From NCBI RefSeq assembly GCF_900110885.1, contig NZ_FOFJ01000013.1, positions 1-64,000 on the forward strand: a stretch of 64,000 nucleotides of DNA, in the 5' to 3' direction. Positions 1 to 64,000 of the stretch are shown here, piece by piece. This DNA is from Azotobacter beijerinckii. GTDB lineage: Bacteria > Pseudomonadota > Gammaproteobacteria > Pseudomonadales > Pseudomonadaceae. A program made the position numbers and the translations under genes. The stretch's first letter is position 1. Every line of letters begins with the position of its first letter. Below the pieces are notes generated by a model, which was given only the letters and a program-made list of their open reading frames with translations, ran no database searches and had not been told where the DNA came from.

Positions 1-299
1 GGCTTCCCGAGGGCTGGGAGGCGTCCCCCTACCACCTGGCGGTGCAGGTCAGAAGCCGTTACGAGGGGATGCTCGTCGCGCTGGCGGTGGAGCACTGGCC
101 CGCCTGGGCCGACGATTCGGCCAGCACACTGGCACAGCGCCTGTTGGCATTGGCACGACAGATCAAGCCCAGCCAGGTGGCGACCAGTAAGCGCGGCCCC
201 AAGGTGGAAAAGCCCAAGGCCTGGGTCGATGCCGCGACGGCTCGCGCCCATGTCTCCACCGACCGCCTCATCAAGGCCTCGAAAAGTAAAAGACCTTGA
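1..299 (+). pseudogene. IS4-type transposase, C-terminal fragment
   Basis: The reading frame is open from the window edge (position 3) to a TGA at 297-299. It carries a Trp/Pro-rich stretch (EHWPAW) and a basic, Ala-rich tail with RGPK and the run ARAHVSTDRLIKA. From memory this resembles the C-terminal end of IS4-family transposases of Pseudomonas and Azotobacter. The upstream catalytic part lies outside the window, so whether the full element is intact cannot be judged. A different transposase fragment begins at the stop codon, which suggests one IS inserted into or recombined with another. Confidence 0.5.
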
Positions 300-661
300 A
301 AGGGGTGGACCTGAAATCCTTTGCCGTCATCGAGTCCACGAGGCAGGTCAAGGATCTGCAAGCGACAGAATATCGCTGCCATATCAGCAGCTTGCCTGCC
401 GACGCCCAGTGCCTGGCCCAAGCCATACGTGCGCACTGGAGCGTCGAGAACCCACTGCACGGGTGCATGGATGTCGCCTTCGCCGATGACCAGATGCGTG
501 CCAGGACACAATACGCCGCACACAGCCTGGCCGTGCTCAAACAGCTCGTCCTCAACCTGTTTCGGCTCGACCCCACCGGCAAGAAGGGTGGCATCAAGAC
601 CCGCCGCCTGATTGCATCCACCTCCGATACCTATCGTGCTGCACTTCTCGGACTTGGGTAG
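296..661 (+). pseudogene. ISAs1-family transposase, C-terminal fragment
   Basis: About 120 codons match the C-terminal third of ISAs1 (H-repeat-like) transposases: GVDLKSFAVIEStr, then YRCHISSLPADAQ, then the diagnostic AHWSVENPLH-DVAFADDQMRAR block and a LNLFRLD segment. The frame has no proper start and no N-terminal or central DDE domain, so it is a truncated, non-functional copy. The family C-terminus (ALLGLG) appears complete, so the break is on the 5' side, exactly where the IS4-type fragment ends. Confidence 0.7.
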
Positions 662-749
662 CCTTCATGCAATTGTCCTGGCCCGCTTGCCGAGGGTCGT
701 CGATCGAAACAAAGACTTCGGCCAGGCTCGGTCTGTCTGCTTGCTGCAT
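660..749 (-). pseudogene. Possible ISAs1-type transposase N-terminal scrap, inverted
   Basis: On the minus strand a short frame reads MQQADRPSLAEVFVSIDDPRQAGQ and then loses similarity. An N-terminus of the type SLxEhFxxIxDPRQ is typical of ISAs1-family transposases. It lies head to head against the C-terminal ISAs1 fragment, so the two are probably pieces of an inverted or rearranged element pair. The match is short, and the call rests on recognition of the DPRQ-type motif only. Confidence 0.35.
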
Positions 750-932
750 CGCGTATCCCTTCTCGACAAAGAAAAGACACGCCACACCAAACCTGATCGG
801 GCTGAAGCCGCTTGAAGCTACGGGCTCATCCGTTCATGCGATTGCCCTGGCTGCGGCAGGAGCGACTGCGCCACACCCTGCCAAAACCGATACAATCCCC
901 GCCCTTTTCATCTCTGTACATGAGGACTCTTC

Positions 933-1274
933 ATGAGCACCCTGCCGCCCTGCCCCAAATGCGCCTCCGAATACACCTACGAGGACGGCGATCAGCTGGT
1001 CTGCCCGGAATGCGCCCATGAGTGGTCCGCCACGGCGGTCGCCGCATCGACGGAAGGCGACCGGGTGATCAAGGACTCGGTCGGCAACGTCCTGCAGGAC
1101 GGCGACACCGTCAGCGTGATCAAGGACCTGAAGGTCAAGGGATCGTCCCTGGTGGTGAAGGTCGGCACCAAGGTGAAGAACATCCGCCTGTGCGACGGCG
1201 ATCACGACATCGACTGCAAGATCGACGGGATCGGCGCAATGAAGCTGAAGTCGGAGTTCGTGAAGAAGGCTTGA
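933..1274 (+). CDS. yjdM: PhnA/YjdM-family zinc-ribbon protein
   Basis: A 113-residue protein of the family named PhnA or YjdM. The N-terminus has a zinc ribbon of two CxxC knuckles (CPKC near residue 8, CPEC near residue 28). The rest is the compact beta-rich PhnA domain ([38 protein letters not shown]). Despite the old name it is not an established phosphonoacetate hydrolase in this subfamily, and its cellular role is uncertain. The start has GAGGA about 10 bases upstream. It stands alone between IS debris and a convergent DUF2076 gene. Confidence 0.85.
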
Positions 1275-1430
1275 GGCCTGGAGATTGGAAGCACGCCGTC
1301 GGGACCGCTCCACCCAGAGATGGGGTCGGCCGTAGACCCGCACACGCCTGCGGCGGCATGCGGTCGAGACCGCCCCCACGAGAAGCGGGAACTGCCGGCG
1401 GCAGCTCCCGACGCCTGCCGAAAGAGCCGG

Positions 1431-2153
1431 TCAGACGAAGTCTTCGTCGTCCCCGCCGAAGAAGTCGTCACCCTCGCCACTGTCGGCAAAGTAGTCCTCT
1501 TGCGGCGCCAAGTTCTCTTCCGCGACCTGATGCTGCGGCTCCGGCGCAGCTACTGGCTCGTGGGCAGCCTCGGCCACCTTCGGCTCTTCGTCACCCTGGA
1601 ACATATCCATCAGCACGTTGCCCAGCACCATGCCGCCAGCCACGCCGGCCGCGGTCTGCAGGGCCCCGGAGAGGAAGCCGCCGCCACCGCCGCCAGCCGG
1701 GGCCCCGAAGGCGCCGCGCTGGAAGCCCGGCTGCTGACCGAAACCACCTTGGCTACCGAAACCACCCTGGTTGCCGTAGCCGGGCTCGTTCCAGCCCGCA
1801 GCCGCCGGACGGGCCGCCGGCTGCGGACGAGCGACGGGCTGCGACTCGCTGCGGCCGCCGCCGAACAGCCCGGACAGGAAGCCGCCACCGCTCTGCTGGC
1901 GGGGGGCGTTCTCGACCTGCTGCTTGAGCTGCTCGATCTGCGCCTCCAGCTCCTTGACGCGACCGTCGAGCCGCTGGATGGCGTTCTCCTGGACGATGAT
2001 CGCCTGGGCCATGTAGTAGGGAGCGGCCGGCTGACGGGCGATGTGCTCCCTGATCACCCCTTCGGCCTGCGGATCGCGGGGCGCGGATTGGCCTTCGGCA
2101 TCGCGGAGGCGGGAAAACAGGCCATCGATCAGATTCTTCTCTTCAGACTGCAT
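1431..2153 (-). CDS. DUF2076 family protein
   Basis: A 240-residue protein with the DUF2076 layout. The N-terminal helical domain starts MQSEEKNLIDGLF and includes YYMAQAIIVQE. A coiled coil follows (roughly residues 50-80, RVKELEAQIEQLKQQVE). Then comes a low-complexity Gly/Ala/Gln/Pro linker, a short glycine-rich hydrophobic stretch (around 160-185, GVAGGMVLGNVLMDMF) and a very acidic tail ending DDFFGGDDEDFV. Such proteins are thought to be periplasmic ligand-binding or membrane-associated, but the function is unknown. It faces the convergent yjdM gene; the 5' side opens on a long AT-richer gap. Confidence 0.8.
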   Translation of the reverse strand: MQSEEKNLIDGLFSRLRDAEGQSAPRDPQAEGVIREHIARQPAAPYYMAQAIIVQENAIQRLDGRVKELEAQIEQLKQQVENAPRQQSGGGFLSGLFGGGRSESQPVARPQPAARPAAAGWNEPGYGNQGGFGSQGGFGQQPGFQRGAFGAPAGGGGGGFLSGALQTAAGVAGGMVLGNVLMDMFQGDEEPKVAEAAHEPVAAPEPQHQVAEENLAPQEDYFADSGEGDDFFGGDDEDFV

Positions 2154-2739
2154 GGTTTTCTCTTGACTGGGTTGCCGATAGAAGATTGCATACCGGAAAG
2201 TATGCGTAACTTATATAAGGCCGGATACGGAAAAATCAAACGCACTGTGTATAGAATCTTTCCGGCACATCGAAACATACCGCTTCAACCTGTAAAAAAA
2301 CGGTGAAATACAGGTTAAAAGCAGCGAATCCCACATGAACGTTCCTACCTGGAAAACATAGCGCAATACTGCGATTCGATCCGGTGAATGTCAAAGCCCA
2401 GCTATTACAAAAATTGTCTTCCAAACGGGCTGTATATATTTGTATTGAATATTTCGTCGCCGGCAATCCGTAACGGAAACAAATTGGCGCAGTTTCGAAC
2501 TTGCAGGCCATATATGCGCTACGGCAATGCCCAGGCCGTGAAGCCGGCTCGGTGCCGCCGATGAAGGACGCCAGCGGGTCTGGCTCGCCCTCGGTTTGTC
2601 CCCTAGCCCACACAGGCGCAGCCCCGCTATGTAGAGAAACCTACAGAAAACCGAAAACTCACAATAAAAATCAATGACTTATCCAATGGCATGGAGCTTG
2701 CTGAATTGCTTGCTCCGTGATTACCAAGGCTGGTCCGGC
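2154..2739. other. AT-richer intergenic region with no convincing gene
   Basis: About 590 bases separate the divergent DUF2076 and AAA-ATPase genes. The stretch is visibly richer in A and T than its surroundings (for example around 2200-2480). The only long minus-strand frame here, at 2236-2613, has poor codon bias and no recognisable protein. It probably carries both promoters. I see no clear terminator or repeat. The AAA gene could start at the ATG at 2674 instead of 2740, which would shorten the gap. Confidence 0.5.
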
Positions 2740-4443
2740 ATGAAACTTCTCATCGATCGACCCTACGTCGAGGCGTTGGTCAGCGAATTCCCCGAATTAT
2801 CGGCGCTGACCCAGCAATTGAAATTCGGCAACAGGGCCGAAGTGGTCTTCGAGCAGCTGACGATGGCGCAGTTGGACGGTCTGCACCGGCTCTACCTGGC
2901 CGCAGGACCCGGCATGGAGCTGCGCGCGGCGCAGATCGCCACCCTGCGCCGCGCGGTGAGCGACGGCGGCGAGCGCTTTGGCGAACGCGACCTGGAGCGG
3001 ATGGTGCCGGTGGTCGCCGAGTTCCTGATCCGCGGCGCGCTCCGCGGCTGGCTGTTCAAGATCAACATGGCCGGCAAGCCGCTCGCCTACCTGGTGTCGC
3101 GCATCGACTTCACCCCGCCGGGCGAGGAGGAAAGCGGGCGCATCCTGATCGAACTGAAGGCCAACTCCATGGCGCGGGTCACCTCGCAGACCCTGACCAT
3201 CCTCGAGCGCGACATCGTCGGCCGGACCATCGCGGAAATCCTCATTGCCAAGGGCTTCCTCAAGGAAACCCCGGAGCTGATCACCGCCTACGACCACTCC
3301 ACGGCGCGCTTCTTCGAGCACCGCGCCGACTACGGCCGGCAGTTCGCGGCCAGCGGCACCGGGATCTTCGCCGAGGACCCGACCGCCACCCACCGCAACA
3401 CCGACTGGACCCGCAAAGAGCGGGTGGTGCTCTCCTCCAGCGGCGGCAGCGCGCGGCTGGTCAACGACGAGGAGATCCTCAAGGACCGCGCCCTGGTGCT
3501 CGACGCCAGCGGCGACGTGCTCGGCAAGTACCTGCGCAAGGCCGGGCGCAGCGTGAAGTACGACGAGCGCGTGGAGAAGGCCACCGAGGCGATGCGCAGC
3601 GATATCCCCGAGGGGGTGTTCGCCGAGCTGCCGGTACACGGCTACATCCTGATGTTCCACCTCGACCTGCACCACCACCTGTGGGTGCACGTCGACGACA
3701 TGCTGCCCTACGTCTACCAGCCGGAACTCAAGGACAAGCTGATCCTGCCGCCGGAGCAGACCGACCTGATCGACATCCTCACCGCCGAGATGGACGTGCT
3801 GATGGACGACATCGTCGAGGGCAAGTCCGGCGGCACCACGGTGCTCTGCGCCGGCCCGCCCGGGGTGGGCAAGACGCTGACCGCCGAGGTCTACTCGGAG
3901 ATCATCAAGCGCCCGCTGTACCGCGTGCACTCCGGCCAGCTCGGCCTGAACGTCGCGGAGATGGAGAAGACTCTCAAGGCCACCCTGACCCGCGCCCAGC
4001 GCTGGGGCGCAGTGATGCTGATCGACGAGGCCGACGTGTACATCAAGCGGCGCGACGACAACATCACCGCCAACGCGGTGGTCGGCGTGTTCCTGCGCGT
4101 GCTGGAGTACTTCAACGGGCTGCTGTTCCTCACCACCAACCGGGTCGACGACATCGACGAGGCGGTGGTGTCGCGCTGCATCGCGCTGATCAAGTACCAC
4201 CCGCCCGGCCTGGAGGATCGCCGACGGATCTGGCAGGTGATGACCGAGCAGTTCGGTCTGAGCGTCGCCCCGGAACTCTGCGAGCGCCTGGCCGCCCTCT
4301 TTCCCGACGCCAGCGGCCGCGACATCAAGGGCCTGGCCAAGCTGGTGGCCAAGTACTGCCACCACAAGTCGGTGGCGCCGAGCCTCACGATGTTCGAGCG
4401 CTGCAGCATCTTCCGCGGCATGGACATGGGCGGGCACGCCTGA
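2740..4443 (+). CDS. AAA-family ATPase with uncharacterised N-terminal domain
   Basis: A 567-residue protein from the ATG at 2740 (AAGG 12 bases upstream); an alternative ATG at 2674 adds 22 residues with no better ribosome site. The C-terminal third is a classical AAA module: Walker A GPPGVGKT near residue 372, Walker B VMLIDEAD near 426, a sensor segment LTTNRVDDIDEAVVSRC, then a helical lid. The N-terminal 360 residues carry no domain I recognise. The fold suggests a remodelling ATPase, possibly with a substrate-binding N-terminal region. The truncated haemoglobin gene follows 72 bases downstream on the same strand and may be co-transcribed, but no functional link is known. Confidence 0.75.
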   Translation: MKLLIDRPYVEALVSEFPELSALTQQLKFGNRAEVVFEQLTMAQLDGLHRLYLAAGPGMELRAAQIATLRRAVSDGGERFGERDLERMVPVVAEFLIRGALRGWLFKINMAGKPLAYLVSRIDFTPPGEEESGRILIELKANSMARVTSQTLTILERDIVGRTIAEILIAKGFLKETPELITAYDHSTARFFEHRADYGRQFAASGTGIFAEDPTATHRNTDWTRKERVVLSSSGGSARLVNDEEILKDRALVLDASGDVLGKYLRKAGRSVKYDERVEKATEAMRSDIPEGVFAELPVHGYILMFHLDLHHHLWVHVDDMLPYVYQPELKDKLILPPEQTDLIDILTAEMDVLMDDIVEGKSGGTTVLCAGPPGVGKTLTAEVYSEIIKRPLYRVHSGQLGLNVAEMEKTLKATLTRAQRWGAVMLIDEADVYIKRRDDNITANAVVGVFLRVLEYFNGLLFLTTNRVDDIDEAVVSRCIALIKYHPPGLEDRRRIWQVMTEQFGLSVAPELCERLAALFPDASGRDIKGLAKLVAKYCHHKSVAPSLTMFERCSIFRGMDMGGHA

Positions 4444-4515
4444 ACGGTGTCCGCAATTCGGGTCAAGGCCGCCCGGCAGCCGGGCGGCAATCGGAAAATC
4501 CACGGAGCGCTCCGC

Positions 4516-4911
4516 ATGATCAACGTCCTCACCCCCTATCAACTGCTCGGCGGCGAAGACGGCGTACGCCGGCTGTGCAACGCCTTCTACGACAACATGG
4601 AACGCCTGCCCGAGGCGCAGACTATCCGCCGCATGCATGGCGCGGACATCGGGCCGGTGCGCGAGAAACTCTTCGAGTACCTTTCCGGCTGGCTCGGCGG
4701 CCCCAAGCTGTACCTGGAGAAATACGGCACCGTGGCCATGGGCCCGGCGCACCGCCCCTTCGCCATCGGCCCGAAGGAGCGCGACCAGTGGATGCTGTGC
4801 CTGAACAAGGCGCTGGACGACATTGGCGCCAGCGAGACCGCCAAGGGACTGATCAAGGCGCCGATCTACGCCTTCGCCGACCACCTGCGCAACCGCGCGA
4901 CCTCGGACTGA
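4516..4911 (+). CDS. Group II truncated haemoglobin (trHb2)
   Basis: A 131-residue 2-on-2 haemoglobin. The ATG at 4516 is preceded by GGAG; the upstream in-frame GTG at 4447 has no family similarity. Group II features are visible: LLGGEDGVRRLCNAFYD at the A/B helices, FEYLSGWLGGP, proximal His in PAHRPFAIG, and the group-typical Trp in ERDQWMLCL. Family members bind haem and handle O2, NO or peroxide. In an aerobic diazotroph an oxygen or NO role is plausible but inferred. It follows the AAA ATPase gene closely. Confidence 0.88.
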   Translation: MINVLTPYQLLGGEDGVRRLCNAFYDNMERLPEAQTIRRMHGADIGPVREKLFEYLSGWLGGPKLYLEKYGTVAMGPAHRPFAIGPKERDQWMLCLNKALDDIGASETAKGLIKAPIYAFADHLRNRATSD

Positions 4912-5134
4912 ACCCTCCCCGCACAACCCGACCCCGGCGCAGCACAGCGCCACCGCCGGCCGCTCCCCGGGATCGGCAGATTTCCGCCGATGGCGGCAGG
5001 CACGCGACGCCCGGCAGGGGGCACGAAGGCAGCGGGAGAGAATCGAGCGGAGGGGAACAGCAGAGGCGCCCGGCCAGCGGCCGGAGCGACGCGTCCGCTC
5101 CGCCCTCGCCGGGCGGAACGGACGGTCGGGACGA

Positions 5135-6505
5135 TCAGCGATCGTGGTGCAGGTAGGCTGCCTGCTTCGGCAGGCGCAGGCTGAAGAGGAAGGCAATCGC
5201 CAGCATGCCCGAGACGTACCAGTAGAAGGCTTCCTCGTGGCCGATGGACTTCAGGCCCAGCGCCACGTATTCGGCGGTGCCGCCGAACATCGCGTTGGCG
5301 ATGGCGTAGGACAGACCGACGCCCAGGGCACGCACCTCCGGCGGAAACATCTCGGCCTTCACGATGCCACCGATCGAGGTGTAGAAGCTGATGATGGCCA
5401 TGCCCAGGATGATCAACAGGCCGGCCATGACAGGGCTCCCTGCGGTCTTCAGGGTCATCAGGATCGGCAGGGTGCAAAGCGCACCCAGGGAGCTGAACCA
5501 GAGCATCGAGGCACGCCGGCCGATCCGGTCGGACAGGGAGCCGAACACTGGCTGCATCAGCATGTAGCAGAACAGCGCGAAGGTCATGATGCCGCTGGCG
5601 GTCTTGGCGTCCATGCCCACCGAGTTGACCAAGTACTTCTGCATGTAGGTGGTGAAGGTGTAGAACATCAGCGAGCCGCCGGCGGTGTAGCCGAGCACGG
5701 TGATGAAGGCAGCCTTGTGGTGCTTGAACAGGCCGGCCATGCTGCCCGCCTCCTTGCTCGCACGGGTCTCCGCCGTGGTGGTTTCCTCCAGGGAACGGCG
5801 CAGCAGCAGGGCAATCACCGCAGCAATGGCGCCGATCACGAACGGAATGCGCCAACCCCAAGCCTTCAGCTCGTCGGTGCTGAGCAGCTGCTGCAGAATC
5901 ACCACCACCAGCACCGCGAGCAACTGGCCACCGATCAGGGTGACGTACTGGAACGAGGAGTAGAAGCCGCGCTTACCCTTGAGCGCCACCTCGCTCATGT
6001 AGGTGGCGGTGGTGCCGTACTCACCGCCGACCGAGAGCCCCTGGAACAGGCGGCAGAGCAGCAGCAGGGCCGGCGCCGCGACGCCGATGCTCTCGTAGGT
6101 CGGCAGGACGGCGATGGCTAAGGAGCCGGCGCACATCATCAGCACCGAGATCAGCATCGAGGTCTTGCGGCCGTGCTTGTCGGCGATCCGGCCGAACAGC
6201 CAGCCGCCGATCGGGCGCATCAGGAAGCCGGCGGCGAATACCCCGGCGGTGTTGAGCAGTTGGACGGTGGGATCGGCCGCCGGGAAGAAGGCCGGGGCAA
6301 AGTAGATGGCACAGAAGGCGTAGACGTAGAAGTCGAACCACTCCACCAGGTTGCCGGACGAGGCACCGACGATGGCGAAGATCCGCTGGCGGCGCTCGGC
6401 GGCCGTGTACACGGACTCCTGGGCGGTCGTGGACGGGGTCTCGTCAGGGCGGTTGGCGGCAAGGTCCGCAGGGGCGCACAGCTCGGGGCTGTTAGGGCTT
6501 GTCAT
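5135..6505 (-). CDS. kgtP: MHS-family 2-oxoglutarate/dicarboxylate permease (KgtP-like)
   Basis: A 456-residue MFS transporter of the metabolite:H+ symporter subfamily. Signatures are [14 protein letters not shown] at TM1, [18 protein letters not shown] in loop 2-3, [13 protein letters not shown] in TM4 and DRIGRR in the central repeat. Twelve hydrophobic segments are apparent. The start chosen is the ATG at 6505 with GGAG 8 bases upstream, not the earlier in-frame codon at 6547. A sigma-54 promoter and paired activator sites lie upstream. With the adjacent DctB/DctD-type genes this fits a 2-oxoglutarate (P. aeruginosa MifSR-PA5530 style) or C4-dicarboxylate uptake system. The exact substrate cannot be read from sequence. 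Confidence 0.85.
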
Positions 6506-6627
6506 TGTATTTCTCCGTTTCTTGTGGGCGTTCGGCCTGCGCGGCAACTGCCGCAGTTGGCAGAGGGCCGCTAGGCGCCGGAGCGGACAGTCGTCACACC
6601 GGGCACCAGAGCAACGAAGTATGCTTT

Positions 6628-6644
6628 AGCAGGATACAGGCCAA
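6628..6644 (-). promoter_or_regulatory. Sigma-54 (-24/-12) promoter of kgtP
   Basis: Read on the minus strand the site is TTGGCCTGTATCCTGCT. It has the invariant GG and GC separated by exactly 10 bases and agrees well with the consensus YTGGCACGrNNNTTGCW. It lies about 120 bases upstream of the kgtP ATG and points toward it. The presence of a sigma-54 activator gene next door and of palindromes at enhancer distance supports the call. Confidence 0.75.
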
Positions 6645-6695
6645 GGTGAAAGAAGGCTCTATCTTGCGGGTCTGCGCCCAAATATCAAACAGCCA

Positions 6696-6745
6696 TCGGC
6701 GGATTTCAGCCGATTTTTGAAGACTGGTCGGCAATAATCCGCCGA
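6696..6745. promoter_or_regulatory. Two tandem enhancer palindromes, TCGGC-N8-GCCGA
   Basis: Two 18-base palindromes with identical arms occupy 6696-6713 and 6728-6745. Their centres are 32 bases apart, about three helical turns, so they face the same side of the DNA. They lie roughly 85 and 120 bases upstream of the expected kgtP transcription start, the usual position for bacterial enhancer-binding protein sites. They also fall just after the stop codon of dctD. I infer they bind the DctD-type regulator encoded immediately upstream. Confidence 0.7.
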
Positions 6746-6750
6746 TACCA

Positions 6751-8085
6751 TCACTCCTCGCCGGCGGGGAGGAAGTCGCCGCGGCTCAGTCCGTGGCGCT
6801 GCATCTTCTCGTTGAGGGTGCGCCGCGGCAGCTGCAGCAGCGCCATGACCTCGGCGATGTTGCCGCGGCACTGCTGCAAGGCCTGGCGCAGGCACTGCGC
6901 CTCGAAGGCTTCCAACTGCTCCCCCAGCGATTGCGGCGCCGCCGCGGCGCCCGCCCCGCCGCCCAGGCCGAGGGCGTGGCGTTCGGCGGCGTTGGCCAGT
7001 TCGCGCACGTTGCCCGGCCAGTCGCGGGTCAGCAGCCCGGTCAGTTCTGTGGCGCCGAGCGGGCGCGCTTCGCGGCCATGGCGCTCGGCCGCGGCCTGGG
7101 CGAAGTGCTCGAACAGCAGGGGAATGTCCTCGCGCCGCTCGCGCAGCGGCGGAATGTGCAGCTCGGCGACGTTGAGGCGGTACAGGAGGTCCTCGCGAAA
7201 GCGCCCGGCGCGCACCTCGGCGACCAGGTCCGGCTTGACCGCGCCGATCACCCGCAGGTCGACCGCGATGCTGCGGTTGGAGCCGAGCCGCTCCAGGCTC
7301 TTTTCCTGCAACACGCGCAGCAGCTTGGCCTGCTGTGCCAGCGGCAGGCTCTCCACTTCGTCGAGGAACAGGGTGCCGCCGGCGGCGTGCTCGATCCGCC
7401 CGATGCGCTTGCCCTGGGCGCCGGTGAAGGCGCCGCTCTCGTGGCCGAACAGCTCGCTCTCGAACAGTTGCTCGGGGATCGCCGCGCAGTTGACCGCGAC
7501 GAAGGCTTTGTCGGCGCGCGGACCGAAAGCGTGCAGGCAACGCGCCACGCATTCCTTGCCGCTGCCGGTCTCGCCGCGGATCAGCACGCTCACCGAGGTC
7601 GGCGCCAGCTCGAGGATCTGCCGGCGCAACTCCTCCATCGCCCGCGACACGCCGAGCAGGCGACCCTCGATGCAGCCGCGCTGCGCCACCTGGCGGCGCA
7701 GCGCGCGGTTCTCGCAGACCAGCCGGCGCTTGTCCAGGGCGCGCTGCAGACTGCCGAGCAGGCGCTCGGGGGTGAAGGGCTTCTCGATGAAGTCGTAGGC
7801 CCCCTGCTGCAGCGCCGCCACCGCCATGGGCACGTCGCCGTGGCCGGTGACCATGATCACCGGCAGCTCGGCATCCAGCGCGCGGACGCGTTCGAGCAGG
7901 GCCAGGCCGTCCATGCCAGGCATCCGCACATCGCTGACCACCACCCCGGAAAAGTCGGCATCGAGCAACGCCAGCGCCTCCTCGGCACGGGCGCAGGTGC
8001 GCACCGAAAGGCCGGACAGCTCCAGCCACTGCTGCACCGCCTCGCGGATCGGCGCTTCGTCGTCGATGAAGAGAATCTGCTGCAT
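6751..8085 (-). CDS. dctD: Sigma-54-dependent response regulator, DctD/MifR type
   Basis: A 444-residue NtrC-family regulator. It has an N-terminal receiver with phospho-acceptor Asp52 (SDVRMPG) and Lys in the EKPF motif, an AAA+ domain with Walker A GETGSGKE, an intact GAFTGA loop and Walker B GGTLFLDE, and a C-terminal Fis-type helix-turn-helix (NIAEVMALLQLPRRTLNEKM). It starts one base after the dctB stop, with AGGAG inside the end of dctB, so the two are translationally coupled. Its probable target is the kgtP promoter directly downstream. DctD versus MifR cannot be separated by eye; both regulate dicarboxylate or 2-oxoglutarate transport. Confidence 0.85.
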   Translation of the reverse strand: MQQILFIDDEAPIREAVQQWLELSGLSVRTCARAEEALALLDADFSGVVVSDVRMPGMDGLALLERVRALDAELPVIMVTGHGDVPMAVAALQQGAYDFIEKPFTPERLLGSLQRALDKRRLVCENRALRRQVAQRGCIEGRLLGVSRAMEELRRQILELAPTSVSVLIRGETGSGKECVARCLHAFGPRADKAFVAVNCAAIPEQLFESELFGHESGAFTGAQGKRIGRIEHAAGGTLFLDEVESLPLAQQAKLLRVLQEKSLERLGSNRSIAVDLRVIGAVKPDLVAEVRAGRFREDLLYRLNVAELHIPPLRERREDIPLLFEHFAQAAAERHGREARPLGATELTGLLTRDWPGNVRELANAAERHALGLGGGAGAAAAPQSLGEQLEAFEAQCLRQALQQCRGNIAEVMALLQLPRRTLNEKMQRHGLSRGDFLPAGEE

Positions 8086-8086
8086 T

Positions 8087-9871
8087 TCACGGCTCCTGCG
8101 GACTGGGCTGCAGTGTATCCGGCGACGCCGCGGCCGGCAGCCGGAGGGTGAACTGCGCCCCGCCTTCGGCGTTATGCACCTCCAGCTGGCCGCCCGACTC
8201 GCGGACGATGCCGTAGGACACCGCGAGCCCGAGGCCGAGCCCCTCGCCCACCGGCTTGGTGGTGAAGAACGGCTCGAAGACCCGCGACAGGTGCTCGGGG
8301 GCGATGCCGCCGCCGCTGTCGGCGACGCTCAGCAGCCAATCGCCGCCGTCCCGGCGCAGCGCGATGCGCAGCTCGCGGCGCTGGCGCCCGGCCATGGCGT
8401 CCAGCGCGTTGTGCAGCAGGTTGACCAGCACCTGTTCGAGGCGGATCGCGTTACCCTCGACCCAGGCCAGCGGCTCGCGCCGGCGCAGCACCTGCACGGC
8501 GTCCTGGCGGATCCGCGCCTCGAGCAGGAGCAGCGCGTGGTCGACCACGGTATCCGGCTGCAGGCGCTCGCGCAGGCCGCTCGGGGTGTCGCGGGCGAAG
8601 GTCTTGAGGTGCCCGGTGAGCGCCGCCATGCGGGTGAGCAGGCCGTCGATGCGCGCCAGGCAGGTGCGCATCGCCGCCGAATCGTTCTTCGCCAGCAGCA
8701 GGCCGAGACTGCCGAGCTGCATGCGCATGGCGGTCAGCGGCTGGTTGATCTCGTGGGCCAGGGCCGCCGACATCTGCCCGAGGGCGGCCATCTTCGCCGC
8801 CTGCACCAGCTCGTCCTGGGCCTGGTGCAGCGCCGCGGTGCGCTCCTCGACCAACCGCTCCAGCTCGGCCCGGCGGCGCAGCAGCAGGCGGCGGTTCTTC
8901 TGCCGCTGGCCAAGGAACAGGAAGAGGAACGCCAGCGCCAGCCAGATGCCGGCCGCCGCCAGGGCATAGCCGCGCACCGCACCGCCTGGGACGCGCGCCT
9001 CGCGCAGCAGCTGCAGGGTCCAGCCCTCGTCGGGGAGTGACTGGCTCAGGCGCAGGTAGTCGCGCCGACCGTCCGGGCTATCGATGCGCAGCAGCTCGGC
9101 ACCGTCGTCGAGCTGTCGCAACGACTGCATCGCCAGCGGCTGCAGTTCGCGGACGCCATAGCGGCGGGCGTCGTCCAGATTGGCGCGCAGCTTCGCCGGC
9201 AGTCCCTGCAAAAGGCGGAAGCGCCAGGCCGGCCGGCTGGCAAGAATGACCACCTGATGCTGGTCGGTCACCAGCAGGGTACCCGGCTGCCCGGCCCAGT
9301 CACGCTGCAGGTCCTCCACCACCAGTTTGAGCACCAGCACGCCGAGGATGCGCTCATCGGCATCGCGCACCGCACGGGCAAGGAAGTAGCCGGGCACCCC
9401 AGTGGTCACGCCGACGCCGAAGTAGCGGGCACTGCCCTCGCGCAAGGCGCCCTGGAAATACGGGCGAAAGGCGTAGCTGCCGCCGACGAAGTTGCCCGGC
9501 TCCTGCCAGTTGCTGGCGGCGATAGTCCTGCCCTGCAGGTCGAGCAGAAAGATCACCCCGGCCCCCGCCTCCTGGTTGAGGCGCTGCAGGCGCCGGTTGA
9601 GTCGCTCGTGCGCCAGCGGATCGGCGCCCTCGCGTAGCAGCGCCTGGATCTCGGTGTCCAGGGCGAGGATCGCCGGCAACGCGCGAAAGCGCTCGACCAG
9701 GATGCGCAGCGACTGGGCATACAGCTCCAGCTGGCCGCGGGCCTCGATGGCGGTCTCGCTCCAGTGACGCCGCTCGGCATAGCGTCCGGCCAGCCAGACG
9801 CTGACCAACAGCCCGGCGAGGATCGTCAGAACCCCGAGCAGCACGCGCCGGCGGGCGGAGAGGAAAGGCAC
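8087..9871 (-). CDS. dctB: Membrane sensor histidine kinase, DctB/MifS type
   Basis: The GTG at 9871, five bases after the helicase stop with AGGG before it, gives 594 residues; earlier in-frame starts run into the helicase gene without family similarity. Order of parts: TM helix near residue 10-30, a periplasmic sensor region of about 250 residues with a PAS-like core (GVIFLLDLQGRTIAASNW, GSYAFRPYF), a second TM helix (GIWLALAFLFLFL), a coiled coil, the H-box LAHEINQP, then N, G1 and G2 boxes (NLLHNALDA, DSGGG, GLGLGLAV). YAFRPYF is typical of DctB-like sensors of carboxylates. Confidence 0.85.
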   Translation of the reverse strand: MPFLSARRRVLLGVLTILAGLLVSVWLAGRYAERRHWSETAIEARGQLELYAQSLRILVERFRALPAILALDTEIQALLREGADPLAHERLNRRLQRLNQEAGAGVIFLLDLQGRTIAASNWQEPGNFVGGSYAFRPYFQGALREGSARYFGVGVTTGVPGYFLARAVRDADERILGVLVLKLVVEDLQRDWAGQPGTLLVTDQHQVVILASRPAWRFRLLQGLPAKLRANLDDARRYGVRELQPLAMQSLRQLDDGAELLRIDSPDGRRDYLRLSQSLPDEGWTLQLLREARVPGGAVRGYALAAAGIWLALAFLFLFLGQRQKNRRLLLRRRAELERLVEERTAALHQAQDELVQAAKMAALGQMSAALAHEINQPLTAMRMQLGSLGLLLAKNDSAAMRTCLARIDGLLTRMAALTGHLKTFARDTPSGLRERLQPDTVVDHALLLLEARIRQDAVQVLRRREPLAWVEGNAIRLEQVLVNLLHNALDAMAGRQRRELRIALRRDGGDWLLSVADSGGGIAPEHLSRVFEPFFTTKPVGEGLGLGLAVSYGIVRESGGQLEVHNAEGGAQFTLRLPAAASPDTLQPSPQEP

Positions 9872-9875
9872 GGCC

Positions 9876-13940
<4,065 letters not shown>

Positions 13941-14150
13941 GGTGAACCCGGGAGCGGCGATGCAAAGGATTGGCGGAATCTTAGCAAGCTAACTCGTCTA
14001 GCTGGCGAGAGGCCGGCAGCGGCATGATGAAGCACCCGCGCGTCCTGTGGACAATCGTACGGTTGCCCCCCTGGGCCCGATACCCGTAGTCTCGCGAACT
14101 ATGCGTTCACCCGTCCCATCACCAGGAACCAGCAGTCAGGCAAACCCACC

Positions 14151-14501
14151 ATGAGCACGAACAAGACCAACGTCCCCTATTCCCAGCGCGAACAGGGCTA
14201 CCGGGAAAAGGCCCTGAAGATGTATCCCTGGGTCTGCGGCCGCTGCGCCCGGGAGTTTTCCGGCAAGCGCCTCAGCGAGCTGACGGTCCACCACAAGGAC
14301 CACAACCACGACAACAACCCCGAAGACGGCTCGAACTGGGAACTGCTCTGCCTGTACTGCCACGACAACGAGCACTCCCGCTATACCGACAGCCAGTACC
14401 AGACCGCCCCCCGCCCCGGCGCCGACCTGGGTCCGAAGACCACCTTCAAGGGCCTCGCCGGACTGGGCGACCTGCTCAAGAACGGCAACAAGCAGGACTG
14501 A
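14151..14501 (+). CDS. yajD: YajD-family HNH nuclease
   Basis: A 116-residue protein with a complete HNH fold. The first zinc knuckle is CGRCAREF, the HH of the motif is in VHHKDHNHDNNP, Asn is in SNWELLC, and CLYCHDNEH supplies the second knuckle and final His. The length matches the family. YajD-type proteins are predicted nucleases without a defined pathway. The gene is monocistronic and ends at a strong hairpin; it diverges from the helicase gene across a 210-base gap. Confidence 0.88.
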   Translation: MSTNKTNVPYSQREQGYREKALKMYPWVCGRCAREFSGKRLSELTVHHKDHNHDNNPEDGSNWELLCLYCHDNEHSRYTDSQYQTAPRPGADLGPKTTFKGLAGLGDLLKNGNKQD

Positions 14502-14510
14502 AACGGACGG

Positions 14511-14540
14511 GGCGGGAAACAGCCGCAGGCCTTTCCCGCC
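14511..14540. terminator. Hairpin between yajD and uspA
   Basis: A perfect 9-base stem (GGCGGGAAA pairs with TTTCCCGCC, 14511-14519 and 14532-14540) begins nine bases after the yajD stop. There is no long T run, so it is a probable but not textbook terminator. It may protect the ends of both convergent messages. Confidence 0.55.
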
Positions 14541-14635
14541 CGAAATCCGGGGGAGAGCGTGGAAAATCGCCGTGCTCCCCCTCACCGCCCCCTCCAAACA
14601 ACCGGTTACCCGTTGTTACCGGAGGCAGCCGGCCG

Positions 14636-15064
14636 TCACTTGACCAGCAACACGGGTACCGAAACCTCGTGCACCACCCGCGTGGCGACCGAACCCATGA
14701 CCAGGTTGGAGAAGTTGCTCATGCCCCGCGTCCCCATCACCACGGTGTCGCAGTCGAGCGCCAGGACCGCCTTGGCGATCTCCCCCACCGTTTCGCCCAG
14801 TTGCTCGTGGGCGGCGACCTTGAGGTCATAGTCCTTGAGAAACTCGAGCCCCTTCGCATTGATCCTGCGCCCATGCTCCTGGGCTGCGCCGACCAAGGTT
14901 TCCAGCATGGGGCCGGCGACGTAGTCGCCGTACATGATCGGATGCCCCTGCACGTTCAGCAGATGCACCTCCAGATCCGGCAACTGCTTCGCCAGATCCA
15001 CAAGATAGAGCAAGGCGCGCTTGGCGCTTTCGGAACCGTCGAACGGAACAAGTACTTTCTTCAT
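14636..15064 (-). CDS. Universal stress protein, UspA family
   Basis: A 142-residue single-domain Usp starting MKKVLVPFDGSESAKRAL. The C-terminal nucleotide-binding motif GTRGMSNFSNLVMGSVA fits G-2x-G-9x-G(S/T), so the protein is probably of the ATP-binding class. An upstream extension of the frame to 15217 lacks family similarity, so the ATG at 15064 is used. No operon partner is evident; the DUF2789 gene lies 94 bases upstream on the same strand. Confidence 0.9.
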   Translation of the reverse strand: MKKVLVPFDGSESAKRALLYLVDLAKQLPDLEVHLLNVQGHPIMYGDYVAGPMLETLVGAAQEHGRRINAKGLEFLKDYDLKVAAHEQLGETVGEIAKAVLALDCDTVVMGTRGMSNFSNLVMGSVATRVVHEVSVPVLLVK

Positions 15065-15158
15065 GGGCTGCACACTCGTTGTGCCTGATGGACGAAAAGA
15101 CCCTCTGGGGCCTGGCGCAGCCGCCGCTCCGCAGCCGGCTGCGACCGGGAAACTTCGC

Positions 15159-15395
15159 TCAGTGCCTGGGATGCAGGCGCTCGTTGAGTTCGTCGACGAC
15201 CGGCGCCCAGTCGGCATCGTCGAGCATTTCCTCCTTCAGCAACGCAGCCTGGGCAGGCGTCCAGAAAGGAGCTTCGGACACCTTGACCCCATCGGGCAGC
15301 ATGTGGCTTCCGATGAAGGCATCGATGCTGGCGGGATCGGATTTCAGACCCAGCTGATCGAACAGCGTGGACAGACTGTGGATGGACATTTCCAT
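15159..15395 (-). CDS. DUF2789 family protein
   Basis: A 78-residue protein starting MEMSIHSLSTLFDQLGL and including GSHMLPDGVKVSEAPFW and AALLKEEMLDDADWAPVVDELN, the conserved DUF2789 core. The ATG at 15395 has GAGGAGG eight bases upstream. The family is small, helical and of unknown function. Confidence 0.8.
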   Translation of the reverse strand: MEMSIHSLSTLFDQLGLKSDPASIDAFIGSHMLPDGVKVSEAPFWTPAQAALLKEEMLDDADWAPVVDELNERLHPRH

Positions 15396-15714
15396 CTTCC
15401 TTTCCTCCTCTGTTGCGTTTGTGGGAGCTCGTACCGCCTTTTTAACCATAGCGGAAAATCCACTGGCGAACGCTTGACCCAGGACAGCCCGGACCTTCGC
15501 CGGAAAGGATCGAGGCACGCCACCCATCGAACGGCCGGAGAAAAGGCTAGGTGATTCAGCGCCGAGGGAGTAGAGTAGTCCCTACTGTGCTGCATGCGTC
15601 ACCGCGAAACGATCCGCTTGAATTCAGATCCGGTCCTTTTTCGATTTCTCTTTGCACTCAGTCAACGCCCGAGCCACTCGGCCCGGCATTCAACTTTGTC
15701 CAAGGAGACAACAC

Positions 15715-15924
15715 ATGTCCACTCGCCAAACTGGCACCGTCAAGTGGTTCAACGATGAAAAAGGCTTCGGCTTCATCACCCCGGAAAGCGGTCCCGATCT
15801 GTTCGTTCACTACCGCTCCATCCAGAGCGCCGGCTTCAAAAGCCTGCAGGAAGGCCAGCAGGTCTCCTTCGTGGCAGTGAAAGGCCAGAAAGGCATGCAA
15901 GCGGACGAAGTGCAAGTGATCTGA
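15715..15924 (+). CDS. CspA-family cold-shock protein
   Basis: A 69-residue single cold-shock domain that binds single-stranded nucleic acid. RNP1 is KGFGFIT and RNP2 is LFVHY. The ATG at 15715 has AAGGAG upstream. It has an unusually long gene-free leader (at least 110 bases after the DUF2789 gene), as is common for cold-shock genes. A strong terminator follows 18 bases after the stop. Confidence 0.93.
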
Positions 15925-15942
15925 TCACTTACGCTGTCCAAG

Positions 15943-15967
15943 AAACCGGCCCTCGGGCCGGTTTTTT
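15943..15967 (+). terminator. Rho-independent terminator of the cold-shock gene
   Basis: The stem AACCGGCCC pairs with GGGCCGGTT around a two-base loop and is followed by TTTT. It sits directly downstream of the cold-shock coding sequence. Confidence 0.9.
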
Positions 15968-16005
15968 CATTTTGGGCGATCCGCCCTTCCAGAGGAGAAG
16001 CGGTC

Positions 16006-16194
16006 ATGGTCATGCGGGTTGCAGGATCGAACAGGAAAGCCAAGCCGGAACCGGCCCACGAAACCCACGAATCCCTCGATGCACTGGTTTCCGCCTTTCT
16101 CCAGGACGGCGGCGAGATTCGGCAGATCGCCATCGGCGTCAGCGGCCAGATCGCCGCGCCCCCCAGCCGGCACATCAAGCTCGGCAAGAAGTAG
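16006..16194 (+). CDS. Small hypothetical protein, 62 residues
   Basis: A short gene with an excellent ribosome site (GAGGAG eight bases before ATG) and a stop just before the convergent UPF0104 gene. The protein is basic at both ends, with a helical centre (SLDALVSAFLQDGGEIRQIAIGVSG) and a tail rich in Pro and Lys. The pattern AFL-x-x-GGEI-x-x-I recalls, weakly, the C-terminal part of the small Pseudomonas RNA-polymerase-binding protein SutA and related ORFs. I do not assign that function. Confidence 0.6.
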   Translation: MVMRVAGSNRKAKPEPAHETHESLDALVSAFLQDGGEIRQIAIGVSGQIAAPPSRHIKLGKK

Positions 16195-16199
16195 CCGCT

Positions 16200-17192
16200 T
16201 CAGGACTGCCGATAGCGCACCAACCGCCGCAGCAGCGGCCGGCCAGCAAGGTGCAGGAACACCGGCGCACCGGCGATCAGGTAGAAGTGGTAAGTCACCG
16301 CACGCCAGATCAGGATGGCCGCGGCGCTGGTCGATTTGCCGACCAGCGGTGCAAGCAGCGCCGCCGACGCCAGTTCCGCCCCACCGGCGCCGCCCGGCAG
16401 CAGGCTGGCCTGTCCGGCGCTGAGCGCCAGCATCTGCACCAGGAAGGTCCAGGCCCAGGACAGTTCGCTGCCCAAGCCGCGCAGGGTCAGGTAAAGCACG
16501 CTGTAGCGCAGCACCCAATGCGCGCCGCTGAGCAGGAACACGCCGAGCAGCACCGAACGCGGCAGGCCCAGGCTCTGACGCAGGGCGTTGCGAAAGCGCA
16601 TCACCTGGCGGGCGTATTTCAAACGGCGTCGCGCGCCCACCCCCAGACGCCGCAGCAGCCGACCGTTGAGGCGGAACATCTGGCGGTGGAAACGGCCGAG
16701 CAGGAACAGCAGGACGAACACCCCGAGCAGCAGGCCGGCGCTGGCGCCGAGCAGCCAGGCGAGGTGCGGGCTGAGGGCATGGGACAGGGCATAGACCAGG
16801 ATGCCGAGCAGCGCACAGGCAAACGCCAGCAAGTCGGTGAGCTGGTCCACCGCGTAGGTGGCGGTGCCCTGCGCCGCCGGCACCCCGCGGCGCATCAGCA
16901 GCGCCATCAGGGTCAGGGGACCGCCGGCACCGCCCGGCGTCGCGCAGATCGCGAACTCGGTGGCCATGACGATGCCCAGCGCATCGCGCTGGCCGAGCCG
17001 GCATCCGGGCAGTAGCAGGCGCAGGCGCAGGGCGTTGAGGTTCCAGCAGACCAGGATCATCCCGAGCATGGCCAGCAGCAGGTCGGCGGGAAAGGCCTGC
17101 ACCTGCCGCCACAGCCCGCTGCCGCCGAGCAGCAGGGGGATCGACAGGGCCGCCAGCAGGCCGCCCAGCAGCAGCCACAGGCCGCGGCTCAT
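16200..17192 (-). CDS. UPF0104 / lysylphosphatidylglycerol synthase TM-region protein
   Basis: A 330-residue polytopic membrane protein with about eight hydrophobic helices. It has the family motif EFAICATPGGAGGPLTL in the middle and SLLPGGAGGAELASAALL near the C-terminus. The family covers flippase-like domains (as in MprF/AglD) that move lipids or glycolipids. The ATG overlaps the stop of the DUF2334 gene (ATGA), so it is the last member of a three-gene overlapping cassette and probably acts on the same product. Confidence 0.85.
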   Translation of the reverse strand: MSRGLWLLLGGLLAALSIPLLLGGSGLWRQVQAFPADLLLAMLGMILVCWNLNALRLRLLLPGCRLGQRDALGIVMATEFAICATPGGAGGPLTLMALLMRRGVPAAQGTATYAVDQLTDLLAFACALLGILVYALSHALSPHLAWLLGASAGLLLGVFVLLFLLGRFHRQMFRLNGRLLRRLGVGARRRLKYARQVMRFRNALRQSLGLPRSVLLGVFLLSGAHWVLRYSVLYLTLRGLGSELSWAWTFLVQMLALSAGQASLLPGGAGGAELASAALLAPLVGKSTSAAAILIWRAVTYHFYLIAGAPVFLHLAGRPLLRRLVRYRQS

Positions 17193-17956
17193 GCGGTGAC
17201 GCCCGGCACGAGCGAAAGCTGCCGGTCCAGCCAGCCGATCTTGGTCAGCGGCTGGCGCCCCGCCGCCAGCAGATGCTCGATCAGCTCCAACCAGTAGCGG
17301 CGGGAAAACTCGTGGCGCATGTCCACCGGATGCAGCCCCAGGCGCAGCAACGGCGCCCGGCGATAGCGGGCGGCGAGGCCCGCGCAGACGACCCGCGACA
17401 CCCCGCGGCGCCAACCGCTGCGGGCGCTCCAGGTCAGGCCGGGGGCGTCGATGGCCTGGAAATCCGGCAGCCGGTAGAGGTGGCGCAGGTCGCTGGTATA
17501 GCTCAGCGGGGTTTCCCGCAGGGCCAGGCGAGTCCCCTCGCTCATCAGCCAGGCAGGGGCGACGAAGCCATGCAGTGGCCAGCCGCAGCGGCGGAACACC
17601 GCGATGCCCTGCTCCAGGCGTTGCAGCGCCTGCGCCTGGTCGAGCCGGTAGAATTCGCCCTCATGGGTGTAGACGCGGCGCATCAGCCACTCTCCGGGGG
17701 TACGCGGCGGCGGCGCATCGTCCTGGTGGTGGTAACCGTGCAGGACCAGCTCGTCGCCACGCGCCAGCCGCGCATCGAGCCGCCGGCGCAGCTCGGCGTG
17801 GGCCACCAGCGGCTGGCGGCGATGGAAATCCGGCACCACCAGCCAGCTGATGGGCACCTCGCCGAGAGCGTCCACCGCGGCGACGAAATCCCGGTAGTCG
17901 GCCCAGGTTTCCGGGGCGACGTCGTGCAGCACCAGCAGCAGATGGCGTTCAGACAT
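17189..17956 (-). CDS. DUF2334 polysaccharide-deacetylase-like protein
   Basis: A 255-residue protein with a carbohydrate-esterase-4-like core. The metal-site-like segments are LLLVLHDVAPETW at the start and ELVLHGYHHQDD near residue 95; VAPAWLMSEGT and LRLGLHPVDMRH follow. DUF2334 proteins are thought to deacetylate or bind surface glycans. The start (ATG 17956) lies within the end of the glycosyltransferase gene (eight-base overlap), and its own end overlaps the UPF0104 gene, so all three are tightly coupled. Confidence 0.82.
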   Translation of the reverse strand: MSERHLLLVLHDVAPETWADYRDFVAAVDALGEVPISWLVVPDFHRRQPLVAHAELRRRLDARLARGDELVLHGYHHQDDAPPPRTPGEWLMRRVYTHEGEFYRLDQAQALQRLEQGIAVFRRCGWPLHGFVAPAWLMSEGTRLALRETPLSYTSDLRHLYRLPDFQAIDAPGLTWSARSGWRRGVSRVVCAGLAARYRRAPLLRLGLHPVDMRHEFSRRYWLELIEHLLAAGRQPLTKIGWLDRQLSLVPGVTA

Positions 17957-19064
17957 GCACGGCAACCGGCAGCTCGGCCGTGCCCAGCACGGCATGGTAG
18001 TGGGCAAGCAAACCGGCGACCACCGCATCCCAGGCATGATGGGCCTCGACGTGCCGACGCGCCTGGCGGCCCAGCCGCACGACATCGCCCTCGAACAGCT
18101 CGCGCACGGTCGCGGCCATCGCCCGCGAATCGTTGGGCCGGCACAGGCGGCCGGCGCTGAACGGCACGATCTCGGCCAGCGCCCCGGCGCGCACCGCGAC
18201 CACCGGAATGCCGCAGGCCATCGCCTCCAGCACCACCAGGCCGAAGGTTTCCTGGTCGCCGGCATGCAGCAGCACGTCGCTGCTGGCCATCAGCCGGGCG
18301 ACGGCAGCGGCTGGCTGGAAGTGGTTGATCACCGTGACGTTGTCCGGCACCCGCCGTGGCATGTCGGCGCCGACCAGCAGCAGATGATAGGGCGCACCGA
18401 GGCGCCGGGCGGTCTCCAGCAGGATGTGCAGGTTCTTCTCCCGCGCCCCGCGGCCGGCAAAGATCATCAGCCGGGTCTCTTCGTCCAGCCCCAGCTCGCG
18501 CTTCAGGCCCGAATCGCGGCGCACCGGCTGGAAGACCTCCAGGTCGACACCCAGGGGCTGCACGAACACGTCCCGCACGCCGAGGCGCTGCAGCTTCTCC
18601 GCCATGATCCGGCTGGGTGCCAGCACCCGGTCGAACTGGCCGTAGAGACGCGCCACGTAGTCGCTCACCCGGCCGCTACACCAGGCGCCGACGCGCTTGG
18701 TGGCCAGCCGCGGCAAGTCCGAGTGGTAGAAACCGATCACCGGGACGTCCAGACGCCGCCCGGCATCCAGCGCGGCCCACGCGGTCAGATAAGGATCGCC
18801 GACCTCGATCAGGTCAGGCTGCAGGCGCTGCAGCTGGAGGCGCCAGGGGGCTCGGCGCAAGGGAAAGCGATAGCCATTGCCGAACGGCAACAGGGGCGAG
18901 GGAACCTCATAAATGCCGGCTTGCTCCCGGTAGTCGGCACCGGGCACCAGCACACTGTGGCGCACCCCGGAGTACAGCCGCAGACGGCGGTGCTTGGCCT
19001 CCAGATAAGTCCGTACCCCGCCGCTGGCAGGGGCATAGAACATGGTCATATCGGCAATGTGCAC
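17949..19064 (-). CDS. GT4-family glycosyltransferase
   Basis: A GT-B glycosyltransferase of about 371 residues. The N-terminal acceptor domain includes MTMFYAPASGGVRTYLEA. The C-terminal nucleotide-sugar domain has FAGRGAREKNLHILLE, VTVINHFQP and the donor motif HAGDQETFGLVVLEAMACGIPVVA. The consensus GGAGG abuts the ATG at 19070 but stands six bases before the GTG at 19064, so the GTG is the likely start. It opens the cassette with DUF2334 and UPF0104. Likely role: assembly of a surface glycolipid or glycan, substrate unknown. Confidence 0.82.
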   Translation of the reverse strand: MHIADMTMFYAPASGGVRTYLEAKHRRLRLYSGVRHSVLVPGADYREQAGIYEVPSPLLPFGNGYRFPLRRAPWRLQLQRLQPDLIEVGDPYLTAWAALDAGRRLDVPVIGFYHSDLPRLATKRVGAWCSGRVSDYVARLYGQFDRVLAPSRIMAEKLQRLGVRDVFVQPLGVDLEVFQPVRRDSGLKRELGLDEETRLMIFAGRGAREKNLHILLETARRLGAPYHLLLVGADMPRRVPDNVTVINHFQPAAAVARLMASSDVLLHAGDQETFGLVVLEAMACGIPVVAVRAGALAEIVPFSAGRLCRPNDSRAMAATVRELFEGDVVRLGRQARRHVEAHHAWDAVVAGLLAHYHAVLGTAELPVAVHV

Positions 19065-19522
19065 GAGCATCCTCCGTCCCAAGGGCATTCGAAGCGGACT
19101 ACCTCGGCGGCGCCGGGAAATCCCGCCGACAGATCAGCGGTCCCGCCATGAAAGCCGCAGTGCTGTAGCAAAAAGATAGCCTCTGCCCGTCCCCGCGCCA
19201 GGGAAATCGGCTTAAGGCGGATACGCGCGAACGACACGCCCGGACTGCGGCAAAACCGGGGCGGCAGCGGAGTGGACAGGCCGGCATGCCCCTAAGTTTC
19301 CTCAAACGTGCGATGCGCCCGCGTCGGGAGGTACCGCTACGGGAAAGACACTACGGAGCCAAGATGGCTTTGACATGACTGGCGTCGGAGGGGAGCAAGG
19401 AGGGGTTCCGCACCGGAGCGCCTCGGAAAGGCGCGCCAGGGGGACAGGCCATCCGTGGCCTGAATCAGTTGCCGATACCCGCCGATGCGCGGGAAACCGC
19501 CATCGGCGACAGTAAGGCTCGG
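19065..19522. other. Intergenic region with hairpin downstream of sulP
   Basis: About 460 bases without a credible gene. Next to the sulP stop, 19480-19508 forms a stem (CGCCGATG with CATCGGCG) with an inner GCGG-TTTC-CCGC stem on the minus strand, a plausible sulP terminator without a T run. The promoter of the glycosyltransferase cassette must lie in the left part. Nothing else was recognised. Confidence 0.5.
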
Positions 19523-21121
19523 TCAAGCCAGTTGGGTATTGCCAGACAGACGCTTGCGGGCAGCCAGGGGATGGTCCGAGAACGGCTTGAAACGCTCGAA
19601 GCCAACGGTAAGCAGGGCGCCTCCGGCATGCTCGAACTCCTCGCCGAGGTGGGTCAGAAACTCCATGAAGGTGTGATCCACCAAGTGGGCCGCGGAGAAA
19701 TCGATCGTCACGTTGCTGCTGCGATCCAGTTGGCTGAAGAGCTTCTTGAAGCCCAGCAGGTTGGAGAAGATCGCCGACCCCTGGACCTCGATCAGGCATT
19801 CGCCCTGGGACTCGGAGCACTCGTAGCGGGCCTTGAAGAAGTTGCCGAGCGGAACCCGGTGCGCCAGGTTGAATGCCATCTTCGTGGCGATGCCGGCCCC
19901 GACGCCGACCAGCAGGTCGGTGGACAGCGTCACCAGCACGGTCGCCAGGAAGATGACCAACTGTTCGCCCCCGATACGGTAGACCTTGAAGAACTCATGG
20001 GGCGAGGCCAGCCGGTAGCCCACGGCGATCAGCAGCGCAGCCAGCGCCGCATTGGGGATCATCTCGATGACCGGGATGAACAGCAGCATGGCGACGAACA
20101 GGAACAGACCGTGGAAGAAGTTGCCCCAGCGGCTGCGGGCGCCAAAGGTGACGTTCGCCGAGCTGCGGGCCACCTCGGAAATCATCGGCAAGCCCCCCAG
20201 CAGTCCGGACAGCGCGTTCCCCGCCCCTACCGCGACCAGGTCCCTGTTGAAGTCCGAGGCCCTTTTCCAGGGGTCCAGCCCGTCGATGGCCTTGACTGTC
20301 AGCAGGGACTCCAGGCTGCCGATGAAGAGGAACATCAGGACGTACTTCCAGAACACCCCGGTTCCGATCAGGGAGAAGTCCACGTTCAGCCCGACATTGG
20401 CCCAGAAGTTACCGATGGTCACCATGTCGAACACCGGCTCGGTGTGCCTGAAGTCCAGGATCAGCGCCAGGGGCACGGCCACCAGCAGGACCAGCATCGG
20501 CGCCGGGACCTTCTTCAGGCCCGGGATCTTCAGCAGGGGCATGCCGAAGATGATCGTCAGGCTGACGGCGCCCACTAGGGCCACGTGGGAATCGGCATGC
20601 ATGATCGAACTGGGAATCCGCTCGAACAGCTGGATGAGTTCGAGGCCCTTGAGGGTGGCGGGGTCGATGCCGAGCAGCACATGGATCTGCTTGGCGAAGA
20701 TGATCAGGCCGATCGCTGCCAGCATGCCATGCACCACGGAGTGCGGGAAGAAGTCGCTCAGGGAGCCGAAGCGCAGAAGTCCGAAGACCATTTGCAGCAT
20801 GGCCGCCACGAAAATCGCCCCGAGCGCCAAATGCCAACCCTGGGCGCCGCCGCCGAACTCCACGACGGCCCCGGCACAGATGGTGATCAGACCGGCGGCC
20901 GGTCCCTTGATGGTGAGCCGCGAGCCGGCGAACAGGCTGACGAACAGGCCGCCGATCATGGCGGTCAGCACGCCCATGGCCGGGGGGAACTCGCTCGCCT
21001 TGGCGATGCCGAGGCTCAGGGGAAGCGCCAGCAGGAATACCAGAAACCCCGACACCATATCGCTGCGCCAGTTCTGCTTAAGGCCGTTCAGGCCATCTTC
21101 TGGAATTGCACATGCTTTCAT
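19523..21121 (-). CDS. SulP-family anion (probable bicarbonate) transporter with STAS domain
   Basis: A 532-residue SulP/SLC26-type carrier. The membrane domain carries DMVSGFLVFLLALPLSLGIAKAS at TM1, TIKGPAAGLITICAG at TM3, SLESLLTVKAIDGLDP and the long ANVTFGARSRWGNFFHG segment. A C-terminal STAS domain follows (about 415-520, SNVTIDFSAAHLVDHTFMEFL). Proteins of this family move sulfate, bicarbonate or other anions. Its position after dabA and dabB on the same strand (81 bases after dabB) makes bicarbonate the best guess; that is inference. GAGGAG precedes the ATG. Confidence 0.82.
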   Translation of the reverse strand: MKACAIPEDGLNGLKQNWRSDMVSGFLVFLLALPLSLGIAKASEFPPAMGVLTAMIGGLFVSLFAGSRLTIKGPAAGLITICAGAVVEFGGGAQGWHLALGAIFVAAMLQMVFGLLRFGSLSDFFPHSVVHGMLAAIGLIIFAKQIHVLLGIDPATLKGLELIQLFERIPSSIMHADSHVALVGAVSLTIIFGMPLLKIPGLKKVPAPMLVLLVAVPLALILDFRHTEPVFDMVTIGNFWANVGLNVDFSLIGTGVFWKYVLMFLFIGSLESLLTVKAIDGLDPWKRASDFNRDLVAVGAGNALSGLLGGLPMISEVARSSANVTFGARSRWGNFFHGLFLFVAMLLFIPVIEMIPNAALAALLIAVGYRLASPHEFFKVYRIGGEQLVIFLATVLVTLSTDLLVGVGAGIATKMAFNLAHRVPLGNFFKARYECSESQGECLIEVQGSAIFSNLLGFKKLFSQLDRSSNVTIDFSAAHLVDHTFMEFLTHLGEEFEHAGGALLTVGFERFKPFSDHPLAARKRLSGNTQLA

Positions 21122-21202
21122 AAAGCAATGACTCCTCTAACGTTTACCGGCATTTTCAAATACCGTGGAGAGAAATATTTCCGTTCAAACTTCGTCAATG
21201 GA

Positions 21203-23071
21203 TCAGGAAGACTTGTAAGCCATCTCGTAAACCGACTTGGCATGCGGCCCGAGAAACACCCTCGCGTAGATACGAATGATCGACAAACCGACAATGATGA
21301 AACTGAAGCTGGTCAGAAATGCCAGTCCGACTTGTCCTTCCTGGATATGCGCAAACATCAGATCCTCCCCGACGAAGGTCGGGCTGATCGGAAATCCGGT
21401 CGCGCACAGACAACAGAGCAGGAATACGAAGGCGATCTTCGGATGGCGCCAGGAATGCCCATGGAAGCGGTCGAGATCGATATCCCCTTCGAGCAACTTG
21501 AGCCGTCGCAGACAGAGAAAGCCCACCACGCCGGCAATCGCGACGCCGCTCAGGTAGAGATAACTTTCACTGAAGTCGAAGTTCTCATTGAAGGAAATGG
21601 CCAGGGCAATCCAGAAATGGGTCATGACCGCCAACAGCCAAGTCATCCGCGCCCGCTTTCGCTCGGTAAAGGACTTGAGCACCAGCACCGCCGCCACCAG
21701 CGAAAAGACCAGCGGCAACACCGCCGTGATCGTTCCAGGCAGTGTCTCCCGGTTATAGACGAAGTACAGGCCCAGCAGATAGAGCGGCACGAAAATGCCG
21801 ATCACCCGCCAGAACGTCAGGAAGTCCAGACGATTCCCCAGACGCTTCATGGGATTCCACAAGTAGCGGTACATGAAGGCGTCGAGATTGAACTCCCGCA
21901 CGGACAACATATACAGGGAATACACCAGTTTCTTCGGCAGCATACCCCCGACTTTGTGCACCCTGGGCACGAAGTTATAAAACTGCTCGCGAATCAGATA
22001 GGTCACCACCGACGGCGAAACCAGCAGCTGGTAAGTGCGCAGGAAGGCATTCCCGGCGAAGTGCACCAGGGCCAGGGTGTCGAAACCGGCGGCGATCTCG
22101 ATGAAGATCAGGCCGATCTGGGCGATGGAGGCATAGGCGATCTGGCTCTTGATCGCCGACTGCGAGCGGGCGATCACCGAGGCGACGACGCTGGTGGCGA
22201 ATCCCAACAGGCCGATGACGAGGCAGACGAACAGCTGGTCCCGCCAGAACGGCGCACTGCGCAGCAGCAGGAAGACCCCGATGTGCACCGACAGCGAGCC
22301 GTAGAAGATCGCGCTCGACGGCGTCGGCCCCTCCATCGCCCGGGGCAGCCAGCTCGAGAAAGGCAGTTGTGCCGACTTGGCGGCGGCGGCCACCAGGATC
22401 ATCAGCGCGATGAGGGCGCCGACGAAGGCGTGCGACTGGAGGTGCTCGAGCACGAAGGCGTGGTTTTCGAGCATGTGGAAGGTGACGTTCTCATCGAAGA
22501 GGTGGTGCATCATCCACATGGCCAGCAACAGGCCGATATCGCCGATCCGATAGATGGAAAACACCTTGACGGCATTCTTCACCGGCAGATAGCGGTCCCG
22601 GTAGAAGGCGATCAGCAGGAACGAGGTGATCCCCAGCACTTCCCAGCCGGTGAACATGGTTTCCATGTTTCCGGAAAACACCACCATGTTGTAGCCGGCG
22701 TAGAAGAACAGCACCGTGCTGAAGAAGCGCTTGTAGCCCGCTTCGCGGTGCATGTAGTGGCGGCTGTAGAGCAGCACCATGAAGGTCAGGAAGGCGCCGA
22801 CGAAGACGTAGGTCGCGGTGATCCGGTCAAACAGGAAGTCGATGAAGAACTCGTAGTCCCCTGCCCGGAAAAGATCCACCTCCTTCAGCTCCAGGGTTGG
22901 AAAGCCGCTGATCGCCCAATAGAGCAGGAACAGGCCGAAGCCGGCCAGGTGAGCGCCGACCGTGACGAAGGCGGTACGGGAGATCCGCGCCTCGTCCCGC
23001 TCCGGGAGCGTCAGGCTGACCAGGAATCCGAGTAGCGGCAGAAAGATGAAGATCTGGAGTAGTGCAGCCAT
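21203..23071 (-). CDS. dabB: DabB-like proton-conducting membrane subunit of a DAB inorganic-carbon pump
   Basis: A 622-residue polytopic protein related to NuoL/MrpA. Core signatures are FFAGYN-MVVFSGNMETMFTGWEVLGI, AAAAKSAQLPFSSWLPRAMEGPTPSSA (conserved Lys and Glu of the proton channel) and LSVHIG in place of the NuoL HAATMV-type run. In DAB systems DabB forms the membrane part that energises DabA. AGGA stands eight bases before the ATG, and the gene starts nine bases after dabA. No other complex I subunit genes are nearby, which argues against a respiratory role. Confidence 0.85.
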   Translation of the reverse strand: MAALLQIFIFLPLLGFLVSLTLPERDEARISRTAFVTVGAHLAGFGLFLLYWAISGFPTLELKEVDLFRAGDYEFFIDFLFDRITATYVFVGAFLTFMVLLYSRHYMHREAGYKRFFSTVLFFYAGYNMVVFSGNMETMFTGWEVLGITSFLLIAFYRDRYLPVKNAVKVFSIYRIGDIGLLLAMWMMHHLFDENVTFHMLENHAFVLEHLQSHAFVGALIALMILVAAAAKSAQLPFSSWLPRAMEGPTPSSAIFYGSLSVHIGVFLLLRSAPFWRDQLFVCLVIGLLGFATSVVASVIARSQSAIKSQIAYASIAQIGLIFIEIAAGFDTLALVHFAGNAFLRTYQLLVSPSVVTYLIREQFYNFVPRVHKVGGMLPKKLVYSLYMLSVREFNLDAFMYRYLWNPMKRLGNRLDFLTFWRVIGIFVPLYLLGLYFVYNRETLPGTITAVLPLVFSLVAAVLVLKSFTERKRARMTWLLAVMTHFWIALAISFNENFDFSESYLYLSGVAIAGVVGFLCLRRLKLLEGDIDLDRFHGHSWRHPKIAFVFLLCCLCATGFPISPTFVGEDLMFAHIQEGQVGLAFLTSFSFIIVGLSIIRIYARVFLGPHAKSVYEMAYKSS

Positions 23072-23080
23072 GGCGGTTTC

Positions 23081-25591
23081 CTAGTTCAACGCGTAGACGG
23101 GCAGGTTGTCCGCCTGGGTTTCGAAGAGTTTCTCGAGATCCGCGGCGACATCGAGCCGTTCGGTCAGCGGGCGATACGGCACGAACCGTTCGTCCTTGAA
23201 CTGGAAGAGTTCATGGCTCTCGGGATTGACGACCACCAGGTTGAGCCATTCGTTGGCGAACCATTCCCAGGTGGCCGACTGCTGGCGGATGGTCTGCAGG
23301 ACCACCTCCGGGAACTGCTCGACGACGATCATCATCCGCACCGGGGTGTGGACTTCGATCATCTGGCTCGGCAAGCCGGGGCGCAGGTCGCCATCGTTGC
23401 CGTTGGCCACCCCGATCAGCCCCATCACGTTGTGGGGCAGTTTGCTGCCGGCCCCCAGCTTCTGGTTGTCCACGTGGGAGAAGAAATACTCCAGGTTGAT
23501 CCCGCCGCAGACCGGCGCTGCGGCGCGCAGGATGGTGAGCAGGTACTTGCCGTCCGGGTCGACGCGGTAATCGTAGGAGTTGAGGAACGAGCGGCGGTCG
23601 AGGAACAGCCGGCGGCTGAGCGCCCGGCGCCCGACGATGCACAAGGCGTTGGTGGCATGGTTGAGCTCGGGGCGCGGTTCGAACAGCGACACCGCGCGCG
23701 CCTTGACGGCCTCGTGGACCCGCTCCGGCGGCAGCTGGCTGTCGGTCAGCGCGAAGCGCCGCGAACGCTCCTTGGCATTGAGCGCCAGGGCGTCGGCGAA
23801 AATCGCCGCATTCCGTCGGTGGCGCTCAAGATTCAGCGGGCTGAGCGAGGACTCGTCGTAGAAGGCGATCTCGTCGCGGGTGGTGTCGTGCAGCGCGCCG
23901 ACGAACTGGGTCTGCGCAGGAATCCCGATCCCCCTGTCGGCGAGTATCTGCCGCACGTCGGGATGGTTGAGCATGGCGCAGATCACCCGCGCGTTCACCG
24001 ACCCCGGCCGGCCCGAACAGGCGCCGCAATCATAGGCGGCATAGTGCGGGTTGTTGGTATTGCTCGCGCCGTGCCCGACCACATAGACGAGGGGGGCGAA
24101 ATCCCGGATCAGGCCGATGCTGCTCAGCAGGTTCTCCGCGCGCTGGGCCATCTCCTCGACGGTGAAGCCGATCTGCAGCCCGTTCTCCCGGTCGTCCGGC
24201 GAGCGGTTCTCGATGGTCAGGCTGGAAAGCCGGCCCATGTGGCGGAACGAGGACGCGCTCAGCGGGCTTGCCGAAGGCTTGAAGATGTTGTTGAAGAGCT
24301 TGATCGCCGACCAGAAGCCGAGGGTCTGCGAGAACACCCAGCCGCCGAGGAGGTCGTGGGAGTGCTTGCTGAAGTGCGGCTCGGCCTCGCGCCGGTCCTG
24401 ATTGCCGGTTTCCTTGATCAGGTATTGGGGATCGATCGGGCCCGGACATACCTTGGAATAGGCCTTGCCGTGCTCCGGCTGGAAGTAGAACTCCACGCCG
24501 AAGAAGCCCGGCGTCCCGAAGGTTTCGCAGTGTGGATCGAGACTCTCGATATGCCGGCGGAACGAGCAGACCCGGTCGTCGATACAGAACAGCCCCTGGA
24601 AGGTCTTGTCCGACAGCACCGGACTTTCCGAGGGCTGGCGCTGGATGGCGCTCAGCACCGGATCGTAGAAGCTCCACTCCAGGGCGTCCTGCCAGATCGC
24701 CATGACCTCGTGCAATTCGGTTTCGGGCACTTCCGCGAGGATGTCCGACGGCTCGCCGGTCGCCTCCGTCAGCAGAGGACGCCAGCCTTCGGCGAAATGG
24801 GCGTCGAGCGCATCGATCTCGAGGAGCAGTTCGAACACGATCAGCTCGCGCAGGGAGATCTTGCGCCTGTCGATCAGCGTTTCCGGCTGCGCTTCGATCA
24901 CCGAGACCATGCCCGACCAGCCGGGATGGGCGAACTGCTGGTCGAACAGGTAATGCTTGAACAGCGACTCGTCGCGCACCAGGATCTTCAGCAGGTCGGC
25001 GATCGAGCAGTCCTGTTCGAGCAGCAGCTTGCGCGCGCGCTTGCCGCGGAAAAAGCTGGTCAGGCTGTTGCCTTCCAGCTCCCGCAGCGCGCTCAGGAAA
25101 CCTTCTCCATTGGAAGGGAAGGTCCAGATCGAAATACCCTGGTCCAGATAGCTGCAGAGAATCCGGAACAGCAGCGGATGCACCAGCGAATCCAGGTCGA
25201 CCCGGTGTCCCCTCTTCCAGTTCGCGCGCAGTGAACCGATCCGCGGCAATGACGGCGGCGCGAACGGTTCCTCGACGACTTTCTTCTTCCAGAGTTCGAA
25301 CTGGTCGCCCTTGCGCGAGCGAATGACCCAGTCCAGAACGGCAGGCGTTATCTCGCCGTCGAGATACAGACTGCGGTATTTATCCAGTTTCAGAGATACG
25401 CTGTACCCGAAGATACCCGAGGCATTGCGCGCCGCGTCATAAAACTTCGAGTCCTGAAAGGCATGCAAAGTGTTGTGGTGAACGAAGTCCTTCAAGGGCG
25501 CCTGTTTCGGAAGATAGTGCTCAAGCGCGTGCAGTACGGCAATCTCGTCGAAACTCCCGGACTGTGCTGGACTTCCTGATCTAGCGGACAT
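23081..25591 (-). CDS. dabA: DabA, DUF2309/UPF0753 carbonic-anhydrase-like subunit
   Basis: An 836-residue cytoplasmic protein; ATG 25591 is chosen because GGAG precedes it by eight bases. All four residues of the beta-carbonic-anhydrase-like zinc site known from Halothiobacillus DabA are present: Cys336 and Asp338 in LFCIDDR, His507 in VVGHGASNTNN, Cys522 in YDCGACSGRPG. DabA with DabB is established as an energy-coupled CO2 hydration and bicarbonate-accumulating pump in autotrophs and some heterotrophs. With dabB and sulP it forms one minus-strand operon. Confidence 0.88.
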   Translation of the reverse strand: MSARSGSPAQSGSFDEIAVLHALEHYLPKQAPLKDFVHHNTLHAFQDSKFYDAARNASGIFGYSVSLKLDKYRSLYLDGEITPAVLDWVIRSRKGDQFELWKKKVVEEPFAPPSLPRIGSLRANWKRGHRVDLDSLVHPLLFRILCSYLDQGISIWTFPSNGEGFLSALRELEGNSLTSFFRGKRARKLLLEQDCSIADLLKILVRDESLFKHYLFDQQFAHPGWSGMVSVIEAQPETLIDRRKISLRELIVFELLLEIDALDAHFAEGWRPLLTEATGEPSDILAEVPETELHEVMAIWQDALEWSFYDPVLSAIQRQPSESPVLSDKTFQGLFCIDDRVCSFRRHIESLDPHCETFGTPGFFGVEFYFQPEHGKAYSKVCPGPIDPQYLIKETGNQDRREAEPHFSKHSHDLLGGWVFSQTLGFWSAIKLFNNIFKPSASPLSASSFRHMGRLSSLTIENRSPDDRENGLQIGFTVEEMAQRAENLLSSIGLIRDFAPLVYVVGHGASNTNNPHYAAYDCGACSGRPGSVNARVICAMLNHPDVRQILADRGIGIPAQTQFVGALHDTTRDEIAFYDESSLSPLNLERHRRNAAIFADALALNAKERSRRFALTDSQLPPERVHEAVKARAVSLFEPRPELNHATNALCIVGRRALSRRLFLDRRSFLNSYDYRVDPDGKYLLTILRAAAPVCGGINLEYFFSHVDNQKLGAGSKLPHNVMGLIGVANGNDGDLRPGLPSQMIEVHTPVRMMIVVEQFPEVVLQTIRQQSATWEWFANEWLNLVVVNPESHELFQFKDERFVPYRPLTERLDVAADLEKLFETQADNLPVYALN

Positions 25592-25666
25592 CGATTTATC
25601 TCCATAGGCCATCGGCACAACTCAAATAGCCCGAAGGGAAGATTGAATAAAGCCTCGCCTTTCCGG

Positions 25667-25921
25667 TTATTTCACGCAAAGACGCGGAAACAACTGTCCG
25701 GACAAGACAGGCCATTTCTCTACCTGATCCATTTTGATGCCGTCGCCGGCCAATTCTCGAAGAAGAACTTCCAGATTAACGACATGCCTCTCCAATCGTT
25801 CAACGAATAGCGCACCACGCCCTGCACTCCGGAGAGCACGCACAGCATTCCCGATGAACTTGTCTTCACCTGGCTCGTGAAAAAACTGTTTCCCGATGGC
25901 GTATCCGAAGGGGTGTTTCAA
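25667..25921 (-). CDS. Hypothetical small protein upstream of dabA
   Basis: An 84-codon frame on the same strand as dabA, ending 75 bases before it. The residues include KHPFGYAIGKQFFHEPGEDKFIGNAVRALRS and a leucine-rich helix (LERHVVNLEVLLRELAG). The only start is a TTG preceded by AGGAG at a short two-base spacing, which is poor. Composition looks protein-like but I recognise no family. If real it may be the first gene of the dab operon. Confidence 0.35.
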   Translation of the reverse strand: MKHPFGYAIGKQFFHEPGEDKFIGNAVRALRSAGRGALFVERLERHVVNLEVLLRELAGDGIKMDQVEKWPVLSGQLFPRLCVK

Positions 25922-26473
25922 GGCTCCTAAAAAATATTTCAGAATGTTACCGCGGAATTAGCCACCATTCAATCTAGGCACATTGCATGCCAATCGACAG
26001 CCGGAAGAGTATTAAAAACCGTTCATCGTCAAATATTTTAAAGAGCCATCATGTGAAAAAAATGTCGCCCCGTCAGAACCATCAACGAGAACATCCGGCA
26101 ACCACTTGAAAGGGTGGTAAAAACCGGAAAAGAGCACAGCCTGGAAACTCGCCCGCCCACAGGCGTATATCGGCGAAGCGTGCTGCGAATACGGAAAAGC
26201 CGGACGAAAAAGCTCGGAAAGGCTCTTCGATGGAGCGCAGAAGAAGGGATTCCCGAACGGATGAAGCCTTCTTCCGTCTCGATACGGGGCGGAAACCTCG
26301 GCTGCGCTCGTCGGGCAAGCCCGACACATCGTGTCGAGGTGGCGCATCGCCCCGGACGGTGCGCCACCGGCGCCGAAGGACTGGTCGCCTCCCCCACTGC
26401 GAAGAGCGACCGACATTATTTTCACCGGCGACCTACTATGGTCGGCCAATCTTTCCCAAGGAGCCTGTCCTCG
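25922..26473. other. Long intergenic region with 9-base inverted repeat
   Basis: About 550 bases between the divergent dab operon and the retropepsin gene. A perfect 9-base inverted repeat (GGTGGCGCA with TGCGCCACC) occupies 26338-26346 and 26360-26368. Just before it stands CGACAC-ATC-GTGTCG. The arrangement resembles a dispersed palindromic repeat or a regulator site. The left part is AT-richer and is the likely dab promoter region. The frame running through to the retropepsin gene lacks family similarity here. Confidence 0.45.
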
Positions 26474-27007
26474 ATGCGTTTGCTCAAGATCATCCCCCTG
26501 GTGCTGCTGCTCGGCACCACTGCCCTCTCCGCCGCTGCCGACGAGAAGCAGCCCGCGCGGGTCTTCGGCTGGATCGAGAAGGGGCTGATCCAGCCGGAAA
26601 ACATCCCGGTGAAGATCAAGCTGGATACTGGCGCCCTGACCTCCTCCCTGGACGCCAAGGACCTGGAGCGCTTCGAGCGCAACGGCGACGAGTGGGTACG
26701 CTTCAAGGTCGAGGTGACCGACAAGGACACCGGCAAGCTGGTCAACTCGCCGTTCGAGCGTGAGGTGCTGCGCAACGTGAAGGTCCGCGGGGCCGGCGGC
26801 GCGGAACGCCGGCCGGTGGTGCAGATGCAGATCTGCATCGGCAAGCAGGTTTACGACGAGCAGTTCTCCCTGAACAACCGCAGCAAGATGAACTACCCGG
26901 TACTGATCGGCCGGCGGACCCTGGAGCACCTGGGCCTGGTGGACGTTTCCCGGACCTTCACCATCGATCCCCAGTGCGCCCGGAGCACCGCGGACAAGGC
27001 CGATTAA
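26474..27007 (+). CDS. Secreted retropepsin-like aspartic protease (RimK-associated ATP-dependent zinc protease family)
   Basis: A 177-residue protein with a clear signal peptide (MRLLKIIPLVLLLGTTALSAAA). The mature part has the single-lobe aspartic protease motif KLDTGALTSSLDA near residue 55 and a second segment YPVLIGRRTLEHLGLVDVSRTFT. Databases often call this family ATP-dependent zinc protease, although the motif is retropepsin-like. AAGGAG lies 10 bases before the ATG at 26474. Its 3' end overlaps the convergent DUF1232 gene by four bases. It probably acts in the periplasm; the substrate is unknown. Confidence 0.82.
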   Translation: MRLLKIIPLVLLLGTTALSAAADEKQPARVFGWIEKGLIQPENIPVKIKLDTGALTSSLDAKDLERFERNGDEWVRFKVEVTDKDTGKLVNSPFEREVLRNVKVRGAGGAERRPVVQMQICIGKQVYDEQFSLNNRSKMNYPVLIGRRTLEHLGLVDVSRTFTIDPQCARSTADKAD

Positions 27008-27399
27008 GCCATCAGCCAGCGGCCGACCAGGACGATCCCCAACGCCCAGAGCAACAGGATCAAGCCGGCCGCCGGCCAATTGACCGGCCGCGGCACCTGC
27101 CGCCGCTCCCACTCCTCGGCCTGCTGCCGGCCCGCCGCGAGCACCGGCGGCGGCAGCAGGCGCAGCGCCAGCAGAATGCCCAGCGGCAGCAGGATCGCGT
27201 CGTCCAGATAACCGAGCACCGGGATGAAGTCGGGAATCAGGTCGATTGGGCTCAGCGCATAGGCGACCACGCAGACGACCAGGACCCTCGCCAGCCAGGG
27301 CGTCTCCGGGTTCCGGGCGCAGAACCAGAGGATCATGATCTGCCGCTTCAGGCTGCGTGCCCAGCCTTGCAGACGGTTCTTGAGATTGGCGAACGTCAC
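27004..27399 (-). CDS. YkvA-family DUF1232 membrane protein
   Basis: A 131-residue protein with the DUF1232 hallmark YALSPIDLIPDFIPVLGYLDDAILLPLGI, two or three membrane helices and a C-terminal TM (GLILLLWALGIVLVG). The GTG at 27399 has AAAGGA eight bases upstream and is preferred over the TTG at 27438. The function of the family is unknown. Confidence 0.8.
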   Translation of the reverse strand: MTFANLKNRLQGWARSLKRQIMILWFCARNPETPWLARVLVVCVVAYALSPIDLIPDFIPVLGYLDDAILLPLGILLALRLLPPPVLAAGRQQAEEWERRQVPRPVNWPAAGLILLLWALGIVLVGRWLMA

Positions 27400-27669
27400 C
27401 CTGTAAATCCTTTGGCGGAAATAATGATGTGCTATCAATAGCAGATAGCCCGTCGCCGGGGAAACGACGCGGGCCGGCCCATACCCCGGCGAATTCGCCG
27501 TCAGTCGCCAGATGCGGCAAGCGGGCCCTCGGCCATATCCCTTATATCCTCCGAGGACCAGCTACTCTCTGCGAGAAACCGTCGGCATCCGGGCGCCTCG
27601 TCGCTGGGCGCCGACCCGGCAGGGCGATCCTGCCAGCTCCTCCCCCATGGAAAGGAACTCGAGCACGAC

Positions 27670-28410
27670 ATGGAAGACGTTTATGTATCAGTCCTGATTC
27701 CGGCAAGGAACGAGGCCGGGAATCTGACCCCGCTGCTGGAGGAAGTCCGCCGTGCGCTCGCCGGCGAAGCCCACGAAATCATCGTGGTGGACGACGGTAG
27801 CGACGACGGCACGGCCGCCGAACTGCGCGCCTTGAAAAGCGCCGGCTTCCCCCGGCTGCGCATCCTCGGGCATGCCCGTTCGCTGGGGCAGAGCACCGCC
27901 CTGCATCGCGCGGCGCTCGCCGCCCGCGGCCATTGGCTGGCCACGCTGGATGGCGACGGGCAGAACGACCCGGCGGACATTCCCGGCATGCTGGCACGGG
28001 TGCGCGGCAGCGAGGGCCAGGCCGAGGGCATCAAGCTGGTGGCCGGCCACCGGATCGAACGGCGCGACTCGCTCGGCAAGCGCTGGGCCTCGCGCATCGC
28101 CAACGGCCTGCGCCGCCGTGTCCTGCGGGACGCAACGCCGGATACCGGCTGCGGTCTGAAGGTCATCGAACGGGAGGCCTTCCTGCGCCTGCCGTACTTC
28201 GACCACATGCACCGCTTCATTCCGGCACTGATCCGCCGGCACGGCGGCCGGATGCTGATCCATCCCGTCAACCATCGCCCGCGCAAGGCCGGCGTATCCA
28301 AATACGGCAACCTCGAGCGGGCCCTGGTCGGCATCTTCGACCTGTGCGGGGTTTGCTGGCTGATCCGGCGCACGCGCCTGGACGTACCGGCACTGGAAAT
28401 CGAGGACTGA
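27670..28410 (+). CDS. GT2-family glycosyltransferase (dolichol-phosphate-mannose-synthase-like)
   Basis: A 246-residue GT-A enzyme: VSVLIPARNEAGNL at the start, nucleotide-binding VVDDGSDDGT, metal-site DGDGQNDP near residue 96, and TPDTGCGLKVIEREAF. There is no C-terminal membrane pair, so it likely works with a membrane partner. It heads a three-gene run with the LAB_N protein (four-base gap) and a GT39 enzyme, typical of undecaprenyl-phosphate sugar donor systems that decorate lipid A or LPS (ArnC/ArnT logic). The sugar is unknown. Confidence 0.85.
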   Translation: MEDVYVSVLIPARNEAGNLTPLLEEVRRALAGEAHEIIVVDDGSDDGTAAELRALKSAGFPRLRILGHARSLGQSTALHRAALAARGHWLATLDGDGQNDPADIPGMLARVRGSEGQAEGIKLVAGHRIERRDSLGKRWASRIANGLRRRVLRDATPDTGCGLKVIEREAFLRLPYFDHMHRFIPALIRRHGGRMLIHPVNHRPRKAGVSKYGNLERALVGIFDLCGVCWLIRRTRLDVPALEIED

Positions 28411-28414
28411 CGAT

Positions 28415-28693
28415 ATGGGCAAGGAGACGCTCTGGCTGGCGATCGGCTTCGCCGGTCAAATGGCCTTTACCGGCCGCTTCCTTCTGCAGTGGCTGTACAG
28501 CGAATACCAGAAGCGCAGCCTCATTCCGGTGGGTTTCTGGTACCTGAGCCTGGTCGGCAGTTCGCTGCTGCTGGCTTATGCGATCTATCGCCAGGACCCG
28601 GTGTTCATTCTCGGGCAGTCGTTCGGGTTTATCGTCTATCTGCGCAACCTGCAGTTGATCGCCCGGCAAAACGAGCGGGGAGACGACCGATGA
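28415..28693 (+). CDS. LAB_N domain protein (lipid A biosynthesis N-terminal-like)
   Basis: A 92-residue membrane protein with three hydrophobic helices and the LAB_N pattern GQMAFTGRFLLQWLYSE, SLIPVGFWYLSLVGSSLLLAYAIYRQDPVF and GFIVYLRNLQLI. The domain occurs free-standing between a GT2 and a GT39 gene in many proteobacteria and is thought to assist polyprenyl-phosphate-sugar handling. It ends in an ATGA overlap with the next gene. Confidence 0.85.
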   Translation: MGKETLWLAIGFAGQMAFTGRFLLQWLYSEYQKRSLIPVGFWYLSLVGSSLLLAYAIYRQDPVFILGQSFGFIVYLRNLQLIARQNERGDDR

Positions 28694-30255
28694 GCCGCGA
28701 CCTCTCGCGGCGCATCGGGCTGGGCGGGCTGCTGCTGCTGGCCTTGCTGCTGATCGGCGCCGGCCTGGGGCTGCGCCAGCCGCTGAACGTCGACGAGGAG
28801 CGTTTCCTCGGCGTTTCCCTGGAAATGCTCCAGGACGGCTCGTGGTTCATTCCCCACCGTGCCGGCGAAATCTATCCGGACAAGCCGCCGCTGTTCATCT
28901 GGGCGGTCGCCTCGTTCGTCCGGCTGACCGGCGCCCCCGCGCTCGCCCTGTTCCTGCCGGCCCTGCTCGCCGGCCTGGTGGCGACGGCCTGTCTGTACGA
29001 CCTGGGCCGCCGCCTGTGGAACCGGCGCAGCGGGGTATTCGCCGCGCTGCTGTTCCTCTCCACCTACCAGACCTTCAGCATCCTCCGTGCGGGACAGATC
29101 GACGGCTTTCTCTGCCTGTGGATCGTCCTCGGCCTCTACGGCCTGATCCGCCACCTCCTGCTCGGTCCGGCCTGGGGCTGGTACTACCTGGCCTGTGCCG
29201 CCGCCGGCTTCGGCATCATCAGCAAGGGCGTCGGCTTCCTGCCGATCCTGATGCTGCTGCCGTACTTCTACGCGGTGCGCCGGGGCTGGTCGGGCGTGGT
29301 GCCGATGCCGGGGAAGACCGGCGCCTGGCTGCTCGGCCTGCCGGTCGCCCTGGCAGCCATCGGCGTCTGGCTGCTGCCCCTGCTGGTCACGGTCGCCCTG
29401 CGCGGCGATGCCGACAGCCTGGCCTATGCCAGGGAAATCCTGCTGCGCCAGACCGCCGAGCGCTATGCGAACGCCTGGGCCCACCGGGAGCCGTTCTGGT
29501 ACTTCTTCGTCGAGGTCATTCCCAAGTACTGGTTGCCGATGGTCCTCGCCCTGCCCTGGCTGATACCGGCCTGGCGGCGGCAACTCGCCAAGCGCGACGG
29601 GCGCACGCTGCTGCTGCTCGGCTGGGTGGCGCTGGTCTTGCTGTTCTTCTGCCTGAGCAGCGGCAAGCGCAAGCTCTACATCTACCCGGCCCTGCCGGCG
29701 CTGGCTCTGGCGGTGGCGCCGCTGATGCCCTGGCTGCTGCGCCGCTGGTTCGCCGGACAACCGCGCCGGACCCGACTGTTCGGCACGCTCTGCCTGCTCT
29801 GGTTCGGCGCCTGGTTCGCCCGCGGCTTCATCGAGCCGCTCAAGGAAGGGAGCAATCCGCACGCGGGGATCATGCATCAGGCGGCCGAACTGACCGACGG
29901 TGCGGATCTGGTCCTGAGCGAGTGGCGCGAAGGTCACTGGCTGTTCGCCCGGCAACCCATCGTGCATTTCGGCTTCAGCGCGCCGGCGACAGTGGACAAG
30001 GCCGTCGAGTGGCTGCGCCGCCACCCGCAGGCGTTCGCCCTGATTCCCGCCGCCGACCTGTCCCGCTGCTTCCGGCCGGAGCGGGCCCACCAGCTCGGCG
30101 ACACGTCCCGCGCGACCTGGTTCCTGGTCAGCCCGGAGGCGGACAACGGCCAGTGCCGCGGCGAGCTGCCGGCGCGCGTCTATCGCTTCGCCTGGCAGTC
30201 GCCCGGCCGGCCGGGCGGCACGGATCAGGCCGGCGCGGATGCCTCCGGCCGGTAG
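28690..30255 (+). CDS. GT39/ArnT-like membrane glycosyltransferase
   Basis: A 521-residue integral membrane protein starting at the ATG that overlaps the LAB_N stop. The N-terminal loop has the PMT/ArnT signature PLNVDEERFLGVSLEM followed by PDKPPLFIW. About ten helices and a soluble C-terminal domain (from about residue 400) follow. Such enzymes transfer sugar from an undecaprenyl-phosphate carrier to a periplasmic acceptor, commonly lipid A. The 3' end overlaps the convergent PAP2 gene by 31 bases. The neighbouring ColRS system regulates similar genes in P. putida. Confidence 0.85.
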   Translation: MSRDLSRRIGLGGLLLLALLLIGAGLGLRQPLNVDEERFLGVSLEMLQDGSWFIPHRAGEIYPDKPPLFIWAVASFVRLTGAPALALFLPALLAGLVATACLYDLGRRLWNRRSGVFAALLFLSTYQTFSILRAGQIDGFLCLWIVLGLYGLIRHLLLGPAWGWYYLACAAAGFGIISKGVGFLPILMLLPYFYAVRRGWSGVVPMPGKTGAWLLGLPVALAAIGVWLLPLLVTVALRGDADSLAYAREILLRQTAERYANAWAHREPFWYFFVEVIPKYWLPMVLALPWLIPAWRRQLAKRDGRTLLLLGWVALVLLFFCLSSGKRKLYIYPALPALALAVAPLMPWLLRRWFAGQPRRTRLFGTLCLLWFGAWFARGFIEPLKEGSNPHAGIMHQAAELTDGADLVLSEWREGHWLFARQPIVHFGFSAPATVDKAVEWLRRHPQAFALIPAADLSRCFRPERAHQLGDTSRATWFLVSPEADNGQCRGELPARVYRFAWQSPGRPGGTDQAGADASGR

Positions 30256-30977
30256 AGGATCAGCCGGTAGCCCAGCGTGCAGATCGTCCAGTCGAGCAGC
30301 AGCGTCCAGAGGTTGTGGGAGAGGAAGTGCGCGCCCTGCATCACCCGCCCGACAGAGAACGCCGCCCCCAGCCCCAGCGCCGTCCACAGAGCGATCCGCG
30401 CCAGCCGCGGGCGGCGGTCGCGCAGGGCGAAGAACAGCGCCAGCAGGGAGAAACCGGCCGAGGCATGTCCGCCCGGCCAGCAGCGCCCGGCCCGGACGAC
30501 CGGCGGGGCGCGCTCCTCGAGCAGCGCGGTATGGATCTCCCGGCCGCCGAACTCCTTGAGGCTCCACGGGCAATGCATGCCGGTCAGGGTCTTCAGCGGA
30601 TTGACCAGGCTAGTCGACAGCCCCATCGCCAGCACCACGTAACCGAGCACGCGGCGCCAGCGCCTGAAGGGGGTCGGCAGCAGGCTGAGCAGGAAGCCGG
30701 CGATGGCCAGCACGCCGACGACGATGACCAGTTGCTTGGCCCGGTCGTGCAGGAAGTTCTCCAGGAAGGAACCGTAGTGGCGACCGATGAAGCCCTCGCC
30801 GGGCGCGTAGAACCATCGGCTGATCGCGAAATCGAGGCTGCTCGGATCGAACAGCAGCAAGAACGCCATCGCGGCCAGCGGAATGCCCAGGGCGAGGCGA
30901 AAGTCGAGCGGTTGCGACAGCGCCGGCAGCGGCCCGGCCGCGGCAACCGCCGGCAGGCTCAGCTCAGTCGCCGACAT
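30225..30977 (-). CDS. PAP2-family membrane phosphatase
   Basis: A 250-residue membrane protein with the three phosphatase motifs: KTLTGMHCPW, GGHASAGF and GRVMQGAHFLSHNLW (active-site His residues in motifs 2 and 3). The class includes LpxE, LpxT and undecaprenyl-pyrophosphate phosphatases; a lipid phosphate of the envelope is the likely substrate. The ATG lies inside the end of the LTA-synthase-like gene (14-base overlap), so the two are coupled. Confidence 0.87.
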   Translation of the reverse strand: MSATELSLPAVAAAGPLPALSQPLDFRLALGIPLAAMAFLLLFDPSSLDFAISRWFYAPGEGFIGRHYGSFLENFLHDRAKQLVIVVGVLAIAGFLLSLLPTPFRRWRRVLGYVVLAMGLSTSLVNPLKTLTGMHCPWSLKEFGGREIHTALLEERAPPVVRAGRCWPGGHASAGFSLLALFFALRDRRPRLARIALWTALGLGAAFSVGRVMQGAHFLSHNLWTLLLDWTICTLGYRLILYRPEASAPA

Positions 30978-32931
30978 GGACCACCTCCCGCTGCGCGCCG
31001 GAAGAAGTGGAAGCGTTGATGCCGAGCAGGCCGTGGCTGAACTCGTAGCTGGCCCCCTGGTAGTAGCCGATGACCCGCTGCACCAGCGGATCGCTGGCCG
31101 AGGCCGGCGTTTCGCGGCTGGCGCCCAGTGCGTCGTCGTGGCGGCGGATGCCCCGGCGCGGGCTGAGGATCGCCAGGTCCTTGCCGTCGAACAGCCCCAG
31201 GTGCTGGTAGTTGCCGATCAGCGCGCGATGGGGCGCGTCCCCATGCAACAGGTCGTGGCCGAAGAAGGTCGAGGTGTAGTCCAGGTTGAGCAGGCCCAGC
31301 AGGGTCGGCGCCAGGTCGATCTGGCTGGCCAGCTCGGTGTATTCGCGCGGCTCGATCAGCCCGGGCGCGTAGATGAACAGCGGAATGTGGTAGTTGGCCA
31401 CCGGCAGGTCTTCCCGGCCGGCGCTGCCGGCGGTGTGGTCGGCAACGAAGACGAACAAGGTCTGGTCGAACCAGGGCTTCTGCCGCGCCTGCTCGAGGAA
31501 CTGGCCGATCGCGTAGTCGGTGTATTTCACCGCACCCTCGCGGCCTTCGCCGGAGGGAATGTCGATCCGCCCGTCCGGGTAAGTGTAGGGGCGGTGGTTG
31601 GAGGTGGTCATCAGCTGCAGGAAGAACGGCTGACCGACCGCATGGTCGACATCCGCCAGCTTCAGCGCTTGCGCATAGATGTCCTCGTCGGCCATGCCCC
31701 AGGCGTTCTTGAAGTGGATGTCGCGCTCGTCGACGCGGGCCTGGTCGACGATGCGATAGCCGTTGCCGCCGAAGAAGGCGTTCATGTTGTCGAAGTAGCC
31801 GCGCCCGCCGTAGACGAACACGCTGTCGTAGCCCTGCTCCGTCAACTGCTCGCCCAGGCTGGCGTAGCCCGTCTCGCGACCGATGCGCTTGACGATGGAG
31901 CGCCCCGGCGTCGGCGGCACCGACAGGGTAATGGCCTCCAGACCGCGGTCGGTGCGCGTGCCGGTGGCGTAGAATTTGCTAAAGGACAGGCTTTCCCCGC
32001 GCAGCCGGTCGAGGTTGGGGGTGAGCCCTCGGGTATCGCCGAAACTGCCCAGGTACTTGGCGCTCAGGCTCTCGATGGTCACCAGCACCACGTTGAGCCG
32101 GCGCGGCTGGCCGGGATTGTCGATCACCCGGTGCAGGTCCAGCGGATCGCGGCCGACGAGGCGGTCGGAGGAGTCGCCCACCTCCCGGTGCAATACCCTG
32201 GCGACCTGCGCGTCCGGCAGGGTGGCGTAGAACTGCGGGTAGTCCAGCTCGTTGTTGCGGAAGGCGGAGAAGAACTGGTACGGGCCATTGGCGGCCAGCT
32301 CGCGCTGGTAGGCGTTGCCGCCGCTGCCGCGTGGGAACTGCTGGTCGAGCGCGAGGCCGCTCAGGGTGGCCAGCGACAGCCCCGCGCCCAGCGCCGCAAA
32401 GCGCCCGCGCCAGGCCAGCGGCGGCGCATCCAGGGCCGCGCCGACCGTCCGGCGCAGCAGCACGGCGCCGTCGACGGCCAGTACGGCCAGGCTGGCCAGC
32501 AGCGGGTAGACGGGGTACGACTCGAGGATGTTGGCGACCACCTCGTCCGAATAGACCAGGTAATCCACCGCGATGAAGTTGAAGCGCACGCCGAACTCGT
32601 CCCAGAACAGCCACTCCGAGAGCGCGGTGAAGAGCATGACGAACAGGCTGACGGCGACCAGGGCGTGCAGCAGCCGGCGATGCCAGCGGCGCTGCCACAG
32701 CCAGCGCGGACAGAGCAGCAGATAGGCGGCCAGCGGCAGCGCGGCGTAGAACAGGAAGCCCAGGTCGTAGACCAGGCCGATGCCGTAGAGGCCAAGCAAC
32801 TGGGCCAGGCTGGCCTGGGCATCGCCCAGATGACCGAGCAGCAGCACGCAGCGGGTCAGGAAGAACACCGCCAGCCAGGCGAGAAGAATGACCGAGAGGT
32901 AGCGAAGCTGAGCGTAACGGAGCCAAGGCAT
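30964..32931 (-). CDS. LTA-synthase-family sulfatase/phosphoglycerol transferase
   Basis: A 655-residue protein with an N-terminal bundle of about five membrane helices and a C-terminal alkaline-phosphatase-fold domain. Signatures are LNVVLVTIESLSAKYLG (metal-binding Glu), YATGTRTDRGLEA (catalytic Thr), NAWGMADED and FVADHTAG (metal-site Asp-His). Family members transfer phosphoglycerol or phosphoethanolamine to envelope glycans, such as osmoregulated periplasmic glucans or lipid A. The ATG at 32931 has AAGG nine bases upstream. It precedes PAP2 in a two-gene unit and diverges from colR. Confidence 0.85.
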   Translation of the reverse strand: MPWLRYAQLRYLSVILLAWLAVFFLTRCVLLLGHLGDAQASLAQLLGLYGIGLVYDLGFLFYAALPLAAYLLLCPRWLWQRRWHRRLLHALVAVSLFVMLFTALSEWLFWDEFGVRFNFIAVDYLVYSDEVVANILESYPVYPLLASLAVLAVDGAVLLRRTVGAALDAPPLAWRGRFAALGAGLSLATLSGLALDQQFPRGSGGNAYQRELAANGPYQFFSAFRNNELDYPQFYATLPDAQVARVLHREVGDSSDRLVGRDPLDLHRVIDNPGQPRRLNVVLVTIESLSAKYLGSFGDTRGLTPNLDRLRGESLSFSKFYATGTRTDRGLEAITLSVPPTPGRSIVKRIGRETGYASLGEQLTEQGYDSVFVYGGRGYFDNMNAFFGGNGYRIVDQARVDERDIHFKNAWGMADEDIYAQALKLADVDHAVGQPFFLQLMTTSNHRPYTYPDGRIDIPSGEGREGAVKYTDYAIGQFLEQARQKPWFDQTLFVFVADHTAGSAGREDLPVANYHIPLFIYAPGLIEPREYTELASQIDLAPTLLGLLNLDYTSTFFGHDLLHGDAPHRALIGNYQHLGLFDGKDLAILSPRRGIRRHDDALGASRETPASASDPLVQRVIGYYQGASYEFSHGLLGINASTSSGAQREVVHVGD

Positions 32932-33134
32932 CCCGATGGACCTTGCAGGAAGAGAGGGTCGGCAGAGTCTCCTCCGGGGGCACTGAGCATCTCGTAAAAA
33001 CACCGTAAACAGGAGGTGAAAACCCAGAGGCGGACTTCGGAGCCGCCGGCAGGAGCGCCCGCTCCCTGCCCCTCCATGCAGCCCGCCCGCCACCTTGCTA
33101 CAGTATCGGCCCCCCCTGCCGAGAGCCCTCAACC

Positions 33135-33818
33135 ATGCGCATTCTGGTCATCGAAGACAACCGCGACATCCTTGCCAACGTACTCGACTACCTGGAGCTC
33201 AAGGGCTATACGGTCGACTGCGCCCAGGACGGACTGAGCGGCCTGCACCTGGCGGTCACCGGGCAGTACGACCTGATCGTGCTGGACGTCATGCTGCCAG
33301 GCATCGACGGCTATCAGCTCTGCGAGCGCCTGCGCAACGATGCCGGCAGCGAGACGCCGATCATCATGCTGACCGCCCGCGACTCCCTGGACGACCGCCT
33401 GCAGGGCCTCGCCAAGGGCGCCGACGACTACCTGCTCAAGCCCTTCGCGCTCTCCGAGCTGGTGGCGCGCATCGAGGCGGTGCTGCGCCGCACCCAGGGC
33501 AGCCGCAAGCGCCAGCTGCAAGTCGGCGACCTGAGCTACGACCTGGACACCCTGAGCGTCAGCCGCGCCGGAAAACCGCTGAAGCTGAATCCGGTCGGCT
33601 ACAAGCTGCTGGCCATCCTGATGCAGAAGAGTCCGGCCGTGGTGCGCCGGGAATTCCTCGAGAACGCCCTGTGGGGCGACGATCTGCCGGAAAGCGACAG
33701 CCTGCGCAGCCATATCCACCAACTGCGCCAGACGCTCGACAAGCCCTTCGACAAACGCCTGCTGCACACCGTCCACGGCATCGGCTACCGCCTGGCGGAG
33801 ACCCCGCATGCGGCTTAA
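33135..33818 (+). CDS. colR: Response regulator ColR
   Basis: A 227-residue OmpR/PhoB-type regulator with receiver Asp51 (IVLDVMLPG), Lys in LKPF, and a winged-helix C-terminal domain (LRSHIHQLRQTLDKPF, TVHGIGYRL). The following order colS, methyltransferase, InaA/WapQ kinase is the Pseudomonas ColRS locus. There ColR answers to zinc, iron and membrane stress and controls envelope-modification genes. Its end overlaps colS by 11 bases. Confidence 0.9.
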   Translation: MRILVIEDNRDILANVLDYLELKGYTVDCAQDGLSGLHLAVTGQYDLIVLDVMLPGIDGYQLCERLRNDAGSETPIIMLTARDSLDDRLQGLAKGADDYLLKPFALSELVARIEAVLRRTQGSRKRQLQVGDLSYDLDTLSVSRAGKPLKLNPVGYKLLAILMQKSPAVVRREFLENALWGDDLPESDSLRSHIHQLRQTLDKPFDKRLLHTVHGIGYRLAETPHAA

Positions 33819-35070
33819 GCAACCCTTCGCCCGGCGCATCGTCATCGCCTTCGTGCTGATGACCGTGGTGGTCAGCGGGTTCTTTTCCCTGGCCATCGTC
33901 GTCGTCGTCAATGTCGTCGAACGGCAGTTGGTGTCCTGGGAACTCAAGGAAGAGCTGGAAACCGTGCTGGAGCAGGACATCCCCTATGGCCGGTCTCCCC
34001 GCCTGGACGCCCGAACCCGCTTCTTCGCCTCGGATATGCCGCAATACGCCATTCCCGAGTCCCTGAGAGACTTCGCGAGGGGCTTCAGCGAAAGGGAGGA
34101 GGACGGCATCGCCTATTACGTCTACGTGAAGCAAATCGACGACCAGCGCTACATGCTGGTGGAAGACCAGCACGAAATCGAAACCCGCGAGAGGATGCTC
34201 TTCCGTGTGGTGCTGGTCTGTTTCCTGCTGAGCGTGCTGAGCGCCTGGCTGCTCGGCCGGCTGCTGGCGCGCAAGGTGATGGCCCCGGTGACCCGCCTGG
34301 CCCGCCAGGTCCGCCACCGCGACCAGTTGCTGCCGCTGGCGCCGCCACTGGCGCCGGAATACCCCGACGACGAGGTCGGCCGCCTGGCCGAGTCCTTCGA
34401 CGGCACCCTCGGCCAACTGCGTCAGAGCCTGGAGCGCGAACGCCTGTTCACCAGCGACGTGAGCCACGAGCTGCGCACCCCGCTGATGGTCATCCAGGGC
34501 GCTTGCGAGCTGCTCGGCGAGGCCGCGCTGCCGCCGCGCGCCGGCGAGCAGGTGGCGCGGATCGGGCGCGCCGCCCGGGAGATGCAGGAGCTGGTGCAAA
34601 CCTTCCTGATCCTCGCCCGCTCCCGGCAGGAAGAAGCCGCCATCGGCGGCAGCGCCACCCTGGCCAGCGTGGCGGAGGAGCAGAGCCAGCGCTGGGGACC
34701 GCCGATCCGCGCCAAAGGCCTGGACTTCGAGCTGCTCGTGGAGGATGCCGACAATGCCGCCTACAACCTGACCTTCCTGCGCGTGGTCCTTTCCAACCTA
34801 CTGCGCAACGCCCTGCACTACACCGAGAGCGGCAGGGTGCGGCTGATCCTGGAAAACGGCGGCTTCCGCGTCGAGGACAGCGGCGCGGGCATCCCCGAGG
34901 AGCAGCGCGAGCGCATCTTCCAGCCCTTCGTGCGCGGCGAGCAGGCCCGCGGCGAGGGCCTGGGCCTCGGGCTTTCGCTGGTCAAGCGGATCTGTACGCA
35001 CCAAGGCTGGCAGGTCCGGGTGAACGACCTGGCACCGCACGGCAGCTGCTTCCGGGTCCGCCTGAAATAG
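33808..35070 (+). CDS. colS: Sensor kinase ColS
   Basis: A 420-residue histidine kinase. TM1 is at about residues 12-35, the periplasmic loop of about 95 residues is rich in Glu (ELKEELETVLEQD, REEDG, QHEIETRE), and TM2 is near 135-155. Then follow HAMP, the H-box VSHELRTPL near residue 220, N box NLLRNALHY, and G boxes DSGAG and GEGLGLGLSLV. The ETRE element matches the ExxE metal-binding signature reported for ColS, which senses excess Zn2+ and Fe3+. It starts inside colR. Confidence 0.9.
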   Translation: MRLKQPFARRIVIAFVLMTVVVSGFFSLAIVVVVNVVERQLVSWELKEELETVLEQDIPYGRSPRLDARTRFFASDMPQYAIPESLRDFARGFSEREEDGIAYYVYVKQIDDQRYMLVEDQHEIETRERMLFRVVLVCFLLSVLSAWLLGRLLARKVMAPVTRLARQVRHRDQLLPLAPPLAPEYPDDEVGRLAESFDGTLGQLRQSLERERLFTSDVSHELRTPLMVIQGACELLGEAALPPRAGEQVARIGRAAREMQELVQTFLILARSRQEEAAIGGSATLASVAEEQSQRWGPPIRAKGLDFELLVEDADNAAYNLTFLRVVLSNLLRNALHYTESGRVRLILENGGFRVEDSGAGIPEEQRERIFQPFVRGEQARGEGLGLGLSLVKRICTHQGWQVRVNDLAPHGSCFRVRLK

Positions 35071-35208
35071 CCACGGCACCCGGCGCCGCACCGACGAACG
35101 GAGCGGCGCCGATGGTGTTCTTGACTTTTTTCTCTCATCTTTCTGCCAAAAAATCGATATATTTCGCGTTACCATTGCCATCATCCCCAGCCCAACGAAC
35201 CCCTTGCC

Positions 35209-35907
35209 ATGTCGTCGAGAAAGCACACCTGCGGACTGGAACTATCGCACCAACTCGGCCAAACCCCTGCCGTGCAATTGCTGGTCAGGCGTTGCGACCG
35301 CCTGATCCGCCGACTGTCCCACTGGCGCGACGGACAACTGGCCCGGCGGGCGCTGCAACAGGCCGGCGAACCCAACCTGGTCCTGGACCTGCCCTGCGGC
35401 GCCGGCCGCTTCTGGCCGCTGCTGACCGAGCAGCCCAACCGGGTGGTCCTCGCCGCCGACAGCTCGGCGGAGATCCTCTCGCTGGTCAAGGCCAGCCACA
35501 CCGACGAGGTGCTGGCGCGGGTGCGGACTTTCCAGACCTCCCCCTTCGCCATCGACCTGCCCGACAACGCGGTCGACAGCATCTTTTCCATGCGCCTGCT
35601 GCACCACGTCGCCGACCGCGAAGGCCGTCTGGCCATCCTCCGCGAGTTCCAGCGGGTCAGCCGCGACAGCCTGATCGTCTCCCTGTGGGTGGACGGCAAC
35701 TTCAAGGCCTGGCGGCGCCGCCATCTGGCCCGCCAGCGCGCCGAGCAGGAAGGCCGGGAAGAGCGGCGCAAGCGCTTCGTCGTCGATCGGGCGACCATCG
35801 AGGCCGAATTCGGCGAGGCCGGCTTCGACATCGTCGGCCACCACGACGCCCTGCCCGGCTATGCCATGCGGCGTATCTACGTGCTGTACAAGAGGACCTC
35901 CGCTTGA
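35209..35907 (+). CDS. Class I SAM-dependent methyltransferase of the ColRS locus
   Basis: A 232-residue protein with the Rossmann motif LVLDLPCGAGRFWPLL, motif II VLAADSSAEIL, and the post-II block DNAVDSIFSMRLLHHVADREGR. In pseudomonads the gene between colS and the InaA-like kinase encodes this methyltransferase of unknown substrate. The 138-base gap after colS may hold a promoter. The stop overlaps the TTG start of the kinase gene. Confidence 0.82.
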   Translation: MSSRKHTCGLELSHQLGQTPAVQLLVRRCDRLIRRLSHWRDGQLARRALQQAGEPNLVLDLPCGAGRFWPLLTEQPNRVVLAADSSAEILSLVKASHTDEVLARVRTFQTSPFAIDLPDNAVDSIFSMRLLHHVADREGRLAILREFQRVSRDSLIVSLWVDGNFKAWRRRHLARQRAEQEGREERRKRFVVDRATIEAEFGEAGFDIVGHHDALPGYAMRRIYVLYKRTSA

Positions 35908-36602
35908 ACGAATCGATCACCTTGCAGTCGCCGGAACTCTTCACCGGAACCTTCCAGTGCTGGTGGAATCGCCAGGGGGAATGGGTCGAGGAGCCCAACG
36001 TCCGCCGGGCCGGGGAAAGCGGCGTGCAGCGCCTCAGCGCGACCAGCACACCGCTCTACAGCAAGCGCCAGACCGGGCACCTCTACCGCTCGCTGCGCCA
36101 TCCTCTCGGCCGACCGACCGTGCTGCGCGAGCAGGATGCCCTCGACGCCCTCGAGTGCCTCGGCGTGCGAGTACCGAAGATCGTCTTCTGCTCGGCGCGG
36201 AAAGTCGCCGGACAGTGGCAGGCCCTGCTGGTGACCGAATCACTGGAAGGTTTCGTCAGCCTGGACGAGTGGTATCGCAGCGATGCGCCCCAGCGCTGGG
36301 GCGAGGCGGTCCAGCGGCAGATGCTCGAAGAACTGGCCCAGACCCTCAGCCGCCTGCACCGGGGCCGCTGGCAGCACGGCTGCTGCTATCCCAAGCACAT
36401 CTTCGTCAAGGCCGAGGAAGTCGCCGGCCGTCCCACGGTGGAGATCGCCCTGATCGACCTGGAGAAGAGCCGCCAGCGCCTGCGCGTCGCCAGCGCCTCG
36501 CGCCGCGACCTGGACCAGTTGCGCCGCCACTGCCCGGAGATGTCGCCGGCAGAGTGGACCCTCTTCAAGAGCGCCTACGACAAGGCCCTGGCCGCCCAGT
36601 AA
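35904..36602 (+). CDS. InaA/WapQ-like lipopolysaccharide kinase family protein
   Basis: A 232-residue protein read from a TTG at 35904 (AGAGGA eight bases upstream) that overlaps the methyltransferase stop as TTGA; longer in-frame starts run through two other genes. Kinase-like features: VTESLEGFVSLDEW, LSRLHRGRWQHGCCYPKHIFV (catalytic loop with H and K in place of a canonical HRD) and IALIDLEKSRQRL (DLE for the metal-binding DFG). The family includes LPS core heptose kinases (WaaP/RfaY) and stress-induced InaA. The function is probably LPS core phosphorylation. Confidence 0.82.
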   Translation: MNESITLQSPELFTGTFQCWWNRQGEWVEEPNVRRAGESGVQRLSATSTPLYSKRQTGHLYRSLRHPLGRPTVLREQDALDALECLGVRVPKIVFCSARKVAGQWQALLVTESLEGFVSLDEWYRSDAPQRWGEAVQRQMLEELAQTLSRLHRGRWQHGCCYPKHIFVKAEEVAGRPTVEIALIDLEKSRQRLRVASASRRDLDQLRRHCPEMSPAEWTLFKSAYDKALAAQ

Positions 36603-36623
36603 GGCCATTTGCGAAAACAAGCA

Positions 36624-36644
36624 GGGGCGCCAACGGCGCCCCTT
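36624..36644. terminator. Terminator between the LPS kinase and hsp20 genes
   Basis: A perfect 9-base stem (AGGGGCGCC with GGCGCCCCT) around a three-base loop, followed by TT on the plus side. It stands between two convergent genes and can serve both. Confidence 0.8.
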
Positions 36645-36667
36645 TCCAATTCCAGCCGGCGTAGCGG

Positions 36668-37114
36668 TCAGCTTTCCAGCACCGGCCGCCCGCCACTGAT
36701 CGGAATGCGCTTGGGCTTGGCCTCCTCCGGCACGATGCGCACCAGCTCGATGCTCAGCAGGCCGTTGTGCAGTTCGGCGCCCTTGACCTCGACATGGTCG
36801 ACCAGGCGGAACGACAGCTTGAAGGCGCGCTGGGCGATGCCCTGGTGCAGATAGGTGACGTCCCCGGCCTCGCTCTCGCGCTTGCCGCCACTGACGGTCA
36901 GCACGCCGCGCTCGACCAGCAGCTCCAGATCGGACTCCTGGAAGCCTGCCGCGGCGATCACGATGCGGTACTGGTCGTCGCCGTGCTTCTCGATGTTGTA
37001 GGGCGGATAGGAGCTGCCCGCCTCGTTGCGCAGGGCGGACTCGAACAGGTCGTTGAAGCGGTCGAAACCGATCGATTGACGGAACAGGGGGGCCATGGAA
37101 AGAGCAGTCATCAT
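36668..37114 (-). CDS. ibpA: Small heat-shock protein Hsp20 (IbpA type)
   Basis: A 148-residue alpha-crystallin-domain chaperone: SYPPYNIEKHGDDQYRIVIAAAGF begins the domain, GVLTVSG and LHQGIAQRAFKLSF follow, and the C-terminal anchor is RIPI (IxI-type). The length fits the IbpA class. There are two adjacent ATGs (37114 and 37111); GGGAG sits 4 or 7 bases upstream, so 37111 may be the real start. A predicted ROSE-type thermometer overlaps the ribosome site. Confidence 0.9.
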   Translation of the reverse strand: MMTALSMAPLFRQSIGFDRFNDLFESALRNEAGSSYPPYNIEKHGDDQYRIVIAAAGFQESDLELLVERGVLTVSGGKRESEAGDVTYLHQGIAQRAFKLSFRLVDHVEVKGAELHNGLLSIELVRIVPEEAKPKRIPISGGRPVLES

Positions 37115-37200
37115 TCATCTCCCGATAATCAGCGAGTGTTGCGTGGCGGGACCCGACTTCGGCATCACACGCTCCTCCAGATGGAGCTCGCCGCGGGGAT
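37115..37200 (-). promoter_or_regulatory. ROSE-like RNA thermometer in the hsp20 leader
   Basis: On the minus strand the leader contains CTCGCT (37136-37131), a seven-base loop, then the ribosome site CGGGAG (37124-37119) four to seven bases before ATG. The two segments pair with a single G opposite G, the arrangement that characterises ROSE elements, where a conserved UYGCU pairs to the Shine-Dalgarno. Upstream a second stem (GCTCC-ATCT-GGAG) is visible. ROSE thermometers are known for ibpA in Pseudomonas. Folding was done by eye. Confidence 0.6.
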
Positions 37201-37201
37201 T

Positions 37202-38191
37202 TCAAGAGACCGAAAAGGCTTTTTCCGACAGCGCCGGCTCGCGGTCCAGGTCCACCCCGAGCAGGGCGTCCAGCCGCATGCAGTCGTTCTCCCGGCGCAG
37301 CTCGGCGAACAGCGCGGCCGCCTCCGGATAACTGCGGGTCAGCATGGCCAGCCACTGCTTGAGCCGGCCCGGGGCGTAGCGCGGCGCGATCCGCTGCCGG
37401 GCGCGCCGCCAGAACTCGCCCAGCAGCAGCTGCACCGCGCGCCACTCCAGCGGCTCGGGCGTACGGCCGGCCCGGGCCGCCCCGATCTGCCGAGCCAGGT
37501 CGGGGCGCGCGACCAGCCCGCGGCCCAGCATGATGTCCTCCACCCCGCTGACCTGCCGGCAGCGCTGCCAGTCCTCGACCGTCCAGATCTCGCCGTTGGC
37601 ATAGACCGGCACACGCACCGCCTCCTGCACCCGCGCCACCCACTCCCAGTGGGCCGGCGGCCGATAGCCCTCGGCCCGGGTCCGCGCATGCACCACCAGT
37701 TGCGCCGCGCCGCCCTCGGCCAACGCCCGGGCGCACTCCAGGGCGCCGTCGGGACGGCTGTAGCCCAGGCGCATCTTGGCGGTCACCGGCACCGGCGCCG
37801 GCACGGCCCGGCGCACCGCGCGGACAATGGCGTGCAGCAGCTCCGGCTCGTCGAGCAGCACCGCGCCGCCCCGCGAGCGGTTCACCGTCTTCGCCGGACA
37901 GCCGAAGTTGAGGTCGATCACCGGTGCGCCCAGTTCGGCGGCCAGTGCCGCATTCTCCGCCAGACACGCGGGATCGGAGCCGAGCAGTTGCAGGCGCACC
38001 GGCGTACCGGCGCCGGTCCGCCAGCCACGGCGCATTTCCGGGGCCAGCTTCTCGAACTGGGCGGGCGGCAGCAGACGGTCGCTGACACGGACAAATTCGG
38101 TCACGCACCAGTCGATGCCACCAACACGGGTCAGCAGGTCGCGAAGGAGTTCGTCGACCAATCCCTCCATGGGGGCCAAGGCAATTTGCAT
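37202..38191 (-). CDS. dusC: tRNA-dihydrouridine(16) synthase DusC
   Basis: A 329-residue FMN enzyme starting [18 protein letters not shown]. The Dus signature [19 protein letters not shown] contains the catalytic Cys; [23 protein letters not shown] and [13 protein letters not shown] complete the TIM barrel, with a helical tRNA-binding C-terminal domain. The short FGCPAK loop and MEG N-terminus fit DusC (U16). The ATG at 38191 is the family start; the upstream in-frame codon at 38227 is not needed. Confidence 0.88.
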
Positions 38192-38251
38192 GAGGGGGGA
38201 TTCCGGCAAGATTCGGGCGGGAAACAAGAGGCAAGCGGCAAATGCGGGCGG

Positions 38252-38686
38252 CTAGAGGTCGACCAGGGCCCTGCCGTAACGCTCCACGAAGTCTTCCGGC
38301 ATCCGCCGGGGCCGTCCGCTGGAGAGTTCGATGCAGGCGAAGGTGGTCTGCGCGTTCAGCAGGGTGACGCCATCGGCCGGGCGCAACAACTGGAAGCGGC
38401 GGGTCATCTTCAGTCCGCGGGGCGAGTCGACGATCCAGGTCCCCATCTGCAGGCGCTCGCCCAGACGGGCACTGGCCAGATAGTCGATCTCGTGGCGCAG
38501 CACCGCCATCGCCCGGTCCAGGCGCCGATACTCGTCCAGCCCCAAGCCCAGGCTCTGCGAGTGGCGCCAGGCGCAGTCCTCCAGCCAGCCGACATAGACC
38601 ACGTTGTTGACGTGGCCGAGGCCGTCGATGTGCGCCGACAGCACCTCGATGTCGATGACGAAGGGCGCAGGCCGCTGCCAGCTCAA
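38252..38686 (-). CDS. Hotdog-fold acyl-CoA thioesterase
   Basis: A 144-residue YbgC/4-hydroxybenzoyl-CoA-type thioesterase: IDGLGHVNNVVYVGWLEDCAW holds the family Asp/His/Asn region (with a Gly-Leu-Gly insertion where Asp-x-x-Gly is usual), then HEIDYLASARLGERLQMGTW. The start is a TTG overlapping the eda stop as TTGA, with GGAG eight bases before it; no better start exists. It is co-transcribed with eda. Confidence 0.8.
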   Translation of the reverse strand: MSWQRPAPFVIDIEVLSAHIDGLGHVNNVVYVGWLEDCAWRHSQSLGLGLDEYRRLDRAMAVLRHEIDYLASARLGERLQMGTWIVDSPRGLKMTRRFQLLRPADGVTLLNAQTTFACIELSSGRPRRMPEDFVERYGRALVDL

Positions 38687-39333
38687 GAATGGGGCTCCAG
38701 ACTGGCGGCCAGCTCGCAGGCCTCGCGGGCCAGTTGGGTGATCTGGTCCCAGGCGCGGGCGCGGACCAGACTGGAGGGCGCGATCCAAGTGCCGCCGACG
38801 CAGGCGACATTGGGCAGGCCGAGAAAACTCAGCAGGTTGTCCGGAGTCACCCCGCCGGTGGGACAGAAGCGGATGCCGCTGAAGGGCTCCTTGAAGCTCT
38901 TCAACATCTTCACGCTGGTGGTGCCGTTGGCCGGGAACAGCTTCAGCGAACGATAGCCGAACTCCAACGCTTGCAGGATCTCCGAGGGCGTCATCACCCC
39001 CGGCAGGTAAGGGAGCCGGCAGTCGTCCGCAGCCGCCGCCAGGCGCTGGGTGCAGCCGGGACTGACGACGAACTGCGCGCCGGCGTCGCGGGCCTCGAGA
39101 AACTGCTCGCTGTGGATCAGGGTGCCGGCGCCGACCAGCAGGTCCGGCAACGCCTGACGGATCGCCGCCAGCGCATCCAGGGCGCGCGGGGTACGTAGCG
39201 TCACTTCCAGCACCTGGATGCCGCCCGCGTGCAGGGCCCGCGCCAAGTCCACCGCCAGCGCGACGTCCTCGATCACCAGTACCGGGAGTACGGGGCGCGC
39301 ACGCTGCAGCACCGCATCCATCGCCATGGGCAT
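38683..39333 (-). CDS. eda: KDPG/KHG aldolase
   Basis: A 216-residue class I aldolase of the Entner-Doudoroff pathway, cleaving 2-keto-3-deoxy-6-phosphogluconate. Motifs: VLEVTLRTPRALDAL, VGAGTLIHSEQF, FVVSPG, the Schiff-base Lys in SLKLFPAN and FCPTGGVTPDN. The remaining pathway genes (edd, zwf, glk) are absent here. It begins 21 bases after hptB and ends overlapping a thioesterase gene, an unusual context. Confidence 0.92.
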   Translation of the reverse strand: MPMAMDAVLQRARPVLPVLVIEDVALAVDLARALHAGGIQVLEVTLRTPRALDALAAIRQALPDLLVGAGTLIHSEQFLEARDAGAQFVVSPGCTQRLAAAADDCRLPYLPGVMTPSEILQALEFGYRSLKLFPANGTTSVKMLKSFKEPFSGIRFCPTGGVTPDNLLSFLGLPNVACVGGTWIAPSSLVRARAWDQITQLAREACELAASLEPHS

Positions 39334-39354
39334 GTTTTCTCTCCAGCTGGGGCG

Positions 39355-39702
39355 TCACCGGTGACGCTGTCGTTCGGACTCGATCAGGGTACGGATGATG
39401 GCGAACTCCTGCTCCGCCTGCTCCAGCAGTGCGGGCAGCGGAGCCAGGTCGCCGGCGCGGGCCGACTCTTCGAGCTGCCGGCACAGCTCGGCCAGCAGCG
39501 TCGCCCCCAGGTTGCCGCAACTGCCCTTGAAGCTGTGGGCGGCCCGGCGCAGGGCCTCGGCATCCCGAACTTCATGAGCCTGGCGCAGGGCCTGCAGGCG
39601 ATCTTCGGAGTCGCTCAGGAACGTATCCAGCAGGACCGGATATTCGTCCTCCATGACCTCCTGCAGCATCGCCAGAACACTAGGATCGAGATGCTCGGAC
39701 AC
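39355..39702 (-). CDS. hptB: Histidine phosphotransfer protein HptB
   Basis: A 115-residue Hpt four-helix protein with phospho-acceptor His56 in AAHSFKGSCGNLGA. It starts with GTG six bases after the hsbR stop. In P. aeruginosa HptB takes phosphate from hybrid kinases (PA1611, RetS-related and others) and passes it to HsbR, governing swarming, biofilm and rsmY expression. The adjacent hsbR and hsbA genes confirm the identity. Confidence 0.88.
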   Translation of the reverse strand: MSEHLDPSVLAMLQEVMEDEYPVLLDTFLSDSEDRLQALRQAHEVRDAEALRRAAHSFKGSCGNLGATLLAELCRQLEESARAGDLAPLPALLEQAEQEFAIIRTLIESERQRHR

Positions 39703-39708
39703 TCCACG

Positions 39709-41436
39709 TCACTCCTGAGCCAATTGGCAGTCCGGCGGATTATGCCGAGCAGGCCAGGAAAACTCCACGCACACGCTGCGCCCGTCCGGTGCCCAGCTGC
39801 AGCGGTCGGCGAGCTGGCGCACCAGCTTCAGGCCGCGCCCGCTCAGGTGCTCAGTGGAAGCGTGGCGTTCCAGCATCCGCTGCACATCAAAGCCCGGACC
39901 GCTGTCCTCGACGCGGATGCTCAGGCGTCCGCCCGCGCCCTCGGGGCGCAGGTCGAGATGAAAACGCACGTAGCCGTCGCAGAGGTTCGCCAGGCGCGCG
40001 CGGCGCTCCCGGTAGTATTCGGCGAAGCCCTGGGCATCGCGCTTGAGCGACGAGTCGAGGCCCATCACACCGTGCTCCAGCGCATTGGAGTAGAGCTCGG
40101 CGAGTACCGTGTAGAGCACGCTGCCGCGCAGGCGCAGCTCCTGTACCTCGAGCAGCAGTTGCAGCAGATAGGGCAGCGGGTTGAAGTGCTTGAGGGTTTC
40201 GGCGCGGAATTCGAAGCCGACCGACCAGTCCAGCGGAAAATCCTGTCCGGAGTCGGAGAAAATCAGCGGCGAATGCGGCAGCTGCCCCTGCTCCATCAGG
40301 CTGACCTCGATCAGGCTGACGTCGTCCTGCGCTTCGCCGCGGAAGGCGCTGAGCGCCTGCTGGATCTCGCCGAAGAGCAGATCCGGCTGGCAGTTGGCGG
40401 CGAACACCCCGAGCAGCCGCTCTTCGCCGAAGCACTCGCCGCCCAAGTTGCAGGTTTCCAGCACGCCGTCGGAAAGCAGGAAGATCCGGTCGCCGGTCTC
40501 CATGGGGTAGATCTCGTAGCGGTCGTCGAAACACGAGGAGTCGAGGATACCCAGCGGCAGATGGCGGGAGCGCAGGGGAATCCGCTCGCCGCTGCCGAGA
40601 CGCCGGAGATAGCCGTCCGGCAGGCCGCCGTTCCAGACCTCCACCACCCGCCGCTGGAAGCTCAGGTTGAGCATGACGGCGCAGCAGAACACCCCCACCG
40701 GCAGGATGCGCTTGAGCTTGGCGTTCATCTCGCGAAGGATTTCCGCCAGCGAATAGCCCTTGGCGGTCATGCCGTAGAAGACTTCGGCCAGGGGCATGGC
40801 GCCGATCGCCGCCGGCAGGCCGTGTCCGGTGAAGTCGCCAAGCAGCACGTGCATGCCGCCGGAGGGCTTGAAGGCCGCCAGCATCAGATCGCCGTTGAAC
40901 AGCGCATAGGGCGACTGCAGGTAGCGGATGTTCGGCGCATCGAGACAGCCGGAGTGGGCGACCTTGTCGAACACCGCCTTGGCCACCCGCTGCTCGTTGA
41001 GCAGGTGCTCGTTGTGCCGGGCGATCAGGTCGCGCTGCTCCAACACCGTGGCCTGCAGCCGGCGCAGACGGTCCATGGCCTTGATCTTGGCGTCAAGGAT
41101 CACCCGGTTGTAGGGCTTGGCGAGGAAATCGTCGCCACCGGCATCCAGGCACTGGGCCAGGGCCTCGCTCTCGGTCAGCGAGGTGAGGAAGATGATCGGC
41201 ACCAGCTCCTCGCCGGCCATCTGCTTGATCCGCCGGGCGGCCTCGAAGCCGTCCATCAACGGCATCAGGGCGTCCATCAGGACCATGTGCGGGCGCTCGC
41301 GGGCGAATATCATGATCGCCTCGAGCCCATTGCCGGCGGTCAGCACGCGATACCCCTGACGGCCGACGATGGTTGCCAGCAGCATCCGGTCCGCGGGACT
41401 GTCCTCGGCGATCAGGATGCACAGGGGCGACGGCAT
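39709..41436 (-). CDS. hsbR: HsbR: receiver, PP2C phosphatase and anti-sigma-factor kinase
   Basis: A 575-residue three-part protein. The receiver (1-125) has Asp55 (VLMDALMPL) and Lys in AKPYN. A SpoIIE-type PP2C domain follows (about 190-400: GGMHVLLGDFTGHGLPAAIGAMPLAEVF, IFLLSDGVLET). The C-terminal HATPase has N box LAELYSNALEHG and DSGPGFD, GRGLKLVRQLAD. In Pseudomonas HsbR, phosphorylated via HptB, dephosphorylates HsbA; unphosphorylated it acts as the HsbA kinase. Confidence 0.9.
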   Translation of the reverse strand: MPSPLCILIAEDSPADRMLLATIVGRQGYRVLTAGNGLEAIMIFARERPHMVLMDALMPLMDGFEAARRIKQMAGEELVPIIFLTSLTESEALAQCLDAGGDDFLAKPYNRVILDAKIKAMDRLRRLQATVLEQRDLIARHNEHLLNEQRVAKAVFDKVAHSGCLDAPNIRYLQSPYALFNGDLMLAAFKPSGGMHVLLGDFTGHGLPAAIGAMPLAEVFYGMTAKGYSLAEILREMNAKLKRILPVGVFCCAVMLNLSFQRRVVEVWNGGLPDGYLRRLGSGERIPLRSRHLPLGILDSSCFDDRYEIYPMETGDRIFLLSDGVLETCNLGGECFGEERLLGVFAANCQPDLLFGEIQQALSAFRGEAQDDVSLIEVSLMEQGQLPHSPLIFSDSGQDFPLDWSVGFEFRAETLKHFNPLPYLLQLLLEVQELRLRGSVLYTVLAELYSNALEHGVMGLDSSLKRDAQGFAEYYRERRARLANLCDGYVRFHLDLRPEGAGGRLSIRVEDSGPGFDVQRMLERHASTEHLSGRGLKLVRQLADRCSWAPDGRSVCVEFSWPARHNPPDCQLAQE

Positions 41437-41446
41437 GGGACGGCCC

Positions 41447-41752
41447 CTAGGCGATGTGGAAGAGCTGTTCGAAATTGGAAATCGACAGGATCTTGCGCAC
41501 GTCCGGGCTGCAGTGGATCAGGCGGATCTGCGCCCGCTCGCCGCCGGCATGGTCGCGCAGCAGCAGGAGCATGCCGAGCGCCGAGCTATCGAGGTAGGTC
41601 GCCCCCTGCAGGTCGACGACATAGCGTTTCGGGGTGACGTTCACCCGCTCGTAGGCATCCCGGAATTCCTGGTGGGCGCCGAAATCGAAGCGCCCCTGGA
41701 TGAAAATGGTCAGTTCTTGTCCGTCTGCCGAAGGCTGCGAAGTGATAGCCAT
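41447..41752 (-). CDS. hsbA: HsbA, anti-anti-sigma factor (STAS domain)
   Basis: A 101-residue STAS protein with the phosphorylatable serine pair in YLDSSALGMLLLL (Ser56/57). The start has GAGGAG seven bases upstream. In P. aeruginosa HsbA binds the anti-sigma factor FlgM or the diguanylate cyclase HsbD depending on its phosphorylation, switching between motility and sessile life. No flgM gene is in this window. Confidence 0.88.
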   Translation of the reverse strand: MAITSQPSADGQELTIFIQGRFDFGAHQEFRDAYERVNVTPKRYVVDLQGATYLDSSALGMLLLLRDHAGGERAQIRLIHCSPDVRKILSISNFEQLFHIA

Positions 41753-41791
41753 GCGGTGCTCCTCAGGTGTGTGTCGTCGCTGCAGTGAGAT

Positions 41792-43297
41792 TTAACACTC
41801 GGCTCCCGGCGGGGCAACCGCCGATCGATTGTCGACGGCTACGAAAGCCCCCGGCTCCACCGCGTCGCCGCCGTCCTCGCGCCGGCTCATGCCGTACTTG
41901 CGCATCTTCTCTACCAGCGTCGTGCGGCGGATCCGCAGGCGCTCGGCGGCCCGCGCCACCACGCCGGCGGAGTCGTCCAGCGCCTGCTGGATGAGCGTCT
42001 GCTCGAGGGAGGCCAGATAATCCTTCAGGTCCAGCCCCTCCGGCGGCAGCAGGGCGAGGCTGGACGGATCCGACAGGCCGACCTCGAACACCCCGCCCTC
42101 GTCGCCCTGCTCGTCCTCGACTTCGATATGGCGGTATTTCTTCGGCAACTCCTGCACGCCGATGACTCCATAGGGGTGCATGATCGCCATGCGCTCCACC
42201 AGATTGGCCAGCTCGCGCAGATTACCCGGCCAGTCGTGACGACACAGCGACATGATCGCCGCCGAGTTGAAGCGGATCGATCCCAGCTTGTCGTGCTCCA
42301 GCCGGGCGATCAGTTCGTTCAGCAACAGCGGGAGATCCTCCACCCGCTCCCGCAGCGGCGGCATCTCGATGGGGAACACGCTGAGCAGGTAGTAAAGGTC
42401 CTCGCGGAAGCTGCCTTCCCCGACCATCGCCTCGAGGTCCTTGTGGCTTGCGGCGACGATACGCACATCGACGCTCTGCGTCTGCGTGCTGCCCAGGCGC
42501 TCGAAGACGCCCTCCTTCAGCACCCGCAGCAGCCGGGCCTGCATCGACAGCGGCAGGGCGTCGACTTCATCGAGGAACAGCACGCCCCCCTGAGCCAGCT
42601 CGAGGCGCCCGGCGTAATTGTAGAGGGCACCGCCGAAAGCCCCCTGCTCGTGCCCGCACAACTCGCTCTCCAGCAGTTCGACGGCGATGGCGCTGCAGTT
42701 GACCGGTACGAAGGGCGCATCGCGACGTCGGGAATGATAGTGCAGGTTGCGCGCCACCACCTCCTTGCCGGTTCCGGACTCGCCCTGCAGCAGCACGCAG
42801 GCATCGGTATCGGCCACTTGCTGCAGCAGCTGACGCACCTGCTGGATCGCCCGGCTGGTACCGACCAGGCTGCGGAACAGATTGGGCTCGCGCGACAGAC
42901 CGCGCCCCTGACCGGGCATCGCGCGGTAGACCTGGGCCCGGTGCAGGGAATCGAGCAGCTTGTTATAGGAAGGCGGCATCTCCAGGCTGGCCAGCACCTG
43001 CCGCCGCACCTCTTTCGGCCAATCCGCCGGCGGATGCTGACCGAGCAGCAGCACCGGCAGGGTCTCGTCCCAACCGCGGAGCGCCTTGATCAGCTCGAGT
43101 CCCCCGCCCCGCGCCTCGACCGTCCCCAGCAGCACGCACAGCAACTCCCGACTGGAGGCCAGCGCTTCGACCCGCTCTCGCCACTGCGTACTGGCACAGG
43201 CCAGATGCTGCTCGTCGAGAAAATCGAGAATGACCGACAGGTCCCGACGCCGGTCGAGGTTATCGTCGATCAGAAGAATCTTTATGTCACGCCACAT
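41792..43297 (-). CDS. fleQ: FleQ-like enhancer-binding protein with altered sigma-54 contact loop
   Basis: A 501-residue FleQ orthologue: N-terminal FleQ domain from [13 protein letters not shown], linker [16 protein letters not shown] with the LFRS c-di-GMP motif, AAA+ domain with Walker A GESGTGKE (172-179), and a C-terminal Fis helix-turn-helix. Two key positions are changed. GAFTGA reads GAFGGA (219-224, DNA 42626-42643). The second predicted arginine finger, in FREDLYYRL, is Leu304 (FREDLYYLL). DEIGDMP is DEVDALP. It may be unable to activate sigma-54 promoters yet still bind DNA and c-di-GMP. hsbA follows 39 bases downstream. Confidence 0.9.
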
Positions 43298-43595
43298 GTT
43301 GTCGGGTATCTGAACTGAAGAGGCCTCGGGAAGCGCCATCGGGGCGCGCAACCTGCACGGCCGCCCGCGGTCGGGACTTCAACCTATGGCATCAAATCGA
43401 GAGAAAGGCACATCCATGGGCACCCGCCGGCGAAACTCCGGCGGAGCGGACAGGCAGACGGCACTGGACGATCCCGGATATCTGAGGCGAGCGACTGGCA
43501 CACCGGCCAATCCGCTTAGATATGCTTGAGTGAACGCCGGCATTCTACAAAGGATGCTCCCCGCTCGATAGCCGTGCCGGCGGGACGCAGGTGCG

Positions 43596-44210
43596 CTAAT
43601 GCAGGCGAATGCCCAGCTCGGCCAGCCGCAGCAGATCCTCCGGTCCCTCCACCTCCCACAGCCGCGGCAACAGGCAGTGCTTCCAGCCCAGCTGACGCAG
43701 GCGCTCGCAGGTGATCGGCAGCACCTCCTCGCAGCCCCAGGGAACCGCCTCGAACAGCAGCGGATCGACCCGCCGCAGACCCAGCAGGGCATAATCGCCG
43801 TGCTCGGCCGGCCCGAGCACCGCATCCCCCTCGCGCAGGGCCGCGCAGGCAGCATTCAGGTAGTCGCCGTCCAGTGCCGGGCAATCGTTGCCGATCAGGA
43901 TCACCGCATCGGTGGTACAGAGGCCGAGGGTGGCGATACGGCGCATCCGCTCGCCCAGGTCGCCCGCCGGTTGCTCGACGACGGCCCAGCCGCAGGCCTC
44001 CGCCATGGCGCCCAGAGCGTCGTCGGGGCCCTCGTCGAGCCAGAGGAAGCGCTCCTGGAAATCGCTCGCCGGCAGGTTCAGCGCACGCTCCACCAGCAGG
44101 CGCTGCAGGTCGCATGCACCGTCCTCGCCCAGACTCGGGATCAGGCGAGGCTTGACCTGACCGGGGGCCAGGGCGTGGACCAGCAAGTGCAAGGAAATCG
44201 ACAGGCTCAT
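43596..44210 (-). CDS. DUF2064 family protein (glycosyltransferase-like)
   Basis: A 204-residue protein with a GT-A-like core: LLVHALAPGQVKPRLIPSLGEDGA, VILIGNDCPALDGDYLNAA, EHGDYALLGLRRVDPLLFEAVPWG. This matches DUF2064 (TIGR04282-type) proteins, related to nucleotidyl/glycosyl transferases and sometimes linked to arsenosugar synthesis. The ATG at 44210 begins the conserved MSLSISL strand. No arsenic genes are nearby, so the role is unknown. Confidence 0.75.
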   Translation of the reverse strand: MSLSISLHLLVHALAPGQVKPRLIPSLGEDGACDLQRLLVERALNLPASDFQERFLWLDEGPDDALGAMAEACGWAVVEQPAGDLGERMRRIATLGLCTTDAVILIGNDCPALDGDYLNAACAALREGDAVLGPAEHGDYALLGLRRVDPLLFEAVPWGCEEVLPITCERLRQLGWKHCLLPRLWEVEGPEDLLRLAELGIRLH

Positions 44211-44401
44211 GCCAGGGTTCTCCCTCGTGATGCGCCAGTCGGCCAGCGGGCTACCGCGCCCTGACCAGGCCAAGCGCAAATGCCACATCGGCCCTACAGT
44301 ACGCCTGATTCCATGACCGTCACAGCACGGCGCCCGCCTGTACCGATCAAAGGTCCCCTGCCTCCACCGGGGCAGGCCACGAACGGAAGGATCCCGGGCG
44401 C

Positions 44402-45742
44402 TCAGGCCTGGCTTGCCAGAATGCGCCGCTCCCAGGGAGTGATCTCGTCGAGAAAGCTAGCCAGCTCCAAGCTCTTGCTGGCGACGTACCCCTCGATGAA
44501 TTCGTCGCCGAACAACTCTCTCGCCAGTTGGCTGCGCTCGAGGCGAGCCAGCGCGACCGGCATGCCGCTCGGCAGGGTCAGGGCTTCCGGCACCTGGAAC
44601 TCGCCCTGCAGCGGCGCGCTCGGCTCCACCTGTTGCAGCAGCCCGAACAGCCCGGCAGCCAGGCTGGCGGCGATGGCCAAGTAGGGATTGGCGTCGGCGC
44701 CCGGCAGACGGTTTTCGACCCGCCGCGCCGCCGGCGGACTAGCCGGAATGCGCAAGCCCGCCGCACGATTGTCGTGGGACCAACAGGCGTTGTTCGGCGA
44801 TGCATAGGGATGGCACAGCCGCTGGTAGGAGTTGACGTGCGGGGCGAACAGCAGGGTGAAGTCGGCGAGTGCCCGCTGCTGGCCGCCGATGAAGTGGCGG
44901 AACGCCAGCGTCGGTTCGCCGTGCTCGTCACTGAACAGATTCCGCCCACTGCCCGACTCCACCAGGCTTTGATGGATATGCATGGAGCTGCCGGGAACCC
45001 CGGCTAGCGGCTTGGCCATGCACACCACCATCAGCCCGTGCCTGAGCGCCACCTCCCTGAGCAGGTACTTGAACAGGAAGGTCTGGTCGGCCAGCTGCAA
45101 GGCATCGCCATGCAGCAGGTTGATCTCGAACTGGCTGATGCCCATCTCGTGCATAAAGGTATCGCGCGGCAGGTCGAGCGCCGCCATGCAGCGGTAGACA
45201 TCCTCGAAGAACGGCTGCAGGCCGTTGCTGGAGGAAATGCCGAAGGCCGAGAAACCGGATTCGCGCCGCCCATCGAGTCCGGTCGGCGGCTGAAACGGCT
45301 GCTGTGGATCGCCATGCGGGGCGAAGACGAAGAACTCCAGCTCGGTGGCCACCACCGGCTGCCAGCCCTGGCGGGCGTAGGCGGCCAGCACCCGCTTGAG
45401 CTGGGTGCGGGTGGACAGCGGCGAACCGCCCCCCTTGAGTTCCTCGGCATCGCAGATCGCCAGCGCCCGCGGCCGCTCGCACCAGGGCAGAAGATGGATC
45501 TGCCGCGGGTCGGCGACCAGCAGCAGGTCGCCGTCGTCGCCGCCGTAGAAGCGAGCCGGCGGATAGCCGCCCATGATGCATTGCAGTAGCACCCCACGCG
45601 CCAGTTGCAGACGCCGCCCTTCGAGAAAGCCCGCGGCGGTCATCACCTTGCCGCGGGGCACCCCGTTGAGATCGGGCGTGACGCACTCGACCTCCTCGAT
45701 ACCGGCCAGACGCTCGGCGAGAGGCAGCTGAGGCTTGATCAT
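44402..45742 (-). CDS. Glutamine-synthetase-like ligase, probably gamma-glutamylpolyamine synthetase (PauA/PuuA type)
   Basis: A 446-residue member of the GlnA-III/PuuA branch. Motifs: PDLNGVPRGKVM near the start, VATELEFFVF (metal-binding Glu), HEMGISQFEINLLHGDAL, GSSMHIHQSLVE, SYQRLCHPYASPNNACWSHDNRAAGLRIP and ENRLPGADANPYLAIAASLAAG. It lacks the adenylylation Tyr region of GlnA. In Pseudomonas such enzymes glutamylate putrescine or other polyamines for catabolism. No other pau genes adjoin, so the substrate is open. Confidence 0.8.
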   Translation of the reverse strand: MIKPQLPLAERLAGIEEVECVTPDLNGVPRGKVMTAAGFLEGRRLQLARGVLLQCIMGGYPPARFYGGDDGDLLLVADPRQIHLLPWCERPRALAICDAEELKGGGSPLSTRTQLKRVLAAYARQGWQPVVATELEFFVFAPHGDPQQPFQPPTGLDGRRESGFSAFGISSSNGLQPFFEDVYRCMAALDLPRDTFMHEMGISQFEINLLHGDALQLADQTFLFKYLLREVALRHGLMVVCMAKPLAGVPGSSMHIHQSLVESGSGRNLFSDEHGEPTLAFRHFIGGQQRALADFTLLFAPHVNSYQRLCHPYASPNNACWSHDNRAAGLRIPASPPAARRVENRLPGADANPYLAIAASLAAGLFGLLQQVEPSAPLQGEFQVPEALTLPSGMPVALARLERSQLARELFGDEFIEGYVASKSLELASFLDEITPWERRILASQA

Positions 45743-45905
45743 GACGGGGCCTCCCCTTCCACGGCAGTCAGTACACAGTACGCAGCCGATGCCCGGGAGT
45801 TCAAGCTGTCCAGGCTGCCCCGAAAGTCAAGCCATCCCCCCTCGCCCAGCAGCGATGCCGTACCCTTGGCACAAACCGCACGCGCCTATCGACGACGAAC
45901 GCTCA

Positions 45906-46343
45906 ATGATGGAACCCATGGTCTACACTGGACTCTTTCTGCTGGCTCTGGCCGCCGCGACGCTCTTGCCGGCGCAGTCGGAGGTCGCACTGGCCGGCCT
46001 TCTGCTGGATGGCTCCCATTCGACGGGGGGACTGCTCGCTGCGGCCACCGCTGGCAATACGCTGGGTTCGCTGGTGAACTGGCTGCTCGGCCGCTCCATC
46101 GAGCATTACCGGGAGCGGCGCTGGTTCCCAACCGATACCGAACAACTGGAACGCGCCCAACGCTGGTATCGCCGTCATGGCCGCTGGTCGCTGCTGCTCA
46201 GCTGGCTTCCGCTCGTCGGCGATCCACTGACCCTGGTGGCCGGCATCATGCGCGAACCGCTGCCGAGCTTTCTGCTCATCGTCGCTCTGGCCAAGGCTGG
46301 ACGTTATCTGGCTGTCACGGCAGTCACGCTGGGATGGGGATAG
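45906..46343 (+). CDS. YqaA/DedA-family membrane protein
   Basis: A 144-145-residue protein (two adjacent ATGs, 45906 and 45909). It has SNARE-associated-type helices: TLLPAQSEVALAGLLLDG, AATAGNTLGSLVNWLLGR, RRHGRWSLLLSWLPLVGDPLTLVAGIMREPL. The NTLG and SWLPLVGDP motifs define the YqaA subgroup. DedA proteins are polyprenyl-phosphate or phospholipid flippases in several bacteria; this subgroup is uncharacterised. Confidence 0.82.
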   Translation: MMEPMVYTGLFLLALAAATLLPAQSEVALAGLLLDGSHSTGGLLAAATAGNTLGSLVNWLLGRSIEHYRERRWFPTDTEQLERAQRWYRRHGRWSLLLSWLPLVGDPLTLVAGIMREPLPSFLLIVALAKAGRYLAVTAVTLGWG

Positions 46344-46368
46344 AGATGCGCCACATGCATCCAGAAAC

Positions 46369-46402
46369 AAAAACCCCCGCTCTAGGCAGGGATTCTGGGG
46401 GC
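46369..46402 (-). terminator. Probable terminator of tRNA-Arg(CCU)
   Basis: On the minus strand CCCCC pairs with GGGGG, followed by TTTTTG, just after the tRNA 3' end. The loop is long, so strength is moderate. Confidence 0.5.
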
Positions 46403-46419
46403 GTTCCGAACCGTAGTGG

Positions 46420-46494
46420 TGGCGCCCCCTGCTGGAGTCGAACCAGCATCTAGCCCTTAGGAGGGGCTTGTTCTATCCATTGAACTAAGGGGAC
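46420..46494 (-). tRNA. tRNA-Arg (anticodon CCU)
   Basis: A 75-base cloverleaf with encoded CCA. The acceptor GTCCCCT pairs with AGGGGGC (one G-U), and the anticodon arm is AGCCC-CTCCTAA-GGGCT, giving anticodon CCT for AGG codons. The T arm contains GGTTCGACTCC. It stands alone. Confidence 0.95.
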
Positions 46495-46880
46495 ATATTT
46501 GAACTATCGTCGAACTTGGCGCATCCGCGGTTGCCTGCGAGCACACTCGCCAGCGCGTTGGCCAATCGCATGAGCTAACGGCGATGGAGCGGCATTTTAG
46601 CCATGAAAATACTTTTTGTCATGCGCACCGCATACGCATAGAAGCAGGGATCGCCACGGAACAACACACCATTCGCACAGTCGACTCTTGGGCTTGGTGC
46701 AGGATTGCCACACAAGGCATCGCGATGCCAATGAAACATGCAGACAGATCGGCTCATCTCGCTGCTTGCAATCGATTCAAGCATTGAGAAGAGTGAACCA
46801 CTGCAGCAAGCGAGGGTCATACCGAAAACGCACTTGCAAGCTAATTGCCAGCATTCTATAACAACTCACCGGTCGATACT
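46495..46880. other. Region upstream of amrZ
   Basis: About 385 bases between the tRNA-Arg and amrZ. Short plus-strand frames at 46584-46861 have no family likeness and weak starts. GAACTT at 46512 followed after 17 bases by CTGCGA only partly resembles an AlgU promoter. I see no other defined element. Confidence 0.4.
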
Positions 46881-47219
46881 ATGCAACCTATGAAACAGGC
46901 AATCTACTCCAGCCGTACCGCCGATAAATTCGTCGTTCGCCTGCCCGACGGCATGCGCGAACGCATCGCGGATGTGGCGCGCAACCACCACCGCAGCATG
47001 AATTCGGAGATCATTGCACGTCTGGAGCAGAGCCTGCTTCAGGAAGATGCCTTGGGCGAGGACCTGAGCCTGCGCCTGGACAGTCCCGAACTCTCCCTGC
47101 ATGAGCGGGAGCTTCTGCAGCGCTTCCGGCAACTGACCCGACGCCAGCAGAATGCCTTGGTCGCCCTGATCGCGCAGGATAGCGAACTCGCGACTGAAGG
47201 CCTGACCAGCGAGCAGTAG
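46881..47219 (+). CDS. amrZ: AmrZ, Arc-type ribbon-helix-helix regulator
   Basis: A 112-residue protein nearly matching Pseudomonas AmrZ (AlgZ): [44 protein letters not shown] is the ribbon-helix-helix with the DNA-contact Lys, Val and Arg of the beta strand, and the tetramerising C-terminal region is [19 protein letters not shown]. In P. aeruginosa AmrZ activates alginate algD and twitching and represses fleQ. The start at ATG 46881 matches the family N-terminus; the upstream frame is unrelated. Confidence 0.92.
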
Positions 47220-47283
47220 TCGCATGATCGACATGCACTGTCTTCGATCAGATTTTTTCCTGAACCGTCAGAGGCTGGTGCAG

Positions 47284-47313
47284 AGAACAGGCCTATATCC
47301 ATAGGCCTGTTCT
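47284..47313. terminator. Strong hairpin between amrZ and mgtE
   Basis: A perfect 13-base stem (AGAACAGGCCTAT with ATAGGCCTGTTCT) closed by a four-base loop ATCC, midway between two convergent genes. It is the likely shared terminator although a T run is lacking. Confidence 0.7.
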
Positions 47314-47477
47314 GGGCAGGAGGATTTGCCCTCTTTGGCGCCGCGACGTTGCATCAAAGCGCCTCCTCAAGCTCATGCGACTCGGTGATCGACATGAGCC
47401 ATATGCAAACCTCACCTCGGCCGCTCATCGCATTCTGAACCGCCCCGCCGACTCGCTCCTTCGGCATCGACGCCAAC

Positions 47478-48920
47478 TTAAAGCAGGAACAGCGTGGCCA
47501 ATCCCAGGAAGATGAAGAAGCCACCGCTATCCGTCATGGCAGTGATCATCACACTGGCCCCCATGGCTGGATCGCGCCCAAGCTTGGCCAACGTCATGGG
47601 AATCAGCACGCCCATCAGGGCAGCCAACAACAGGTTCAGAGTCATTGCCCCTGTCATCACCGCAGCCAGCGACCAGTTGCCGTAAAGGACACCCGCCACC
47701 ACGCCGATCACCCCACCCCAAACCAGGCCATTGATCAGCGCCACCCCCAGCTCCTTGACCAACAGGCGGGCTGTCTTGCCCGTATTGATCTGGCCTAGAG
47801 CCATCGCCCGAACGATCATGGTGATGGTCTGGTTGCCGGAGTTGCCGCCGATGCCCGCGACGATCGGCATCAGCGCCGCCAGAGCCACCAGCTTCTCGAT
47901 GGAATCCTCGAACAGACCGATCACCCGCGAGGCGACGAAGGCGGTCACCAGATTCACCGCAAGCCAGGCCCAGCGGTTGCCGACCGACTTCCACACCGAG
48001 GCGAAGATGTCCTCCTCCTCGCGCAAGCCGGCCATATTCAGTACTTCGCTTTCGCCCTCCTCGCGGATCAGGTCGACCATGGCGTCGATGGTCAGACGGC
48101 CGACCAGCTTGCCGTTCTTATCCACCACCGGCGCGGAAACCAGGTCGTAGCGCTCGAAGGCCTGGGCGGCATCATAGGCGTCCTCCTCCGGATGGAAACA
48201 CACCGGATCAAGCGCCATGATCTCGGCAACCTGCCGCTCGGGATCGCTGACCAGCAGGCGCTTGATGGGCAGCACCCCCTTCAGCAGCCCGTCGTAATCG
48301 ACCACGAACAGTTTGTCGGTGTGCCCCGGCAGCTCCTTCAAGCGCCGCAGATAGCGCAGCACCACTTCCAGACTGACATCTTCGCGGATGGTGACCATCT
48401 CGAAATCCATCAGCGCGCCAACCTGATCCTCATCGTAGGAGAGCGCCGAACGCACCCGCTCGCGCTGCTGGGCGTCGAGAGACTCCATCAGCTCGTGGAT
48501 CACATCGCGCGGCAACTCGGGAGCCAGGTCCGCCAGCTCGTCAGCCCCCATCTCCTTGGCGGCGGCGATCAGCTCATGATCGTCCATGTTGGCGATCAGC
48601 GCTTCGCGAACCGCATCGGATACTTCGAGAAGGATGTCGCCGTCGCGCTCGGCCTTGACCAGTTGCCAGATGCTCAAGCGGTCAGCGAGCGGAAGGGCTT
48701 CGAGGATATAGGCGATGTCTGCCGGGTGCAGTTCGTCGAGCTTGCGCTGCAGCTCCACCAGATTCTGCCGATGCACCAGATCCTCGACCAGATCATGGTG
48801 CGCCCCCTCCTGACGGTGCGTCAGGTTCTCGACCAGCTTGTGCCGGTGCAGCAGGTCGACGACCTGGGCGAGACGTTCCTGCAGACTTTCCTGCTGCTTC
48901 TTGGCTTCAACTTCAGTCAT
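47478..48920 (-). CDS. mgtE: Magnesium transporter MgtE
   Basis: A 480-residue protein with the MgtE order: N superhelical domain (LDELHPADIAYILEALPLADRL), two CBS domains (about 170-290), a connecting helix, and five TM helices with the pore motif MPIVAGIGGNSGNQT near residue 350. The cytoplasmic domain senses Mg2+ and gates the channel. The ATG at 48920 has GGAG six bases upstream. It is a single gene. Confidence 0.92.
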   Translation of the reverse strand: MTEVEAKKQQESLQERLAQVVDLLHRHKLVENLTHRQEGAHHDLVEDLVHRQNLVELQRKLDELHPADIAYILEALPLADRLSIWQLVKAERDGDILLEVSDAVREALIANMDDHELIAAAKEMGADELADLAPELPRDVIHELMESLDAQQRERVRSALSYDEDQVGALMDFEMVTIREDVSLEVVLRYLRRLKELPGHTDKLFVVDYDGLLKGVLPIKRLLVSDPERQVAEIMALDPVCFHPEEDAYDAAQAFERYDLVSAPVVDKNGKLVGRLTIDAMVDLIREEGESEVLNMAGLREEEDIFASVWKSVGNRWAWLAVNLVTAFVASRVIGLFEDSIEKLVALAALMPIVAGIGGNSGNQTITMIVRAMALGQINTGKTARLLVKELGVALINGLVWGGVIGVVAGVLYGNWSLAAVMTGAMTLNLLLAALMGVLIPMTLAKLGRDPAMGASVMITAMTDSGGFFIFLGLATLFLL

Positions 48921-49228
48921 GGCACGCTCCACCCCCAGCAGCGGAGCACGCCAAGGGTCTCAATCAGTCAATGCGCGATTGCACGAATCGGGTTCTGGAG
49001 TAACTACTGGGTAAGTCCATGGTGGATTTCCACAAGCCCCGGCGGGACTGACAGACGCAATAATAACACTGCCCGACGGCTTTGCACTCGTCGGAATACT
49101 GGCCAGAACAAGCGCTTGCAACGCGAAGCTCGGCTCGATATCACTGCACGACGCTTGCAAAGAGACCTGGAACACGCCGGCATGCACAGGCACGCGCTAG
49201 TCTGGCGCCCCAAGCCAAGGAGGCCCCC

Positions 49229-49735
49229 ATGCATGGATTGCCGCGCGCCGCAGTGACGGCGCTACTGCTCTGCTCTTCACCCCTGCTTTTCGCTTCGTCC
49301 GTGTATCGCTGCGTAGCCTCCGACGGCCGCATTACCTTCACCCGTCACGGCTGCCCGACAGACCAACAGCAACAACTACAGAACGCCTTCAATGCCCGCC
49401 CTGGCAACGGCAGGCCCATCCCCATGGCAAACGACACCCCGGAGCGCACAGCCCGCACCACGGAACAGAGCAACCCGCAGGAACCGACCATCGTCGGCCA
49501 GCAGGATGATGGCTACGGCAATCGCATCACCGACCGGGAACGCCGCGAGGCGATAATCAAAAAGGAAGTGCGCCCAGGCATGACCCGCACGGACATAGAC
49601 AGCGCCTTCGGCAAGCCGGACAAGATCTCCAGCCGCAACGGCCGGACCAGCTATCAGTACCGTGACAACGCAGGCAACACGCGACAGATCGACTTCGACG
49701 AGCACAACTGCGTCGGCATCAAGAGCGGAAAATAA
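49229..49735 (+). CDS. DUF4124-type secreted protein with SmpA/BamE-like tail
   Basis: A 168-residue protein: signal peptide (residues 1-22, LLLCSSPLLFASS), then a DUF4124 start YRCVASDGRITFTRHGCP, a low-complexity linker, and a C-terminal region VRPGMTRTDIDSAFGKPDKISSRNGRTSYQYR, which has the G-M-T-x-x-x-V/I-x-x-x-x-G-x-P pattern of SmpA/OmlA-type repeats. It is probably periplasmic with unknown function. AAGGAGG precedes the ATG; a strong terminator follows immediately. Confidence 0.75.
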   Translation: MHGLPRAAVTALLLCSSPLLFASSVYRCVASDGRITFTRHGCPTDQQQQLQNAFNARPGNGRPIPMANDTPERTARTTEQSNPQEPTIVGQQDDGYGNRITDRERREAIIKKEVRPGMTRTDIDSAFGKPDKISSRNGRTSYQYRDNAGNTRQIDFDEHNCVGIKSGK

Positions 49736-49765
49736 AAAAGGGCCTGCATTGCTGCAGGCCCTTTT
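49736..49765 (+). terminator. Terminator of the DUF4124 gene
   Basis: A perfect 13-base stem AAAAGGGCCTGCA / TGCAGGCCCTTTT with loop TTGC starts at the stop codon. It can also end the minus-strand tRNA transcript. Confidence 0.9.
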
Positions 49766-49769
49766 GTTA

Positions 49770-49846
49770 TGGCGCACTCAGGAGGATTCGAACCTCCGAC
49801 CGCCCGGTTCGTAGCCGGGTACTCTATCCAGCTGAGCTATGAGTGC
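49770..49846 (-). tRNA. tRNA-Arg (anticodon ACG), copy 1
   Basis: A 77-base cloverleaf with encoded CCA. Acceptor GCACTCA pairs with TGAGTGC; the anticodon arm is CCCGG-CTACGAA-CCGGG. Its sequence is identical to the copy at 49911-49987. Confidence 0.95.
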
Positions 49847-49910
49847 GTGCGGCGCTTGATAGACCAGATCACCGCTGGTTTCGAACCACCTCGAGAAGGA
49901 GGTTCAAATA

Positions 49911-49987
49911 TGGCGCACTCAGGAGGATTCGAACCTCCGACCGCCCGGTTCGTAGCCGGGTACTCTATCCAGCTGAGCTATGAGTGC
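49911..49987 (-). tRNA. tRNA-Arg (anticodon ACG), copy 2
   Basis: An exact repeat of the tRNA at 49770-49846, separated by 64 bases. Probably processed from one transcript with tRNA-Ser upstream. Confidence 0.95.
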
Positions 49988-50098
49988 GCTGAGCGTGCGC
50001 ATTATAGAGATTCAGTTTCGATATTCAAGCAATAATTCGGTCAATTTCATCAACTTACCGAACCACCGCAGGAAACCTACCCCTATAACACTTGTGAA

Positions 50099-50189
50099 TG
50101 GCGGAGGAGGGGGGATTCGAACCCCCGACACCCTTTTGAGGTGTACTCCCTTAGCAGGGGAGCGCCTTCGGCCACTCGGCCACCCCTCC
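50099..50189 (-). tRNA. tRNA-Ser (anticodon GCU)
   Basis: A 91-base class II tRNA with encoded CCA, acceptor GGAGGGG, anticodon arm CTCCC-CTGCTAA-GGGAG and a long variable arm (TACACCTCAAAAGGGTGT). The location next to csrA is conserved in Pseudomonas. Confidence 0.95.
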
Positions 50190-50250
50190 GCAACACGGGG
50201 CGAATCATACCCGCCTTTGCCCCGCTTGCCAAGCCAAAAATCGATAAAAA

Positions 50251-50436
50251 TTAGTGGCTTGGCTCTTGATCTTTTTCTTTCTGGATGCGCTGGTAGATTT
50301 CTTCGCGATGTACTGCGACCTCTTTCGGCGCATTGACGCCAATGCGCACCTGGTTACCTTTCACACCCAATACGGTGACCGTCACATCATCACCCACCAT
50401 CAGGGTCTCTCCGACCCGACGAGTCAGAATCAGCAT
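50251..50436 (-). CDS. csrA: Carbon storage regulator CsrA/RsmA
   Basis: A 61-residue post-transcriptional repressor that binds GGA motifs. The conserved [34 protein letters not shown] core and Arg44 (HREEIY) are present. AAGGAGAAAGG precedes the ATG. Gene order lysC-csrA-tRNA-Ser-tRNA-Arg is that of pseudomonads. In this lineage it lies under Gac/small RNA control, which connects functionally with HptB. Confidence 0.95.
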
Positions 50437-50580
50437 TCCTTTCTCCTTTTATGGGAAGTCAACAGGACAACAGTCTGCAAAAATAAAAATGGCTATATCC
50501 CCAGCGTACCTCAAGGAATATACACCCAAGTATTGACCAGGGCTGGCGAAAGAAAAGCCCTCTTCACCCGGGCAAAACGA

Positions 50581-50607
50581 CGAAGGCGCGGGATATCCGC
50601 GCCTTCG
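50581..50607 (-). terminator. Terminator of lysC
   Basis: An 11-base perfect stem CGAAGGCGCGG / CCGCGCCTTCG with loop GATAT; on the minus strand it is followed by TCGTTTT. It lies 13 bases after the lysC stop. Confidence 0.88.
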
Positions 50608-50619
50608 CCGATCACTGGC

Positions 50620-51855
50620 TCACTCGCCCTGGCGGGCGGGAGCATCCAACTCGAACGCGGTGTGCAGGGCGCGAACCGCCAGCTCCAGGTACTTCTCCTC
50701 GATGACCACGGAAACCTTGATTTCCGACGTCGAGATCATCTGGATGTTGATACCTTCCTTGGCCAGAGCTTCGAACATGCGACTGGCGACTCCGGCATGG
50801 GAACGCATACCCACTCCGACGATGGAAACCTTGGCGATGTCGGTATCGCCGATGACCTCACGCGCACCGATTTCGCGCGCGGTGTTCTCCAACACGCGCA
50901 TGGCGCTCAGATGATCGTTGCGGTGCACGGTGAAGGTGAAATCGGTGGTGTTGTCGTGCGCGATGTTCTGCACAATCATGTCCACTTCGATATTGGCCGC
51001 ACTGATCGGCCCGAGGATCTTGAACGCCACACCGGGATTGTCCGGTACGCCGCGAATGGTCAGCTTGGCTTCGTCGCGATTGAAGGCGATGCCGGAAATG
51101 ATCGGCTGTTCCATGGATTCCTCTTCATCGATGGTAATGAGGGTGCCCGGCCCCTCCTGAAAGCTGTGCAGCACGCGCAGCGGGACATTGTATTTGCCGG
51201 CGAACTCCACCGAGCGAATCTGCAGGACCTTGGAGCCCAGGCTGGCCATTTCCAGCATTTCCTCGAAGGTGATCTTGTCCAGACGCTGGGCCTTGGGCAC
51301 CACGCGCGGGTCGGTAGTGTAGACGCCGTCGACATCGGTATAGATCTGGCACTCGTCGGCCTTCAGAGCCGCCGCCAGGGCCACCCCAGTGGTGTCGGAA
51401 CCGCCGCGCCCGAGGGTGGTGATGTTGCCGTGCTCGTCTACCCCCTGGAAACCGGCGACCACCACCACGCGGCCGGCCTTGAGGTCGGCCCTCAGCTTCT
51501 GGTCATCGATCTGCAGGATTCGCGCCTTGGTGAAGGAGCTGTCGGTGAGAATGCGTACCTGGTTGCCGGTATAGGATACCGCCGGCACACCGCGCTTGAT
51601 CAGCGCCATGGCCAGCAGGGCGATGGTCACCTGCTCGCCGGTCGACACCATCACATCCAGCTCGCGCGGTACGGGCTGCTCGCTGATCTGCTTGGCCAGG
51701 CCGATCAGACGATTGGTTTCGCCGCTCATGGCGGAAACCACGACCACGATGTCGTCGCCGTTCTCGCGAAATTTCTTGACCTTCTCGGCCACCTGCTCGA
51801 TACGCTCGATGGAGCCGACGGAGGTGCCCCCGAATTTCTGTACGATCAACGCCAT
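50620..51855 (-). CDS. lysC: Aspartate kinase
   Basis: A 411-residue enzyme of the aspartate pathway: KFGGTSVGS catalytic motif at the start, [27 protein letters not shown], and two C-terminal ACT domains (around 265-400). The length and ACT arrangement fit a feedback-inhibited LysC. An internal in-frame Met (MEQPIISG) could start a regulatory beta subunit, as in related kinases, but this is not shown. It lies 99 bases downstream of alaS. Confidence 0.94.
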
Positions 51856-51954
51856 TTAAAAAGCCACCTAAGCCCGTAAAGGGCGCCATTAAACATTTCC
51901 AGCGCGCCGACTGCCAAGGCCGGCCGGCGCGGCTCGAGGTCGGGAAGCAGGCCG

Positions 51955-54579
<2,625 letters not shown>

Positions 54580-54941
54580 AAATGAATGGGTCCAGGGAAA
54601 GCTGCGGCCACGGCAAGGTTGGCAAAGGGACGCATTATATCGGCCCCGGGCGACCACGGTAGCGCTTTCTTCCATCGCCGAGCCGCGCGCCCGGCCGGCT
54701 GCGGGACAATCGGTACCGTCAGGATTCCGGCCCGCTGCAGACCGGCGAAGCGGACGAACGGCCCGATCTGCAATGCGCGCAGGCCGGTGTGCCGGTCGTG
54801 GTGCAGGCGCCCGGAGTGGGCGTAGAAGGACGCAGCCAAGGGTCCCCACTGGCCGAAAGGACCGACAGACACCCTCGGCAGTGCGGGACTCTCACCGCCG
54901 GCACAGGAGCCTCCGGCGGACTCAGGCTACAGGCGTAACGG
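54580..54941. other. Gene-free stretch with coding-like fragment on the minus strand
   Basis: About 360 bases between alaS and the small topology-like gene. The minus-strand frame at about 54700-54870 (including [17 protein letters not shown] and [11 protein letters not shown]) has strong G/C third positions and looks like former coding sequence, without a usable start. In Pseudomonas the aruE gene lies in this interval. [11 protein letters not shown] faintly recalls the C-terminus of AstE (GLRAGILVVP, from memory); the rest does not obviously match. Confidence 0.35.
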
Positions 54942-55220
54942 TCAGTGGTCGCATTCCGGGCCATGCACATGGTCGTCGTCGCCCGCCTCGGCCGGCTCCA
55001 TCTCCAGTTGCAGGCTGACCAGATTGGTGGCCATCGGGCGCAGCAGCAGGTTGGCGTACTCGGTATCGCCCTCCTCCACATCCACGCCGATCAGCAGCTG
55101 GCCATTGGCTTGCTGGACCCAGAGTTCGCGGCCCTGCCAGATCACCGCGAAACGGGTGCAGGAGGTTTCCAGTTGGGTGCCATCGGTGTCTTCGAGAACG
55201 AGTTGCAGGGCATCGGTCAT
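54942..55220 (-). CDS. Small conserved protein of the aru locus (often labelled topoisomerase II)
   Basis: A 92-residue protein starting MTDALQLVLEDTDGTQLETS and ending with a His/Cys-rich acidic tail (DDDHVHGPECDH) that could bind metal. In pseudomonads a similar gene sits between astB and astE and carries a misleading topoisomerase label; there is no topoisomerase domain. It lies 36 bases after aruB on the same strand and is probably part of the operon. Confidence 0.75.
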   Translation of the reverse strand: MTDALQLVLEDTDGTQLETSCTRFAVIWQGRELWVQQANGQLLIGVDVEEGDTEYANLLLRPMATNLVSLQLEMEPAEAGDDDHVHGPECDH

Positions 55221-55256
55221 TGATCAGCTCCAAGGAGGCCGCCATGGGCGGCGGGT

Positions 55257-56603
55257 TCAGTCGATTTGAAAAGGATAGACGGAGCCCAGTCCCAGCAGCT
55301 GCGTCAGCTCGTCCAGTGCCGTGCGGCACTCGGCGAGCAGTTGGGGATCGGCCAGGTCGGCCTCGTTCAGGCGGTCGCGGTAGTGACGCTCGATCCAGAC
55401 GTCGAGGCGGGCGTACAGGCCGTCGTCGAGCAGCACGCCCGGATTGACCGCACGCAACTCGCGCTCATCGAGCACCACGCGCAGTCGCAGGCAGGCCGGA
55501 CCGCCGCCGTTTCGCATGCTCTGCTCGAGGTCGAACACCTTCACCTCGCGAATCGGCCCGCCCGCCGCGATCAGGCGCGTCAGATAGCGCCAGACGCTGT
55601 CGCTGGCACGGCACTCCTCCGGCACCACCAGCAGCATCGAACCGTCCGCGCGATCGAGCAGTTGGCTGTTGAACAGGTAGGAGCGCAGCGCTTCGGCGAC
55701 GCTCACCTCCTCGCGCGACACGCTAATCGCCTGCAACCGGCCGCCGCGACGGGCGAGCTTGACGCGCAGCTCGGCGAGCGCCTGCACGCCGTGGAGGAAG
55801 GCGTCCTCGTGGTGAAACAGGACCTCGCCATTGCCCACCGCGATCACGTCGTTGTGGAACACCCCCTGGTCGATCACCGCCGGATTCTGCTGGGCGAAGA
55901 CCAGCGCCTCCGCCTCCAGCCCGTGCAGGCGGGCCACCGCCTCGCTGGCCTCCTGGGTCTGCCGCGCCGGCAAGCGGAGCGGCGCCGGATGGCCAGGGTC
56001 GAAGGCGCTACGGCCGAAGACGAAGAACTCCACCCCCGGCTCGCCGTGGCTGCGGCAGAAACGCATGTGGTTGGCCGCGCCCTCGTCGCCGAACTGGCTT
56101 ACCGCCGGCAGCGCCGGATGATGGGCAAAGTGCCGCTCGTCGGCGAACATGGCCCGCAGCAGGCGACCGGTCGTGGGATGTTCGATGGAGCGATGGAAGG
56201 TGCCGTTGAGATTGGCCGGCGTGAAATGCACGCGCCCGTCCGCGCTGTCGGCGCTGGGGCTGACGGTGCAGGCATTCGCCGCCCACATCGCGGCGGCGGA
56301 GCTGCAGGCCACCAGCAACGGCATGGCGTCCCGGGCGGCCCGGCCAACCACTTCGGCATCGCTGCCGGAAAAGCCCAGGCGGCGCAGGGTTGCCACGTCC
56401 GGCCGCTCCTGGGGTGCCAGCACTCCTTGGGGAAAGCCCAGGTCGTGCAGCGCCTTCATCTTCGCCAGGCCCTGGCGGGCGGCCTCCTTCGGGTTGGAGA
56501 GCGTCTGCCCGCTGGCCTGGGAAGCCAGGTTACCCCACGACAGCCCGCCGTAGTTGTGGGTCGGCCCGACCAGCCCGTCGAAATTCACCTCCCGCGCGCT
56601 CAT
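55257..56603 (-). CDS. aruB: N-succinylarginine dihydrolase
   Basis: A 448-residue Ast[21 protein letters not shown]-terminus, THR-type segment [20 protein letters not shown] with the catalytic His, and [17 protein letters not shown] with the nucleophilic Cys. It converts succinylarginine to succinylornithine plus CO2 and ammonia in the arginine succinyltransferase pathway. Its ATG overlaps the aruG stop (ATGA), leaving no room for aruD, which lies between them in P. aeruginosa. Confidence 0.93.
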
Positions 56604-57631
56604 CGCCCGCCCCCTCGCGGCTGGGCGGCGAGCGGCGTCGCGCGCACCTGGGCACCGGCACAGAGCTGCAGGCGCCGGGCGGTCAGCGGATCGACCACCA
56701 GGGTGCCGGCCGCCACCCGCGCCGGGGCGGCGGCGATGCGGCAGTCCTGGCGCTGGCGATTATGGATCAGGTAGGGCTTGGCCTCGTCCCCCGGCGTGCC
56801 GACCGCCAGCACCAAGGTCTGGCTGTCGCGCACCGCGCGGATCTTCGCCGTCTCGCATTCGACCACCGGGCCGGCATCGAAGATGTCGACGTAGCCCTGG
56901 TAGCTGAAGCCCTCCGCCCGGAGCATCGCCAGCGCCGGTTCGCTGTGCGGATGCACGCGGCCGATCGCCGCGCGTGCCTCTTCGGAGAGGAAGCAGCTGT
57001 AGAGCGGGAACCTGGGCATCAGTTGGGCGATGAAGGCGCGGTTGCCGACCCCGGTGAGGTAGTCGGCCTGGCGGAACTCCATGCGGAAGAAGTGCCGGCC
57101 GAGGCTTTCCCAGAACGGCGAACGGGCGTTGGCGTCGGACATGCCGCGCAGCTCGGCGATCACCTTGTCGGCGAACAGCGCGCGGAACTCGGCAAGAAAC
57201 AGCAGGCGCGAACGCGCCAGCAGGCGGCCGCTCAGGCCGCTGCGGTGCTCGGCCTGGAGGAACAGCGAGCAGAGCTCGGAATTGCCGGTCAGGTCGTTGG
57301 CGAGAAACAGCGTGGGGATCTCCCGGTACAGCTCCAGCTCCCGCGAGGCGCTGACGGTCAGCCCGACCCGGTAGTTGTACCAGGGCTCGCGCAGGCCCAC
57401 CGCGGCGGTCAGCCCGGAGACGCCGACGATCCGCCCCTGGTCGGTTTCCAGCACGAAGAGGTAGTCGGCATCGGCCTTCTCGGCCTCGCCGCGAAAGCTT
57501 CGCTCCGCCGTGGCGACGCGCTGCGCCAGGCGCTCCTCGTTGGGCGGCAGGGTGGTCAGGCCAGTGCCGGTGCTGCGGGCGAGGTCGATCAGCGCCGGCA
57601 GGTCGGCGCTGCGCACGGGACGGACGATCAT
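56600..57631 (-). CDS. aruG: Arginine N-succinyltransferase subunit AruG (beta/AII)
   Basis: A 343-residue AstA-family acyltransferase: [65 protein letters not shown]. It is paired with the 338-residue AruF to form a heteromeric succinyltransferase acting on arginine and ornithine. CGGAGG precedes the ATG. Confidence 0.92.
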
Positions 57632-57680
57632 GTTTCCTCCGCAGGGGCCACGGACACGGGGTAGCCCCGGCCGCGCCCGC

Positions 57681-58697
57681 TCACAGGGCCACCAGGCGCA
57701 GGCTATCGCCCTCGCCGACGCCGAGGGCCGCGGCCGCCTCGGCGCTCAGCGTCAGCGGCTGGCCGGGCGTCCAGTCCAGTTCGACCAGGCTGGCACGAAA
57801 ATTCTGCAGGCCGCCGTTGCTGAGCAGATAGAGCCGGCCGCCCCCGGCGCCGGCGCCGATGGCCACCGGCGCCACGGCGCTGCGGGCGATCGAGCGGATG
57901 CCGGAGGTACGCGCATGGAGGATCGGTCCGCCGTCGAAGATGTCGACGTAGTGCTCGGTATCGAAACCCTCGCGGGTCATGATGTCGAAGCTGATCTGCG
58001 CGCGCGGGTGGACCTGGCCCATAGCCTCCTGAGCGGCGTCCGGCAGCAGCGGCACGTAGATCGGATAGTGCGGCATCAGCTCGGCGAGGAAAGTGCGGCT
58101 GCGCAGGCTGGACAGGCGCTCGGCCGCCGCGTAGCTCATGTCGAAGAAATGCCGGCCGACCGCGTCCCAGAACGGCGAGTCGCCCTGGTCGTCGCTCGGC
58201 CCGACGATCTCCACCACCACGGCGTCGGCGAAGCGCTCCGGATGGCTGGCCATGAACAGCAGGCGGCCGCGGGAGATCAGCTCGGCCCAAGGCGTATGCA
58301 CCAGCGTCGGCTCGACATGGAAACTGCTCAGCAAACTGTTGCCGGTCAGGTCGTGACAGATCGACAGCACGTGAATCTTGTTGTGGATCTTCAGCTCGCG
58401 CGAGGCGTGCACGAAGGTCTCGTTGCGAAAACTATAGAAGGCCTCGGAATAACCGGCCGAGGCGACGATCCCGGAGCAACCGACCAGACGCCCGCCTGTC
58501 GGCTCCTCGAGGACGAAGAAGTAGCGCTCCTCGCCGTTAAAGCTGACCTCGGCGGCGAACGAGGACTCGGACACCGCGATCTTCTCGCGCAGCCGCTCGC
58601 GGTCGTCGGGCAGCGAGGTGACGCCGACCGGGCTGTCCGCGGCCAGACGCTGAACCTCGGCCAGATCGGCCATTTGCGCGGGGCGCATCACCAGCAT
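57681..58697 (-). CDS. aruF: Arginine N-succinyltransferase subunit AruF (alpha/AI)
   Basis: A 338-residue AstA paralogue: MLVMRPAQMADLAEV, TSLPDDRERLREKI, CSGIVASAGYSEAFYSFRNE, FWDAVGRHFFDMSY, HYVDIFDGGPILH. It is encoded directly upstream of aruG (49-base gap). GGAG lies before the ATG. Together they catalyse the first step of arginine catabolism. Confidence 0.92.
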   Translation of the reverse strand: MLVMRPAQMADLAEVQRLAADSPVGVTSLPDDRERLREKIAVSESSFAAEVSFNGEERYFFVLEEPTGGRLVGCSGIVASAGYSEAFYSFRNETFVHASRELKIHNKIHVLSICHDLTGNSLLSSFHVEPTLVHTPWAELISRGRLLFMASHPERFADAVVVEIVGPSDDQGDSPFWDAVGRHFFDMSYAAAERLSSLRSRTFLAELMPHYPIYVPLLPDAAQEAMGQVHPRAQISFDIMTREGFDTEHYVDIFDGGPILHARTSGIRSIARSAVAPVAIGAGAGGGRLYLLSNGGLQNFRASLVELDWTPGQPLTLSAEAAAALGVGEGDSLRLVAL

Positions 58698-58735
58698 GGG
58701 GCGTCACTCCTTGGGGACGGGCCGGAATGCGCCGC

Positions 58736-59956
<1,221 letters not shown>

Positions 59957-60181
59957 CGGGAAACTCCTGCCACGGTAGGCTAGCGAAGAAGAATTCTGGG
60001 AACGGCCCTGCGGCGGGAATCTCCACCGGGCGACAGGGTGTTGCAACGCCCATCCGCAGGGTTCCCCACGCTCCGGCGACGACGCGGAAAACGTAAGGAA
60101 GGCGCAGTTTAAACACTGTGCGGCGCGGGGGAAGCGGCGCGACGAAAAATTCCCCCGAACGGAAGCCCGCCCCGCTCCGGT
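59957..60181. promoter_or_regulatory. aruC promoter region with possible ArgR half-site
   Basis: The 225-base gap between argR and aruC holds, on the minus strand, TGTCGC at 60035-60030 followed after eight bases by GA, close to the Pseudomonas ArgR half-site TGTCGC-N8-AA. Two weaker TCGTCGC-like copies lie near 60080 and 60142. Spacing does not match a standard pair, so this is tentative. Confidence 0.35.
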
Positions 60182-61156
60182 TCACGACTCGACCGGCGCC
60201 GTCGGCTCGAACTGGCCGCCGGCACGGCGCTGGTTGCGATCCTCCCGCGGCGTGGTGCCGAAGAAGCCGCGGTAGGTGCTGGAAAAATGCGGCCCGGAGG
60301 AAAAGCCGCAGGACAGGCCGATCTGGATGATCGACTTGCCGGTCTGCAGCAGCAGCTGGCGGGCCTTGTTCAGGCGCAGCTCCAGGTAGTACTGGCTCGG
60401 CACCCGGTTCAGGTACTGCTTGAAGATGCGCTCCAGCTGGCGCCGCGAGACGCAGACATGCTGGGCGATCTCGTCGGTGGTCAACGGTTCCTCGATGTTG
60501 GCCTCCATCAGCAGCACCGCCTGGGTCAGCTTGGGATGGCTGGAGCCGAGGCGGTTCTGCAGCGGCACGCGCTGGCGTTCGCCGCCCTCGCGGATGCGCT
60601 CGACCACCAGCTCCTCGCTGACCGCGCAGGCCAGCTCGGCGCCGTGATCCCGGGCCAGCACCGCCAACAGCAGATCGAGTACGGCCAGGCCGCCGCAGGC
60701 GGTGAGGCGGTCGCGGTCCCAGTCGAACAGGTGGCCGGTGGCAATCACCTTGGGGAAGCGCTCGGTGAAATCCTCCTGCCAGCGCCAGTGCACCGCCGCC
60801 CGGTAGCCGTCGAGCAGACCGAGCTGGGCCAACGGATAGACGCCGGCGGACAACCCGCCCAGCTGGCAGCCCTCGCGCGCCACCTGGCGGAGCGCCGCGG
60901 CCAGCGGCGGCGCCACACGGACGGTCGGCGCATCAGCCAGCAGCAGCAGCTTGTCGAAGCCACCCAAGCGGCCCTCCCACGGTATGCCGGGCAAGCGCCA
61001 GCTGCCCTCCTGCAGCACCTCGGCCTGCAGGAAGCACAGTTCGTAACGCGCCTGCGGTTGCAGGTGGGCAGCGAGCTGCAGGGCCTCCTCGGCCAAGGCC
61101 AGGGTCAGGGGCCGGACCCCGGGCCAGAGGAGAAAACCGATTCGATGGGCAGTCAT
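60182..61156 (-). CDS. argR: Arginine-responsive AraC-family regulator ArgR
   Basis: A 324-residue protein with an N-terminal DJ-1/PfpI-like amidotransferase domain ([35 protein letters not shown]) and a C-terminal double helix-turn-helix ([56 protein letters not shown]). It activates the aru operon in Pseudomonas in response to arginine. There it is the last gene of aotJQMOP-argR; here no transport gene precedes it. Confidence 0.92.
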
Positions 61157-61567
61157 GGCGGGCGACGAAGCTTCCGGGTGCCGGGCGTTGGAAAGGCCGC
61201 GCCGACAGAACGGGCGCCGGCGAAGGCGAGCGGCATTCTAGCAGGACGAGGCGAACGACCGTGCGGCCCTGCCCACCGCACGCCCCCGCCGCCGCAGGAA
61301 CCGCCGCCAGTGAAGTACATACCCTTGAAGGTCTTAAAGTAGGTGTCGGCGAAGCGGTCATGGTCGCCGTACAGGCTGAGTGCCCGGCCCAGCCAAGAGT
61401 CGATGATCACCACGGATCGATGGCAATGGCGCCCGACTGGGGCTGATCAGGCGCTGCTCGGGTGGAGCATCGCCCCTCCCAGATGATCGCCACACGCGTC
61501 GAAGCGACACTGCCGCAGCGGGTCGGCGCGAATCCGATCCATGTAAGGCAGCCGCCGTCGCGCCGAC
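61157..61567. other. Gap between argR and CitE-like gene, with possible gene fragment
   Basis: A minus-strand frame from a GTG at 61413 reads [20 protein letters not shown], then a Gly/Cys-rich turn (GGGSCGGGG), before losing protein character near 61310. Wobble positions are G/C-rich over the first 35 codons, so this may be the relic or exon-like tail of a lost gene. I recognise no family. The rest of the interval shows nothing clear. Confidence 0.3.
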
Positions 61568-62395
61568 TCAGGCCAGCGCCTGCCCGGCACGCTCGAGCAG
61601 GCGCTGGGCACGCCCCACCACCGGCGCATCGATCATCTGTCCGTCGACCACGAACACCCCCTCGCCGGAAGCCGCCCCCGCCATCACTCGCCGCGCCCAG
61701 GCCAGTTCCTCGGCGGAGGGCATGAAGGCCTCGTGGACCACCGCGACCTGACCCGGATGGATGCACAGCAGGCCGCCGAACCCCATGTCGCAGGCCATCC
61801 GTGCGCGCCGGGCCAGCCCCACCGAGTCTTGGATGGCCGGGAAGATGGTCTCCAGCGGCGGCGCCAGGCGGGCGGTGCGCGACTGCAGCAGCAGTGCGTA
61901 GCGCACCTGATCCATGATCCGTTCGCCAGCCTCGCTGCCGGCGGCCAACCCCAGATCCAGCCCCAGATCGAGGCCGCCGTAGGTCAGCCGCTCGACGCCC
62001 GGGACGCGGGCGATCGCCGACAGGGCGTGCAGCCCTGTAGCAGTCTCGACGGCCGGCCACACAGGCTTGCCGGCCGCCGCCACCAGGCTGACCTGTACCG
62101 CGCTCTCCACCTTGGGCAGCACCACGCCGAGAATGCCCGGCTGGCGGCGGCACAGCTCCAGGTCCGCGGCCTGCTCGGGGTGGACCGAAGCATTGATGCG
62201 CACCAGCAGACGAGCCTGCGGGTGGTCGGTCAGAAAGGCGTCCAGATTGGCGCGCGCCTCGACCTTGAGGCCTTCCTCGACGGCATCCTCGAGATCGACG
62301 ATGACCGCGTCGGCGCCACTGGCCAGCGCCTTGGGAATACGCTCCGGGCGACTCGCCGGAACGAACAGGGCGGAACGGATGGGGGCTGGATGCAT
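61568..62395 (-). CDS. HpcH/HpaI (CitE-like) aldolase/lyase
   Basis: A 275-residue CitE-like enzyme: SALFVPASRPERIPKALASGADAVIVDLEDAV start, RINA substrate/metal motif, VLPKVESAVQV (metal-binding Glu), GLDLGLDLG, GFGGLLCIHPGQVAVVHEAF. Stand-alone CitE-like proteins cleave CoA thioesters such as malyl- or citramalyl-CoA; without citDF partners citrate lyase is unlikely. The ATG at 62395 has a weak ribosome site. It lies downstream of the phhR remnant and its terminator. Confidence 0.82.
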   Translation of the reverse strand: MHPAPIRSALFVPASRPERIPKALASGADAVIVDLEDAVEEGLKVEARANLDAFLTDHPQARLLVRINASVHPEQAADLELCRRQPGILGVVLPKVESAVQVSLVAAAGKPVWPAVETATGLHALSAIARVPGVERLTYGGLDLGLDLGLAAGSEAGERIMDQVRYALLLQSRTARLAPPLETIFPAIQDSVGLARRARMACDMGFGGLLCIHPGQVAVVHEAFMPSAEELAWARRVMAGAASGEGVFVVDGQMIDAPVVGRAQRLLERAGQALA

Positions 62396-62576
62396 GGAGG
62401 TCTCTCGCTTGTTCTCGTTATGGGAAATGCATGATGCCCGAAGCCGGGATCGCACCGGACGATCAAAGCGCGCCACCCCGCGCATCGCAAGCGCGGATGC
62501 GAGATATCGGCACAAACGGGCAAAGACGAAGGAAAGCGAAGAGGTGAAGCGAAACGGCGGGAGCGGGCAAAAAAAG

Positions 62577-62595
62577 GGCGACCCGAGGTCGCCCG
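62577..62595 (-). terminator. Terminator downstream of the phhR remnant
   Basis: GGGCGACC / GGTCGCCC with a three-base loop, followed on the minus strand by seven T residues. It would end minus-strand transcripts coming from the phhR position, supporting the view that a gene once stood there. Confidence 0.85.
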
Positions 62596-62661
62596 CCCAT
62601 CATTCCACTAGGAATGCAAACAAAACACTTGGATCGAATCTCCCGATCCAGGACGTCTTCT

Positions 62662-62787
62662 TTATACCCGACGGGAACGGCGGCCAGCATTGCACCAAGG
62701 TCTAACGGGCCCGCCCTGCTCCCGCCCCAGCCCATGCTGGCGCAGCTTGTTGGCGATGGTGGTGTCCGATTGTGAGACGTTCCTTAC
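62662..62787 (-). pseudogene. phhR: C-terminal remnant of phhR (TyrR-type regulator)
   Basis: The minus-strand frame ending at 62662 contains NVSQSDTTIANKLRQHGLG, matching the recognition helix of PhhR/TyrR (family pattern LGVSHTTIANKLRxxG). Nothing upstream of about 62787 resembles the receptor or AAA+ parts, because that DNA is the phhA promoter region. In Pseudomonas phhR lies divergent to phhA at this place. So most of the gene has been deleted here, leaving the tail and terminator. Confidence 0.65.
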
Positions 62788-62904
62788 CGGACGAGGTACG
62801 CGACCTGCACCACGGCATGCCGTTTCCGCCAGGCAGATCCGCCCCATTCGCGCTATGCCTATATAAGAAGATAAGCGGTGCGCAGCAGCGCAGGAGGCAC
62901 CGAG

Positions 62905-63690
62905 ATGACCGCGACGCCCTATGTGGCCCGGCAACCGGACGAGCGGGGCCTGATCCCGTATTCCGAAGCCGAGCACGCCGTCTGGCAGACGCTGATCGCA
63001 CGCCAATTGGCCGTGGTGGAGGGACGCGCCTGCCAGGAATACCTGGACGGCATCCAGCGGCTCGCCCTGCCGCACGAACGCATCCCCCAGCTCGGCGAGA
63101 TCAACCGCGTGCTCGAAGCCGCCACCGGCTGGCGGGTAGCGCGGGTGCCGGCGCTGATCCCCTTCCAGACCTTCTTCGAGCTGCTCGCCGACCGACAGTT
63201 TCCGGTGGCCACCTTCATCCGCCGGCCGGAGGAACTCGACTACCTGCAGGAGCCGGACATCTTCCACGAGCTGTTCGGCCACTGCCCCATGCTGACCGAC
63301 CCCTGGTTCGCCGCCTTCACCCACGCCTACGGCCGGCTGGGGCTGGCGGCCAGCAAGGAAGAGCGCGTCTACCTGGCGCGGCTCTACTGGATGACCGTGG
63401 AGTTCGGCCTGGTCGACACCCCGGCGGGCCGGCGCATCTACGGCGGCGGCATCCTCTCCTCGCCGAAGGAAACCCTCTACTGCCTGTCCGCGGCGCCGGA
63501 ACACCTGCCCTTCGACCCGATCGAGGCGATGCGCACGCCGTACCGCATCGACATCCTGCAGCCGCTCTACTTCGTGCTGCCGGACCTGCGGCGGCTGTTC
63601 GAGCTGGCCAACCAGGACATCATGGCGCTGGTGCGCCAAGCCATGCGTCTCGGCCTGCATCCGCCGAAGTTTCCGCCGAAGGCGGCCTGA
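62905..63690 (+). CDS. phhA: Phenylalanine 4-hydroxylase
   Basis: A 261-residue non-haem iron enzyme converting phenylalanine to tyrosine with tetrahydropterin. The iron ligands are visible in DIFHELFGHCPML (two His) and WMTVEFGLV (Glu); GGGILSSPKET lies in the active-site loop. AGGAGG stands seven bases before ATG. The 3' gene phhB recycles the pterin cofactor. A sigma-70 promoter must lie in the short gap with the phhR remnant. Confidence 0.95.
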   Translation: MTATPYVARQPDERGLIPYSEAEHAVWQTLIARQLAVVEGRACQEYLDGIQRLALPHERIPQLGEINRVLEAATGWRVARVPALIPFQTFFELLADRQFPVATFIRRPEELDYLQEPDIFHELFGHCPMLTDPWFAAFTHAYGRLGLAASKEERVYLARLYWMTVEFGLVDTPAGRRIYGGGILSSPKETLYCLSAAPEHLPFDPIEAMRTPYRIDILQPLYFVLPDLRRLFELANQDIMALVRQAMRLGLHPPKFPPKAA

Positions 63691-63708
63691 GCGCCGACAG
63701 CAGACGCA

Positions 63709-63740
63709 GGGCGGAAAACCCGTGCAGCGGTTTTCCGCCC
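63709..63740 (+). promoter_or_regulatory. Hairpin between phhA and phhB
   Basis: A perfect 12-base stem GGGCGGAAAACC / GGTTTTCCGCCC with an eight-base loop lies between the two genes, 35 bases before the phhB start. Without a T run it is likelier an mRNA-processing or stability element than a full terminator. It could set the phhA to phhB ratio. Confidence 0.6.
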
Positions 63741-63774
63741 GAACCCTACCTCGACCTTGCACCGGAGCCTGCCC

Positions 63775-64000
63775 ATGACCGCCCTCTCCCAAGCCCACTG
63801 CGAAGCCTGCCGCGCCGACGCACCGAAAGTCTCGGAAGCAGAACTCGCCGAGCTGATCGGACAGATCCCCGACTGGAACGTGGAAAACCGCGACGGCATC
63901 CTGCAGTTGGAGAAAGTCTTCCCGTTCAGGAACTTCGCCCAGGCCCTGGCCTTCACCAACGCGGTCGGCGCGCTCGCCGAGGCCGAGGGTCATCACCCGG
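63775..64000 (+). CDS. phhB: Pterin-4a-carbinolamine dehydratase (partial at window end)
   Basis: The first 75 codons of Phh[71 protein letters not shown]. The PDW and EGHHP segments are the family active-site region. It regenerates the pterin cofactor for PhhA. The gene continues beyond the window; CGGAG lies before the ATG. Confidence 0.9.

Follow-up and report, generated by a model that had tools for sequence, protein, structure and literature searches.

A predicted sigma-54 enhancer and promoter module, of the MifR-controlled type, upstream of a KgtP-type permease gene in Azotobacter beijerinckii

The analyzed DNA, indicated in the following as the window, is a stretch of 64,000 nucleotides from Azotobacter beijerinckii (contig NZ_FOFJ01000013.1). 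On its minus strand, a SNF2-type helicase gene is followed by the genes for a MifS-type kinase (mifS) and a MifR-type regulator (mifR) and, after a gap of 245 bp, by the gene for a KgtP-type permease (kgtP). The features of the locus are collected in Table 1. In the kinase open reading frame, dCache_1 scores 44.5 bits, slightly under its cut-off of 45. The regulator is composed of a receiver domain, a sigma-54 AAA+ activation domain and a Fis-type helix-turn-helix; the intact GAFTGA loop, noted in an earlier description made from the sequence alone (the sequence-only reading), is present as FGHESGAFTGAQ. Permease and regulator share 89–94% identity with those of other Azotobacter genomes, and a single copy of rpoN is found in the window genome. 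Some features of the surroundings may be added: at 9840–9960 (minus strand), mifS abuts the SNF2-type gene; a truncated-type bacterial globin gene (Bac_globin, 4447–4911), adjoining an AAA+ ATPase gene, lies beside the locus in all four Azotobacter genomes; an ORF at the contig end (296–661) resembles, as judged by eye, the C-terminal part of an IS transposase.

Table 1. Predicted features of the kgtP locus, in window coordinates
Feature	Position	Strand	Remarks
Operator A, promoter-distal, TCGGCGGATTATTGCCGA	6728..6745	-	centre about -119.5; kept in four Azotobacter genomes and in other genera
Operator B, promoter-proximal, TCGGCTGAAATCCGCCGA	6696..6713	-	centre about -87.5
Sigma-54 promoter element (-24/-12), TGGCCTGTATCCTGCT	6643-6628	-	70 bp from operator B
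Predicted kgtP mRNA leader, 112 nt	6506..6617	-	+1 set by convention
KgtP-type MFS permease, predicted target gene	5135..6505	-	NF007710, 723 bits (cut-off 550); MFS_1
MifR-type response regulator and sigma-54 activator	6751..8085	-	GAFTGA intact; Fis-type HTH; MifR clade 100/99
MifS/DctB-type sensor kinase ORF	8087..9958	-	dCache-like region, HisKA, HATPase; start codon uncertain
Third operator, TCGGCAGATTTCCGCCGA	4973..4990	.	no promoter; not mentioned in the sequence-only reading

Two exact TCGGC-N8-GCCGA palindromes had been described about 85 and 120 bases upstream of the predicted start of a GG-N10-GC promoter. Both are found, at 6696–6713 and 6728–6745, 32 bp apart from start to start, with centres at -87.5 and -119.5; the promoter corresponds to TGGCCTGTATCCTGCT (minus strand, 6643–6628), and its distance to the operators is conserved in other genera. 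Taking +1 near 6617, according to the usual convention for -24/-12 promoters, and the kgtP ATG at 6505, the leader is 112 nt long. The arms, correct in their outer part, had been drawn too short, since the inner GGA/TCC was missed: the operator is TCGGCGGA-NN-TCCGCCGA. Operator A is degenerate, with 3 mismatches to this full form. The -24/-12 element features both TGGC and TGC, in a position relative to the operators that is fixed in other genera; at -12 the window promoter reads CTGCT, not TTGCW. When 21 modules from several genera are aligned, the invariant core consists of GC-N8-GC in each site, within TCGGCGGA-NN-TCCGCCGA, and of the promoter TGGC and TGC; as the aligned sites were picked by score, conservation within them is inflated, while the constancy of the distances is not affected. 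A search of the mifR-kgtP intergenic region for a sigma-70 promoter was negative. A further conserved, AAnCCC-like block is seen in the aligned modules about 30 bp upstream of -24 (alignment columns 88–93; roughly 6657–6670 in the window, minus strand).

The same layout, A-32-B-70-(-24/-12), is shared by all four Azotobacter kgtP promoters and is widely present in the Pseudomonas family. In the genera compared, the sites are paired in tandem and helically phased, 32 bp apart, with a further 70 or 59 bp to the promoter. Across genomes, the distance from A to B is 31–33 bp, and that from B to the promoter is mostly 70 bp, and 59 bp in Stutzerimonas-like genomes (a genus label given by inference), the difference between the two values being one helical turn; one genome (G013) fits poorly, as its nearest promoter match is 135 bp away. 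By a sequence-only covariance model, the module is matched at E <= 0.001 in 105 of 148 family genomes and in 16 of 19 genera, a count that takes in weak DctD-type and reverse-strand matches; matches outside the family are few. The best 29 module loci beyond the window genome all precede either a C5-dicarboxylate permease or a TAXI gene/TAXI-TRAP operon: the transporter is of the PA5530 type in 23 loci and of the KgtP type in 3 (Azotobacter), while a TAXI gene follows in the remaining 3. mifR lies directly upstream in 25 of the 29. In the genus matching published PA5530 primers, the module precedes the permease in the three sampled loci (L202, L204, L206), and mifR is beside the permease in none of them.

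The adjoining activator had been attributed to a DctD/MifR type, an attribution that is supported and may be narrowed. A tree of 34 relatives features three clades; that of the window protein, supported at 100/99, is neither the DctD nor the AauR clade, and all of its 16 MifR-clade members carry the recognition helix PRRTLNEKM. The second clade, with helix RKTLHDKLRKHGL, is DctD-like, while the third, with AKTTLFDKVKKYGL, is probably AauR. Published mifR primers fit the MifR-clade genes with 0–2 mismatches. Judged by its sequence, the window regulator belongs to the MifR clade. For PA5511 an HT-SELEX motif has been published, whose predicted sites are all intergenic (PMC8041468).

In P. aeruginosa, MifSR is required for the expression of PA5530, and growth on 2-oxoglutarate needs RpoN, a need bypassed by PA5530 expression (PMC4482717). 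The PA5530 and mifS promoters share a motif, GATCGGCGGATt/gTCC, whose role "remains to be elucidated" (PMC4482717); this motif is the half-site found in the Azotobacter module. The two systems are alike in the orthologous regulator clade, the sigma-54 promoter and the C5-dicarboxylate permease as target. They differ in that the P. aeruginosa permease is of the PA5530 type and is located away from mifR, whereas the Azotobacter one is of the KgtP type and adjoins it; moreover, P. aeruginosa mifS has its own motif-bearing promoter, for which there is no room in the window, where mifS directly follows the SNF2-type gene.

Region 6628–6745 is accordingly read, with a probability of roughly 0.88, as the enhancer and promoter of kgtP, switched through sigma-54 by the MifS/MifR-type pair. 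The reading is directly based on the sequence elements, their uniqueness, the conservation of their rigid spacing, the gene identities and the clade to which the regulator belongs. Speaking against it are the CTGCT at -12, the degeneracy of operator A, the inflation of conservation by picking sites on score, and the paralogous DctD, whose half-sites are closely related and equally spaced. The kinase would sense external 2-oxoglutarate, or a different C5-dicarboxylate, and phosphorylate the regulator; regulator dimers would occupy A and B, which lie on the same face of the helix (32 bp being about three turns), and nucleate an AAA+ hexamer. With the DNA that separates B from the promoter looped out, the hexamer would reach the polymerase, where the GAFTGA loops would remodel sigma-54 polymerase at -24/-12 and turn the permease on. 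For this organism, the ligand, the looping, phosphorylation, the binding of A and B and the dependence on RpoN are all inferred, the last three by extension from P. aeruginosa (PMC4482717). The switch is of a known kind: the locus provides a new, well-defined example of it, the mechanism itself not being new.

The best surviving alternative, although improbable, is that A and B are real enhancers used mainly by the paralogous DctD, or by both regulators, so that kgtP would also answer C4-dicarboxylates. A DctD-clade gene is present in the window genome, and the DctB/DctD system of C4-dicarboxylate transport, whose regulator forms a sister clade, is indeed similar: half-site GGCGGA is common to MifR-type and DctD-type sites, and in other genera a comparable pair with 32-bp spacing (CTGGCGGAAGCTCGCCAG, CTGGCGGCTTTCCGCCAT) comes after the gene of the DctD-clade regulator, ahead of a sigma-54 promoter. 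The two systems differ, however, in target genes, in recognition helix (PRRTLNEKM vs RKTLHDKL) and in the flanks of the half-site (TC-GGCGGA vs CT-GGCGGA), and it is mifR that adjoins the large majority of the best loci (25/29). As to the DctD-clade loci themselves, paired related sites 32 bp apart are located downstream of the gene both in other genera (L216, L227, L211) and in Azotobacter (L208, L209, L220, L221). The three loci from other genera also have a sigma-54 promoter; those of Azotobacter have kept GGCGGA-type sites and feature no -24/-12 element.

Two further systems may be compared. AauR, like the window regulator, is a DctD-family activator, acting with RpoN on a transporter operon; it differs in its operator, TTCGG-N4-CCGAA (cited in PMC7962211), and in belonging to a separate clade. 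KguS/KguR-c5038 of uropathogenic E. coli is also a two-component system responsive to 2-oxoglutarate, with inverted repeats for the regulator and a sigma-54 promoter, but its target gene is another one, and kgtP of E. coli is not sigma-54 dependent (PMC5318444).

It is very improbable that the palindromes are repeat elements, or RNA hairpins that terminate mifR or an antisense transcript. Site B does read ATCGGC-N8-GCCGAT on the plus strand and is followed by TTTTT; yet the A. vinelandii site has no T run after it, and terminator prediction is negative in the region. Covariation is no higher than in shuffles (score 0.220 vs 0.220), pairing at the second position of each arm is lost in 11 of the 21 sequences, and this view would not account for the rigid promoter distances. 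An intrinsic terminator or RNA hairpin was therefore rejected, given the lack of covariation above shuffles and of a predicted terminator.

Chance was evaluated by counts and scores. The TCGGC-N8-GCCGA pattern occurs four times in the window (0.27 expected from shuffles) and 88 times in the whole 4.94-Mb genome, where its reversed control gives 23; a single site therefore means little. GG-N10-GC occurs 1585 times in the window, and is by itself worthless as evidence for a promoter; TGGC-N8-TGCW occurs 22 times. Only the fact that other species keep its distance to the operators makes the window promoter credible. A scan of the genome for further palindrome pairs, suggested in the sequence-only reading, found the 32-bp pair once with 0 mismatches, the runner-up, with 3 mismatches, being at control level; full operators with at most one mismatch are found at only two genomic sites, operator B and 4973–4990, both at the kgtP locus. 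By a weight matrix trained exclusively on other genera, in which the spacings were set to 32 and 70, the module scores 46.5 bits; the second-best position in the window reaches 4.3, when the reverse reading of these palindromic sites themselves (22.3) is set aside. When spacing was left free, the best pair was again at 32 bp, in the window as in the three remaining kgtP promoters of Azotobacter, and none of 1000 shuffles of the window's region (single-base, not dinucleotide) reached its score. No further full module is found in the window genome: the next match to the model scores 19.3 bits, vs 62.8 at the kgtP locus, a model whose E-value is not independent, since the window module was included in its training, while the out-of-genus matrix is. 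The view that GC-rich palindromes, common in the genome, lie by accident next to a promoter match may be given practically no weight, being already refuted by position and spacing conserved in other genera.

The permease predicted to be driven by the module is not of the usual type. In other genomes, the gene after mifR is as a rule that of a PA5530-type permease or a TAXI gene. What the module precedes in Azotobacter and P. insulae (L032) is a KgtP-type permease, whose identity is about 59% to the PA5530 type and about 80% to those KgtP genes of other Pseudomonas that have no module. As most KgtP-class genes of other Pseudomonas lack a module upstream, it is the mifR locus, and not the KgtP class, to which the module belongs. 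At least one genome (G010) has both types, which are therefore paralogues; a separate PA5530-type gene is absent from the window genome. The KgtP-type permease of Azotobacter occupies the place of its relatives' PA5530-type gene, under what is predicted to be the same A-B-promoter switch.

Another transporter is found at the locus in two sister Azotobacter genomes, where genes for a TAXI solute-binding protein and for a fused TRAP permease (TIGR02122, TIGR02123) are located between kgtP and the globin gene. They have an A-B-promoter module of their own, with distances of 32 and 70 bp in one genome and slightly off in the other. In the window genome and in A. vinelandii these genes are absent from this position, and elsewhere in the window genome only distant matches to TAXI genes are found. 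The DNA around 4973–4990 bears no recognizable homology to the sister TAXI promoters. Since the TAXI-TRAP genes are kept in two sister species and missing in the window genome, the third operator is best read as a remnant, probably of a lost TAXI-TRAP operon; it may also be a working remote site.

Taken across the family, the conserved unit seems, on balance, to be the switch and not the gene under its control. A cassette of rigid A-32-B-70-promoter geometry would have carried a payload varied across PA5530-type MFS, KgtP-type MFS and TAXI-TRAP transporters; in the window, one operator would have outlived a lost TRAP operon. The location of TAXI-TRAP transporters behind the switch suggests C5-dicarboxylate uptake; if the reading is true, TAXI-TRAP would be a MifR-controlled C5-dicarboxylate uptake system. 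The P. aeruginosa motif of unexplained role (PMC4482717) would be resolved into an operator of defined sequence, TCGGCGGA-NN-TCCGCCGA, arranged in pairs with a spacing of 32 bp, about 70 bp upstream of a sigma-54 promoter, and operator and geometry together would predict MifR targets across the Pseudomonas family.

Two more palindromes are found in the window. The fourth TCGGC-N8-GCCGA occurrence, at 63650, scores less than 10 bits with the out-of-genus matrix, which is background level. CAGGCGGAAATCCGCCTG, at 10806–10823 within the SNF2-type gene, is perfectly palindromic, contains the operator core and scores 16.2 bits with the same matrix, probably by chance.
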